Of a stretch of DNA of 64,000 nucleotides, positions 1-64,000 are shown in pieces. The notes beneath the pieces were generated by a model that was not told where the DNA came from, did no database searches, and was given only the letters and a program-made list of their open reading frames with translations. This stretch comes from Cliona cf. orientalis (lineage: Eukaryota; Porifera; Demospongiae; Clionaida; Clionaidae). The stretch spans positions 20,403,262 to 20,467,261 of the forward strand of contig OZ005689.1 of NCBI GenBank assembly GCA_963930775.1. Direction: 5' to 3'. How positions within the stretch are numbered: position 1 is the stretch's first letter; every line of letters begins with the position of its first letter. The position numbers and the translations under genes are program-made.

Positions 1-2037
1 GCTGGAGCATGTTCTCCACAAGTTTCCTAAGGTAAGCAGCCCTCACATCACTAGTATCAGCTGCACGTGGCATCTCCGCCATCACAGCATGCGGAGGTGC
101 AGTCCCTGGCTCTACCCAGATCAACATGTGCCAGTGAACTGCACCTCTGCGCTGGTACTCTTTCTTCACAATAGAGTCCGTTACCACTCCAAGTGGGCCA
201 CCTTCAGATGACCTCAAAATGCTCATGAACCAGTCAAATCTCTTCTCCGCAGCTAGTACAGAGATATGAGGTTTGAATCCAACTGGCTGTCTATCAGAGG
301 TCTTTGGCCAGATCTTGCACTTCAAGCTCACTAGCATGTGCACCCCACCCATCCCTTAAAGTGGCTTGTACTTGGGGCCACCCATCATAGGCTGTGAGGG
401 TGAGGAAAAAATTTGGCAAACCTCTCTGCTCAACAAAAGCAACAAGATCAAGGCCGAACGACCTCCAAAACTCCTTGCTGCCCGGAATAATCCTTGGTAC
501 TTCAGTCCCATAAACAGAGTATGGATCAGATGGGCCAGATACTCTTTCTGCAGTGAGGGGTTCAGATAGATTTTGTACCTTCACAACTTTACGGGCCTCG
601 TGCATGCGGAGGCGGACCTTCAGCATGTAGTCATACTTAAAGAAAGGATACAAGCGATCCTCTGCATAGAACCCACGCACATCAAAGAGCCTCATTTTGA
701 CATGGAAATTAAATGGAATGGGGCACTTGTGATACCATCCCCCATAGCCCCATGGGTGGAGGTGTGGAAAGGCCTTACAGTCGAGGAACTCTTCGCCATA
801 TTTAGCCTGGCAGAGGTTTACTATGCTCTTTGCTAGTTCAGGACGAGGATACTGACGGCCAGCAATATCATCATGCACATCTCCCCGTATGACAGGAAAA
901 TCATCGAAGTATTTTGCATCCAAGGGGAAAGCCATGGCAGCAGCCTCATCTTCCAAAAACTTTTCAAGTGATATGCTTTGGTCCTCTAAAAGCTTCGGAT
1001 TGATAAAAGTGGGCTTACAGTATCGCATAAGTGTCTCATATTGGGAGAAAAACTTGGAATAAAGGTGTATGCATCCACCGTACTGCCCTTTTGATACGTA
1101 AGGACGATGCGGGTGAGGGGCTCTTCTCCCAAATATCACTATCTTTAACAGCAAGGAAACCAAACAGGCCATGGTAGTGCTTATCTAGTTTTGTGATAGC
1201 ATTCACTTCACCTTGGAGATGGTGATACTGAGTCATGCTTGCCTCCCTGACTGTATTTGAAAACAGGCCACAGACAGATATTTGTCCACGCTCATATTGG
1301 TTTGCTAGAGACTGTATCTCTGTGGGAAATCTCATATCCCACTCATCCACAGGCTTCACATTTAAACCAGGATCAAGGACACACCCTACATGTTGATTTA
1401 ATGGAATGCTATTGGACTTACAATAGGCACAGGAGTACCATCGCTCTTTAGTTGATGTACCCCTCTCAGTGTACACAAACCCCGCTGTACAGCTAGATAC
1501 AGCTCGTAAATAAGCACTTGCTGGTGCATCACTTTCACTCATGCTGCTGGGTTTGTCCACAAGGAAGGTGTGAGCACCATCAACAGTACTCCATAACAGG
1601 TGCCCACACCCATAACACACAGCTAAACCTAGTGGCTTCCTATCAAAGGTACGCTGCTGTGAAATTCTGCAACTACAGACATCAAGAAGCTCAACATTTA
1701 TATTCAACATTTCATTTGAGTTATCCCAACCTGTTGGAAGTTCAATACAAGGATCAAATTCAATCTCTTTCCTCCTACCATGAGGACGACCACCACTTCT
1801 ACTGACTTCATATCCGCAGTCTTGTGTAGTACCGCGTGGTCGACCGGAACTAACGCTACAGCCTGTCTGTTGGGTAGTACCACGTGGTCTACCACTACCA
1901 ACTCTATAGCCAGACTCTTCTGTAGTACCAGAAGGTCTACCTTGCACTAATCTGTTCCCACATCCACAACAAATGTTACTCCTGATATGATTCTCATAGG
2001 AGCATTTCTGACAAGTCTTGATCAGAACAGGCATCAC
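1..2037 (-). CDS. Helitron replication initiator, N-terminal half, two frameshifts
   Basis: Helitron proteins join a HUH nickase (Rep) to a 5'-3' helicase and drive rolling-circle transposition. The frame starts at 2037 with a CxxC/CxxC zinc ribbon (CQKC...CGC, about residues 9-26), followed by four GRPxGTT-type repeats (about residues 33-90) that may bind DNA like AT hooks. More Cys pairs follow (CYGCGHLLW, CAYC). The Helitron-like N domain lies at 294-1172, with the block GLPNFFLTLTAYDGWPQ. Downstream of a second shift comes EYQRRGAVHWHMLIW; its HWH (codons at 128-136) is the metal-binding HUH motif of Rep. Reading changes frame near 1125-1143 and again near 294-300, so this copy is probably dead. 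Upstream 2038-2322 is untranslated leader. The helicase half would lie left of the window. Confidence 0.85.
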
Positions 2038-2322
2038 AGCTTAAAGACAGTACAATAACACTGAGCGCGGATACACCTTACAATAATGTACGCTAAATAT
2101 AAACTAGATACAAAACTAAACACTAAACAACCAACAAACCCGGAAACAAGGGTCACGGATGAACTAGCAAATAATACAATCAATAAACAGTTACTGCAGA
2201 TCTACACTCACAAATTTGGACAGATTCAACTGCATCAAGAAAATACTGGAAAGTTCACATTACGAGGACTCTCGTGTTCTGCGAATGGCTCTGAATGCGC
2301 GCGTGCATAGTATATATACTGA
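1..2322 (-). mobile_element. Helitron (rolling-circle transposon), 5' part; continues beyond the window
   Basis: The minus strand encodes the N-terminal part of a Helitron replication protein (see the CDS entry). The element runs off position 1, so the helicase domain and 3' terminal hairpin are not visible. The 5' end is placed at 2322 because the minus strand there begins TCAGTATATATACTATGC, a typical TC start, and because the sequence above it (from about 2323) matches the LINE 3' tail also seen at 21.2-21.5 kb. The exact boundary is inferred; the expected A before the TC start is not clear. Confidence 0.8.
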
Positions 2323-2597
2323 ACGTTTGGTAAAGGGTCGTCAAAATACAGCGCGCCCGTAAAATTTATTACGGGCAAACATTGCAAATGCATGGCTTCT
2401 TATACGTACTTATGGGAAAACTTAACCCCCCATAACTTTAATTCTAAGGTATGAATCAACTTTCCGTTTCATTTGAATTTGCAGGTGCGATCCATTCTGC
2501 GTGCTCATACACAAATTTCGTCATGAACTGCTTCCCAGAATCTCAAACAGTAATTATTTATATTAAATTCTTTTTTTTTTCTACTTAGTGTGTAACA
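2323..2597 (-). repeat. LINE 3'-tail cassette, second tandem copy, truncated
   Basis: A second, direct copy of the same cassette starts right after the first one, again with ACACACTAAGTAGAAAAAAA on the minus strand. It stops near 2323, about 90 bp short of the expected end, at the inferred 5' terminus of the Helitron. The simplest reading is that the Helitron landed inside this copy. Confidence 0.65.
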
Positions 2598-2995
2598 AGG
2601 AGACCACACACCAAGCAGAAAAAAAATTGTCCGGAAACCACGACGTAGTTGAGCTGGATGCTAAGTAGAGCCATACAATGCAAGCAGGCTGCCTATACTC
2701 CAATTTTGGCCAAATTCAGTAAAGGTCGTCAAATCTATGTGCGCGCTTAGCCCCACCCCTCACGTAGCGCGTGGGCGGAAACATTGCAAATGCATGGCTT
2801 CCTATACAAACATATGGAGAAACTTCAAAGGGACATAACTTATTGTAAGGTGTGAATCAAAAATCAGTTCCATCAAATCTCTAGTTTCGACCCATTCTGC
2901 GTGCCCAAAAATTGTCCCTCCAAGTGCTCCCAAACCCCCCATGAATTAGATTATTTAATTATTTAATTATTTAAGTTTGCTTTTTTTTTCTACTT
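2598..2995 (-). repeat. LINE 3'-tail cassette, first copy (inverted-repeat ends)
   Basis: About 390 bp directly after the LINE coding end. Read on the minus strand it begins CAAGTAGAAAAAAAAAGC and ends TTTTCTGCTTGGTGTGTGG, so its ends are inverted repeats of ACACACTAAGTAGAAAAAAA. It matches 21229-21615, which follows the other LINE copy in the same relative order and orientation. Its outer end carries GGTCTCCTTG, matching GGTCCCCTTG just before the poly(A) of the other copy. Confidence 0.75.
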
Positions 2996-3133
2996 GTATA
3001 ATTTTTGTATATGATAATTCTTGCAGTATTATGCAAGGGATATGCAATAGCAGTATAATACAATTATGCTAATATGAAGCATACCCACAGAATTAATAAA
3101 AGTACAAGTGTAAAATAGTGAAAAAATAACTAA

Positions 3134-5337
3134 TTAAAGTAATCTCTTAAATGCATGTAGTGATGGAGCAGATACTTGTTCTGCAGACAGACTGTTCCAC
3201 AAAGAAATAGAATTAGGTACAAATGAATATAAAAATGAGTTAGTGTGTGCAAGAGGCCGACTAAGAACCATATGGTGAGATCTGGTGGAGTAATAGTGAG
3301 ATGAATATACAAAAATATCTTGAGGGAAGTACGAGTGACCATACAAAATGTTATACAACTGACAACTTTAATTTAGTTCTGCGTTCTGCCAGAGAGGGTA
3401 CTGCACATGTCTCCAACAACTGCTGGTACTCATGGTTCCAGTGTTTTGTAACAATTTTGCATGCAAACTTTTGAACATTTTCTAACGCAGAAATATCCTT
3501 TTGTGTGTGGGGATCCCACAAGGAGCTGGCATATTCTAAATGTGGTCTAACAATGGATAAATGAAGTTGAATGATAGTTTTACAATCAGCTAATCCATAA
3601 AAACGTCTGTATAGGAGCCCAAGGATACGTTTAGCTTTTGAACAAGCAACTTCAATATGTGAAGACCATTTCATATCGCTCGACAGCAATACTCCCAAAT
3701 ACTTGTACAGGGATACTTCACAGAGACTCTGTCCATATAGTTGAAGTGCATTACCAGATAATAGGGGTGAACGTTTTCGTGAAACAATCATATCTTTGCA
3801 TTTCTATGGATTCAGAGACAAAGTTAGAGTCTGACCAGTGTTCAATCGCAGTGATGTCGCATTGAATTTTGAAGTAGTCAGATAGCACTGAGATTGGTCA
3901 ATAAAGAATTACATCATCAGCGAAAAGCGAGAGGTTTGATCCATCAGCAAGTGGCAAGAGTGTTAGTGTGTTAAATCGTTAACATATATAATGAACAAAA
4001 GTGGTCCTAGAACGGATCCTTGGGGCACTACTGACCTTACTGGTATAGTTGATGAGACACTACCATTCACAACAACCTGTTGCAATCTGCTTGATAGATA
4101 GTTCCATATCCATCGTAGGATGTGCTCATTCAGACCAATGCTGCAGTTTTTCTATAAGAGGTCCATGCGGGACACTGTCAAAAGCTTTTTTGTAGTCGAA
4201 AAAGATGATGCAAATATCATTACCTTGGTCAAGATTGTTTAGCCAGTCATGAACTGTGGCAATTAACGATGTAACTGTGCCTTTTCCTTCTGTGAAGCCC
4301 CATTGTCTATTTGAGAGTGGGAAGTGCTCCTCAAGATAGTCTAATATTACATGATGAACATGCCGCTCCAATAGTTTACTAACGATACTCAGCAATGAAA
4401 TAGGTCGATAATTTGTTGGGCTACTGTGATTGTCAGATTTCGGTATAGGTACCACTGTGGACATTTTCCACTGAGAAGGAATCTTCCCCGCTGCGGGGAA
4501 TTGGTTGAACAGTTTGGTAATGCTTGGACCAATGCAGGGTGCTGTGTTTTTTAGCATTTTTGCTGATATCTCATCTGGCCCATTTGCTTTTGATTCATCA
4601 AGAGAGGAAAGCAATTTCTGCACTTCTTCATTGCACAAGAGCTCCTCTGGAAATGGGGTTGTGACAAGTGGCTGTAGGTCCTCACCTCATTAAGAGGATT
4701 GCAGGAGTTATTAAAACATGTAGCAAAATAATTATTTAGCATGTTAGCTTTACCCAAAGAGGTATCAGCAGTTACACCATCATGTGTAAGGGATGGGATA
4801 ACACTTGTGCCCTTGCTTAGTGCTTTAATAGCTTTCCAAAATTGTTTCGGTTTTGCAGGATCCAATGATCGAAAGAATCGTTCTTTTGCTTTTCTCAATA
4901 ACTTGATTCCTTAGCCTCCTATACTGGACGTAATTCCTAGACTGCTTGGCGTACTTATATGCCGCATTTCGTTTACGCATTGTTCTAACGATGTCTTTAT
5001 TTAGCCAGGGAAGGTTTTTCCGTGTCTGAATAATGGCTCGCGGGATACAATCTTTCACAATTTGCATAAACTGATGATGCCAATTAAACCAGCTTTTGTC
5101 CACATCATCTGCTAACAATGAGTTCCAGTCAGTAGCATTAATTTGCTCACAAGCCTTCTCCCAGTCAGCATATGCATATCTCCATACAATTCTTTCAGCT
5201 GTAACATTCACATTGTTTGACTTTGTTTTCCATTGAATTTGCAAGTGAATACCCCTGTGGTCTGAGTTTCCAAGGGGTGGAACGACTGAACATACATTTC
5301 TGCAATAGCTGAACATTAGACATGAATACTTGATCAA
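3134..5337 (-). CDS. LINE ORF2, reverse transcriptase and C-terminal domain, disrupted
   Basis: This is the reverse transcriptase that copies LINE RNA at the target site. Blocks in order are LGNSDH (end of endonuclease), PWLNKDIVRTMRKRN, FWKAIKAL, KANGPDEIS, NYRPISLLS, GFTEGKGT, IIFFDYKKAFDSVPH, VPQGSVLGPLLF (about 3995-4030) and the catalytic FADDVILY (FADD codons 3913-3924). A stop follows FADDVILY directly. The C-terminal conserved region has KYLGVLLSSDMKW, RPHLEYASSLWDP and SLWNSLS, ending with TAA at 3134-3136. The frame changes at least four times, so this copy cannot make an active enzyme. Confidence 0.85.
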
Positions 5338-6082
5338 TTAGTGTAGCAGTGCCGTTATGGTGAACATGAGTTATTTTGGAGACCACTTGCGTCAGACAAA
5401 ATGTATTTGCAAGTTCCGTCATTTTATCATACCAGGAGCTGCTTGCAGAGGCCATGTCTACATTAAAATCTCCCAAAAGGATATAGTTAGAGAATTGAGT
5501 TAGATTCACTAACTCCAGATAGCCAGTTAGATCATTAAAAATTTCAACTGTGGAGCTGGGAGGACGATAGCACAGAGACAAACAGGACTTGAAAGAACCA
5601 AAACGTAGGGTGACAGTAACTATTTCCAGATTGGGGTACTGATTATTGGCATTGGTTTCCACCCGAATCACTTCCCTAATGTACATCAGCACTCCCCCGC
5701 CATGCCTGTTCCTATCCCTCCTTACAATCTGATAACCACTGATATGCAGCTCTGTATTGTTGATGTCGCTAGACAACCAGGATTCTGTTATACATACAAC
5801 ATCATCTGGTTTATGAACTTCACAAAGGATGCGAAGCTCATCACACTTAGGAATTATGCTTCTAGCATTGAAATACAGAATAGACAAGTATTGCTTAGTC
5901 ATACTGGATACGTCAGTTGTGGGTGCTTGTGCAAGAGTTAGGCTAGTAAGGTTACAAGGGGTACTTACAAAGGATTGAAGATGGTGACCCTCAGTGGCAA
6001 GGTGGCCTTCAAGTCAATCTTGATGGGCCTGAGCAGAAGTATCGGTATCGGTAGTGGCAGTGTGATCGAGTGGTGATTGCAT
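5195..6082 (-). CDS. LINE ORF2, 5' part with APE-type endonuclease
   Basis: This part nicks target DNA to prime reverse transcription. A possible ATG lies at 6080-6082, followed by 22 codons and a TGA (6014-6016). The same frame then continues through an ATG at 5902. Endonuclease landmarks in order are FNARS, ITESWL (catalytic Glu), GGGVLMYIR, YRPPSS, GDFNVD and the block ending LIDQVF. The final SDH motif (LGNSDHRG) lies in another frame just downstream, so at least one frameshift separates it. The family usually has a single long ORF2 here. The TGA after 22 codons could be a real short upstream ORF or decay. Confidence 0.8.
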
Positions 6083-6190
6083 GGTGCGCGTGCTTACTTC
6101 AGCTGTGGCTGTGTGTGCTTCACTTGGAGCTTGCTCGAGTTAGTCTTTTTGGATAGTCAGATTGAGGTTTTGCGAAGCTAACATACATGT

Positions 6191-6860
6191 AAGCTGATAC
6201 TAGGTATGTGACTGTCGAGAAGATCTATGTGTTTGTGGCAGTACCAGTTCGTAATTTCATGCTGGCTCAAAAATTACTGGCACCTGAGGCTTCTGGTTTG
6301 ATGGTAGGCTTACATTTACTTGTATGTTGGATATCACTGGCGAGTGTGGCACTACTGCCATACTTGGTGTCATCGCCACATAAGTTGCTCAGACCGTTTT
6401 TACTATGTAGCTATGGTGAAGGGTATTATTCTACTCTTGTTAGTGGCTATAGTGCTTACAAAGTTTGTGAATTTCACGTTTGGTGGCGAGGCCCTTTGTT
6501 GCACAGTTGAGTTACAAGTTACCGTGCGTGGATGGATTAAAATGCAGTGTGATGCTCACACTTTGTATGTTACTATCTGATTTAAAGTTCGGGTGGCTCC
6601 TTTGATCTACGTCATAATAATGTATGTATGTAAGTATGACACAAGTACAATACATGTAGTTGTGTATGTTGCCACCAGAAGCAGTCTAAGACTTTGTAAA
6701 TTTCTCTGGGTAGCGTTCCTCCAGTTCCCTTGAGTTTGGAGTTGAGGCAAGCTGCACTGCCATATGATATACGTATAACTCCCACCCCCCCCCCCCCCCC
6801 CCCCCCGCCTTTCCTCTGAAAATAGCTTCCTGTATTATTGTGTCATTATATTATACAACA
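6191..6860. other. No gene seen; part of a dispersed repeat and a C22 tract
   Basis: No convincing coding frame. The stretch 6665-6850 is homologous to 17850-17970: both run from an AGCAGT..AAG.CTTTGTAAATTTC motif through a C-rich tract to ATTATTGTGTCATTAT. An uninterrupted run of 22 C lies at 6785-6806. Confidence 0.6.
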
Positions 6861-7208
6861 AGTATAAAAACAATTGAATAAATTGAAGGATGAAGTAGGG
6901 ATGGCAGGATCAAAAGTATACGAACAAGATTTTGTAGGGATAACCACATCCACTTTATATTCCTACGCTTGCTTTTTGAGTAGCTATAAGCTTATGCATG
7001 GGGAGCAAAGTAATCAGTAATAATGCGATGAATCAAAACTGAGCCATCAGTGATAGGGGACAAAATTTCTCCCATATGTAAGTCAAGAAGCGCTCCAAGA
7101 AGCTCAGTTGGATAGCACGAACAAGTCAATATCAATAGGTGCATGATAAGCAAGCGTAGGGATGTATAGTGGATGTGGTTATCCCTACAAATCTTGTTCG
7201 TATCCTGT
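6861..7208. mobile_element. Foldback element, GAAGTAGGGATGGCAG family, copy 1
   Basis: Left arm GTAGGGATGGCAGGATC...ACGAACAAG...TCCTACGCTTGC is mirrored on the right by GCAAGCGTAGGGATG...CTTGTTCGTATCCTG. The outermost part of the right arm, present in the copy at 38765-39131, is missing here. It has no coding capacity, so it is a non-autonomous hairpin-forming element. Confidence 0.75.
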
Positions 7209-7451
7209 AGTGAATTTAAAGGCATTGTACCACGACATATGGACTATTTTTAGTAAATTAGTGTCGCACGTGATGTAACCATGCCCATTAGTTTGAAATC
7301 TGGCAGCCACTTTTCAATCAGTGGCAAAAATATTGTCAAATTGCATTAAATAATAGCTTAAGACTGAGTAGTGGAAGAAGCCTGAGTGGTGGTAAATGCC
7401 TGAGTGGTGGTTGGGGCTGACCACTCTTGACCAGTGTGGGCAGAATCCTAG

Positions 7452-8230
7452 AGCTTGCACCATAGAGCTTGTGCTAAAGAACTAAAAATTGTTGGAGCTT
7501 GCACCATAGAGCTTGCACTGTGTATACCTTAGATGATTTCGCTGGCACAGTTAGAGTGGGTAGAAATCATCTCAGGCGCAGTTAGAGCTTGGTAGAAATC
7601 ATCTAAGGTACTTGGTATTGTTACTATGGTATACCAATGCTTCACCATACAAGCACTGCACACTGATTAAATTATTGTGGGCTAGGGTAGCTGAATATGA
7701 TTTGACTGTGGATGCTCTACTGGAGAATGATTTTACTGACATTAGAAGCTGTTACCATAGTAACATATACCAAAGAGTCAGAGCTTGCACTACAGAGTCG
7801 GAGCTTGCACCGTAGAGCTTACACTATAGAGTTCAGTGGCGTGTCCAAGGGGGGCTCAGGGTGCTCGAGCACCCCCCTCAGCTCTGGAACAACAGTCAGA
7901 TCAGTAGCTCAGTGGCAACTATTTATGCTGATAATCGACAATTGGTAGCCAGAACCAACAATAAACTTACTGGCCTCTACAATTCGCTCTCTAAACAACT
8001 CTTTCTTGTCGCTACTTGGCCAAAACAGCCATCTTCGTCAGCCAGCTATCTTCAAGAACGCGTTAGCGAGGGGCGTGGTCAACGTTTTGGGGGCGTGGCT
8101 TAAAATTTTGCGCGCGATTGGCTTAGCACCTCCCTCCTTCAAATCCTGGACACGCCACTGGAGTTTGCACCATAGAGCTAGCTAGCTAGAGCTTGCACCA
8201 TAAAGCTTGCGCTATATAGCTATTTAGAGC
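7452..8230 (+). repeat. Short interspersed repeats of GAGCTTGCACCATAGAGCTT
   Basis: At least six imperfect copies of a roughly 20-bp unit lie near 7452, 7496, 7781, 7801, 8163 and 8193. A hAT-like MITE (7834-8160) sits inside one of them. The spacer 7530-7600 also repeats TAGAAATCATCT. No function is evident. Confidence 0.65.
7834..8160. mobile_element. hAT-like MITE with 5-bp duplication GAGTT
   Basis: The ends are inverted, CAGTGGCGTGTCC and GGACACGCCACTG. The element is flanked on both sides by GAGTT. The CAGTGGCG start resembles hAT ends, although hAT usually makes 8-bp duplications. The interior holds CTCAGGGTGCTCGAGCACCCCC, also present in the relative at 38372-38703. No coding region. 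Confidence 0.75.
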
Positions 8231-8249
8231 TTGGGCATGTATGGCATGT

Positions 8250-8410
8250 ATGTCTGTTGTCATGCTATCTTCCTACATAGCTCGTTTGGACTGCGATGTT
8301 ATAAGGTTCCTTGCAGCGTTTTGATTGTATGTATTGTGTGGATTTAGCTGAAAGTGTTTCATTCAAGTTCTGGCATTTGCTGCCTTCCTCGCTCCCTGGC
8401 AGAAAAGAGA
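8250..8410 (-). repeat. Dispersed repeat, copy 1 (others at 40125-40330 and 49050-49245)
   Basis: Read on the minus strand it shares GAGCGAGGAAGGCAGC, CAGCTAAATCCACACAATAC and AATCAAAACGC with the plus-strand copies at 40.1 and 49.1 kb. The family is unknown. It may carry flanking host-like sequence. Confidence 0.6.
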
Positions 8411-8677
8411 CAGTAATGGCTTCTTTTCAATTCGAAGGGTATGCAGGGCCTATGTATGGCTAGCAATAGATCCAACAAGACTGCATGGCTCGTCACGTAT
8501 CATAGCACACTGGTAGATTAGCTTTTTGGCTTTTTATGCAAACTGCTGACATGGCATGGCACTATACCACTGCTGTATTGCACACGTGACATGATACTGC
8601 TGCGTGCAATATTGCATGTGCGCTATATCTTGCAGTTACTTTTTGATGTGCTTTGACCTGTGTGAGAAACTTTCAGT

Positions 8678-8960
8678 AAGTGCCAAGGTACTAAGATGAC
8701 AGTCTAACGGACTGGCCCATAGCATGGGATGGGCTGGCCCACTAGGCTATCAAAATGATTATATACTCAGAACCTTTGGCAACCTGGTCAGAGAACTAGA
8801 ATGTAAATTATGTCAGCTATTTAGTGCTTTTGACGTCGAAATATAGCTTGAGGGAGGCGGGGCCCGTGGGTGGGGAACAGGTTACACCAGAGGGGTAGGC
8901 AGCTGGTGGGGGATTGGTGATACCAAATAATTTATAGAAACTGACAATTGTTTCAATTTA
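8678..8960 (+). repeat. Dispersed repeat pair, copy 1 (second at 12850-13110)
   Basis: Both copies begin AAGGTACTAAGATGA.AGTCTA and share CAGAGAACTAGAA, TATGTCAGCT.TTTGGT-like text and the tail GGTTACACCA. Within each, the start holds a short stem (GGCCCAT...ATGGGATGGGC). They are ancient copies of one element or duplicated sequence with no coding frame. Confidence 0.65.
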
Positions 8961-9501
8961 TTGGTGATACACCAAGGGGTAGTCACTGTTGTGCAGCCAC
9001 CTACAGTGATTAATGATTTTAATTGGCAATAATATAAGCACTTGATTGCTCCCTTGCTCTAGCTACTCAGCCTCGTTCACAACTTTCAGTTGCATACAGA
9101 AAAGGGTGGACGGACTGGTATCCAATATCACGTGATCAATCTAGCCATGTGAATGAATGTGTGTGTTATTTAGCTAGTATCTGTGACATGTAGCATGTAT
9201 ATGTAGTCTTGCTATCACCCAATAGGTCTGGGTGATAGTGAAACTATGCAGCATGATGCTGATTGGTGTGGAATACTAAATCTGCAGCACACTCACAGTG
9301 CTCTCTAGTTTTTAATTTTACAGAGGTTTTTTTGTAGAATCTTTCAATTGTTACTATTGGTAATGTGAGTTACGCTGTAATAGATTTTAGCAGGTACTTC
9401 TCTTTATCGTTTAGATAGGCTGGTGCATAGGATTTGAGAAGTTTTGGTCTGTGTGGGAGCCTGTACCTTTTACTATAATCTAACCAGCCATTAAATTTTG
9501 G

Positions 9502-9700
9502 TTATCTTCTAAAGGAGGAGCCAGCATTAGTGTGAGCAACTGAGCCAGAGCTTCTCGTCCTCTCTGTGGCCTCTTCTTTTTCTTTCTTGTGGCCTTTCTT
9601 AGGATAGTCCATTGTATCCACAACTGAGTCAATGAAGTTTATAGTAAGCCATGCAGTTTTACTTGTTTGTGGGCATTGTTCACCCCCTCTCCATCTGTCT
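9502..9700 (-). pseudogene. Exon-like basic segment, related to 18454-18750
   Basis: The minus strand reads DYPKKGHKKEKEEATERTR and ends at a stop near 9502. It resembles EHPKRGQKLRRRSKRKRTGG at 18.7 kb, and the upstream intron-like text (AAGTAAAA...ATGGCT...TAAACT) is similar too. Two paralogous exons, or one exon and one dead copy, are possible. The product is unknown. Confidence 0.35.
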
Positions 9701-10492
9701 GAGCACTTTTGCATTAGAGGAGGCTGGCCCGTGAAATTACGGAGTGTGATATGGAGATATACGAAGTGAATCGATACATTTCATAGGACTACATGTAGTT
9801 AGTGCTAGGAGTTTGTGCAAATACTGCCATGCTTCCTTTTTTTGTTTATGACAAACATATTTGTTTGTGTTCAACAATTGCCTATTAGTTTAGTTGCTGC
9901 ACTTGGTGATACAGCTTCATGTTGACCTACATGTATGCAAATGCTTGTTTACCCAACTGGCCTTTTGTTTTAGCGTAGAAATCCTGCCATCAGTACTAGC
10001 TCTTGATACTCTTTATTCTCTTGTATTTTTTGCTAATAGAAGACAGACTTTGCATAGCATCCATTGTTTTCAAGACCCTAGGTCAGGTCAGACAAGGCAT
10101 CAATGTATGTTTGCTGGACTGTGTCTGTAGCAGTAGACGAAAATTCGTAAATCAGTCCCTTATATCTGCTTTGAGGAGTGATTTACTTAGAGTGCTTAGT
10201 TTACGGATTTATCTGAAATGCACGTCCGTATGTATGTGTAGTATCAGGGCCGTATTAGCAATGGGAGTGCCATGAGTGTTGTCAAAAATAATATATTATT
10301 TGATATCGACTCAAGGAGTTGTACAATATTTTGCAACTCCATACAACTATACAACTCTATTGACAAAATGGTTGCCAGGCCCTTATATAGGCTTGCTGAC
10401 ACAGGAAAGAAGTACGTATAATAAGAGTTCACAGTACGTATATTGAGAAAGTTCACTACAGAGCATGCCACATGTGTATGTGTGTATGTATG

Positions 10493-10884
10493 TACCGTAG
10501 AATCCCGCAATTACGCCCCCCCCCCTCGCGCATAAGCCCCCCCCCTGCATTTTTAGCTGCATAGGTAGTTTTGTCTCGCGTATAAGCCCCCCCTGACTGT
10601 AAAATGGAGTCCATAAGTCAATAAAAACAGTAGCTACAGCTAGCAAACTAGCTATTTGTGTGACAATATGCCTTACTTTGTCGTTTTTCTCGAGTTTTGC
10701 CCACCAAACAGCCAGAGAAAGTACAGAGATCGCGCGCCCACGTGGCATTCGGCGATCGGTAATGGTCGTCACACGGAAATGTTAGTATCCCGCGTATAAG
10801 CCCCCTCCCCACTTTTGCCCAATCCTAGCATGCACAAAAGCGGGGGGGGGGGGGGGGGGGGCGTAATCGTGGGATTCTACGGTA
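10493..10884. mobile_element. MITE with TACCGTAGAATCCC ends
   Basis: Ends TACCGTAGAATCCCGCAATT and its inverse ...CGTGGGATTCTACGGTA frame about 390 bp. Inside, CGCGTATAAGCCCCCCC-type text repeats three times and there are long C and G runs at either end. No coding frame survives on either strand, so it is non-autonomous. Confidence 0.75.
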
Positions 10885-11131
10885 TTATATTATTATGTAT
10901 GTACATGTATTACCTATTCACCCATCCTTTGCGAGAGCCCCTAAATGTACGTCTGATTTTTGTGAGTTAGCTTGCTAAGCCCATTCCAAGTTGTACTTCT
11001 GTTTCTGATGTTTCCAAGGATCATGTGGGCGGGCAGTACATCAGCATCACAGCCACCAATCCAAGTCAATCAGACTCGCTTAGAACGTTAATCTGTCATT
11101 AAAATATTTGCATGTCATTTTGCACATGCAG

Positions 11132-11354
11132 TACCATATAGCGGGAAATTATCGCATGGTGCAAAATTTCGTGGTTTCTGCGGATAGGTTGGGTGCCACG
11201 AAAATATGAACCTCGAAATTGCTGATCGATCTATATGGGTATGGTCTCCACATGGAGAAGGCACGAAAAATTAAAACCACGAAAATTTCTTCTGGAGCAT
11301 TTGGAAGCAATTACACGAAATTTTGCACCAGCGAAAATTTCCCGCTATGTGGTA
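11132..11354. mobile_element. Small MITE with TACCATATAGCGGGAAATT ends
   Basis: A 223-bp element whose left end TACCATATAGCGGGAAATT is mirrored by AATTTCCCGCTATGTGGTA. The interior has further mirrored AAATTTCGTGG / CCACGAAAATTT text. The element at 46773-47195 has similar ends and the same interior words, so they form one family. Confidence 0.75.
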
Positions 11355-11588
11355 TTCAAGCCACCAAGGGCTGATAGACTCCTAAAGGAGAAGATGTCAT
11401 GTAACTCCTATACTCTCTTATATAGCATAATTTGAAAAGTAGCACCTAAACTCTAGTAACATCAGCAGCCTGGTTACTCTTGCTATTGTACATGCAGAGC
11501 ATTTTATTACTACAAGTATTTTTAGCCTATGTTTGGATTTGCTGGGTACTGACTGTGAGTTACATGCCCTCTTCTTTTGGGTCTGTAA

Positions 11589-11744
11589 GCCACTGAGGAA
11601 GCACTTGGTCGTGCACGAGTAGATAGAGATGACATAATTAGTAGACAGTTTGCAATGACACCAGATTCTGGATACAAGCTGACGTATGCTCAGTATGTAC
11701 CGGACCCTTCTTCTGTGTTGGGAGGGATCTGGGAACAAAGCTAG
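11589..11744 (+). CDS. Exon-like open stretch, unknown gene
   Basis: A 51-codon open frame after an AG (11588-11589) contains RDDIISRQFAMTPDSGYK and LTYAQYVPDP, ending at TAG 11742-11744. The amino-acid texture is that of a real protein and the frame begins just after a splice-acceptor-like AG. No family is recognised and no partner exon is certain. It could be a last exon or a fossil of one. Confidence 0.3.
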   Translation, partial: ATEEALGRARVDRDDIISRQFAMTPDSGYKLTYAQYVPDPSSVLGGIWEQS

Positions 11745-12189
11745 TTTGGTACATACCAACTTGAAATTCAATCTCGACCAGCGCTTATAATATTATATTG
11801 TGGTACGTGGTACTGTATAATTGGTTATGCCTGTACGCTATAGATTGAGTTTGAGCTCCTTGCTGATGGCATACATCTTTATTCCCGATATCAGACTATC
11901 GCTATAGGTACATTGTCATGCATACATAAAGTTGTGGAGTTAACTCTTGGATCCGTATGGCAGCAGGTGGTAGTCTTCTCTACTGGGCTCTGGAGTTGTG
12001 CTGGTTTCCACCAACGTAGATGTATTATAATACAAGGAGTCAACTCCGCTTCGCTCGCTCACTCCTATACCCTGTGTTTGCTAAATCTGCATCCAGACAA
12101 TTTACCCCACTCCCAGAATATGCATCCAGGCAGTTGACGACCATTTGCCCCTTGCGTATGCGCACATAGAGTACGTGCACATCCTGGTT

Positions 12190-12370
12190 GATCATGTGAC
12201 TTTGACAATCAGCTAGCTAAAGAATTCGTTAGTAGTCCTGCAGCTTCACTCGCAAGGGCTCCCAAGGGAAGATGCTTAGAATAGAATCGCCTCCTTCTGA
12301 AAAGCACCTGTGGACAACATTGACTTCAGAACGTCAACCTTTTGCGTTCACCCGTACACCTTTTGTAAGT
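12190..12370 (+). CDS. Possible first exon in a duplicated segment
   Basis: An ATG at 12272 reads MLRIESPPSEKHLWTTLTSE and runs to a GTAAGT at 12365-12370. The preceding 80 bp and the start of this frame recur inverted at 27877-27990, which begins MLRIESPLSGTHP on the minus strand. Either a promoter-plus-first-exon segment or a repeat happens to be open. Confidence 0.25.
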
Positions 12371-12720
12371 ATACAGTTAAGTGTAATTCTGCCCTGCCAT
12401 CTATTTGGAGCAGCTCACTTTAGTCGTGGCTTGGGTCATAGCCAACCGTGTCATTGGGCTGTCTGTTGTAGCGATGCCGAGAAGGGAAAACTTTTTAGCT
12501 CGGGGCGAATGACTTTTGGTCACCTCCCGCTTGGACACACGGATGCACGCACGCACTGACAAATGTAGCCTTAGTATAATAGGTTGCCATGGTAACTACT
12601 GTGCTTAACAAGAACGTGCACAGTCCTGCATATAGAGCTGTAGTTTGTATGCTGAGCTATTATCAGTTGATGAGAGAACCTTTAGGTGGGGTATGTGTGA
12701 ATGTCAGCAATCCTGTGTAA

Positions 12721-12793
12721 GGTTATCACACTGTAGCCACAGGCTATGAATATAGGTTGCAATGGTAACTACTGTTGGCTACAGTGTGATAAC
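12721..12793. repeat. Hairpin-forming inverted repeat
   Basis: GTTATCACACTGTAGCCA is mirrored by TGGCTACAGTGTGATAAC with a 37-bp loop containing TAGGTTGCAATGGTAACTAC. The loop text also occurs at 12579-12600, outside the hairpin. Confidence 0.7.
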
Positions 12794-12849
12794 AAAGCTC
12801 CATTGAGTTCAACCATGCAGCATAGGCTGGAGCCAGAGCTGGCAGTAGA

Positions 12850-13110
12850 CTATGTGTCAAGGTACTAAGATGATAGTCTAGCGGGCTAGCCCATCGCTCG
12901 CAAGACTCTCATCACATGGGACAGGCTGGCCCGCTAAACTGTCAAGATGCCTGGTTACTCAGAACCCTTTATAAACTGGGTCAGAGAACTAGAACGTGAA
13001 CTATGTCAGCTGTTTGGTGTTATTGACATCGAAAATTACATGTAGTCACTTGGGGGAGGGTTACACCACAGGGGTAGGAAGATAGTGGGGAATTTATTGG
13101 TGATGTACCA
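12850..13110 (+). repeat. Dispersed repeat pair, copy 2 (first at 8678-8960)
   Basis: Same order of landmarks as the first copy, including AAGGTACTAAGATGATAGTC at the start and GGTTACACCACAGGGGTAGG near the end. This copy has about 14 extra bases in its stem-loop part. Confidence 0.65.
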
Positions 13111-13398
13111 AGGGGTAGTGACAGCATCTACAGTGGTGATCGAGAGGCAAAATGGTGCTAAATATCTTGATTCCTCCCTTGAAGCATTCTGTACTATTTC
13201 AAAAAGATTGGGGAACCAGGAGACAAGGCCAGCATTTCTAGTACAGTGCAGGGTTGCATACAGGGGGGGGGGGGGGGGGGCATCTCCCTCCCCCCCAGAT
13301 AAAATCCTGTATGCAACCCTGAAGTGTGTATGTTGCTTTCTTCTAGTAAACCAACAAATGTACGGACATACATGATCTGTTACGTTCCTTCCATGCAG

Positions 13399-13474
13399 AC
13401 ATCTGTAAAATTGCCATTGCAGATGGAAGTGCAGGTCTCATTATGGTGAATACCCTTCTACTCAGTTGCTTGAG
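13399..13474 (+). CDS. Exon-like segment, unknown gene
   Basis: A pyrimidine-rich tract ending in CAG (13396-13398) is followed by an open 76-bp stretch (DICKIAIADGSAGLIMVN) and then a consensus donor GAG|GTAAGC. Splice signals on both sides support an exon. No neighbour completes a gene and a G19 tract lies 100 bp upstream. Confidence 0.25.
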
Positions 13475-13889
13475 GTAAGCGATCACTCTTTCAAAATGCA
13501 TTCATCTTGTGTGTTGATTGTTCATGAGGCCATACCTATTTAACCGATTATTCGCCATAGACGCAATATTGCGTCACGCGCGCGAAGTGCCATAGACGCG
13601 TTTTTGCGTCAGCTGCAATATTACTTGCTATAATCGCGATAACTCACTGGAGGTGGAGCCGTTCTTTTCGACACTTGCAGGGATTCTCGGACTATCGCTA
13701 AGGTAACTTTAGACTGTACTGCTCATATTACTTATCATTGTATATATTTTATAAAATGAACATGAAATTTCAATAAAAAAATATGCATGACAAGAACATA
13801 CTAACTACTATAAAACTAGCATAGGCTAAAGCACTCTTACTAACCTAGACACTAACTAGCTAATCTAAACACTCGATAGAAGAAACAAG

Positions 13890-16174
13890 ATGACTAAGAG
13901 ACCTAGGTGGACTGCTGAGGAGGTAGTACAGAACCTGCATGACGATGACGACCTGGATGATCCAGAAGAGCCACTAATGGAGGGTAGTGATGATGAATTT
14001 TCAGACCTGGAGTTTGACAGTGACTGTGATGATGATATGGATGTGGACAACCTGGGTGGTCAATGCTTTTTCAGCCCTCCCTCCGATAACCCTGACCCTC
14101 GCCCAGCCTTAGATCCAAACACTACAAATGGTGATTCGGATAGCACCCCCACCATCATCACCATCACCCCCAACTTCTCCATCCACAAATGGTTAGTTCT
14201 GGTGGAATGATAGTGAATGTCAAAAATTAATGTGCATGCATGAAATTATTCAGTACAAGAATGAAAAAGCCAACACACTGGCATCCCCACCCCCCTCCCC
14301 TTACTCACACAGAAGCCTACTCACACCCAAATGTACATACACATGCACAGACTCACATGCATGCACACACATACATACATACACATGCACACATAGAACA
14401 CACACACACACACACGCACACACGCGCACACGCACACAAACACGCACACACACGCACGCACACACACACACACACACTAACTCACACTATTTCAATGTAT
14501 AGGACCGTTGCCAACTGCATGGACAGATCAATTGCAATCGATCACCATCCGTGACTTTACATCCCGAGTTGGTCCAACTACAGATATTCCTGAGGCACCA
14601 ATTGATGTTTTCGAACTCTTCTTCTCAGAAGACCTGCAAGAAGAGATAGTAAGGGAGAGTAATCGTTACGCCAAACAAGTAATGGGTGACCAGCAATACC
14701 AGTTGTGGACACCCATCACTGTGGATGAGCTAAAAGCTTTCTTTGGCTTCTCGATCTTGATGGGAGTAAACCATCTACCATCGCTCGATTACTGGAGCCG
14801 AGACCAGCGACTGCGATGTGGTCCAATCGCAGACAGGATTCCTCGCTGGTGTTTCAGGGAAATCTCCCGGTACCTACACTTTGTGGACAACGACCATCTT
14901 GCTCCACATGGTGATCCAGCACACGATCGGCTTGGCAAGGTTCGACCCTTGATCACTCATCTCAGCAACAAGTTCAAAACCCTGTACGAACCATCTAAAG
15001 AGGTAGCTGTAGATGAGGCCATGATCATGTGTCAAGGTCGTTCCAGCCTCAAGCAATACAAGCCCAAGAAGCCAACTAAGCGTGGAATGAAAGTGTGGGT
15101 ACTGGGAGATAGTACCAACGGCTACTTCAGCCAATTTGATGTATACACCGGCAAGGGAGAGGAGCGAAGAGAAGGACTTGGGGCACACGTGGTGAAGAAG
15201 TTGACAAAAGATCTGAAGAACAAGAATCACCACGTGTTCTTTGACAACTTCTTCACCAGCTATCAGCTCCTGGAAGACCTTGAAAGAGATGGGATTTACG
15301 GATGCGGTACAGCCAGGAAGGACAGAAAGGAGTTCCCACCGGCTTTCAAGAACCCTGGCCTGAAACAGCGGTAGGTGTATGAAGGGATGTAAACAAAATA
15401 AACATGCATACATACTGTACACAACAGCATAGTAGATGGCCTCTCCCTCAATCCGTACCCCACGCCCCCCCCCCTCCCGAATATTACCAAAAATGATCAT
15501 GAAACTTACATGGAAACTATACTCCACAGTGGTGAATCGAAGACGCTCCAGAGGGGCAAGGTTTCTGCTAGCGTATGGATGGACAACAAACTTGTCACCG
15601 TGATGTCCACGAACACACAGCCAACAGCCACAGGATCTGTACTGCGTAGACAGAGGGATCGATCGCGAACTTCTGTTCCTTGTCCTGAAGCAGTCATCTC
15701 CTACAACTCCAATATGGGTGGTGTTGATCGAGGTGATCAGTTGCGCGGGTATTACAATTGCCGCACAAAGAGCCGCAAATTTTATAAGTACATCTACTTC
15801 CTTCTGGATGTCAGCATCACTAATGCTTTCATCCTATGGAAGAATTTCGGCTCTGCAACTGGGATACCCTCAAGGAGTTCCGTCTTCGGCTCGCAGAACA
15901 GCTCATCGGGGACTATTGCAGTCGTCGGCGAGCTGGTCGTGGTGGTGGTGGTGCTATTCGACCTCTCCCCTTGATGCACTTTCCTCTCAAAGTTCAGGAC
16001 GACATCACTGGAGCTAGCAAGAGAGGACGTTGTGCACGTTGTCTTCAGACACGACACAAGCGCACTGACTCGTCATGGTTTTGCCGAGAATGCAACGTGT
16101 GGCTGTGCCATTCCGGGGTGCCTGAAACAGACTGGTTCTTCCTGTGGCACAAAAATAGAAGACAAGAAGAGTAA
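13890..16174 (+). CDS. piggyBac transposase (PGBD4-like), three exons, one frameshift
   Basis: This enzyme cuts and pastes the element at TTAA without footprints. Exon 1 (13890-14191) starts MTKRPRWTAEEVVQ and is acidic. Exon 2 (about 14503-15370) has the DDE fold with catalytic Asp in VAVDEAMIMCQG and VFFDNFFTS. Exon 3 (15530-16174) has the third Asp in MGGVDRGDQLRGYY, then a C-terminal Cys-rich finger (CARC...CREC..WLC). The exon 2-3 junction CG|T is clean with consensus sites. The exon 1-2 junction does not keep frame with the obvious sites. Within exon 3 the frame shifts by one base near 15862, between NFGSATG and TLKEFRLRLAEQLIG, so the copy as read would lose its finger domain. Confidence 0.9.
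14333..14480. repeat. CA-rich microsatellite in the piggyBac-1 intron
   Basis: About 150 bp of mixed CA, CACG and CATA repeats separating exons 1 and 2 of the transposase. Long open frames across it are artefacts of low complexity. Confidence 0.9.
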
Positions 16175-16886
16175 CTATAGGAGCACCTACTCATTATTTT
16201 GCTATAATCATCTCTCCACCCCCTCCCCACCCTTGTCCCTGGCAACTTTCTCTCACACACACTCACTCTCTCACACTCCCTCTTCCTCTCATCTCTGGCT
16301 GAGGAATGTGCCCACACAGCACAACAAAAAAAACTGATGTTTGCAAGTACAAGCACACACACACCATAATGATGCAGGTGGTGCACGAGTGAGGGGATGT
16401 ACTTGTACGTGTGCATGTGCATGTACGTACATGGATACACTATCACATTTCTTGATAGGCCCAAGGAATAACATACACATTCATGTACATGCACATGCGT
16501 ACTATTTCTCCATGCTTGAAGGGGGCTCATGTCAGTTTACCTACATGCACATATTCACATGCACACAACTTTCATTTAGTTTCATTTATGAATCCCGCCC
16601 CCCTCGCCTAGCGACTAACGCTAGGCGTCTATCAATTTTACTTACCAATCGCCCAAAGTCTGCCGTATCTCCAAACTCAATGGATCGATGATCTTCTGTC
16701 TGCCACTGTTGGATAGCGTAGGCATCGCTCTTCGCCCTGGCAACAACTTGCCTATAGCCAACTTCAACCCTTGAGCAGTTCTGACCGGTTTTAGTCACAC
16801 GGTTCTGATAGGGGGCGGTCACGTTCCATTAATTCGGCCGCGGTACGTCACGCGCGGAAATTACATCACGGCGTATAATCAGTTAA

Positions 16887-17283
16887 TTCACATGTATGTT
16901 TCTTGGATCTGGCGAGTAACATTTTCTCAGTCATGAAAAAAATGTGAGTGCTTGTAAGAACGATACTTGGCGTAGTGCAAGCAGTTTTATATGTAAGATG
17001 TGAATGCTATTTGCTTAGTTAATGGATTAATTCAGGTATCGCAAAATAAGTTTTTAGCCTGCTGGTAGGGACTAAATATATCAGACTGTGATTAGTAGAT
17101 TTCCACGTGATTTACACGTAGAAAGTCCTTGGCTGTACATGAGTCCCTTCGGTCTTCTAAATAATCGTAGTCCAGCTATTATATAGATCGTGTATTGAAT
17201 ACTGTACTACATATAAATCTGAAATAGCTACATGTATGCCTCGTCTACTCAAGGGGTGATTAACACTTGACACCATGTAGGAT
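16887..17283. other. No feature recognised
   Basis: Unique-looking AT-rich sequence downstream of piggyBac-1. No splice-bounded open frame and no repeat seen. Confidence 0.5.
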
Positions 17284-17371
17284 GTTGTTTGCTTACTCAG
17301 CACCTCATCCATTACCAGTAGATGCACATCCTTATATGGAGATGCACAGGTGCTGAGTCAGCAAACAAGGT
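17284..17371. repeat. Hairpin-forming inverted repeat
   Basis: TTGTTTGCTTACTCAGCACCT is mirrored by AGGTGCTGAGTCAGCAAACAA with about 46 bp between. It may be the remains of a small foldback element. Confidence 0.65.
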
Positions 17372-17849
17372 CCTGCCAAAAGATACCATTTATGCAAGTC
17401 AAGCGCCGGTTTCATAAAAGTTTATCATGCCATACGTTACTATGCATGAAGCACTAGAATGCATAAGCATAAAATTATCAAGAAGTGCGTTTTGACAAAT
17501 TCACAAAAATTTGTCACACGCACAAAAATGTCGCTTTACGGTAAACCACTACCTTTCAGTTAATTTAGCTATGGGAGAGTATGTACGTTGGGCTACTGTT
17601 GCAGTCAGTCAGACCATTCAGATTTAATCAGGATAGTCTTGAATTAGAAGCTTGAATTCCGAATTCTAAATAATCTCCTTTCTTATAACAGGGGTTCTCT
17701 ACACACTAGCCATATCAGCCATATATGTATCCTTCAGTATGGCTACTGGTCCTTGGACCGGGTAGCCAACTTAGAACTTATGAAAAGAGAGGGGTGAGGA
17801 TGAAACTTGCCTGATATAACCTTAGTTGTTTGTGTATAATTATTGTCCC

Positions 17850-18190
17850 AGAAGCAGTTTAAGAGTTTGTAAATTTCCTAGGGTACCATAATGTATGCAC
17901 ATGCTATAATCCCCCCCCCCCCTTTCTTCTCAAAATAGTTTCCATAATTATTGTGTCATTATGTACAATCGTAATGCAAGTTCAGATGCTGGAGGTACAA
18001 TGTATGGAACAAGAACTTGTATAGACATAAATATACACTGTCCTCGCACGTAATGAATGTCTGAATGTGTGTGAGAGAGTATGAGTGTGTGTGTGTGTGT
18101 GTGCATGCGCACTGGCTCAAAGTGTCTGTGTAGCGCCGACAGCATTCTAGTCTTTGAACTGGGGGTAGTGACTATCATCCCTACACCTTT
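17850..18190. repeat. Dispersed repeat related to 6665-6850, with GT microsatellite
   Basis: The left part shares TTTGTAAATTTCC, a C-rich run and AATTATTGTGTCATTATGTAC with 6.7-6.85 kb. A GTGTGT run lies near 18084-18102. No coding region. Confidence 0.55.
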
Positions 18191-18453
18191 TGTGTCTGTA
18201 CATGTTTGTGTGAGTGTGTATGAAAAGAAAGCTTAGGATGAGCGGCATAGTCACATGGGGTATAATATTCCAAGCAGGCGATTGTTAACATTGTGCGTGC
18301 AGAATAGAGTCCTCCAAGTTTGAGAGCTGCACTTGAGGACATCGTGCCTAAAGCATGCTAAGGTGAGCACCATGCAAACCTTGTAACCTTTTAATTATGA
18401 TCAAAATATAGTTGGATATGATTAGTAACAAAATGAGACAAGTATTATTATTA

Positions 18454-18750
18454 CTATTCACTTATATTCATGGTAGCAATCATCCCACTTATATTTTCCC
18501 CAGGAATTAATGATGGAGAATCCAAATCAATAAGATTCTCAGTGGGAACAGCTGTGTTTTCACTTGCAGTGGATAGGCCAGGAGCACCTGTAGGTGGGGA
18601 GAGTTGCAATGTAGGAGCAGCACTTCCACCAGCTGATGCGTGGGAGGATGGGTCAGAAAAGCCAGCATCGACTGAGTTTGGAGTACCCCCTGTTCTCTTT
18701 CTTTTGCTTCTCCTCCTCAGTTTCTGGCCTCTCTTAGGATGTTCTATTAT
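18454..18750 (-). CDS. C-terminal exon-like segment, Ser/Pro-rich, unknown gene
   Basis: A minus-strand frame of about 97 codons, open from NIIEHPKRGQKLRRRSKRKR to TAG at 18454-18456. It starts with a basic stretch, then turns Ser, Pro, Gly and Ala rich and ends ENLIDLDSPSLIPGENI. LIDLD fits the short clathrin-box pattern, which is weak evidence alone. Text upstream resembles an intron end. The basic part has a cousin at 9502-9700. The product is not recognised. Confidence 0.4.
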   Translation of the reverse strand: MIEHPKRGQKLRRRSKRKRTGGTPNSVDAGFSDPSSHASAGGSAAPTLQLSPPTGAPGLSTASENTAVPTENLIDLDSPSLIPGENISGMIATMNISE

Positions 18751-18789
18751 GTTAGTTTAGAAAAGAGCCATATAATTTTACTTACTAAT

Positions 18790-19598
18790 TTCATGTTGGG
18801 GGGAAACAACTGTCGTAATGGAATGGAGTATGAACATGAACAATTGTTCTGCCCCTCATGGGAATTGTAATCCTCATAACTATAATTCAAAGCATGTCCA
18901 AATGGTAGTTAATATCGATGAAAGAGGATTTCCATGACATTTGTAGCCCCCCTCCCCCCCCCCCCAACACACACTCCATTTCGACTTGTTTTTGTGCAGA
19001 TTGTGCAGGAGGGGGTATGTTTATATGCTGTCAGTGTACCTCACTTACCTACATGTAAATGATTTGTCTGGTTGTATCAGTCACTGAACTATTGCACCAT
19101 TCTGTTTCATTCCTGACTAAGATTCATGTGCAATACTTCTCTCTTGTGCACATAAAATTGCATACCAACTGCATCAGTGTGGAATAGGAATTACACCTCT
19201 CCTTCCCCCCCCCCCCCCCCCCCCGAGTTTACTAGAAAAATTCCTGTACATGTATGATCAATGTTGTAGACTTGACATTTTTTTTTGTGTATTACGTGCT
19301 ACCACTGACAAAATGTGCATGCATATTTTAAGACTGTTGGAGAAACTTTGTCAGTATTGTTCTCTCTCTTTCCTCTTCTTCCAGCTAATTTCAATCTACA
19401 TGTACATTATACAATGAGGCCCATCTCTTTGTTCCTCTTTCCTAGAAACAATGTAGTCAGGGAGTTCATATCTCTGGTCAGATAAGGTGTTCTTCACTTT
19501 GTGTCCAATTAATCACAGACCGCAAGGCTAGGGTTAGTGCAACTGTGTGTATGCATACAGTGTGCATTGTGTAAACTTTCAACTGGACACGGTTAGGT
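18790..19598. other. No gene seen; C tracts
   Basis: Repeat-poor, AT-rich stretch with a C-rich tract at 18949-18965 and a long C run near 19206-19224. No supported coding frame. Confidence 0.5.
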
Positions 19599-19846
19599 AG
19601 GGGGTCAGGGTCCCCAAGAAATTTTTAAGCTTTCAGAGATCATTTCTGGGGCATTTTCAGATTCCTAAGACTCATGCATTTCTGTTCCAGCTATGTAACT
19701 AGCATGTACTTGTCATAATATTATTATAGAGATTCTGACATTGCCGAGTATCTATTCAAACATTATAAGCTAAGCCTTTGTCTGGTGGTTCTGTCACCAA
19801 GTGCACTATCTCTTTTGTACAGCTCCTCAGGCAGTGTGCATGTAGT
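19599..19846 (+). repeat. Direct repeat of about 245 bp, copy 1 (second at 22848-23091)
   Basis: The two copies share AAGCTTTCAGAGATCATTTC, TGGGGCATTTTCAGA, TGCATTTCTGTTCCAGCTAT and GTCTGGTGGTTCTGTCACC in the same order. They bracket the minisatellite and LINE copy 2, suggesting duplication of a genomic segment. Confidence 0.8.
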
Positions 19847-20155
19847 AATATGTAATCACATGATAATTTGGAATGGGCACGCGACTTTTGGGACTCGCCC
19901 ATTGGCACACGTGCACAAGCACAGACGATAGATGATCGCATTGTGCATGGGTAATCTAACCTGATACCTGCTTCGGAGCTCAACTTTGACAGGTTCTAAA
20001 ACGAACATTTCTGAGAATTGCTGCTTCAGAGCCCAATTTGCTTTGCGTTTTTGTTAAGTGATACATGACTGGTACTAGTGTTTATTATCAGCTAAGTTCA
20101 TCCATCATAGTGATTGAAATAAATTTTCACCTTACAGCTTTCCCTCTTCGCTCAG

Positions 20156-20300
20156 GGAAAATTACCAGGGCAGCACCCCCCCCCCCCCCCCCAAGACGAT
20201 CTGACCGGGCAAGAGAGCTCGAAAGAGTGGAGAAGTGCCCCAAGTACAAGAATCCAGTGCTATTTGATTCCCTTGGAAGGAGGATTCAGTGCCTTTGGGG
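20156..20300 (+). CDS. Exon-like segment, Pro-rich then basic, unknown gene
   Basis: A pyrimidine tract and CAG (20153-20155) precede an open stretch reading KITRAAPPPPPP then RRSDRARELERVEKCPKYKN and PVLFDSLGRRIQCLWG, ended by a GTACC donor-like site at 20301. The C16 run encodes the poly-proline. It may be the first visible exon of a plus-strand gene whose later exons are at 22262-22325 and 22511-22654. Confidence 0.35.
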
Positions 20301-20683
20301 GTACCACCGGCAACAAGTAAATCAAATTCACTAAAAATTAATATATCAAATAATAAATAGATAAAATTTTTTCATACATTGCTGTTTACTATATCTTTTG
20401 AAAGTCTGCTACTTGTAAACTTATAGCCTGTATTCTTTCTCTATCTCAGACTGTCCACCAACTCCCCCATCCCTCTCCCTGTGTTCTCACTCATCCAGCT
20501 CCCTCCGACGTGCTTTTGTGGAAGCTGCAAGTGCTCTGGGTCGAAACTACAGCTCTCCTCTCTCCTGCGGCTCACGGTCAGCCACTAACTCTGGTCAACT
20601 CCTCTCCCATCACTCCTGGCAAAGTACTGAATCACACTCCCATCTGTCCTCTCCCCTCCCCCGCTGCTCACCGCCAGCCACCA

Positions 20684-21120
20684 CTTCACTTGTCCGTCCA
20701 CACCTTGAATATGCTTGCCCAGTCTGGGATCCTCACCTCATTAAAGACAAGAAGTTGTTGGAGGATGTACAGAAGTTTGGCTGTAAGCTTGCTGCCCATC
20801 AATGGGATTCTGGTTATCAGGAGCTGCTGGACTTGTTTGAGCTTCCTTCACTTGAGCAGCAACGACTGCATTTGAAGCTTGGCCTGATGTTTAAGATAAT
20901 CCACCGTCTTTGCTATTTCCCTGATGTCCCGGAGTTCCGTACTAATATTCCGGATCTAAGAAGCCGCCATCCTCTTCAACTAGAACCTCCCTTCGCCCAC
21001 TCAAATGCCTACAAGTTCTCTTTCTTTCCGCATACAAGTGCCGCCTGGAACTCACTGAGCAACGAGTGTGTCACATCTCCTACCTATAAAACATTTATGA
21101 AACAATTAAGCAGTATCTGA
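20684..21120 (+). CDS. LINE ORF2 C-terminal fragment
   Basis: Reads VRPHLEYACPVWDPH, EDVQKFGCKLAAHQWDSGYQ, LPSLEQQRLHLKL and AAWNSLSNECVTSPT, ending with TGA at 21118-21120. It aligns motif by motif with the other copy (RPHLEYASSLWDP, SLWNSLS), which fixes it as the post-RT domain. It is open throughout and lacks endonuclease and reverse transcriptase, so it is inert alone. Confidence 0.9.
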
Positions 21121-21228
21121 CAATTATGTACTTTTGTTTTCTTGTTTACTTACTGGGTGCACACTAGATTAGTTTTTATACTATTGTGCATCCATTGCTC
21201 TAATGCATAAAGTATTATAGAGAAATTA

Positions 21229-21615
21229 CACACTAAGTAGAAAAAAAAAAAGATTTCTTTGCAGTAAATAATGTTTGGAGGGATTGGGAGCACTTGGGGA
21301 GATAATTTTTATATGGGCATGCAGAATGGGTCGAAACACGAGATTTGACATGAGAAAATTTTGATTGACGCCTTAGAATTAAAGTTACGGCCCTTTAAAG
21401 TATCCCCATATGTTTGTATAGGAAGCCATGCACTTGCAATGTTTGCCCATAAAAAAAATTACGGGCGCGCGGGGTGCGTTGACGACCCTTTACCAAACAT
21501 TGTATATATGGCTATTTTGATGCCTGCTTGCATTGTATGGCTCTACTATGCATCCAGCTCGACTGTGTGGTGGTTTTCGGACCATTTTTTTTCTGCTTAG
21601 TGTGTGGTCCCCTTG
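21229..21615 (+). repeat. LINE 3'-tail cassette in copy 2
   Basis: Begins ACACACTAAGTAGAAAAAAA and ends TTTTTTTTCTGCTTAGTGTG, an imperfect inverted repeat, followed by GGTCCCCTTG and poly(A). It is homologous to the two cassettes at 2323-2995. Confidence 0.8.
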
Positions 21616-22261
21616 AAAAAAAAAAAAAAAAAAAAAAGTCACACCCCCCTCCTGCTGCTCATGGCCAATCTCCGAGTCACACACCCCCCCTCCTCCACTG
21701 CTAACGGCCAGCCACCGAGTCACACTCCCCTCTGTTCTGCTGCTCACGGCCAGTCACTGAGTCACATCCCCCTCTGTCCTGCTACTCACGGCCAGCCACC
21801 GAGTCACACCCCCCTCCCACGGCCAGTCATCGAGTCACACCCCCTTCCCCTGTTGCTCACGGCTAGCAGCAGCCACCAAGTCACACCCCCTCCCCTGCTG
21901 CTCACAGCCAGCTGCAGCCACCGAGTCATACCCCCTTCCCTCGCTGCTCACGGCCAGCCACCAAGTCACACTCCCCTCTATCCTGCTGCTCACAGCCAGC
22001 CACCGAGTCACACCCCCCTCCCCCGCTGCTCACGGCCAGCTGCAGCCACTGAATCACACCCCCTCCCTCGCTGCTCACAGCCAGCCACCGAGTCACACCT
22101 CCCTCCCCCGCTGTTCATGGCCAGCTGCAGCCGCCGAGTCACACCCCCTCCCTCACTGCTCACGGCCAGCCACCGAGTCACACCTCCCTCCCCCGCTGCT
22201 CACGGCCAGCTGCAGCCGCCGAGTCACACTCCCCTCTGTCCTGCTGCTAACGGCCAGCCAA

Positions 22262-22325
22262 AGTAACTGCAGCTTCACGGACCCTCAGGCTCAACTTTCT
22301 CTCCTGCCATGGCCCCCAGCCCGAG
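22262..22325 (+). CDS. Possible exon end, unknown gene
   Basis: Directly after the minisatellite, an open stretch reads NCSFTDPQAQLSLLPWPPAR and runs into CGAG|GTATGT, a good donor. If the minisatellite is transcribed in frame, this is where that exon would end. Confidence 0.25.
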
Positions 22326-22510
22326 GTATGTAACACCTGAACAGGCCACAAAAATGAATACACATACATGAATCATTACAATCGGTATTACACGCATGTA
22401 CAGTTAGAGTTTTCTAATCAGTACTCTCAATGTCATATACATGCATGTACAGTTAGAGTTTTCTAACCAGTACTCTCAATCTCATAATGTATGTAATAAT
22501 ATCATCTCAG

Positions 22511-22654
22511 ACAGTTAAGGCACTACCTCTCTCATGGTCTCCCCAACGTCTCTGGAGGCAGCCCTGCCTGATACATGCCTGGTCAGCACCTCTCTTCCTC
22601 TCTCTCTCTCCCAGTGCCAGTGCGAGCATTGAGAGCTCACCATCCCAGTCACAG
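22511..22654 (+). CDS. Exon-like segment of exactly 48 codons, unknown gene
   Basis: ATCTCAG precedes it and CACAG|GTATAG follows it. One frame is open end to end (TVKALPLSWSPQRLWRQP ... SASASIESSPSQSQ) while the other two have stops. The phase is 0 on both sides. The protein is Ser/Pro rich with no domain recognised. Confidence 0.35.
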
Positions 22655-22847
22655 GTATAGTATGTGTGTGTACTAAAAAATTTAAGATTTTTCAGTATTG
22701 GCAAAGCACTGAATCACACTCCCATCTATCCTCTCCCCTCCCCCACTGCTCACGGCCAGCCACCGAGTCACAACCCTCCTGCTGCGCACGGCCAGTCTCC
22801 GAGTCACACACCCCCCTCCCCTGCTGCTCACGGCCAGCCACTGTAGG

Positions 22848-23091
22848 GGTCAAGGTCCCCAGGAAATTTGTTAAGCTTTCAGAGATCATTTCTGGGGCAT
22901 TTTCAGACTGCTAAGACTCATGCATTTCTGTTCCAGCTATAGGTGTATAATTATGTAACTAGCATGCATTGTACATTTCATATAGAGATTCTGACATTGC
23001 TAAGTATTTATAATATAAGCTAAGCATTTGTCTGGTGGTTCTGTCACCAAGTGCACTATCTCTTGTACAGCTCCCCAGGTGGTGTGCATGT
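22848..23091 (+). repeat. Direct repeat of about 245 bp, copy 2
   Basis: Second copy of the segment at 19599-19846, with a 12-bp insertion near 22942-22955 (GGTGTATAATTATG). It abuts the last minisatellite unit. Confidence 0.8.
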
Positions 23092-23514
23092 AAGGTTGTC
23101 CGATGTGGCCGACCTTTGCAGGAGAGTGAGGGTCAGTAATGTCAGACTATTGTAACACGTGTTTTGATGAATGTAACGTATAACACAGTACTTTGTTCTA
23201 ATTACCTAGAGTTGCAGAAGTTGATAAAATTACCTGTGAAGTCGAAGATTAGCGATGAAAAGACCCAACAAAAAAAAGAGGGACAGGGACGTTTACTCTG
23301 CTACGCTGCACTGATGAGGCCCAACCAGGCCGAAACAGCCAGTAGGGCTGTCTGCAGTTGCAATTTCCCTATTGATCCACATCATTGTTGGCATCGGTGC
23401 CAACATTAACGATGCATTATTCATGCTGATTGCAACTGAGAACGATATCACTTCATTAACAATGAACAATTTTTTTAATTCCATATCTTCCTCTTTTTTC
23501 TTTCCCCCCTCGCA

Positions 23515-23610
23515 GAGCCCCAGCTTATTAGCTTGTGGATGGGTATTTGTATCTAGTGCACGTTTTCTTTGTCAAGATGCTGAATATTATTGTCCTGATC
23601 TCAACATGTG
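23515..23610 (+). CDS. Exon-like Cys-containing segment, unknown gene
   Basis: After CCCCCCTCGCAG an open stretch reads SPSLLACGWVFVSS, FLCQDAEYYCPDLNMC and meets a donor TGT|GTGAGT. The CxxDxxYYC spacing hints at an extracellular or zinc-binding fold but no family is recognised. Confidence 0.3.
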
Positions 23611-23993
23611 TGAGTATGCCCAATGTGCAGTGGTCTACTGGGTCTCGCCATACCAGTACTAACAGCCAGCATTTATTTGGCTCGAGGGGTGTAATTGTCA
23701 TTGTTGGCATATTAAAATATTATAGCACGTCATACTCCCGTGATGGGAAGGAAGGGTAAGGGATTGTATACTGAGGGTAGCTACGCTAGCTACCTAAAGG
23801 TGACAATTTTTGCAGGTATACATTTTTCTGATTATGACTTAATTGCAAGCACTAAAATTTATTGCTATTTATACGTGGAAATAGTACAGGGTTGACCTGT
23901 TTTATAGTGCATGTAGCTGGTGTCAATGGGTACAAAACTTGGCGTTTATGTGCCAATCCGGAGAAATATCGAACATTGATACCCACAAAATAG

Positions 23994-24282
23994 AGTCACC
24001 TTAAGGTAAATGGAATCCTTGCTCCAGTGCCTTGTACAACGTATCTGCTTTTCATTGCCGATACCCATATGCATGTGGACAGGACTGCAGGGTCTTGTGA
24101 TCTTTTTGTCGCCACAATCGCCAATACTATAGTACATCCCACTCTCCCTTAGTTCTTACTCCAACTACATGCAACTGTTCACCGTCTTGGCTCTCCAAGA
24201 AATCGGTCATTTGATTGGCACGGTGGTGTATTACGTTTCACATTTGCACACACAGTCTGTCAGGTGTATTCTTCAATATTAA
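23994..24282 (+). pseudogene. Open stretch with one stop, unknown
   Basis: One plus frame is open from 23994 to 24282 except for a TAG at 24150-24152. It includes VNGILAPVPCTTYLLFIADT and NRSFDWHGGVLRFTFAHTVC. The length without stops is more than expected for neighbouring AT-rich text, so it could be a dead exon, or two exons with the TAG in an intron. Confidence 0.2.
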
Positions 24283-24369
24283 CATGATCAGTAGTTTTGC
24301 CAGTCAGAGGTGAGCAAACATCAAGTGGACTGCATACTTGTATGACATTGTATAAACGCCAATATTATT

Positions 24370-24546
24370 ATGCTTAAGAGTGTGGCCTTAGAGGTTGGTG
24401 ACACCTGTTGCTTGGTGATCATCTCGCCACAAACTTCACAAAGCACGAAATGCGTACTTCAATGGTTCAAGGCTGAGAATGAGGACATCCTCAATGTTAT
24501 GCACCATCCCACCACTACCCATTGGGGATTTGACTTAAACAACTAA
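24370..24546 (+). CDS. Small ORF or last exon, 58 aa, unknown
   Basis: ATG at 24370 (MLKSVALEVGDTCCLVIISP) stays open through CVLQWFKAENEDILNVMHHP to TAA at 24544-24546. Upstream TTATTATGCTTAAG could also serve as a splice acceptor (AG at 24376). Composition looks coding. No hydrophobic helix or known motif. Confidence 0.3.
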   Translation: MLKSVALEVGDTCCLVIISPQTSQSTKCVLQWFKAENEDILNVMHHPTTTHWGFDLNN

Positions 24547-25169
24547 CGACATTGTGCAAATTACCATAAATGGGGCACGTGTTACAAGTATATATATCAC
24601 AGACTGTGCACACTCGGATTCCCATTTATGTGTGATGACCTTTGTTAAAAACTAGAAGCCACTTTCACAGTAAAGGGTGTCAAATAATTAAAGGTGCTGA
24701 ATGTTTTTACAAAAATGAATGCAAAAACTCTGAAAATGTTCCAGACAACATTGATAATTATTGCAAATGCTAAATGCAAAGCAGTACAATTTGTACGAAT
24801 GGTCAGCTATTTCATTATCAGCATCATCAAATGCAAGTGGATTGTGAATGCATTGGCAACGATTCTCAAATGCTAATAATTGACAGTGCATACCCTATTA
24901 ATGGTAACTGTACTGTACCTCTGTACACATGCAGTATGTCTTTCAATCCTTGCAACAGGTAGGCTCAGCCATGACTTTCAATCTATATTATCCCTACCTC
25001 TACCTACTGTATTGGATTAGGATTAAAACTCGATGGCGTTTTTGCCAAAACTGCAACTTTGATGCACCCCTCGTCTTAATGGTGGTGTATATGTGACATA
25101 CCCGCCTCGTAGATTAGCAGCAGAAGAGGTCTGGCTATACAAATGCCAGATAACTGTGTTATAATATTT

Positions 25170-25390
25170 TAGTGTTGGAATATGTACAAGCAATTAGAAA
25201 ATAAAAAAAAGGCAAAGGCAAAAAAATAAGCAACAAAGACTAACTACTAATCTATTGGTTTAAGGAAGAAAAATAAGACTACTGGAATAACACACTTTAA
25301 GGATAGCACAAGCAGAAAAATAAGCAACAAAATCTACTACTACTCTAGTGGAATAACACTTTTTAAGGACTGTACATGTACATTAAATGT
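25170..25390. repeat. Imperfect tandem duplication
   Basis: AAATAAGCAACAAA, CTACT..TCTA.TGG and GGAATAACAC.TTTAAGGA occur twice, about 90 bp apart. It overlaps the 3' end of the minus-strand host gene. Confidence 0.6.
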
Positions 25391-25779
25391 AACACCTAAC
25401 TTGATCTTTACACATTGCTTAAATTTCCTTCTTACAACTTCTGGTCCAATAATAGCATCCATAAATCTGTGATCTTCTGATAATACAAGGCTACATTTTC
25501 CAATTCCAGCAGCTTCTGCGATCAACCTAAGATCTCTATGAAATGAGGCCTGACCGGGACTTTGTTTACTTTGTGGGTCACCAATATTATTGGACGCAAT
25601 ACATAAGTGTCGTTTAATGTTAAAATCATTTCGCCCATTCTTCTCCACGGTCAACCTCTTCTGCAATGACTGGTAAAAGTAGGTACAAAAAAGCTGGCAA
25701 ACTCATCATCTGAAAAAACATATCCTTCAGTGGCTAGGTTGAGGTCATTGATGGCCGTCTTCCAAAATCCGCGTCTGTA
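25340..25779 (-). CDS. Host gene exon 5 (terminal); short intron or frameshift inside
   Basis: ATATTCAG precedes YRRGFWKTAINDLNLATEGY. Reading then needs either a 59-bp intron (25719-25661, GTTTTT...TTGCAG) or a one-base shift in a T run. It resumes KRLTVEKNGRNDFNIKRH and continues LIAEAAGIGKCSLVLSEDHR and FMDAIIGPEVVRRK to a TAA at 25340-25342. A weak likeness to part of dynein AAA modules was considered and not accepted. Confidence 0.45.
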
Positions 25780-28700
25780 CTGAATATATAAAACAGGAGA
25801 AATTATAATTATATATCCTGTGCGAGTATAATAAATATCCTGGTTGTATAGTAGGAGTCAATAAAAAGTTAATGTTCAGTTCCGTTGTACGATAGTTTTG
25901 AGGTGAGAACGTTTTCCAGGGGCGGAGAAATAGGTGGGGCAGGGGGGGCTTCAGCCCCCCCCCCCCTTTTATCACATGCCCATACTATAAAATTACAGCA
26001 ATACAGTTCTGGGTGTTTGCAAGAGTGCTCGAGTAAAAATAGCTACTAAATCAGTCCAAAAACTGCTGCCAGAATGCATCAGAAACACTCTCAGAGAGTC
26101 GAAATTTCCAAAATTTTCTGGGGTGCATGCCCCCAGACCCCCCTAGGTGGGCTGTGGGCATATGCCCACAGCCTAACTATTGTCACAGTACACAATCAAA
26201 GGTCTGAGCCCCCCCACTTTTGCTACCTGTTCTCCGCCCTTGTTTTCGTTGTCACACTGTTCCGCGGTACGGGGAAGTACACACGCATGCGCATCCATCG
26301 TTTTTACGTTCGCGCAAACGCTTAATTGGTAGGCATGACTGTACTGCAATAATTGACCATTCTCGATACCACGTGGAAGAAACGAGCTTTCGGGAAGCCG
26401 TGAGTGACAGAGAAGCACAGGCAACCCTCATATAGACTCAATAATGTAGCAGACATCGAAAGAAAGCTGTATCTTTGTGTCTTATCGATCGTCAGGTACG
26501 TTTCGAGCGATTAGTTTGAGTGATCGCTTCGAGCTAAAGAAGCTATCGGCTTGGCTTCCAGCAAGCGGCTGAGTAGAGCTGCTAAGCGATCGTAGAAGCC
26601 AGTGCAGCAAGCGACTAACGCTGTCTTATTACGTACTGTGCTCACTCTGAACATTTCTCACCTACCAAATAGACGCTTGTCACCTTTTTGTCCGTATCGT
26701 TCACCTACCGTTTCGTTCTTGTTTTCATACCGTTCAACAATCGTAGAGTAGGAAACGGAACGTTAACTTTTTATTGGCCTCTACTGTACAAGTCCGAGAT
26801 CAAGCCAAGGATGATGGTAATAATATTGTAGCAGCATATACAACTGGCTTCAAACTATGGAATGCATCTGCTTATCTGGCCTTGCCATGGTAACGCATTC
26901 TCAATTGACGATATCATCAGGTTAGCAACCAATACACCTTATGCAGAAAAATGATTCTAAATCATGCACAGCACTTAATTCTGGGGGTACTGTCAGTGCT
27001 CAATGCTGTGAGATTTGCGATGCGACAACGTGTAGATCAGGGGTTAGGGTTAGGGTTTGATCCCGTGGGCATAGCTACCATAGAACACTAGAAAAAGAGA
27101 CAAGCTTATCTTGCTTGAAACAGTCCTACAAAGCTACTCCCTGACACAGCTCTCAAACGTCATCAAACTTTCGAGACAATCGATCAATCTCGTGACTGAG
27201 GAGCGTGATCAAATCGACACAAAAATTGACTAACTTCACGATGGTTGTTGGTGTGACAAGCACTGCAAAGCTGTAAATAATTAAGGATTTATAAGTATAA
27301 GTATACAGACATAATGTCCGTACACCATCAGTTTTGCACGGATATCTTCAAATTTTGTTCGGACATTTTCGAACTTTGTTCAGACATTCTGTAGCTACTG
27401 AACAGCAACTGGACTTTTGGTACAGTTCATATCACCAAACATGACCGTGGTTTGACACATAGTAGTACTTACATGTATGTGAACTGTTATATAACCATTA
27501 TGAGCAATAATTAGTTGTGGCTGTAGGCCACAAGTCTGCAGCTAGTGCAATATAGCATATATTGCATTTAGCAACAACATAGCAACGGAATATAAACCAA
27601 TGTTACGTTCGTCTGTCCGTCCGTCCATCACATACAGCCGGGAGGACACTGGAAGCCATTCGACCCGAGCTAAAAAAGTTTTATTTCTCTGCATCGCTGG
27701 ACTTGAATAAAACAACACAAGTCTACTGACAGCCAGCAATGACTCTAGCAGCAGACAAAAAGAAAGCCAGCTTCAAAAGGGTGGTGGTGCAGAAGTAGAT
27801 CGACCTATGTATGGTGGCCAGATGACGATGAACGAGCGAGTTTCGGGAGTCGATATTACGCATGGGTGCGTTCCAGAAAGAGGCGATTCTATTCTAAGCA
27901 TCTTCTCTGGGAGCCCTTGTGAGCGAAGCTGCAGAACTACTAACGAGATTCTCTGGCTAGCTAATTAACCAAGTCACATGATCAGTCAGTGCACTGGTAA
28001 TTTTACTCAGTCTGAATGAGCATGCACATTTGTGAGCGAATTTGAGAAAAGGGGTAACTTCGCGCAAAACGCGATTTTTTGTCACTTTTCAGCCTACCAC
28101 CATTTCAAGCCAGTAAGAGCCCTAGGCTTCAGACTTGGTTTGCAAGCAGTTTGGACCTTCTACTTCACAGATCCAACGTTAGAAGCTAGAGCAAGCCTCC
28201 TGTCCCAAGCGGTGAGCCGCCAAAGAGGGCCATAAAACGGCGTTTTTCGAACGCGATCGACGCGCGCGTACGCCCCGCCCATACCGGAAGTGGGCGGGGC
28301 CCGCGATTTGCAGCGAGTGTAGCAGGATGATGGAAGAATATTTATGCCAGGTTTGAAGTTCATAGCTGCTATGGTTCCAAAGTTATAAGCGTTTTAAAAC
28401 CAAAATTCGGGAAATGCGCGAAGTTACCCCTTCTCTCAAATTCGCTCACATTTATTACCTCACCCAATAAATTAGGATGCTAGCACTACAAAATACGTAG
28501 AGACACATGTATATAATTGGTGAAAGAACTTACTGCAGTTGCATTCATTGGCTCCGACTCCACTGTTGTAGTAATTCTCATCGCCACATCACTCATATTC
28601 TCCATTGTCCACCTATACATTGCTAAGCTTTCCCGTGTTTCTTCAAATGAATGGACATCTATATTACGGAGACGCATAAGCTCCACCCATGTTGGATTCA

Positions 28701-31700
28701 CTGTTAAAAGTCTCTCCTTAAGTGTAGCATGTTCGAGAACACTACCATTTAGCAACATGGATGCTGCATTAGTGTCCAAGCAAATCACACGAAGGTGAGT
28801 GGAAGGAGGATTTGGAGAATGCATAGGAGGCAAAGGCCGAGGTGGAGTGGCTAGGGTGCTGCTACTCAGTGAAGCGACTGGTGACGGTGGAATATCAAAA
28901 TATCTGGTATAATTCAGCAATGATGACTGCAAGTTAAATGATGACAAATAAAGACCCATATTTAGTGTAGCTGGAAATACTGGAGGGAATTTAAATTGGC
29001 AAATGGCATATTACAAAATATTACCAGATAAAATTAGTTTCGCATGAGATCACCACCACTCTTTTTATAAGCAAACGGTTGTCAGAAAACCACACAGCCA
29101 AATTGAATTCCCTGCCCAATTATTCAGTCATTACGTGAACACATGGTTCACCTTTACTATACTACTACATACTGTACCTGAGTTGGTTGACACCCTTCCA
29201 CGAGTTCAGGAAACTCTCTCTCTGATCGGGGACGCTGAGTTGGTTAAGGTACCATTTAATTGCGTGGGCGTGAGTGTCAGGAATGGCTAATTCAATTAGC
29301 GAATCGTGAAGGGGCGTGGCCGAAGAGGCCATACGAGTGCTTTTGGTCGAAGGTGGGCGTGTCCAGAATCGGCCAGGGATGATTATGCGCGTGTAATTAG
29401 CGACCGGAAGTGGCCCCCGAAGAAAAGGCCGGTAATTGCCCACATCAAAGCAAGATCAAAGCATTCTTGCTTAACTATTAACCGCAACGACTTAAAAAAA
29501 AAAAAAAAAAAAAAAAAAGCTAATTAGGCTTAATTAAGCATGTGGGCGTGTTCCTGGCACTGTGTGGAGTGTGTGCGTGTGCGTTAATGCAGGTTTTATT
29601 GCTTCCGATTGGGCGTGGCTTCACAGGCCAGTGCTTGGACATCGGGGCCGGGGACTTGGCTGCGGCGATAGGTGGGCGTGTCCCGGATGCGGTGGTGACC
29701 TTTGAACCCCACGAGGAGGCCTTGGGGGCGTGGCAGAAGGTCAAAGGTGAGGCCATGTCTGTTAATGAGGCACTGTACGGCGGTGCGATCGAGGGGCCCG
29801 TACGGCTGGACGGAAGCTGACGATGGTTTGAAGCGGATGTGGTTGCGATGACGTGTTGTTACTCCGCCCACACAGGAAATGAGGTGAGCTCTTGCGTGGG
29901 CGGTGTGGCAGAACGGCCTCCAAGTGTTTGTGTGTGTTTTGGCCTTGAGGAAGCTGTGTGTTTTAATTGGGATTGATTGTGGGCTTCCGGTGGACATCCG
30001 GTGGTTAGTAGGCACTTGATTGAGAATGGTGGTCCTTGGGGAACAGGGTGGGGCTGTTTTGGGCGTGGCCTGGCCCCTCCCTTCCGGCTCGGCTTCCGGT
30101 CCATGGAGGATATTAAATGAACACTTCCGGCTCTAGCAGCCACACCCCTGAGACCTGTGCAATTAAAAGGGCGTGGTTACACATCATGCACCTCACTAAT
30201 GACTTTGATGTGGTTTAGGTGTCATATCCCCACCTCACGCCCACGCAATTTAATGGTACCTTAAACATAGCACACACATTAATTTTGAACTCAAACATTG
30301 AGTTTACACTTCCTGCTATTGTAATTATTTATCCTAAGACACCAGTTTGCGAGGAAAATAGGAAATGACGTTACTAGTACAGCTAATGGTAGCCTTACAC
30401 AGCTAAGTCTTGCAGGCCAGCCCATCCTATTTAAAAAAAAAGGGGAGGGTCTGGTGAACTGATTTGCCTCCGCTTGTCCCGATGGAATGCACACAGCACT
30501 ATTAATTAACCCTTTAGGGCCGACATTCGCGCACGCGCGTAAGGGGTGGGGCCGAGATTAATTTTTGCTGACAAGCTATTCATGGCGTACGAGTTGACTG
30601 GTGTTAGTTAGGACGTTATTTCTAAAAAAGAACGGATAAGGAGGAGATATTTACGAAGCACCGTGATCGTGCTAAGCCAGGAGTACCTTTTGGTGGAGAT
30701 GGATCGCGAATCAGCACTCTCCCAGACTAGGTAAGTCTTCATATACAGTAACATGGATAATTTTCAATACTCATGAGCTTTGTAAGCTTTGCGCTTGGAG
30801 CGGCTCGTTCTCTGAAGCTTTTAGAATAAGTGCCAGTGGCGCTTAGCCTCTAGAGAACTCGCTGCTCCAAGCGCCAAGCTTACAAAGACGACTTTTGTAT
30901 TCTTACACAAGCCGATTCAATATTGAGTGGGGAGGCCCCTCTTCGGGAGCGATACTTGAAATGTTATTGATTTTGGGGGGGGGGGGGGGGGGTGTCAAGA
31001 AAGGGAGAGAGCAAAAGAGAGAGTGAGAGCAAGGCAATAACCTCATAACATAAATAAATAGGCTATGTGCATGCATTAGAGGCCATGCCACAGTCTAAAA
31101 CAGTCACTGCCATCTTGTCTTCCAGTGAGACAAAGGGAAGGATGACCCTCGCAAGCTGTGCAGATCCACACAGACTCTTTTCGTCGTGGAGGAGTGCGAT
31201 GATCCCTGCAGTAGACACGGCGTGTACTCTTTGAGTGTGTCGGTAAGTGAGTTGTACTGATAGGGGCGTGTGGTGGGGAGGGGCGTTTACGTGGGCGACC
31301 AGCTCTTTTCCTACTACAGTAGTTTCCAATGAGCTGCTCAGCAAGTTTCACTCTAAACTGTTTCAGCGTCATTGGAGTGCCAGTCACAACATCGAACTTT
31401 GTTAGAATGAAAGAATTTGTTACTGACACATCAAACATGAACCAAAAGATGTACTTATAGTTCTTAGTACACTTGAGGCGGACCTGGTAGTATCCTCTGA
31501 GCTGATCTCCCTCGTCAACACCACCCATGTGCTCGTTGTACAGCTGGATACACCTAGGGCAAGTGAATGAAACTCGAGTGCCATCCTTCTGTCGTCGGTC
31601 GACTGTGGTCATGTCGTCGGGGCTTGCAAGTGTGGATGCAACATTCACCACCTTGTTGTCCTTCCATGCTGTTGCTACGACATTCCCACACTGACGGAAG

Positions 31701-32913
31701 GTGCATTCACCACGCTTGAATTTCTGAGCCTCTGTGTTGATCTCAGAAGGATACTGCTTCTGGTTGGTTCTGATGGTACCACATGCGTAGGTCTGTTGAG
31801 AGAGCAGCTTGGTGAGAAGGCTAATGGAGGTGAAATAGTTGTCAAAATACAACTAATGATTCCTTCCTTTGATGGACTCTGCCAACGTGAGCACTACCTT
31901 CTCCCCTAGACCAGTCTCACGCTCTCCCGTTGCTCCTGTGTACACGTTGAAATCGTACATGTATCCATTCGACGCGTCTGCCATTGCCCACACCTTGAAT
32001 CCTCGCTTGACAGGTTTGAGAGGGAGATATTGTTTCATTGATGATCGACCTTTGAAAGGGATCATTGCCTCATCAATGCTCACTTCACAGTGGGGATAGT
32101 ACGCTGCCTGAAAGTTATTCTTCAGAGCTGTTATCACAGGGTCCACCTTCTGCAGCCGAGAGAAGCCTTCTTCACCTCTTGATGGTAGCGAGTCATTATC
32201 AACGAAATGAAGGTAACGCGTGATCTCCTCAAACCTGTCACGAGTTATCCTGTCCGCAATGGGGGCATACCTGAAGGTGGGATCCACAGACCAGTAGTCG
32301 CGTATCTCTGGGAGCTTGTTGATGCCCATGAGTATCATGAAACCCATATATGCTCTGATCTCATCGGCATCTGTTTCCCACACCTTGTTGGTACCCTGCA
32401 GTGTCTGTTTTGCGTACCGGTTCGTCTCGTTGACAATTAGACCCACTAGATTATCGTCAAAAAAGAGCGAAAATAGGCCAAGAGGGTCACCGGGGAGTGG
32501 TACTATAGGGCCGGGCTGCTCAGTAAAGGGATCGATGATAACAGGGTGTGCTTGGTTTGACCATTCTGCAATAAAATGTAATGCTTACATACATTTCTTG
32601 TCTATATCAATTTATGTTCTTACTGATTGTGTTAGGTGCTGATCCACTGGAAGGTTGGGGAGTAGAATCGGAGTCAGAATCTGAACCACTTGGGCTGTTA
32701 TTATACACTGTAAAGGTGTGTTGTGTGTAGCAAAGTATGGTATTATGTATTTCGATGATCTAATATATCCCTGCATACATACACACACACACACACATGT
32801 ACACATACTCCCTCTGGCATTGCTGGATGGTTCTTATGGTGTGGACTATACACACGGTATGGATTTATCTTCTTTCTACATGTATGTCCATGGTCTCTGC
32901 ATATGCATGCACA

Positions 32914-32976
<63 letters not shown>

Positions 32977-33470
32977 GCACACACACACACACACACACAT
33001 ACACACAGAGTCTAATATTGCATGTAGCTAATCACACTGTCTGCTAGTAGCCACAAGGGAACCCCTAGGGTAATAAGTGGTGGGAAAGGGCTGTAACTTG
33101 TTAAGCTTGTTAACCACTGGTGACGAATATTCAACAGCCATCTAGAAGGTTATTTATATAAAAGTACATCACAAAGTTACTTTATCAGTCTTGGGCAGCT
33201 AGCAAAAAATGGCCTCATCTTCTCTTAGACTATCAGGTATTACTATAATTGTATACTATATGATCTATGTGTAGGCCATAAATAAACCCATCATGTAACA
33301 TGTCCACAAACTTGGGGATCGGAGCAGTCTGGGTGAGTGGGGAGAGTTCCCCCGGGGACAAAGAGCTCTTTTAACCCACCATTCCTGGTTCTCAAGGCCA
33401 GGCATCTAGCTTGCCTCCCAATACACAAATCATGTTTAGCTAAGAATTAAAGGTGTTTCTTCTTTTTTGT

Positions 33471-33503
<33 letters not shown>

Positions 33504-33678
33504 AGGGTATAAAAAGGAATTTTGTGAAGAGTCAGATGAACCAATGGAAACTGAATACCCTGCTGCATCGTGCAGTATTATACTCCCATCTTTAGAAGAG
33601 CATATAGCCTCCAGTCATGGACAGCTGACAGACGTCACTCCCACCCCCTTTCCTTTTCTTTAAAACACACACACACAT

Positions 33679-33710
<32 letters not shown>

Positions 33711-34064
33711 GCACACACACACACGTACACATATATACTCCCTCTGGCATTGCTGGATGGTTCTTATGGTGTGGACTATACACACAGTATGGATTTATCT
33801 TCTTTCTACATGTATGTCCATGGTCTTTGCACATGCACGCACACGCACACACACATACTCCCTCTGGCATTGCTGGATGGATCTTATGGTGTGGACACGG
33901 TATGGATTTATCTTCTTTCTACTACTATGGCACTGTAAGTGCTGAGTAACAACATGTACAATATTATATTTCCCTGTCATGTACGCTACATGTACATGTA
34001 TGTTCATGGTCCCCACACATGCATGCACATGCATGTTTATGGTCCCCACACATGCATGCACATG

Positions 34065-34111
<47 letters not shown>

Positions 34112-37100
34112 GCACACGTACACACGCACACACACTTCTGTCTCACATTCAACCCAGTCAGGTATCAGGCAATGATGTATTATTTTTATTTACTTGTGAC
34201 ATGCACAAAAATTGATTCTGCTTGCCATGCACCTCAGTGTTTCTGGACACATCTACCTTCGAACTCCCCCCCCCCTTATGATTATGCATATCAGATTTGC
34301 TTTAGAGTATATTGAGTCTAATATTAGTCATTCTTTGTAATCGTGCACTGCAGGCTCTCACAGGATAGAGTGGGTTCTGGAGATGCTGGTGGTTGATCAA
34401 GATCCAAGTCATCGTATTCTGCATAGGAATTTAGAAATTTTTTCACTACTAATAATGTGAATGAATATTTGGCTCAATATTATAATTATCAAAAATATAC
34501 CTTCTCCTGAGCTATTGTAATAGTCACTGTCCATTCCCAAGTCATCATCACTACCATCAGCAACTGGGCCAGCTGAAGCATCAAGCTCCTCCAGCACTCT
34601 ACTTAGTGGGATTCTCCCTCTTGTTGCCATGCTCTTTGCAGCCACTCAAAGGTTACCACAACGCGACCAAACACTTGACCTGAGTGTAGCGCGCAGCTGC
34701 AGATCGCCCGCTATAGCTTCAGTGACATCACGAACGATCAAGGACTTGATAGCGCCGCCGTTCGGTAAGGGTTGTCTCAGTGAATGGTGCGATAATGTAT
34801 ATATCCGCTCTCGTCAATTAACGCGCGCGGATATATCCGCTCTAGGCCCTAAAGGGTTAAACGTGATCTTGTTAACCACAAAATTTGCGTTCATATGGCG
34901 CATATTGCAGCAATTCATGGACATATACTGCATGCAAGTCAGGTAAGCTTCGAATTACATATCCTATTCCGGTGCACGATCGTTTTGAGAATTAAACAAT
35001 CGCGTGATTGTAAAAATGATGGACATGCGTGTACTGCGAAACGGTGTGAAAACGGAAACGGTTAATTGGTAGGCATGATCGTACTGCAATAATTGACCGT
35101 TCTCTATTGCGATGTGGAAGATTCGAGACAGGTATTCTTCATTCGCTAAGGAATTATGGGCTAAAAATCACTTTTTGGGACATGCGTCTGAAACACATTC
35201 AAGCCTCAGGAAGTGCATCCCGGGCCACATTCCAATGCATGAAGTATTTGCTGTTTTTTCATACTTGTCCTATCTAGGCCATCCTTCACTTTCAGGACTC
35301 CAAACTAAGACCAGAAGATACGCTACTTTCTTCTCATTTAAGTCCTATAACCCAGAGATTTCCACGGTGAACGTTGTCGTACATGCTATCCGCCAGCGCT
35401 TGAAAAAGTAGCCTGTGCAAAAAGTGGCACAGTTTGGTTCCCTGGGTAGATTCCCATGATTCAACCACTATTGTGTAGCTCGAGTTACTCCACAGTATGA
35501 GACTGGAACGAAGTTTTCCCATTGAGCGGTTCCAGAGTTACATAGTGGTAATAATTGGTCAAAAATCCAAACTTTAATACAATCACGAGAGGTTTTGTGG
35601 AGAATTCATCAGGTAGTCAATGGTTTTACAGAAATCATCTGGCAGGCAAGTCTTCTCTGTCTCGTTTCAAGTTTCTAGGCTGGCAGTAAGGCCACCAAAG
35701 GAGTAGTCTAGCGTTTTTGAAGAACGAATCTGGACTGTGATCATATGGTATTGAATGGTGAGTGTATAGAGCAAGAGAGAGACGTGTTAGGAGTGATAGC
35801 TATCAGGCTATTAAATACGAAGCTGCTCCATCCAGGGGAATCAAAACATGCCACTTTTTACGCGAGGCACTTTCTCGAGCGCTTGCGAATAGCATGCACA
35901 AAACAGTTATCCGCGAACCCCATGCATGTCTCCGGGTTAAACGAGAAGGAAGTAGAAGACGTGTTCTATCTTCTGGTCTTTGTCTGGAGCCCTAGAAGTG
36001 GAAGGATGATCTAGTAGATAAAAACGGCGAAAATTTTACGCATTGAAATGTGGCACCAGATGGATCTGCAACGAATGGACCGCTGGCATGCATTAATGAG
36101 TGTTTTGTTAACATACCTTTTCTCTAGACCTTCTGGTCAACCTCTGGATTTCAGAGTCACAACTAGAGTCTGAATCATCCTCAGGCTGCAATAAAGAACA
36201 AAATAATATCATTGGCAGTTAATGGTGATACCACAGCATCCAACCAAGTGTGCCAACTCCTTGTAGGTATCTATGTACTGAACTTCACAGGTACTATAAC
36301 TATTCCATACAAACAATGCAATTATCTCCCATGCAACACCATGGGGGCCGAAAATCAATAGTGGGATTAGGGTTGCGTGGGCATACACCTGGGACACAAT
36401 TACCACATCCATGTAATCACTACGAGCATAAATATTCTTGCATACTAAGTTATATACAGTATGCAACAATGTACAACTATGGGTTCGCCCCCCACCCCCA
36501 TGGAATATGTAAATGCTGTCCCTTCCACAAAATCCTAAATGCAGCCCTGAAGCTACTATACAATAAATCAGTTGATACATGAATAACTGGTAGTATGTTG
36601 CCTTCGGGCTTCGTCCTTGTTACAACATCAATCCCTTGTGTAACATAATTTGTATTTACCAGTTACCCATGTATCAATCATTAATTGTGACCGGATTTGG
36701 GAAAATCCTCCGTATGGGATTTTTTTTCAAAAAATTGAGTTTGATGCATGGTTGATAAGCTCTACCATAGAGCTGACCCACATTCAAGTCTTAGGCCGAT
36801 TGTGTGCTTGGTTGTGGAGATACAGCGCTTTGTTTGCGATCGCGCCACACCCCAAAAAATCGAGAAATTATAGTCTAAAGGTGTTGCTATGCACGCGTAT
36901 GGCGTTCCCGCATACTATTGTGACCCGGAAATCAATTAAATGGACCTGGGCGGAGCCGTTCGAAATGAACATAAAGATCGAGCAAGAGTTGAATTTCGTT
37001 GTTGACGACAGCCGATTGTTCTTAGATGCCCAAGAAGCTAAAAAAGGTGAGCGAACATACAGTAGTTTGATTATATATGAATCTAGGCTGTATCTAGGTA

Positions 37101-40100
37101 GAGAATTCAAATTACCGCTCATAGCAATGGGCTCCGTGTATGGCGGCTGTGCCGACTAGGTGGGTCAAAATGAAGGCTTATTTTGCCTTCGTATAGCACG
37201 ACTAGCCTCCGTAGAAGACGGCAACAGTTAGAAGAAGGGTTGTTCGACATGTATATGACAAAATCTGGACTTTGACAAATTTCGACCCGAGCTACTAAAA
37301 ACGCGCATTGCACGAATCCCATACGGAGGGTTTTCCCAAATCCGGTCACAATTATCACCTAAGAAAATGAACAACATTGGTGTTTAACCCTCGGTGCTGT
37401 GAGATTTATTGTATTAAGAAATGAAGCAGCAAGTGCACTGAGCAGATTGCATGTCTAGTACCATAGAGTCGGTAGACTATAAATAGGGATGGCCCGGATA
37501 TGCCATATAATACATTGCAAATACCCAAATATCTAAAAATAGGTAATTTTGTGAGATTTCTAAGTAAGTGTGAAAAACAGAATCACCAGCATATTGTGCA
37601 TCTACTAACAAGACCAAGATCATTCATCAAAACAATTGTACATGTCAGAACCAGATGTTCAAAAATAGGCCATTTGTCAATCTTTCTTCTTTTTTTATCA
37701 TTTCCAGGGCTAACTCAAGACTGTCTGGACCTCTCAACTTAGTTCTCATATAAATCCACTCTGTTTTGTGGCGCGTAGTGCAGTGGCATGCTAGTTTGGT
37801 GTTATCTCGACAGTTACGTAATAGTGGGTGTGTACGGCGCATTATCAAATGGGTGTGTCTGATACGCCATTTTGTGATATAATGCGCATGCTCGGAATAT
37901 GTTGCCATGGTGAAATCATGTGACAGCGCTTGGCCCTAGGCGGCCTAGGCGACTTCGTACATCGCTAGCGCGTGCTGAACAGTGCACTGGACCGATCATG
38001 GATATGAAGGTTCAAGGCTCGAGGAGCTGTAAGGCACTAGGCATAGGCGAGCTACTCACTAGCACTTGCAGCGCTACTAAGTGCTACGCTGGATCGATCA
38101 TAAATCAGGATACCATCATACGAAGGCAGCAAGGCTCGAGCAGTGGTACGTACAGATCATAAAATTATGTCGTGTAGCCAGCTGCTGCCAACAGTCAAAT
38201 TTAGAACTTGGTTTTCTCTCTAAGCGGAAAAGTATCATCACTACTTGGGCTGCCTAAAGCACCCTTTTTTGTCATCCTGTTCATCGTCATAATAATATTC
38301 ACGATTAACGTAAGTTAATAAGGGGCACGGCAAAGAATTTAGCGCACCTCCCATCTTCCACTTAATCAGTTGTGAGCAAACCCAGGGGAGGGTGCTCAGG
38401 GTGCTCAAGCACCCCCTTCAGCTCTTGGACTAGTTGACATAGTCTATAGAACAGCCTTATCCAGCACCCTCTTAGTTACTCTAAACCGTCATCTACTACA
38501 AAATAACAGCTTAGAAGACACTTAGAAACTTATCTTATCCCAAGATTTGGCCGAAAACCTTTAGCTAGCTCGCTAGCTACATTCAGAACACATTTTCTGT
38601 GACAATTTGAACTTTAACCTTACTGATTAATAAGTGGGCGTGGCTTAAAATTAGGCGTGCGCAGTCCAGCACCCCCTTACCTAAAATCCTGGCTACGCCC
38701 CTGAAACCATGTGTAAGATGGCATTGACAAATTACACTAAGTGCAATAAAAAAGAACAGAAACAAGTATCAAAACAATTGAATAAAATTGAAGAATGAAG
38801 TAGGGATGGCAGGATCAAAAAGTATATAAACAAGAAATAATCGCATCTACTATTCATCCCTACGCTTGCTTTTTGAGGGGTGCAAAAATAAGTAATAATG
38901 CGATTGAATCAAAACTGATAAACCGAACCATCATGATAACTAGGGAACAACCTGCACGAATGTCTCCCACATACCGCACTCAACAAACACGTCCACCATG
39001 ATTGATAGGTGCACAATAGTCGAGAAAAGCAAGCGTAGGGATGTATAGTAGATGCGATTATTTTTTTGTGTACTTCTTGATCCTGCCATCCCTACTCCAT
39101 TCTTCAATTTTATTCAATTGTTTTTATACTTGTAATATTGCAAGTTTCTCATACCAGTTAAAGGCACTGTGTAATAGTTATATCACGGGCGCGAGGGATG
39201 TATGGCATTTATTGCACCAAAGCACGATGGCGCAAAGCGCCCAAGGATTGAGGGCAATAAATGCCATGCATCCCGAGTGCACGTGATGTAACTAGTCTAT
39301 ATCCCGTGGGCATATAGCTACCATAGATATGCATAGAATACTAAAAAGAAAGAAAAGGCAAGGCTATCTTATTCAAAATGGATACACAAAGCCGCTCTCT
39401 GAGTCTAGTTCTCGAACGTCAATCGAACTTCTAAACATCTCGTGATCGAGGGGTGTGATCAAACCCATACAGCTTGCTATTGCCATCCGACTCTTGACGA
39501 TGAACTACCAACTGCAATGTCGAGCTCAGAAGCCAAGAAACGAAGCTCGAACTGTTGACTATCCTAAAAGCAAGCTACGTGCCTACGCAGTAAGCTTAAC
39601 TGGATACGCATACACTGTGTTCACTCGCGATCAATCGACGACTCCGCCCATCTCTTCGAACTAGCGATCTCCCGCTATCTTTCCCGCCATACGTTCCATT
39701 TAGTCTCGCGAGACGCTCCATTAATAGTTTTACTTTTGTTGCTACCAACATATTTATTGTTTAAGGTCTGCAGTATTTAATATTGCACAGTAAATTTACC
39801 TGAGGCTACTCATATTGCAAAGTTACCAGTGCAATATGGCTAATATAGCACATAGCAACAACATAGCAATGGGATATAAGTATTGAGTAAAAATACGCTT
39901 ATACCGTGACACAGTTCCTTTAAGGCACAATAATGCCACCAGAATGCACGGATGTGCACATTGCACGTGATTGTGTAATATGCAGTAGTATCATGTGTGC
40001 CATAATGCCAGTCAGCAATTTGCACCATAAGCCAACCTTATCTGCCAGTGTGCTACGATAAGAGATGAGCCAGTCGTGTCGTTGGATAATCTTTGAGTTG

Positions 40101-42695
40101 AAAATAAGCAATTGCTATCTTTTTTGTTCATCGAAAGCTCATCAGAGAGTGAGGAAGGCAGCGGTGATCAGCAAACGACGCCAGAACTCTTGACTGGAGC
40201 GTTTACAGCTAAATCCACACAATACATAATCAAAACGCGGTAAACAACCTTATTACACCATATTTGAGACATATAAACGAGGTATGTAGCAGGTAGCATG
40301 GTAACAGACACACACTCACTCGCACACAGAGGGTTAATTACCTATGCCACATAGTCTACAAGCAACCTTGTAGTGCAGCCAGCTAACTTTGAGTAGCTAC
40401 ACGTCAAGTATAGATGTGGCTGTTCTAGTTAAGTCTCGATGCGCATGCATGTATAAGGGTTACGGTAGTCCTGTGTGTCTGTCTATCTGCTACTGTGCTA
40501 GCAGTCACATACCTGGTTTACATGTCCAAAATGAGGCAGTTGATCAATTAAAACCTGCGTTTTGATTAATCAACACATAACTTTAACTTTTTGATTTGTG
40601 TTACAAGATCTTGGAAACAGCTGTAGAAAGTATAATACTCGAAGTCTCTCCTCTCCAGCCTACCTCAAGCCTTTGTCTTGAAATATAACCGATCACCGGT
40701 CATTCAGATGGCTTGCTAGGCGAGTGCGCATAACAAAAAATGGTGAAGTTAGCAAAAAACTAACTATGCACTTAACCGCTAGCAGCACCAATGGCTCCTA
40801 AAGGGGAAAAGGACATGTAACTAGCTAGGATTATGTAAACCATCGAGGAGGCGAGCCTTCGCTCTCAGCACAGAGGGGGAGGATTGGGTTACTATCCATG
40901 CTCATTGGTGGGATCAATTGGTAATAGGTAGCAAAATTCAATCATGCACGAGTTATTTAAGGCCATCAAAACCCATAGGCGTAACATCCCAACTTTCAAG
41001 ACTATTGTTAACTCGAGACTGGCACAGAATATTGTTGCTAGCCAGGATTAATCAATGTAGCCCTGGCATCCAGACTATAACATTGGATACTATTTTTGTG
41101 TACTGGTGCCTTACTTTTTCTTGTTTTCTAGCCGTCTGCTCAATCTACAGTAATATTTGGACATCTTGTAGTGTGTTGGTGAGCTACATTTAGAGTTAAC
41201 ACGCTGCCAATGTTGACAAACTTTACCGCAATAAATATGCGCATGCACTGTGAGCTAGCGAGCACGCGAGATGACGTATCGCTACATAGCCAGAAACATA
41301 GATACATAAATACGGCAGTTTTTCTCGTAGTACTGATTAGTGTGGGGTTCGCTCAGGCCCGCCCCAATTAGTTACAAACCACCGTCTGTATGACAAGAGT
41401 GCAATCTGTATAATTATCACTATAATGCAAATTAATGTAATCTACTGCCTGTATGGTTGTGTTTCTTGTGTAATTTATTTGGGACTGCTATACATGTACC
41501 TAAAATTCTAGTTTAATGGGCTATGCTTTGTGATTGTTGACTACTTCTCTACTTCACTATAAGCCAGTTCAATACACTGCCATGCTATGTAATAGTTATA
41601 CCATGCCCACGAGGGCTGTATGGGATTTATTGCCTGAGCCCGAGGGCGAAGGCAATAAATCCCATACGGCCCGAGGGGGCGTGGTATAACTATTTTAAAG
41701 CCTACTATGGCAACGCATCTGCATTACTATAGCAACGCATCCCGTCATCCGACCACAACCATAGCAACTACAGCAGCTCCATAGCGACTGTATGACGTCA
41801 TACCGTTTGAATGTATGTAATATTATGTACTAGCTAGCCAGCTGTGTAGCTGGCAGCGCTTTTGTACGCTAGTAGCAGCGATGATTCTACCTAGCTTCTT
41901 GACTCTTGGATCCGTACAGTGACTATCGATCATCTGCAGCAATTCCTTGACTGAAATTTTGGCCTTTGTTGCTCATTTTTATTTCTAAGGTAAGAAAATA
42001 GATTGGCTTGTATGGCCTGGAGGGATCTAGCTGTAAACGGGGAGTGTGCGTAGCTGAAACAGGCAGCATCAGGCTTACTGGGCTTTGTATAATTGTTTTG
42101 TAGTGCGTGGTAGAGATCCAGATTGTATTTACAAGCTAGCTACGATCGCTACATATGGCGTACGCGCGTTGCAGCAGCAGTAGCTAGCTGCAGGAGTCCT
42201 TTTACAAAACTAGCGATTAAATCGCTAGTCAACACAGCCAAAAACATTCATAACACCAATCTAATCTGTTCGTACATACATAGACATTGCTTTGGACATA
42301 GCTTCTATGGCAAAACTCATGGCGCAAGAGCGGCCGGGCAATACTCGTATTGCCCTAACCACATCCTGGGTGATATGAGTATTGCCCTCGCCTTGGTCAG
42401 CTTTACGGCGTATAGCGGAAGTGCGCGGCACTTTGATCCACCCACGCAGTAGGCTTTAAGCCTATTTTTAGCACATGCACATTTAAGATATTATAGGCTA
42501 ATACCAGGAAGAGAGCATGTGCTTCGTAAATGGGCTTAATAGCAGGGTGCACTTATTAACGTAACCATTGCAGCACATATATGCTAATAGTTAATAACAA
42601 TACATTACACAAACACAAAAGCAAACATTTGCAGCATACCTGTGTTTCTAGCTTGGATGAAGAACAAGCATACTCTGCTCTTTCAGGATCCATTG
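25340..42695 (-). CDS. Probable host gene of unknown function, at least five exons
   Basis: Five minus-strand segments with splice signals all join in phase 0. E1 42695-42640 has ATG at 42693 (MDPERAEYACSSSKLETQ). E2 36185-36117 is acidic then basic (PEDDSDSSCDSEIQRLTRRS). E3 29234-29178 reads RPRSEREFPELVEGCQPTQ. E4 28926-28534 and E5 25779-25340 follow. The protein would be some 335 residues, disordered and charged at the N-terminus and ordered in E4-E5. No domain is recognised. Introns carry piggyBac-2, TTAA elements, MITEs and foldbacks. Further exons may be missed. The model rests on frame and splice motifs only; E4 and E2 are the firmest. Confidence 0.4.
25917..26242. mobile_element. 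MITE with CAGGGGCGGAGAA ends
   Basis: Left end CAGGGGCGGAGAA, right end mirrored as TTCTCCGCCCTTG, with TTTTC on both sides as the likely target duplication. The interior has CAGCCCCCCC next to each end. hAT-like by its ends. It lies in an intron of the minus-strand host gene. Confidence 0.75.
26310..26440 (+). repeat. Dispersed repeat shared with 35045-35130
   Basis: TTAATTGGTAGGCATGA, GTACTGCAATAATTGACC and GTGGAAGA occur in the same order at both places, with different text after them. Confidence 0.65.
26445..28030. other. Intron-like region with an old repeat copy
   Basis: The stretch 27056-27240 shares CCGTGGGCATA.AGCTACCATAGA and later landmarks with 39298-39500, and 27540-27600 shares AGCAACAACATAGCAA with 39840. 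So a partial copy of the TTAA element at 39158-39923 lies here. Two and a half TTAGGG units occur at 27041-27056. An inverted copy of 12190-12300 is at 27877-27990. Confidence 0.5.
28031..28450. mobile_element. MITE with long TGTGAGCGAATTTGAG ends
   Basis: The first 38 bases (TGTGAGCGAATTTGAG, AAAAGGGGTAACTTCGCGC) are mirrored at the right end with one or two differences. The 420-bp interior is GC richer than the flanks and non-coding. It lies in a host gene intron between exons 4 and 5, about 80 bp from exon 4. Confidence 0.85.
28534..28926 (-). CDS. Host gene exon 4 (131 codons)
   Basis: TTAACTTGCAG precedes it and CTGCA|GTAAGT ends it. It reads SSLLNYTRYFDIPPSP, a Ser/Pro linker, then LRVICLDTNAASMLLNGSV, LLTVNPTWVELMRLRNIDVH and SLAMYRWTMENMSDVAMRI. 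Phase 0 at both ends. This is the best single coding exon in the window that is not from a transposon. No family is recognised; a helical, ordered domain is likely from the composition. Confidence 0.55.
29178..29234 (-). CDS. Host gene exon 3, candidate (19 codons)
   Basis: CCAACTCAG precedes it, CCAACTCAG|GTACAG ends it, and the frame RPRSEREFPELVEGCQPTQ is open in phase 0, matching the flanking exons. The 3' splice site lies only 10 bp from the TTAA junction of the adjacent element. The identical 9 bp at both ends is notable. A short exon like this can arise by chance. Confidence 0.35.
29244..30264. mobile_element. TTAA-flanked element with 27-bp perfect inverted ends (piggyBac-like MITE)
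   Basis: TTAA at 29244-29247 and 30261-30264 bound a 1021-bp element whose ends GGTACCATTTAATTGC + GTGGGCGTGAG are perfect inverted repeats. The interior is GC rich and full of GGGCGTGG words, with an A24 run near 29495-29518. Short frames inside are not convincing, so it is non-autonomous. It differs in ends from both piggyBacs in the window, so its helper is another family. It sits in the intron just upstream of candidate exon 3. Confidence 0.9.
31076..34630 (-). CDS. piggyBac transposase, four exons, one in-frame stop
   Basis: Exon 1 34630-34501 (MATRGRIPLSRVLEEL, acidic tail), exon 2 34418-34362 (EYDDLDLDQPPASPEP), exon 3 32707-32624 (NNSPSGSDSDSDSTPQP), exon 4 32565-31076. All junctions keep phase 1 with consensus sites. 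The DDE core has Asp in VSIDEAMIPFKGRSS, YFDNYFTS and MGGVDEGDQLRGYY, then LKQFRVKLAEQLIGNYCS and a C-terminal Cys/His finger (CRDH...CTAC). A single TAG (31853-31855) lies three codons before the second Asp, probably from CAG. Apart from this the enzyme looks whole, so death is recent. Confidence 0.92.
33155..33164 (+). promoter_or_regulatory. TATA-like box TATATAAAAG
   Basis: It lies 45 bp before the ATG at 33209 of the nested exon. The homologous position at 49397-49406 has GATAAAAATG, so the site is partly conserved. A promoter role is inferred. Confidence 0.35.
33209..33663 (+). CDS. Nested two-exon candidate gene inside piggyBac-2
   Basis: Exon 1 33209-33236 reads MASSSLRLS and ends CAG|GTATTA. 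A candidate exon 2 starts after GTGAAG (33530) and reads SDEPMETEYPAASCSIILPS then LEEHIASSHGQLTDVT, with TAA at 33661-33663; the phases agree. The encoded peptide would be about 54 residues and acidic. At 49444-49465 the homologous exon reads MASSSLS with the same donor. Exon 2 is mostly deleted there. It could be a piece of another mobile element's gene carried in. A G32 run lies in the intron. Confidence 0.35.
33471..33502 (+). repeat. G32 homopolymer
   Basis: The longest mononucleotide run in the window. Other long G or C runs are at 6785-6806, 13262-13280, 19206-19224 and 30975-30992. Its exact length may be an assembly artefact. Confidence 0.9.
35045..35130 (+). repeat. Dispersed repeat shared with 26310-26440
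   Basis: GGTTAATTGGTAGGCATGA and CAATAATTGACCGTTCTC match the copy at 26.3 kb. It abuts the inverted-repeat element that follows. Confidence 0.6.
35250..36035. mobile_element. Foldback element with arms of about 200 bp
   Basis: The left arm (35250-35455) includes AAGACCAGAAGATA, CATGCTATCCGCCAGCGCTTG and AAAAAGTGGCA. The right arm (35815-36035) has the mirror of each (TATCTTCTGGTCTT, CGAGCGCTTGCGAATAGCATG, TGCCACTTTTT). The arms are clearly diverged, so it is old. It lies in the host intron next to exon 2. Confidence 0.7.
36117..36185 (-). CDS. Host gene exon 2 (23 codons)
   Basis: CTTTATTGCAG precedes it and GAAAAG|GTATGT ends it. It reads PEDDSDSSCDSEIQRLTRRS then REK. Phase 0 on both sides. 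The acidic-Ser start resembles a CK2 site cluster and the end is basic. Confidence 0.5.
36686..37350. mobile_element. TIR element, TGTGACCGGATTTGGG family, copy 1
   Basis: TGTGACCGGATTTGGGAAAA and CCTCCGTATGGGAT at the left are mirrored by ATCCCATACGGAGGG and TTTTCCCAAATCCGGTCACA at the right, about 33 bp. The 665-bp interior is shared with 43970-44598. No transposase frame. Target duplication not resolved. Confidence 0.85.
37925..38160 (+). repeat. Degenerate tandem duplication of about 95 bp
   Basis: GCTAGCGC.TGC..A..GTGC.CTGGA, CGATCAT and AAGGCTCGAG each occur twice in the same order. No stable reading frame beyond a short one. Confidence 0.45.
38372..38703. mobile_element. hAT-like MITE, relative of 7834-8160, left end worn
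   Basis: Shares GGGTGCTCAGGGTGCTC.AGCACCCCC and TCAGCTCT.GGA at the left, and GTGGGCGTGGCTTAAAATT.GCG and AGCAC..CC at the right, with the 7.8-kb element. The right end CCTGGCTACGCCCCTG is clear; the left end lacks its complement. Confidence 0.7.
38765..39131. mobile_element. Foldback element, GAAGTAGGGATGGCAG family, copy 2
   Basis: Arms of about 115 bp: AAGTAT.AAAACAATTGAAT...GTAGGGATGGCAGGATC...TCCCTACGCTTGC and the mirror. This is the fullest of the three copies in the window. Confidence 0.85.
39158..39923. mobile_element. TTAA-flanked element with internal palindrome
   Basis: TTAA at 39158-39161 and 39920-39923, ends AGGCACTGTGT and, mirrored, ACACAGTTCCT (one mismatch). Just inside the left end is a palindrome of about 110 bp (GGCATTTATTGC ... 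GCAATAAATGCC). The body is homologous to a partial copy at 27056-27600. No coding frame. Non-autonomous, piggyBac-like by its target. Confidence 0.75.
40125..40330 (+). repeat. Dispersed repeat, copy 2
   Basis: Same landmarks as 8250-8410 (minus) and 49050-49245: AGTGAGGAAGGCAGCGG, GCTAAATCCACACAATAC, and GGTAGCATGGTAACAGACAC, which is shared with the 49-kb copy. Confidence 0.65.
40331..41590. other. No gene seen
   Basis: AT-leaning intron-like sequence between the 40.1-kb repeat and the palindrome. It has CTCCTAAAGGGGAAAAGGACATGTAACT at 40796, a wording that also appears at 11371 and in the tandem array near 49938. No supported exon. Confidence 0.4.
41591..41694. repeat. Near-perfect 104-bp palindrome
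   Basis: AATAGTTATACCA...GTATGGGATTTATTGCC is mirrored by GGCAATAAATCCCATAC...TGGTATAACTATT with a loop of about 16 bp. It is homologous to the palindrome inside the TTAA element at 39158 and abuts the TTAA at 41695. Confidence 0.85.
41695..42459. mobile_element. Possible TTAA-flanked element, 765 bp
   Basis: TTAA-AGCCTACT at 41695 is mirrored by AGTAGGCT-TTAA ending at 42459. The inverted ends are only 8 bp. Direct words such as CTAT.GCAACGCAT recur inside the left part. It could also be the body of a larger element that includes the adjacent palindrome. Confidence 0.5.
42640..42695 (-). CDS. Host gene exon 1 (first coding, 18 codons)
   Basis: TCTCTTCTTGCAG at 42696 and beyond, then CAATGGATCC gives an ATG at 42693 (MDPERAEYACSSSKLETQ), ended by CACAG|GTATGC. 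The acceptor implies an untranslated exon further up. Phase 0 into exon 2. Confidence 0.45.
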
Positions 42696-42699
42696 CTGC

Positions 42700-43640
42700 A
42701 AGAAGAGAAAAGAGGTTGTGGGGATAGACTGTGGTACCAATGGGAATGTATGCAGAGCAAAATCAGATTGTAGCTGCCACAGGCTTACAGGCGAGCTGAC
42801 CACTACTCCATCAAGCTAGACCTTTTTAACCCAATGACCATTACTTACTCCCCACTGGGAATAGACCTGTTCTACCTGTACGCTTAGCCATATGCCTGTA
42901 CTCCCCAGGTCAACCAGCTACCTGAAAGCCATACTTGAGTAAAGTATTTCCTGTATTAACCACAGATAGGATGCCAAGGCCAAACTATTCTATGATGGGC
43001 GGCTAGCCTTACATTTATGCGCTCGTACGTAGCGTGAATAATGTCTGCACTTTGCGCGCAATAAAGTAACGTGATATGCGGAGCGTATACACGGACGTTT
43101 CCGTTTCCTGGCCCAGGAAAATACAAAATATGTCACTAAATGTCCTTATTTCTATTTTTAGCCGCTATATGCTACCTTTAAGCACGCAAAAAATATGCTT
43201 AAAGGATAGCAGTCGAGTTGAAAATTACTCGAGCAAACATAACTGGCCACAACAGTCTCGGTAAAGAATCTTAGTTATTACTTTAGCTTATTCTGTGGTT
43301 ACATGTAGCTATAGCTGGTTAGGGGTTATGGGTGTATCCATTCACTGGACTGGACTACTGGACTCACCTTTGATCCCAAAATATTTAACTAAAAACCAGA
43401 TTTTTGCACTGGTTGGTAGTCATAGAATGCTATCAGGTAGGTCCCTTCTCTTGTCAGGAAGACAATAATTTTATGTTTGCGTACCGTGAGTCAGATCAGG
43501 CCTTCATATATTCTGTGAAATCAATTAATGTTTTGAAAATTGGTAGCTATGCTAAGATCAAATGTCAATCTATCCATGTCCCTACATCTAAATCACCAAG
43601 TTGCCTATAGCTACCTAGTGTTTCATCATAGCTACACAGT
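42700..43640. other. No gene seen
   Basis: Expected to hold the promoter or a leader exon of the minus-strand host gene, but no promoter motif is convincing. Short plus-strand frames here lack splice signals. Confidence 0.35.
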
Positions 43641-43647
43641 ATAATAA

Positions 43648-43969
43648 TACCGTAGAAACTGGTTGTTAAGCGCTGCTTGCTTTAAGCGCATAGTTTTGTG
43701 CGAGCTTTACCGCTCTTTGTTAGGCGCATATGCCCAGCAAGCCACCTGAACGACGAGCGATCGGTTACATGAGCCCAGAAAGAAGGCTAGAAATAGGCTG
43801 GAAAAGAAAACGTCAAAAATTATGCTCTCTGGTCGCTTCTTGGCCGCCGTTATAGGCCTCGACATGTTCTTTACGCACGCCCCACCTACCGTGTTTTAGC
43901 ACTTTTAATTAAGTGCATATTTTCTTGCTACCGCGTGTTATAAGCACATGTACTTAACAACCAGTTTCA
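43648..43969. mobile_element. MITE with TACCGTAGAAACTGG start, right end cut
   Basis: TACCGTAGAAACTGGTTGTTAAGC... is mirrored by ACTTAACAACCAGTTTC ending at 43968, but the last TACGGTA is missing. The next element begins exactly there, so it probably disrupted this end. Confidence 0.65.
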
Positions 43970-44598
43970 TGTGACCGGACTTGGGAAAACCCTCCGTAAT
44001 GAATTTTTTCTGAAAATTGAGTTTGATGTATGGTTGATAGGCTCTACCATAGAGCTAACCTGCGTTTTTAGGCCGATCGCGCGCATCGTTGTGGAGATAC
44101 AGCACTTAGCTTGCGATCGTGCCACACCCGCATAATCGACAAATTACGGTCTAAAGGCGTTGCTATGCACACGTATGGCATTTCCGCATACTACGCATGA
44201 CCCGGAAATCAATTAAATGAACCTGGGCGGAGCCGTTCGAAATGAACGTAAAGACAGTTAAATTTCGTTGATCACGACAACCGATTGTCTTAAATGCCCA
44301 AGAAGCTAAAAAGGTGAGTGAACATATAGTAGCTCGATGAATCTAGCTGTATCTAGATCTAGGTAGAGAATTCTAATTAGCGCCCATAGCAATGGCTCCG
44401 TGTGACTAGGTGGGTCAAAATGAAGGCTTATTTCGCCTTTGTATAGCATGACTAGCCTCCGTAGAAGACGGCAACAGTTAGAAGGGTTGTTCCACATGTG
44501 TATGATAAAATCTGGACTTTGACAAATTTCGAACTGAGCTACTAAAAACGCACATTGCGCGAATCGCGCGCGGATCCTTTACGCCAAATTCAGTCACA
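43970..44598. mobile_element. TIR element, TGTGACCGGATTTGGG family, copy 2
   Basis: Starts TGTGACCGGACTTGGGAAAA and ends ...CAAATTCAGTCACA. Its interior follows the 36686 copy throughout (GTTTGATG.ATGGTTGATA, CTCTACCATAGAGCT, CCTGGGCGGAGCCGTTCG), with more differences at the right end. Confidence 0.85.
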
Positions 44599-44924
44599 TA
44601 TACTATAACAAAAAGCATCCACAGCAGTAAAAGTACCCCAAATCAGACCACTGTGACAAAAACAGAAAGACTGGCGTACAAGACTATTATTAAACTCTCA
44701 AACAAACACAACCAGAGAGCAAAATAGGGCTCCCATTTGTGTCATTTGGGGGACAAAGGTCAGTCCAGTAGTCCAGTCCAGTGAATGGATACACCCTAAG
44801 GGTTATGGCTGGTCACTGACTGCAACTGTGGAGATTTCACTAATGCCTCTGCCTATGGACGCTTGGCTCTAAACTGCAGCTGTGGGATCTCTATTTGGGT
44901 CACTTATTAGCATACAGTGCTACT

Positions 44925-45410
44925 GGGCAAGAGAGTAGATTTTGACCCCTTGGAAGCTGGCTGCCCCTCCCCCCCTCCCCCCCCCCCCTTGAGAGTAGCC
45001 ACCATCCATACATGTCATACATGCATAAGTAAAAGATTTAAAGGTGAAAGTATCCAAAGTGGCAGTTTTGCTTATTTCTAAGCCATAAATTAGCTGAAGC
45101 TTTGCGCTACGCGCAATAGGAGACACATCCCACATCTTTGCAACATTTGACTTGAAATAGAGGGGAACCAGTGGATGGATAATACTGTCCGAGTGCTCAG
45201 ACGCCACCAGAACAAGACTCAGAGGTTGAAATGTTAAATTTTCCTGAGGGAGCATACCCCCAGACCCCCCTAATATATTGAAGTTAATTCTACACGGATG
45301 GAAACACATACTATAGTCTTTGCCCCCCCCCCCCTTAACTGTGAAATTGTCGCGTTTGCCCCCCCCCCCTTGACGAAAATCCTAAATGAAACCCTGAAGT
45401 GAATCTTGCA
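44925..45410. repeat. C-rich dispersed repeat, related to 59205-59290 and 61500-61700
   Basis: GAAGCTGGCT...CCCC...GAGAGTAGCCACCA recurs near 59233 and TTTC.GGGGGAGCAT.CCCCC.GACCC.. recurs near 61580. The three partial copies point to a common non-coding element. Confidence 0.5.
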
Positions 45411-45913
45411 TGTAATCAGTTTTGACTTCATACACAGTTATGTCAATGGTTGGACTACGTACATGTCAAATTGCGGAGTGTGATGAACTTTCGTCGAGCA
45501 TCTGGAGATGAAGATGTCCAAAAATTGTGTAATTTTACATTAGGTTGTGATTTAAGAGTTTCACTAGTAGTTAAGAACCATGATTTAGCTTACTGGTACA
45601 TGTAGGTACCATCAGGATGTACTTCTATACCAAATTTGATGCCTTACTAAAAATTCCTACGGAGATATTAACCACAATAGTTGAAAAATAAGTATATTTA
45701 TGTTAGGTTAGGTTGGGAATCTCGCATGAATATCATAGTTAAACGCCGAATCTGGAAGCAAATATTTCCGCCGGTTGCTCCAAACAGGTGGAAGTATGCC
45801 TTAATGACGTAGCACCAAACACACATATACAATAATGACGTTTTCAATGACCACACCCACTGGCCATCTGAGAACGAGAAGGTAGCGAGAACGGAGTTGT
45901 TAGCGTTGAACGC

Positions 45914-46069
45914 ATGGAGCCCTTCGCTTCTAAAGCGTCCAAGCGAGGCAAGATAGTAACGATAGACAGCCCAAAAGCCTTTTTAAAGTTCCGAAGTAGT
46001 TCAGTGGGGTTGATAGCTACTGCTTCACTAGGTGGTTTGCTGGTCTTTCGTATTAGCTACGTACAGTAA
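45914..46069 (+). CDS. Small ORF, 51 aa, possible single-pass membrane peptide
   Basis: ATG at 45914 in a good context (GAACGCATGG) reads MEPFASKASKRGKIVTIDSP, a basic segment, then SSVGLIATASLGGLLVFRIS, hydrophobic enough to span a membrane, and stops at TAA 46067-46069. No homologue is recognised. It could be a first exon instead, using a GT downstream of FRSSSVG. Confidence 0.3.
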   Translation: MEPFASKASKRGKIVTIDSPKAFLKFRSSSVGLIATASLGGLLVFRISYVQ

Positions 46070-46727
46070 TACTGTATAGAAATAAACGTACCAGAGCGAT
46101 TCTCTACCTTCAGAAACTTGCCTCATATTTTCCATAGCCTTCGATCTCACGATTTTTGACTGTTTGTATTGCTATAATATATTGTGAACATGATACGTAC
46201 AGGTTCCATGTCATCGCTCGTCATAGCTTTTGTTACGGAGCGGTCCTTTTTGGATACTTTGCACGCTAATACTACAGCTAAAAGTATGATTTATTTACTT
46301 TGTAGGTCAAAATAAGTGTGCATATAAAAAAAAGTTACACTCTTGCCCAGTAGCACTGTATACCGTGTTTCTTCCAAAAATTCAGCATGATGATAATAAT
46401 AATATATAGCTTTAGCTTCGCACACTATATGCGTACGTGTACGAGTACTGTGCGTGCGTAAACACACCGCATTTTGGCGCAAAAATTACGTCAAGCGACA
46501 AGACTAACCAGAAGACAGAACAGCTAGGCGCCAAAGAAGCCTAGCTCTCATTCACAGTGCTAGCTAGCTGTAGTTCAACTGTACAATCCACTATGGATTC
46601 AACAGAGCTGGGAAACCATATAACACCCGAAATACTCGCCTTACCTAATGCAATTTGAATTCAAATAAATTGAGGTGAGTATTTCAGGTTCAGATTGAAG
46701 CTCAAGCAATACCTATAATAATATAAT

Positions 46728-46770
46728 ATCAAGGGCTTATAGACCCCCAAGGAGTCTATAAGCCCTTGAT
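46728..46770. repeat. Perfect hairpin of 20-bp arms
   Basis: ATCAAGGGCTTATAGAC and GTCTATAAGCCCTTGAT flank a short CCCC-AAGG loop. The arm text GGGGTCTATAAGCCCTTG also occurs in two units of the tandem array (50150 and 50991). Confidence 0.8.
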
Positions 46771-46772
46771 AA

Positions 46773-47195
46773 TACCGTATAGCGTGTAATTTCGTGGGTA
46801 TTAATTTTGTGGAAAGTCCGAAAAGGCCCCCAAAAATTTCGTGGCAGCAATCAGTTCAGGGGAGTGGCACCCGGCACAAGCGATGATGTAATCGATACAC
46901 ACGCTCAATCTCGCTCGCGATCTTCTCTATTACAACTACAAATACTTGGACAAATAGCATGAGATAGAAGAATATTAGTATCTAAGACGATAGTGGCTAC
47001 TGTCACTTGCAAACACTAGGAATATTTATAATTGCTTCGCTGCCACGATGTTTATGGCCACGCCCATCATCATGGACTCATATCACCGATACCGTAGGCA
47101 TCAATTTTCGTGGGTGGAAATTTTCGTGACTGCCAAGTCAACCACGAAAATAATGAAAATTAGCACCCCACAAAAATTACCCGCCATACGGCATA
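46773..47195. mobile_element. MITE, TACCGTATAGCG family
   Basis: TACCGTATAGCGTGTAATTT at the left, mirrored by AAAATTACCCGCCATACGGC at the right. Interior words TTTCGTGG and CCACGAAAAT repeat near both ends, as in 11132-11354. Confidence 0.7.
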
Positions 47196-47199
47196 CGTT

Positions 47200-49049
47200 T
47201 GTATACTCAAAATGCACCAAACACACTGATGAACTATTTACCACTTCTAAAACCCTATAAATGTGGATTGTTAAGAGACCCCAGAGAGAGTCACACACAC
47301 ATAGACAGATAGAGACAGGGGGGGGGTAGTGTCACTACGTAACTGGCAACTGCTGGTGCAATCTGTAGGTGTAGCAAATTTAATAGGAAAGCCCAGATAA
47401 AGAGAGCAAGCAATTTTCCTCTCAGAAATTGGAGTAACCACAATCATGCCAGATTACTAAAAAATGGAAATGTTCTCCAATTCTTCGCTCGTTAACACAC
47501 AATGTATCAGACCTTTTCTATTTCCCTTAAAGCACCAAGTTTGAGGCTAGGAGATTGCAGTCCTAAACACCACTACCTGTGTTTCATTGTTTTATGACAA
47601 GTATTCATGCCATAGGCTCAACCCCAGGTGACGCGGCCAGCAACGAGTTCAAGGGGAAAATGGATGAGAAATCTCAGGGTACCGTATCAAATACTGATCA
47701 TCAATAGACTTAAGAAGTAAACGTTTAGCCAATTAGATGACCACCAGGAGGTGTGACCAGGCGCGACTTGCACCTTCGCTGCTGCCTCAAATGTATTAGT
47801 CGTATATGGGAATAGAAATACTCTCAGTTGCTACAATACGATAAAATCGAGCAGCACCCTAGAGCCCGAGTGCAGTAAGATCGGCCACTAAACTATCCAT
47901 AATTGTGGCAATAGGTGAATGGCAAGAGTCCTTGCTATTTTATGTGTTTTAGAGCATTTCTTCCCATACCCATAGTGTATTTTTGACCACCAGTGGGCAT
48001 ATGCATACGTGTGATACAGTGCGATTCACACCTGTAAGAACTATCGCTAGAACTACACACTACTAATCTTGAAATGAAGCCATCGCCGTCTCTTTCACTG
48101 ATCAGTCTACGCTAAGGTGACCGGAAGCCCATACATTTTATCGGAAAATGGAATTTTGTACTACGTATATGGGGGTTAATGATATGCAAGCCACGCACGT
48201 GGCGGTAAAAATTATAGCTACATTATTCAGCTTGTAACTTTCGTTGTGAATAAGCTATGACCTTGTCTAAGGTACCATTGAAAAGATCACAAAAAGCGCT
48301 TTCTAGTGGTATCAAGACCATCAAGAAGTGTAGTCTTCACTAGTGACAATGGCAGCCACGGCGGTCAACCCGCGCCTGGCTAGGACAGACTTTGAATTTT
48401 GTGCAAATCAGTAATGGGCAAGCTGTACTTCTAGGTCCTGATATACAAATAGGTAAGTATCAGAACTATCTTTACGTACAATCTGGAGAGTATTGGACTT
48501 ACCTGGTGAACACCAAACACACTTTAAAAGAACAAATAATTCATGACTTTAGACAGACTTCCATCCAGAATACAACATAGCTAAGCTATTAAACAGAAGT
48601 CAGGCTAAACGTTAGTACTAGTACTAGCTATAGTCCAAGCGAAAACTCTTGGTGGCAAATAGATTCTTCATAGTGAGCCATCTTGTCTGCTGACTGGACA
48701 AATTGCTGTCTGGAATGAACTTTGAATTTTGTGCAAATCAGTAATGGACATTCTAGAATGAGCACAAGGGTAGATTTATGATCCATACTATGTCCTTAAC
48801 CTGCAGCAGTGGCATGGAATCGATACTGAGTAAACTGTCTGAGAATGAAGCCTTGGAAATCTGGAAAAAGTTCATTGAATAGCCTGGCTTCTAAGTGTAG
48901 CACTGGGCCAGTGCCCTTTGTCTATAGAAGTATATGGGGGAGTAGTCCGCATGAGGTAACCACAACTACAATATGTGACGCATTGTGGCACGCCAGCTAT
49001 GAATATTTTACAACTTCCTTTTTCTGATAAATCAGGCACCATAGTGTAG
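47200..49049. other. No gene seen; one 31-bp direct repeat
   Basis: ACTTTGAATTTTGTGCAAAT + CAGTAATGG occurs at 48390 and 48719. Otherwise the stretch looks unique and lacks splice-bounded frames. Confidence 0.4.
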
Positions 49050-49245
49050 ACTGTGATTGAAAGCTCTTCAAGAAGTGAAGAAGGCTATGGTGGTCAGCAA
49101 ATGTGCCAGAAGTTTTGAACAAAAGCATTTTCAACTAAATCCACACAATTCAGACCTTGAAAATGCCCTAAAAAGCCTAATATTTGCATCTTATTAACCA
49201 GATATGTATGTAGCAGCTGGCATGGTAACAGACACACACACAAGT
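49050..49245 (+). repeat. Dispersed repeat, copy 3
   Basis: Shares AAGAAGGC...GGTCAGCAAA, CAACTAAATCCACACAATTC and GGCATGGTAACAGACACACA with 40.1 kb. It is followed directly by the promoter-exon unit. Confidence 0.65.
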
Positions 49246-49249
49246 CTGG

Positions 49250-49672
49250 TATTTAATTAGAAGTAATTACAGTGCCTGCTATTAAATAGCCACAAGGGAA
49301 TCCCTACAGTAAAAAGTAGTGGGAAGAGGGCTGGAGCTTGTTATGTGTTAACCACTAGTGATAACATCCAGCAGCCTTCTAAAAGGGCTTAGAAGGGATA
49401 AAAATGTATCACAGAGTTTCTATACTGAATTTGAGCTACCAGAATGGCATCTTCTTCTTTGTCAGGTATCTAGCATAAAAAGTAACTGTGTAAATTTATG
49501 ATCTATGTGTAGGCCATAAACTAAACCCATCATGTAACTTGTCCACAAACTTGGGAAGCAGTCTGGGTGAGAGTAAGAAGAGTTCCCCCAGGGACAAAGA
49601 GCTCTTTTAGCCAGCATAATAGTCTCCACTCAATAGACAGTGGACAGATGCCATTCCCAACCCTCTTTTCTT
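49250..49672 (+). repeat. Promoter-exon unit, copy outside piggyBac-2
   Basis: Homologous to 33015-33665. It holds GATAAAAATG (49397), an ATG at 49444 (MASSSLS) and the donor CAG|GTATCT. The second exon is mostly absent. CT and CA microsatellites (49669-49729) follow, as CA arrays follow the other copy. Confidence 0.75.
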
Positions 49673-49732
<60 letters not shown>

Positions 49733-49765
49733 CGACTACTATACCCCTCACGCATGCGCCAAGGG

Positions 49766-52700
49766 TTAATTATTGAAACTAGCGCTTAGAACAGCAAATG
49801 ACCCTACCAGGCACACACGCATACACAAGCACTCTCTACCTACTACATGTACCAGTATCTACTCGGGCGAACCTCAGCGTTACAGTGCACAAAATAGCCA
49901 CAGTCCATCTTTAAACTGAATAACTATTGCCAAGGGCTTAAAGACCCCAAAGAGGGAGAGGGCATGTAACTGGCACCTGGCAAACTTCAAATCCATAGGC
50001 TAAAAATAGTAAATCCACGTTATCAGTCCATAGCACTAATGCAGTCCAGACAGCAGCTGTTACTATAATTAGTTACAAACCACTGTCTGATTTGAACTTT
50101 GCTAGGTACACTATCATGAATGGCAGTTACATGCCCTCTCCCCCTTTGGGGTCTATAAGCCCTTGCTATTGCATAAAGTTTTACGAGTAACAAAACCTTA
50201 CAAAACCATTTGTATGTCAACAAAGGAAGAAATTATGAAGCAAAAATGAACACTAAAATGCAACTGGCATGGGCATATACAACATCACACAACTGGCTTG
50301 CAGTTTTTATACCTGCTCATTTTTTTAGCCTTGGATTGGTCCTGAGGAGACAGGTGCAGAAAATAAAGTCTAGGTGTCAATTGCAGAAAGTCGAGTAGTA
50401 TAATATGGACGAACTATCCAGTAAAAATATTCGAACTAGCACTTAGGACAGCAAATATTAAACCCTACCAAGCACATGCGCACACATAAGCACTCTACTT
50501 ACTACACTTTTACCCACTTCTCACGACTAGAAACTCAGTCTCTTGCTAGCATAGCTGGAAGGTGGAAGGTAAACAGTTGAGAAATTCTTTTGGTCACTAC
50601 ACTGTAACCTTAAACTTTTTCTGGGGAGAACCCTCGGGCATGTACAATACCACGAAATTGGCTTACAGTCTTTTAATTCTCTTATTTGTACTACGAAGCT
50701 GAAATGAACGCTACAATGCAACTGGCGTGGGCATATATACAACATCACACAAATGGCTTGCAGTCAGCTAACTGTAATTGTAACTGTAAGGCTAGATAGG
50801 CAAGAACTGTGCCATGATCTCAGACAAGAGCCTGAAACTACTCCAGTTTTGTGTACTGGGCACTGCTACTATACTAAAGGCTAGAGTGGCATCTGAATGC
50901 CATACAGTAGGGCAGTTACAGTAATACCTAATCATGATGCCACCAGGTACACTATCATGAATGGCAGTTACATGCCCTCTCCCCCTTTGGGGTCTATAAG
51001 CCCTTGCTATTGCATAAAGTTTTACGAGTAACAAAACCTTACAAAACCATTTGTATGTCAACAAAGGAAGAAATTATGAAGCAAAAATGAACACTAAAAT
51101 GCAACTGGCATGGGCATATACAACATCACACAACTGGCTTGCAGTCTTTATACCTGCTCATTTTTTTAGCCTTGGATTGGTCCTGAGGAGACAGGTGCAG
51201 AAAATAAAGTCTAGGTGTCAATTGCAGATAGTCGAGTAGTATAATATGGATGAACTATCCAGTAAAAATATTCGAACTAGCACTTAGGACAGCAAATATA
51301 AAACCCTACCAAGCACACGCGCACACATAAGCACTCTACTTGCTACACTTTTACCCACTTCTCACGACTAAAAACTCAGTCTCTTGCTAAGTATAGCTGA
51401 AGGTGGAAGGTAAACAGTTGAGAAATTCTTTTGGTCACTACACTGTAACCTTAAAATTTTCCTGGGGAGAATCCTCGGGCATGTACAATACCATGAAATT
51501 GGCTTACAGTCTTTAATTCTCTTATTTGTACTCGATACCTCCTTTATTCTAGGATTGGTGCATGGGTCCCAGCGAGGCCCTTAGAGACTTGCAATCCTTG
51601 GAGAGAGACTGAGAGGTAATCACGGTCTGTGCGTGGGTCCCAGCGAGGCCCTTTAATAGAGACTCGCAAAACCCTTGTAGGTAGAGTAAGACGATTGAAC
51701 TGTAGAATGAAAATTAACAAATAATATTAATAGATTATTCGAACTAGCGCTTAGAACAGCAAATGACCCTACCAGGTACACTATTTGTATCTCGACAAAG
51801 GAAGAAGCTACAAAGCTGAAATGAACGCTACAATGCAACTGGCATGGGCATATATACAACATCACACAACTGGCTTGCAGTCTTTATACCTGCTCATTTT
51901 TTTAGCCTTGGATTGGTCCTGAGGAGACAGGTGCAGAAAATAAAGTCTAGGTGTCAATTGCAGAAAGTCGAGTAGTATAATAATATGGACGAACTATCCA
52001 GAAAAATATTCAAACTAGCACTTAGGACAGCAAATATTAAACCCTACCAAGCACACGCGCACACATAAGCACACTACTTACTACACTTTTACCCACTTAT
52101 CACGACTAAAAACTCAGTCTCTTGCTAAGCATAGCTGGAAGGTGGAAGGTAAACACAGTTGAGAAATTCATTTGGTCACTACACTGTAACCTTAAACTTT
52201 TTCTGGGGAGAACCCTCTGGCATGTACAATACCACGAAATTGGCTTACAGTCTTTTAATTCTCTTATTTGTACTCGATACCTCCTTTATACTAGGATTGG
52301 TGTGTGGGTCCCAGCGAGGCCCTTAGAGACTCGCAACTCTTGGAGAGAGACTGAGAGGCAATCACGGTCTGTGCGTGGGTCCCAGCGAGGCCCTTAGAGA
52401 CTTGCAATCCTTGGAGAGAGACTGAGAGGCAATCACAATCTGTGCGTGGGTCCCAGCGAGGCCCTTTAATAGAGAGTAAGATGATTGAACTGTAGAATGA
52501 AAATTAACAAATAATATTAATAGATTATTCCAACTAGCGCTTAGAACAGCAAATGACCCTACCAGGTACACTATTTGTATCTCGACAAAGGAAGAAGCTA
52601 TGAAGCTGAAATGAACGCTACAATGCAACTGGCATGGGCATATACCTGCTCGTTTTTTTAAGCCTTGGATTGGTCCTGAGGAGACAGGTGCAGAAAGTAA

Positions 52701-53090
52701 GTCTAGGTGTCAATTGCAGAAAGTATAGTATGGACAAACTGTCCATTATTTGAACTAGCGCTTAGGACAGCAAATAACCCTACCAAGCACTCGCGCACAC
52801 ATAAGCACTCTACTTACTGCATGTATCTACTCGGGCGGACCTCGGCGTTGCAGTGCACAAAATAGCCACGGTCTATCTTCAAACCAACAACTATAAAATT
52901 TTACAAGTAAAAGGGGGGGGCGGGCGAGGGGGCTTTTTACGAAGAGTACAACTACTTATATCTCGACAAAGGAATAAGTTTCAAAGAGTATCTAGTACGG
53001 ACATCTACAACACCACACGACTAGCTTCAATATTAAATTTATACTTCATACCTCGTCCTTCCTAGATCCTAGATGGTACCGCACGCTTTG
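49766..53090 (+). repeat. Tandem array of about 0.8-kb units
   Basis: The marker GGTACACTAT occurs at 50105, 50946, 51775 and 52565 (steps of 841, 829 and 790). Each unit holds GACAAAGGAAGAA.., CTGGCATGGGCATATA, CAACTGGCTTGCAGTC and ..CTTAGGACAGCAAAT. Units 3 and 4 contain nested subrepeats of about 72 bp (GTGCGTGGGTCCCAGCGAGG). The left edge (49766) and right edge (53090) are partial units. Matching 62-codon frames in units 1 and 2 only reflect the repeat. Confidence 0.85.
50765..50946 (+). mobile_element. Solo 182-bp foldback arm inside the tandem array
   Basis: Matches 54739-54920 over 182 bp with a single C/T difference by eye. It occurs in one unit only and ends at the array marker GGTACACTAT. 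Confidence 0.85.
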
Positions 53091-53140
53091 CCAATAACGG
53101 TGCCTGCGTACTAGTACACCTTATATATACAGCTGCACGT

Positions 53141-53400
53141 GATAGCCTAGCCGGCCGGCCGGCTGCATGCTGCATGCATGCACCCGGCCGGATATGTATA
53201 CGTACATGGCCGGCGTGGCATGCGCCGTGCCATGTGGATATGCGCTCGAGCTATTATTATAATATAATATTTTATGCCATGCCGCGCCACGCGCGCCCCG
53301 GTGCCATAAATATCATATCATATCGATATAATTATCATATCCGGATCCGGATCCACAATCAAGGCGCTTGGCGTGGCGCTAGCAGTGTACTGCCATGAAT
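53141..53400. other. Patch dense in short palindromes
   Basis: Nearly every few bases form a self-complementary word: CCGGCCGGCCGG, TGCATGCA, CCGGCCGG, GTATAC, TACGTA, GGCATGCC-like, CTCGAG, TATAATATAATATTTTAT, GCGCGC, ATCGAT, CCGGATCCGGATCC. GC-rich blocks alternate with AT-only blocks. A reading frame crosses it but is explained by composition. Confidence 0.6.
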
Positions 53401-54257
53401 AATTATTATTGAAATTACATACTATTACATGAATCGTTCAACACCAAGATGATAAAAATAAGACAAAATGTCTATGTTCCTTGAATATAGAGTCTAAGAG
53501 ATGAAGTAGGTACTAAATAAGCCATTTTCCTTGAGCACCAAATCATCCATGTCCCTTATTATTCAGGGATTCCCAGAGCTTATAAAGTCTTGTAGCCATT
53601 TCTCAAATATCTTGGCAATCACTGCAGGTTGTATAGAAAATAAAACAAAAAATTATACCAAAAAGTAATTCATGGGGGGGGGGGGGGTAGCACTAGGGGA
53701 GCATAATTTCTAGGCATGTAGAATGGATCAAAAGTAGACATTTGATGGTGGGGATTGTTGATTCACACCTTCAATTAGGAGATAAAGACAGAAACATGTA
53801 CAAAATGCCACGGTCTATTTTCAAACTGAACGGCTAATTTTTACGAGTAAACTCTCTCTCTCTCTCTATCTCACTACTCCACCGGGTATAAAAACAAGAG
53901 CTCTCTAGAGCACATACCCCGCACATTGCATCTGCATTTAAAAGTTGCAAGACCGAGCTGCCACAGCAGCACAATCATGTAGTCGTTGATGAAATTTACC
54001 TACCCACCCTAGGCCAGTTGTATACACGAGCACAAAGCACATGGACAGAAGTAGACATGGTCGATAGGCACTGCCAACAAAACACACTAGTTGTTACTTT
54101 CATGGACAATTCCAAACCATTTTAAGTATGCATAGTGAAGCCACTTTATTGCTGAATTCTACTGTGCTTACAAGTTGCTTGGATGCCTATAGATCTCAAG
54201 ATCTGGCAATTTCCGTGCCAATGATAACAGACAAAACCTGATTACTTTACCCTTCCT
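53401..54257. other. No gene seen; G tract and CT repeat
   Basis: A G-rich run at 53673-53687 and CT repeats near 53852-53870. The words CACGGTCTATTTTCAAACTGAA and TTTACGAGTAAA at 53807-53850 echo the tandem array, so a stray piece of it lies here. Confidence 0.45.
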
Positions 54258-55426
54258 ACTGAGAGCCTGTGCAAACTGCTCCAGTTTGGATGCTTGGCCG
54301 ACTACTGTAAGTTCCAGGGGTAGGCAAATGGGAGCAAATGAGCCAATTGTGGCTCCATCAGGATTTATCGTGGCTCTTGACTAATCTTACTTTTAGAAGT
54401 AGCCATGATGGGTCATCATGTCAGAGAATGTGAAGGGGGTATGGATCATTCATGCACTAGTGAGTACATTAGCCACATGATTGAATCGTTTTGTAGTAGT
54501 TGCATGGCTATAGCTAGTTTCCCAGGTTTTGCAAATTTCTAGTCCACTCTCAAGTAATTATTTAGAAGGGGTATTCTTGCATTTGGTCATGTCTCTAGCT
54601 ACGTATGACTAAGAGGGCGTTTGTAACAAGTGGTGACCCAGGGTTGGTGTTGGTTTTGTGAATGATGTGTATGGCCATTGGCTCTACAGTAGAATGCTCT
54701 TTTGCAGCTTTGGCTCTGTGTTTCAGTTCACTTGCCCACAGCTAACTGTAATTGTAACTGTAAGGCTAGATAGGCAAGAATTGTGCCATGATCTCAGACA
54801 AGAGCCTGAAACTACTCCAGTTTTGTGTACTGGGCACTGCTACTATACTAAAGGCTAGAGTGGCATCTGAATGCCATACAGTAGGGCAGTTACAGTAATA
54901 CCTAATCATGATGCCACCAGCAAAGGCTTGCCCACATGATGATTACATCTTTCTAGTATTGTTACTATGGTTGGTCACACACACACTAGTACTGTACACT
55001 AGTGTACAGTACTTAATCAGCTGATTAAATTGTTGTGGGCTAGGGAGATAGTTTTGTGAACATGTTTTTAACTATGTCTCAGTGACATTATATGCAGTAG
55101 CATTGCTGTTATCATAGCAACAAAATTACTAGAAAGATGATAATTATCAAGTGGGTGAGCCTTTGCTCTTGGCATTAGGTGTAAGTACTGTAACATTTCA
55201 AATTACCACAATTTCATACTCCATAGCCTTACTGTATGGCACCAAGAGCTTATCAAACTGACAAAGGTGGCGCTTGATGGCAGTCCAGGCTTAAAGTAGC
55301 TAGTGCCAAGCACACAAAACTGTAGTCTTGTCTGAGGTCATGGCATGATTCTTGCCAGCCTAGCCTTATAGTAATAATATAGTCGACCAAGCACCCAAAC
55401 TGAAGCAATTAGCACAGGCTCTCAGT
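54258..55426. mobile_element. Large foldback element with inserted spacer
   Basis: Outer ends ACTGAGAGCCTGTGC...CAGTTTGGATGCTTGG.CGACTA and the mirror ending GGCTCTCAGT. Inner arms 54739-54930 and about 55150-55380 are also mirrored (AAGGCTAGATAGGCAAGAA / TTCTTGCCAGCCTAGCCTTA). About 425 bp (54310-54735) interrupts the left arm. The centre has its own mirrored ends CTTTCTAGTATTGTTACTAT and its inverse. Confidence 0.75.
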
Positions 55427-56937
55427 CTGATTATAGCATCATTCTTTACACTCCTTAGTTATCTCTTTCTGAAAGTCAAGCAAATTATAGGCTACATGTA
55501 CAATGCACATATTGAACACTAAATTTTATTATGAGCCGCTGAGTATGGATGGTTCTGTGCCATGGATACAACTCACGGTGAATGAGTGACTCTGGTTCTA
55601 CAATGTATGTTGCCCAATGGTGCATTCAATGAAGCAGTCTTTGAGCCTACATTGGCACACTACGTTACTGTACCACGCTGCTGCAATGATGATGACCTTT
55701 ACCGGTCACATTCTAACATGCGGTGTTTGAGCATGTGCATTAACTAAGTTGTTGCTGTGCAAGATCATGATGAAGTAATGCACCGGCATATTGCGCATGC
55801 GCTATGAATACATGGACAAATATCACTGTATTTTTTGGTAGTTGCTTAATTAGCAACCAAAGTTTTTATAGGTAATTTGCTGGCTATGGGAAGGGGTTGG
55901 GTCATCATAAAGTAGGCCAATGATGAACAGAGGTCAACTATCAATCTGTCAGTAATTGGGGTGCATGCATATGCATGCATACATGTACATAGGAACAGCA
56001 AATTCACTATAATTTTATTATGTTACTCTTGTATTCAGGGCTTGCTCAGGCTTGCAAGTATTAGTTATTCAGATGGGGGAGTTTTTCAGCCCCAATTGCA
56101 TTTGTGGCATGATGATGACAGACGCCCATGCAATAACTAATTAGATTTTGTTGTATGAAGGTTGGTCCCAGAGGAGGTATGATCATGTGCCCAAACAAAA
56201 TGCTGTATCAGAATAATTATGGTCATATATCTTGGGTACTCAAGAGTTTTTTTTTAGAAATTTTTCAAAGAGGGGGAAGATCCAACCAAAGGCATGCTCT
56301 AGACCTCACAAATGTATGCACCTAAAGCATGTTCTCATTGTTGTGGGATGTTTCATCATGCACATGGATAATATATGCATCCTATAAAGTTTGAACCCCT
56401 CTTGGCCCTATGTGGTTAACTGAGGTGTACTACAGTCTGCTTTGAAATGTAAATTGTGCATTCAGTCCTTCAGGATATGTAGCTATAGTTTAAGCAGCGT
56501 GTACAGCAATTAGTGGTGTTGCCATGGTGCAGTTACATCAATTTATGGGATTACAATAGCAACATTGGATACCAGCTAAAACCATGGCCCAACTACATCA
56601 AATATTGGTATCGCCATGGTACAAATTGTTATACTTCTTCCCCTTGGGAGTTTAGTTTTTATAGATAAATCACTAAATGTGGTCATAGTATAGCCTAGCC
56701 ACCCTTTAATCTTATATATGGCTTCATACAACAAATAGGCTATACTACACTACAGCCACAGTGAGATAAGAAAGGAGTGGTGCAAACCCTCTCCCTTGAC
56801 CAGTGGTTGTAGTATAACCAATTAGTGGGACTGAAATGTACTACTTCATGTCATAGTGTAAATGTTTCCAGACAATAATAATATTATTATGAGGAGAGGT
56901 TAGGCATGCAAGCTCATGCTTGCATCAGGTCATATAT
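55427..56937. other. No gene seen
   Basis: Repeat-poor AT-rich sequence with TG/CA-rich words. No frame of useful length and no splice pairs that convince. Confidence 0.4.
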
Positions 56938-58044
56938 GGAATTCCAAAGCGGACAAAATTGGATGATACACAAAATAATTGTCAAACAGACTTACACATA
57001 AAATATTGTACACACTTCGCCTAAAACATTTGTCAGTCCTTGTACAAAACCAATTCCAAAGCGGACAAAATTGGATGATACACAAAATAATTGTCAGACT
57101 TACACATAAAATATTGTACACACTTCGCCTAAAACATTTGTCAGTCCTTCTATTGTCGTAGACACACATTTGCTATACACAAGTTTGTCATGCGCTAACG
57201 TACAAAATCCTTATGCTCAACCCACGCACCAATTTAGGATGGAATTGGATATGGAATCCACAATACACAACTATGTCATTACGCGCTGCTGGTGTGATCT
57301 AAATAAAGCGCACCCTGCAGAGAGCGAGACTCAGTCATGTCAGTCGAGCTGTCGCACGAAGAAGCGAGGCTATAAATACGTGCTATTGGGATGGATGTGG
57401 AGTGTGAGTGTTTCTCTTCTTAACAGGTAGCCATAATGTCAGAGTTTGGCACAAAATCAGTCAGCGTAGCTTCGCTAGACTATAGTGTAGCTTATTGCTT
57501 TTAAATTATCCAGACTCCCCCCCAAATTCAACTTATACACGAATATATAAGCATAGTCTTCTGCAGACATTAGGCGGGAATCAAGCTGCTTGGCAAAACT
57601 ACCTGGATATCGAGCTACACCAACACATTCAGTCTCACAATCGCGCAAAGCCACACTGGCTCCGTGACTCGACTGACATGACCGAGTCTCGCTCTCTGCA
57701 GGGTGCACTTTATTTAGATCACACCCGCAGCGCGTAATGACATAATTGCGTATCGTGGGTTCCATATCCGATTCCAACCATGATTGGTGTGTGGGTTGAG
57801 CATAATGACTTTTGCGCATGACAAACTTGTGTGGTTTTGACTATTGCAAATGTGTGTCTTTGACGATAGTTTTGTACAAGGACTGACAAATGTTTTAGGC
57901 AAAGTGTGCATTGTGTGTAGCTGTTTGACAAATGTTTTGGATGAGCTTGACAATTGTTCTAGACAAATTTAACAATTGTTATATGTGTAAGTCTGTTTGA
58001 TAATTATTTTGTGTATCATCCGATTTTGTCCGCTTTGGAATTCC
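56938..58044. mobile_element. Long inverted-repeat element, arms of nearly 400 bp
   Basis: GGAATTCCAAAGCGGACAAA starts the left arm (56938-57350) and TTTGTCCGCTTTGGAATTCC ends the right arm (57662-58044). Matching landmarks run the whole length, including GTGTGATCTAAATAAAGCGC near the inner side. The left arm has a tandem duplication with a 111-bp period (second start at 57051). The loop of about 310 bp has a TATA-like GCTATAAATACG at 57368. No transposase. It can fold into one large hairpin. Confidence 0.88.
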
Positions 58045-59650
58045 ACAGTCACACTTTAGCAGGAAGAGGGTTGACATCACATCAAAAGAATTGCACAAGC
58101 TGCTAACCACTATGACTAGTCCCTTCTGCAGCTATAGAAACTGGTTTATCCAGCTCAATGCAACAGCCTGCTACAGTTTACACTGCTACACAAGTACACC
58201 ACCACTAACATAATTTTCACTACTACTAGCGAGGTCAATATGTAAGAATGCTATCTAAGACTCTCACTGCTAATGTACTCTTGGGCCATACCATTATCCC
58301 TTGCACAGCATGCAGGGTAATATCATTGCTTAGCTTCACAAAGCATCTGTGATACAAAATCATTGTCTATGATTTGCAGACACAAATAGGCTAGGTAAAA
58401 CTTTCAGATAAATCAAGGGAACTAGAAAGGATGGGGCGACTTGATGGTGCTCCAATTAAGGTTATCGTTGAGTACTCTCACCAATGACTGCTCTACTGCC
58501 TCTACGGATGCCCTCACAATCTCCTCTATTTCGGGACGTTTGCTGCTTGATCCAGCTTTGTCATCTAGCATGCAAGTGTTCAGATTTCTGTATCGTGCAA
58601 GGTCAAAGATCGCTATGCGCTTATATTATGCGAACTGCGCCTAAATTTAGGCGAACAAAGCAGTATGCACTTTTTAGCAAAATAATACCATCAGATATCG
58701 AGTTAGATGAACGAAAATCGCTTTATAGATCGGAAATCATGAAATTGCGTCTGAGATACGAGAATAACGTTCAAGATTTGAAATCACGTCCGAGGTTGAT
58801 AAATCACATCCAGAAATCACGATCGACATTAGAAATCACATCCAAGGTTGATAAAATTTAATTGCATCTGAGGTCAATAAATCGCGTCCGAGAGGGATGA
58901 TATGTGTTCTACATTTGAAATCAAGTTGAATGTCCCTCTTGGCCACCATAGTGTTGAGTATGTTGTTAATCAACGCTATCCAGTTGTACTAAGGCCTACT
59001 TAGCAGTTGTGTCTATCCCTTTGCCCTCGACCCCATGCTAATTACATACCAACACCTATACCTGAAAAGGACAGTGGTCATCTGGCTTATCCTCCCTAAT
59101 CATCACCCATAACACAGGATTCATGGCCCCTACCACACTGATGGTTGCACTGTAATCTAGACTATCTAGTGTTGTGCAGGGTGACCTTGAGAGCTCTAAG
59201 CAGCAGTGTTTAATGGGAGGGGGGGTGAGGGTTGGAAGCTGGCTTCCCCCCTGTGAGAGTAGCCACCAACTTTGAATTGAATGAATGTCTAAGTCAGCCG
59301 TTTACTCATTTTTAATATAAAATGTGGTTAATAAACACATGCGCTTATAGAGTGTAGCCACACCCACAAATATTTGAGCATGTGGTTGACGTGGTGAAGT
59401 TGGTGGTTGCTGCGAGTGCTTCAGATGCAGAGCTGTAATCGCCTACGTTGCTGGCAATGGCTTAGCTAGTAGTGCTCTTGCGCTAGTGTGCTAGTATATA
59501 CCTCAATCGTACACGCACGTACGCACTCGTGAACTCTCAATTTTCCGGGATGATGTTAATGTCAGAATTCGTAGGATGCCACACTAATTATAAATTCATG
59601 TGCTTAATAAACAATGGCTAATAGCGAGATGAGAACATGCACTTACAAAA
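58045..59650. other. No gene seen; short AAATCACATCC-type repeats
   Basis: Between about 58736 and 58895, AAATCACRTCC and GAGGTTGATAAA-like words recur five or more times and keep a plus frame open without other coding signs. The C-rich dispersed repeat occurs at 59205-59290. Confidence 0.45.
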
Positions 59651-61233
59651 TGTGACCCGCTATGGAAAAACCGACCACTCTGAAAGTATAGTCCTTTGCC
59701 CATCCATTTATAAAATTTCAGCGCGATCCGAGCTTGTTCAGTGTGTGTACCGCTCGAAAGAAAGAATGGCGTTCAGTTTTACTAGCTAGCTACGTGAACG
59801 GACCTACAGTGTTATCGATCTATTATAATCTACAAGTCGCGGTCGATCACCATGACAATACCCGCGCTTAGCGAGCTAGCATAGCACAGTAAGTCAGTAG
59901 TGGCCGACTCGAGGCCCTTGTCTTGCTTTCGATCCTACACAGAGCAGCCGCTCACCCTCGGCTCCACGATCGACGGCACCAGAAGTCAATCAAGAAGACA
60001 GTCCCACCCATCCACCCCACCCCCTAATCATACAATACACTGTCATAATACTGAATTGAATTGTTTACTAAAATCAATATCAATGCCTAACTATCTATGT
60101 AGACCAGGAGAGCTCAACAGCAGCAGCCCAATCCTGCCTGAGGGAGCCCACTACCTTGAGCACAACAATGCCTTGAGCTGTCTGAAGACTCAGAGAATCT
60201 AAGAGGGAGGGGGGGGGGGCAGGGAGAAGAGAGAAAGAGATAGATGGAAAGGGGGAGAGGGGGGGAACAGACAGAGAGAAAGAGAGAGAGAGAGGGAGAG
60301 AGAGAGAGAGGGAGAGAGAGTGAAAGAGAGAGAGAGAGAGTTAGAGAGAAAGAGAAAGAGGAGGTACATGTAAATACCGAGGTAAATTACATGGACATAC
60401 ACGTACATTCACGGATATTTCGACATGCATGTTACTTGTACGGTCATGGACGAGGATGAAGGAACTAGTACCTGTGCAGCAAACTTCATAAACAGCTACC
60501 TTGTCAATGTATCAGTCTCAGATCTAGAATCACTGTTGAGTCAACAGCCACTATCCTCGTTGACATCCACACAACCCCCAGTTCATTTTCTACAACAAAG
60601 GTATAAAAGCTTTTCACAACCTGCACAGCGCAGTACAGAGCCTTCAAAGTTACATTTTCTACAACAAAAGGTATACTGAGCTTTTCACAACCGTAGCTCA
60701 TACCAAACAGCGCACACAGCTAGCTAGTAAATTCACAGCTACGAATGGCTCTCTCATGTGTCACACTCCTTCGTACTTCGCCAGAAGTACTTCATGTTGA
60801 ATCACACCCAGGGGTGTTTATTACATGCAGCCTTAGCTATAAGAACAATCATAGACAACTTACGAAGTGTAGAGTCCATCGCTTCTCTCGATATCTTCTC
60901 CCTAAGACCAGGACCGCTGTACTGGCGCTCTCTCTGTGGCCATCTTTCCCGGCAAATTCATTATGGCGCTAACCGCGTGGTGTAATACAGAGCGTATACG
61001 GAAACATTGAACGTTGAGCTATGTACGTACAAAACGCTCCGTTTCTTAAAAAATTGTGAACTGAGGCACGGGTGACCCGTGTACAATTTTTTGGCCATAA
61101 CTCGGCTTAGGAAACTTTTTAGAGCCTGGCTCTTTGACCGTTGAACTCTACAGTAAATTCTGCGTCGACCTATACCCAAAACGCGATTTTCATGAAAAAT
61201 CGCAAGTGGTCGGTTTTTCCATAGCGGGTCACA
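59651..61233. mobile_element. 1.58-kb element with 29-bp perfect inverted ends
   Basis: TGTGACCCGCTATGGAAAAA + CCGACCACT at the left is mirrored exactly at 61205-61233. Inside are a GA-rich microsatellite (60200-60360), a 100-codon plus frame at 59900 (MADSRPLSCFRSYTEQPL) that I cannot assign, and a direct repeat of ACATTTTCTACAACAAA at 60580 and 60652. The TGTGACC start is shared with 36686 and 43970 but the rest is not. No transposase motif is visible, so it is likely non-autonomous. Confidence 0.85.
60200..60360 (+). repeat. GA-rich microsatellite
   Basis: Purine-only tract of GAGA units with G runs. Open frames on either strand here are low-complexity artefacts. Confidence 0.9.
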
Positions 61234-61499
61234 AATAATGTGCACGTAATAAATAGCAGAGTGCCAGAGTTTACGGTATTCCTGCTCCACACAAGAGCAC
61301 ATGCATCTCCCTTCTTACACACACCCCTTGGTATTAAACATTCACATATCTTCCAATAGATACATGTAGCTATGTACGTTTATGGACTGTTTTATAGCAA
61401 TGTGTGCCTAACTGCCCATGCCAGAAATCTCCTGCTACATACTTTTACAAAAAACATTCACAGAAGTAATAAAGTACAACAATTTTTAGAGGGATGGAA

Positions 61500-61800
61500 A
61501 ACCAGTTGATATCATCCACTAACCCTGAAAATTTTGTCTCAGATGCCACCAGAAACAGTCTCAAAGGTTAAAAATTTCAGGGGGAGCATGCCCCCGGACC
61601 CTTCTAGTTAATCCATGCATGGCTGATGAGAAATCCTGTATAAAACAGTAAGTATTACTATAGTGCTTCATTTTAGGATTTTTGTCAAAGGGGGGAGGGG
61701 CGAGGACTATAGTAATACTTTAAGTGTTTTGTATAGGATTTTCATTAGCAAGGGATATTATAGTGTTCATTAACTAGTGGGGATCTGGGGGGATGTTCCC
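61500..61800. repeat. Dispersed C/G-rich repeat fragment
   Basis: TTTCAGGGGGAGCATGCCCCC and GGATTTTTGTCAAAGGGGGGA resemble parts of 44925-45410. Words ATAGTAATACTT and its mirror suggest an inner inverted repeat near 61650-61720. Confidence 0.5.
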
Positions 61801-61824
61801 CCAGGAAATATTTTAAACTAGCAT

Positions 61825-62058
61825 AAAAAACAATCGGTTGAAGTAGGGATGGCAGTACAAAAAGTATACAAACAAGGGGCAGCAGGCTAGGGATATTAAG
61901 GTACATCTTACATTCCTACTGATTTTCAAGTAATGGTATTTCGGTGAAAAGCAGTAGGAATGTAAGATGTACCTCATAATTATCCCTAGCCTGCTGCCCC
62001 TTGTTTGTATACTTTTTTGTACTGCCACCCCTATTTTAATTATCAGTTTTATTCAATT
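61825..62058. mobile_element. Foldback element, GAAGTAGGGATGGCAG family, copy 3
   Basis: The arms GAAGTAGGGATGGCAGTAC...ACAAACAAGGGGCAGCAGGC...CATCTTACATTCCTACTG and their mirror are nearly perfect with about 30 bp between. The outer words match the 6.9- and 38.8-kb copies; the inner ones differ. Confidence 0.85.
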
Positions 62059-62289
62059 CAAAGAGACGTCTAAAGCAAATTCCTGTCCAATACTAAACTT
62101 ACAAATTTGTAGTCATAACTAGCACCTCTTCAGACGAGTTCTACAAAACGTAAAGATTTAGGCACGATCTGGTGTCGCTAACAGTGACTGTGCTTAGCTG
62201 TTTGTAGCCAATCAGAATGCAACCCTACTCATGTGTGATCAATTGCGACCACTGCAATTAAGTCACACGCCGACGAAATCCTGTTCCAG

Positions 62290-62595
62290 AGGAGGTTGGA
62301 AGGAAGTAATAAAACTCGTTGATTACCCCAAATGTTGCTGAGTCAGCAATAAATTCGCTGACTCGGTAATTTTGGTGCCTGCAATTGAGATATAATTTGG
62401 ATGTTGACATAATCTTGAGCTCAAATCAGTGTGACATGGGAGTACTCAGTGTCTTCAAGGTCCAGAAAAGCCCCCTCATTGTATCTCAACACAATGGCTA
62501 TAAAATCACTGCATCAGCGAACTTAAGTTTGCTGACTCAGTGAAATTTGGGGTAATCAACGTTCACACATGAGTCTTATTTCCTTCCAACCTCCT
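62290..62595. mobile_element. Small TIR element, AGGAGGTTGGAAGGAA family
   Basis: AGGAGGTTGGAAGGAAGTAA and GTTGATTACCCCAAAT..TGCTGAGTCAGC at the left are mirrored on the right. The 306-bp interior is non-coding. An extra 12 bp lies in the right arm between the two mirrored blocks. Confidence 0.8.
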
Positions 62596-63030
62596 ATGTT
62601 CCCGTTCCAATATATGAACGCTAGACCAATTATGTGGATGAGCGAGGAATTTTCTGCACTCATGTGTGTCTCTCGTGAGTATTTTGTTGTCCTTGTGGAG
62701 TTCTAGTTAGTGTAAGTCCATTTTTGCACTTGCTGGGCCCCCAAGCTGGTCTAGGTTTCTATAGAACGTTTGAATGTGATGTCACACATACAAGTCGTGG
62801 TGTACAGCCGGGGCCTCGCTGCGCTTGTATATGGTACAAGGGCTTGAAGCTGTCCTTAAGTACGGAGCTCACAGATGCAGAGTAGGTAGAAAAGGAAGAG
62901 TAATGGTCCCTTAAGTCGCATCTAAATCCACCTTTGATCAACAAAAGAGGAGCAGAAAGTGTTTCATTCCTCAAAAGTAAATACAAAGTAGCCTTGTCTG
63001 GTAAGCAAACAAATGAGTCAGATCAAATGG
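62596..63030. other. No gene seen
   Basis: No supported exon or repeat. A 75-codon minus frame at 62759-62986 has no splice signals or recognisable motifs. Confidence 0.4.
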
Positions 63031-63039
63031 CTGTGGTGG

Positions 63040-63470
63040 CCGAGAGCGTCAGTTTTTCGTGTACGGTTCCGGCTCCAAAATAAGAACACGGATCCGGTTC
63101 CGGCTCCGAAATAAAAACACGAATCTGGTCCTGAATTAGGTCTACAGTTCCGGAATGATAACACGGATTCTGCTCACTGAGAAGTACTCTTGTTTCATTG
63201 ATGCCCCATCCCAGACAACATAGCATCTACAATTGCAAATGAGCGCTATAGTTAGGTTGTCAACGCTGTAAGCATGCGAGGTATAGGTATTGGTACGCAG
63301 TTGCTCATGTACGTGTCACCTCGGTCCCGTTTCCGAAAATGTGCTGTTAATTTCTATCCGGTTCCCTTGCAGTTCTCATCCCGTTCCCGAAAATCCGATG
63401 TTGGTACCTGGATCTGTTATTGCGTAATCAGTATGGTTCCGATCCTGAAATTCCGAAATTGATAGGGATC
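63040..63470. repeat. Degenerate GGTTCCGGCTCCGAAATAA repeats in both orientations
   Basis: Words of the type GTTCCGG(C)TCCRAAATAANAACACG occur about four times from 63062 to 63170. Related words CCCGTTTCCGAAAAT, TCCGGTTCCC and GGTTCCGATCC continue from 63325 to 63445. It may be an old minisatellite or the ends of an element. Confidence 0.55.
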
Positions 63471-64000
63471 ACTCTCCTGTCAGTTATTATTATTTTATCT
63501 GTCGTGCAAGGCCAAGTGGTAGCTATTGTATTTAAATACTGCTCGAAGCAATGAAGGGAGCCTGCATGAGCTTAACTCACTACTGGTATTAAACTTCTAG
63601 CTACTGTTCTTTTCAGTATTGTGCTCTCATATTCAACAAATCATCAGCTGACGGCTGTAGTAGAGGGATCACGCTTGGACATACTGGTAGCAGCGCTACG
63701 CCTCGATCGCGCGCCACACCCCTGGGATTGAAGGGTGTGGCTATACGCATGCTCACAGCGTTCAGTTCATAGACGAATCCTGATTTGTCTAATCATTAGT
63801 TATTTCCCGCCCACATCCTTTCTACAGTTTCCAGATTCTAGTGTATTAGTATGCACTCATTGAAAATAGCATCTTTGGCATGCATCGTCAATGTTGTTAG
63901 TGCGTACAGTGATAATGGCAGTGAGCTGCCCACTCGCAGGCCCCATGCAGGCTTTCTGATGAAAGAGGATAGAGTGAATCATGATTGTTGGAGTTGCCTT
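63471..64000. other. No gene seen
   Basis: Ordinary-looking sequence to the window edge. An ATG near 63852 (MHSLKIASLACIVNVVSAYS) on the plus strand looks like a signal peptide and stays open for over 40 codons to the edge, so a gene may begin here. Confidence 0.3.
63852..64000 (+). CDS. Possible secreted-protein start, cut by the window edge
   Basis: From ATG 63852 the frame reads MHSLKIASLACIVNVVSAYS then DNGSELPTRRPHAGFLMKED and continues open past 63990. The first 19 residues have a basic residue, a hydrophobic core and small residues before a likely cleavage near SAYS, as in signal peptides. What follows is polar. Nothing identifies the family, and the frame may end or splice beyond the window. 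Confidence 0.35.

Follow-up and report, generated by a model that had tools for sequence, protein, structure and literature searches.

A nested segment within a piggyBac intron

The window, a 64-kb stretch of Cliona cf. orientalis DNA in whose positions the coordinates of the nested unit are given, holds a piggyBac-type transposase gene on its minus strand (Pfam DDE_Tnp_1_7, E values 4.7e-31 and 8.4e-60; zf-Tnp_2, 2.8e-5). Within this gene, on the opposite strand, lies a segment in which the original prediction had described a TATA-like box, an ATG, the peptide MASSSLRLS and a clean splice donor, and all four are present. The second copy that had been proposed within the window was also found; it has 76% identity over query positions 15-362 and its exon ends at ATGGCATCTTCTTCTTTGTCAG/GT. 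The features are as follows.

31076..34645 (outer limits approximate), minus strand: host gene, a piggyBac-type transposase with introns (Pfam, frames)
32931..32990: left direct-repeat copy, CA-rich, 60 bp, read as a target-site duplication (exact repeat)
33010..33665, plus strand: solo pLTR (W subfamily) of a Penelope-like element (PLE) (genome copies, borders, RT/GIY-YIG relatives)
33125..33132, plus strand: HSE-like palindrome GAATATTC (pattern count upstream of the ATG)
33155-33163, plus strand: TATA-like box TATATAAAA (sequence, alignment)
33209..33236, plus strand: putative 5' coding exon MASSSLRLS-G, phase 1 (ATG at 33209; donor TCAG/GT at 33236/33237)
33237..33665, plus strand: predicted intron part of the pLTR (acceptors in full-length relatives)
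33283..33410, plus strand: best conserved intronic block, 128 bp (85-88% identical to L033, L034, L038 and L039)
33451..33663, plus strand: 'acidic' open frame, regarded as fortuitous
33665..33724: right direct-repeat copy, 60 bp (exact match to 32931-32990)
49244..49675 (about), plus strand: another solo pLTR, of B type and internally deleted, with its exon MASSSLS at 49444-49465

Target duplications had been suggested as something to look for at the segment ends, and the exact 60-bp direct repeat brackets the segment. Four paralogous piggyBac introns (L040, L041, L042 and L043) were compared, one further paralogue at 84% being left out. In L040, L041 and L042, which are paralogues of the site rather than alleles, the CA-rich stretch occurs once and uninterrupted, whereas in the window it occurs twice, around the segment. 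The 20-mer CATACACATACATACATACA is likewise found once in each of these three empty introns and twice in the window. Owing to variation in CA number, the longest contiguous matches to the 60-mer in the three empty sites reach 31, 44 and 31 bases. L043 lacks the whole CA-rich stretch and hence is not a clean empty site and was not counted. The piggyBac intron is itself repetitive, with minisatellite-like units (CCCTCTGGCATTGCTGGATGG...) and CA tracts repeating over window positions 32808-34100, and in L043 the stretch between minisatellite-like units has been lost.

When positions 30800-35000 were compared with the fetched loci, every listed match (E 1e-8, longer than 60 bp) fell within 32903-33739. 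The matches listed are confined to the pLTR with its CA-rich borders and stop short of the piggyBac exons, and their homology ends in (CA)n at both sides. As the matches stop in (CA)n and the piggyBac flanks are not shared among copies, the segment is not a piece of piggyBac, and this candidate was rejected. Readings of the unit as a spliced-leader gene, a tRNA-like sequence or an Rfam RNA were also tried. The tRNA search found none for the unit, no Rfam match in the window reached its gathering score, and at E values up to 5 the only matches were far below gathering scores and mostly over simple repeats, so the structured RNA candidate was set aside.

Genomic copies and Penelope-like relatives

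A genome search with positions 33015-33665 returned at least 57 matching pieces, and thus the repetition of the unit goes beyond chance. The window copy and nine others span the query from end to end; the identity of the nine is 95-98%, with much of the difference being due to a poly-G run and to length changes. With that run excluded and gaps ignored, these 10 young W copies differ by a mean of 0.39% pairwise and by 1.0% at most. Most of the other matching pieces have 70-93% identity, and many are incomplete. We aligned 44 pLTR copies, which are not independent because those of contig C6 and some others are segmental duplicates. The extended homology among L025-L032 (contig C6, 1.48-2.27 Mb) was considered as a host gene family and proved to be a duplicated host cluster that carries old pLTRs; in L025 and L032, long open frames encoding multi-pass membrane proteins run on the other strand from the old pLTR copy.

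Relatives of the segment flank reverse transcriptase (RT) and GIY-YIG open reading frames, which identifies the nested unit as a solo pLTR of a Penelope-like retrotransposon. It is a recent insertion. Both the RT domain and the C-terminal GIY-YIG domain of a canonical PLE were found. Pfam RVT_1 matched L012 at 5274-6794 (E 1.8e-7), with no match at 0.001 to the split RT pieces of L036, and GIY-YIG (PF01541) matched L012 (8.4e-5), L036 (1.2e-7) and L018 (3.7e-5). KIHK is a PLE-type RT motif. The pLTR-ORF-pLTR or tandem arrangement is seen in two loci, given below, and in the same order on contig C2 (L018/L019).

L036: pLTR about 2910-3600, frames 3834-6812, pLTR about 6942-7617
L012: pLTR about 3509-4156, frames 4425-7383, pLTR about 7561-8205

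The target-site duplication of a PLE insertion is represented at the window copy by the 60-bp repeat together with the three empty paralogous sites. A hammerhead ribozyme in or near the pLTR is common in PLEs, though not required by the definition used. Rfam found none in the window, L012, L010, L019 or L036, and a regular expression gave two core-like strings only, both without stem II. L045, a PLE body, had no pLTR match. These findings keep one part of the proposal that an unknown promoter-bearing element had entered the transposase intron, namely the insertion and the element's own promoter, and replace the 'unknown' with a PLE pLTR. Nothing seen suggests the alternative then offered, that a piece of host gene had been captured, and the 44 aligned copies with their flanking sequence yielded no homologous host gene (ORFs being listed for eight loci).

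The W-type copies of the window, L009, L011 and L014 are solo within the fetched stretches, whereas those of L010 and L013 are paired around a body of about 530 bp, and W-type copies also lie on both sides of the L012 element. The bodies of L010 and L013 align to that of L012 at 91-92% and to each other at 97%; in L012, the locus scanned for this, the body had no listed ORF of 110 aa. Among the loci fetched no W-type pLTR directly borders an RT ORF, and therefore the W type looks non-autonomous. As these loci gave no RT element with a W-type pLTR, we infer that the W type is mobilised by a partner. Upstream of its W-type pLTR copy L012 has frames at 194-1618 that resemble another piggyBac-type transposase.

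The solo copy could have been left by recombination between the two pLTRs of a longer insertion rather than by a pLTR-length cDNA that inserted directly. Recombination is a frequent source of solo repeats, and W-type pLTR-body-pLTR forms exist in L010 and L013, but at least the four copies named above are solo within the stretches fetched. This is not decisive, since pLTR-pLTR recombination also leaves one pLTR between target duplications, and we regard recombination as a possible though somewhat unlikely origin of the copy. For solo pLTRs of Adineta vaga that have no target duplications, PMC3846280 invokes recombination and/or deletion.

Within 210 bp spanning the 5' end, 39 of the 44 copies have a tract of (CA)4 or longer and none has (TG)4, as compared with 5.6% (CA) and 2.3% (TG) of 20,000 random 210-bp windows drawn from the 64-kb window. 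For the 3' end, 500 bp around and beyond it were taken, a stretch longer than the background windows, and CA was found in 40/44 copies and TG in 1/44. No CA tract was found upstream in 5 and downstream in 4 of the 44 copies. The pLTR copies thus sit in (CA)n in one orientation, a pattern consistent with insertion primed by CA. Alternatively, a PLE-derived pLTR with no target preference could have acquired its (CA)n flanks by expansion of its own CA-rich ends after insertion. The pLTR ends do have short CA tracts at the CACACACGTGCTC junctions, and microsatellites expand easily, but at the one site examined, that of the window, the empty paralogues have the CA tract without the insertion, and we consider expansion an unlikely source of the flanks.

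Frame junction, putative start exon and leader RNA

In L036, L012, L019 and L044 the N-terminal and RT frames overlap at CA followed by T TTT TTA, with RT in the -1 frame. The U UUU UUA junctions lie at the following positions.

L036: 4420-4480
L012: 4973-5027
L019 (reverse complement): 8317-8362
L044 (reverse complement): 1598-1676

TTTTTTA is also found at the junction in L046, L047, L048, L049, L052 and L053, and the duplicate pair L050 and L051 has the five-T run TTTTTA. The heptamer is thus at the -1 overlap in 10/12 clade members examined, or in 8/9 when the near-duplicates L044/L046, L050/L051 and L052/L053 are each counted once; these are 12 clade loci of 68 rows, many of the rows being fragments or distant families. 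HIV-1 uses a heptamer of this type, and we regard the junction as a candidate programmed -1 frameshift site.

Independent decay, or a small intron of the spliceosomal kind, could instead account for the split between the N-terminal and RT frames. L012 and L036 do have other frame breaks with the look of decay, L050 and L051 have the shorter T run, and L048 and L053 have further damage near the junction. Moreover, the 13-mer ATCATTTTTTATC alone occurs at 52 genome places, and hence the heptamer alone is weak evidence; the argument for frameshifting rests on its position and frame. Against decay or an intron, T TTT TTA and the -1 overlap occur at the same point in diverged copies, including L044 and L047 where the frames are otherwise open, and three single-frame outgroup PLEs (L054-L056, with open frames of 878, 920 and 886 aa) contain no stretch of at least five T with an A after it within the 361-401 bp fetched. 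Decay or an intron is in our view distinctly unlikely, and programmed frameshifting is the reading we retain.

Upstream of the ATG the palindromes GAATATTC or TTCTAGAA occur within 140 bp in 30/35 copies with a matched exon (35 of the 44 aligned), as compared with 0.41% of random 140-bp windows. They resemble the heat-shock element and may serve as heat-shock-type promoter elements. The original prediction would have become an ordinary repeat had many genomic copies carried a broken ATG and donor. The opposite was found, in that 33/44 aligned copies keep both in the phase 1 pattern ATG GC... TCA G/GT, as scored by a regular expression. By eye L023 and L024 have variants of this pattern; L031 has TCAC/GT at the exon end; L033, L038 and L039 are in phase 0 with AT replacing GT; and in L022, L028, two L034 rows and L035 the pattern is absent or the row was not seen far enough. 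The frame of exon 1 is kept, with the differences between families falling largely at third codon positions (GCA/GCC/GCG/GCT, TCA/TCC/TCT, CTA/CTG/TTG), the exceptions being MAPSS, ATG for a leucine codon and a two-codon insertion in W.

A phase 1 acceptor was found at the start of the N-terminal/RT frame in all three PLEs that have this pLTR type and an ORF (L036, L019 and L012); the acceptors were chosen by eye and each agreement in phase has a one-in-three chance. These acceptors and the introns they predict are given below.

L036: CCCACATTAG/AACAAACG, predicted intron 718 bp
L019: TTTTATCAG/CAACGCAG, predicted intron 734 bp
L012: TTAATCAATAG/TTTTTCTT, predicted intron 669 bp

The open frame has no in-frame ATG in L012 and none before about residue 40 in L036. 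In L019 an in-frame ATG lies just before the acceptor, and as it would be present in unspliced RNA splicing is not strictly needed there. It is plausible that the ATG exon with its donor is the 5' exon of the PLE mRNA; the acceptor partner of the predicted intron would be absent from the solo copy in the window. L057, L059 and L044 (the last by eye) have another pLTR in which no MASSS exon was found, with leader and (CA)n present, and neither leader nor exon was found in the 2 kb fetched of L058 and L060. Outside the block at 33283-33410, L033, L034, L038 and L039 align poorly with the window copy despite their 85-88% identity within it.

The acidic second exon, said to follow in the first copy only, did not hold up. 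Its frame is open in 10/10 young W copies, has a stop in 7/7 older rows that bear the anchor used for the comparison (L015, L016, L018, two of L019, L020 and L021; the anchor is absent in 27/44 rows) and is judged to be chance. L015 and L016 reach the same tail (LEEHIASSHGQLTDVTPTP) in another open frame. Given the stops in the older rows, and with the three full-length relatives pointing to another acceptor, this exon was ruled out. A captured host promoter-exon fragment, or a small two-exon host gene made of the MASSS and acidic exons, could draw on the promoter-like box, ATG and donor, on the acidic frame of the W copies and on the shared tail peptide of L015 and L016, but is highly improbable given the stops in every older testable row, the unit's relatives, which lie on either side of RT/GIY-YIG ORFs and offer these a 5' exon in matching phase, and the absence of common piggyBac flanks among the matches listed.

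Beyond the terminal (CA)n of the pLTR, and inside the predicted intron, lies a GC-rich leader. With a near-exact pattern, by which decayed leaders may be missed, 6/44 pLTR copies were found to run through CACACACGTGCTC into the leader, and no leader was found in the remaining 38, the window copy included. A 25-mer from the aligned leaders occurs at nine genome places, all of them already aligned, and its reversed control at none. RNAalifold on nine leaders (A2), which represent about six families (three W rows are near-identical, and L044 and L059 are close), gave 46 pairs, 9 of which are changed on both sides. Paired cells made up 96.8% as compared with 92.8% in shuffled alignments, there were 20 double-change cells versus 7.6, and the covariation score was 0.292 versus 0.213, none of these values being reached by any of 500 shuffles. 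The count of double-change pairs (9 versus 5.5) was reached by 5/500 shuffles, and further pair types were not above shuffles (209/500). Sliding the partner by 1-3 columns dropped pairing to 39-46%, a test that favours the structure because the structure came from the same alignment. The W bodies of L010, L012 and L013 have no RT ORF and keep the leader, which suggests that it has a cis-acting role.

A model for mobilisation and its precedents

The explanation that in our judgement very probably accounts for the whole is a solo pLTR mobilised in trans into (CA)n, in a lineage with a spliced and frameshifted mRNA and an unspliced template. The RT/GIY-YIG machinery of a related PLE would have inserted the solo pLTR of a non-autonomous PLE into (CA)n of the piggyBac intron and duplicated about 60 bp of target, either by direct insertion or with later recombination between two pLTRs. 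The pLTR would supply the promoter, the start-codon exon and the 5' splice donor. In the full-length relatives transcription would begin in the 5' pLTR, splicing would take out an intron of about 670-730 bp and join the MASSS..S-G exon to the beginning of the N-terminal/RT frame, and the RT-GIY-YIG fusion would result from a -1 frameshift at U UUU UUA. The unspliced RNA would retain the structured leader and act as template. Binding of the RT complex to the leader would allow cDNA to start on nicked (TG)n, in the (CA)n that immediately precedes the leader, to give copies that end there, like that of the window. Of this picture, the identity of the pLTR, the PLE proteins, the insertion with its direct repeat and empty paralogous sites, its recency, the link to CA, the covariation in the leader and the conserved heptamer with its frame overlap can be read from the sequences themselves; transcription, splicing, frameshifting, the part played by the leader, the start in (CA)n and mobilisation in trans are predicted steps.

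A stronger proposal, which we put forward tentatively as one possibility, is a PLE lineage with a retrovirus-like RNA logic, in which splicing both makes the mRNA, read with the -1 frameshift at UUUUUUA, and removes the leader, so that unspliced RNA alone would start cDNA in (CA)n on genomic (TG)n. As the predicted intron holds covarying RNA beside the (CA)n at which copies end, splicing would separate message from template. If true, this logic would explain both the retention of introns by PLEs and the homing of this lineage to microsatellites. To the question of how PLEs choose their targets and carry introns through an RNA cycle, the lineage offers a concrete and testable answer. The relatives suggest an unusual choice of target and the use of different RNAs for protein and template. 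The system may still be active, as the W copies differ by about 0.4%.

PLEs as such are already known, as are intron retention and pLTRs that carry a TATA box and the first codons. Penelope of Drosophila virilis and Athena of rotifers were reportedly described by Arkhipova in 2003 as 'retroelements containing introns', and like the sponge lineage they keep introns in transposed copies; the sponge lineage differs in that its predicted intron holds a covarying structured RNA beside the presumed initiation site. Microsatellite-specific non-LTR retrotransposons also insert into simple repeats but differ in RT class and endonuclease. A search of titles and the starts of abstracts in one open-access library found no description of a -1 frameshift site in a PLE or of PLE homing to (CA)n or microsatellites.

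The PAc element of Anolis and the canonical GIY-YIG PLEs (Penelope/Poseidon) share with the sponge lineage RT with a C-terminal GIY-YIG, pLTRs and a tandem or partial-tandem layout (PMC11167929). In that paper cDNA initiation by PAc occurs inside the template at an AC-rich stem-loop, and the required RNA lies in the initial 172 nt of the ORF; this internal AC-rich start with a required RNA parallels our proposal, in which cDNA begins in (CA)n and a structured leader follows downstream. PAc as described there has a preference for AT-rich targets, a single ORF and a hammerhead ribozyme, whereas the sponge lineage has (CA)n sites, the UUUUUUA frame junction and a start exon in the pLTR, with no hammerhead found. 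PLE pLTRs are described as carrying hammerhead ribozymes in PMC7761336. The Penelope elements of A. vaga, as presented in PMC3846280, resemble ours in having a pLTR with a TATA box and the first ORF codons, solo pLTRs and target duplications, and in mobilising intron-containing sequences. In that account the first 12 amino acids encoded in the A. vaga pLTR belong directly to the ORF, whereas in the sponge they form a separate exon with a donor. PMC3846280 left undecided whether the PLE template is antisense or unspliced sense RNA. Elsewhere in the sponge genome other PLE families have single open frames of about 880-930 aa (C1:2279440, C3:5731335, C1:18956998, C10:7280457 and C11:4060874).
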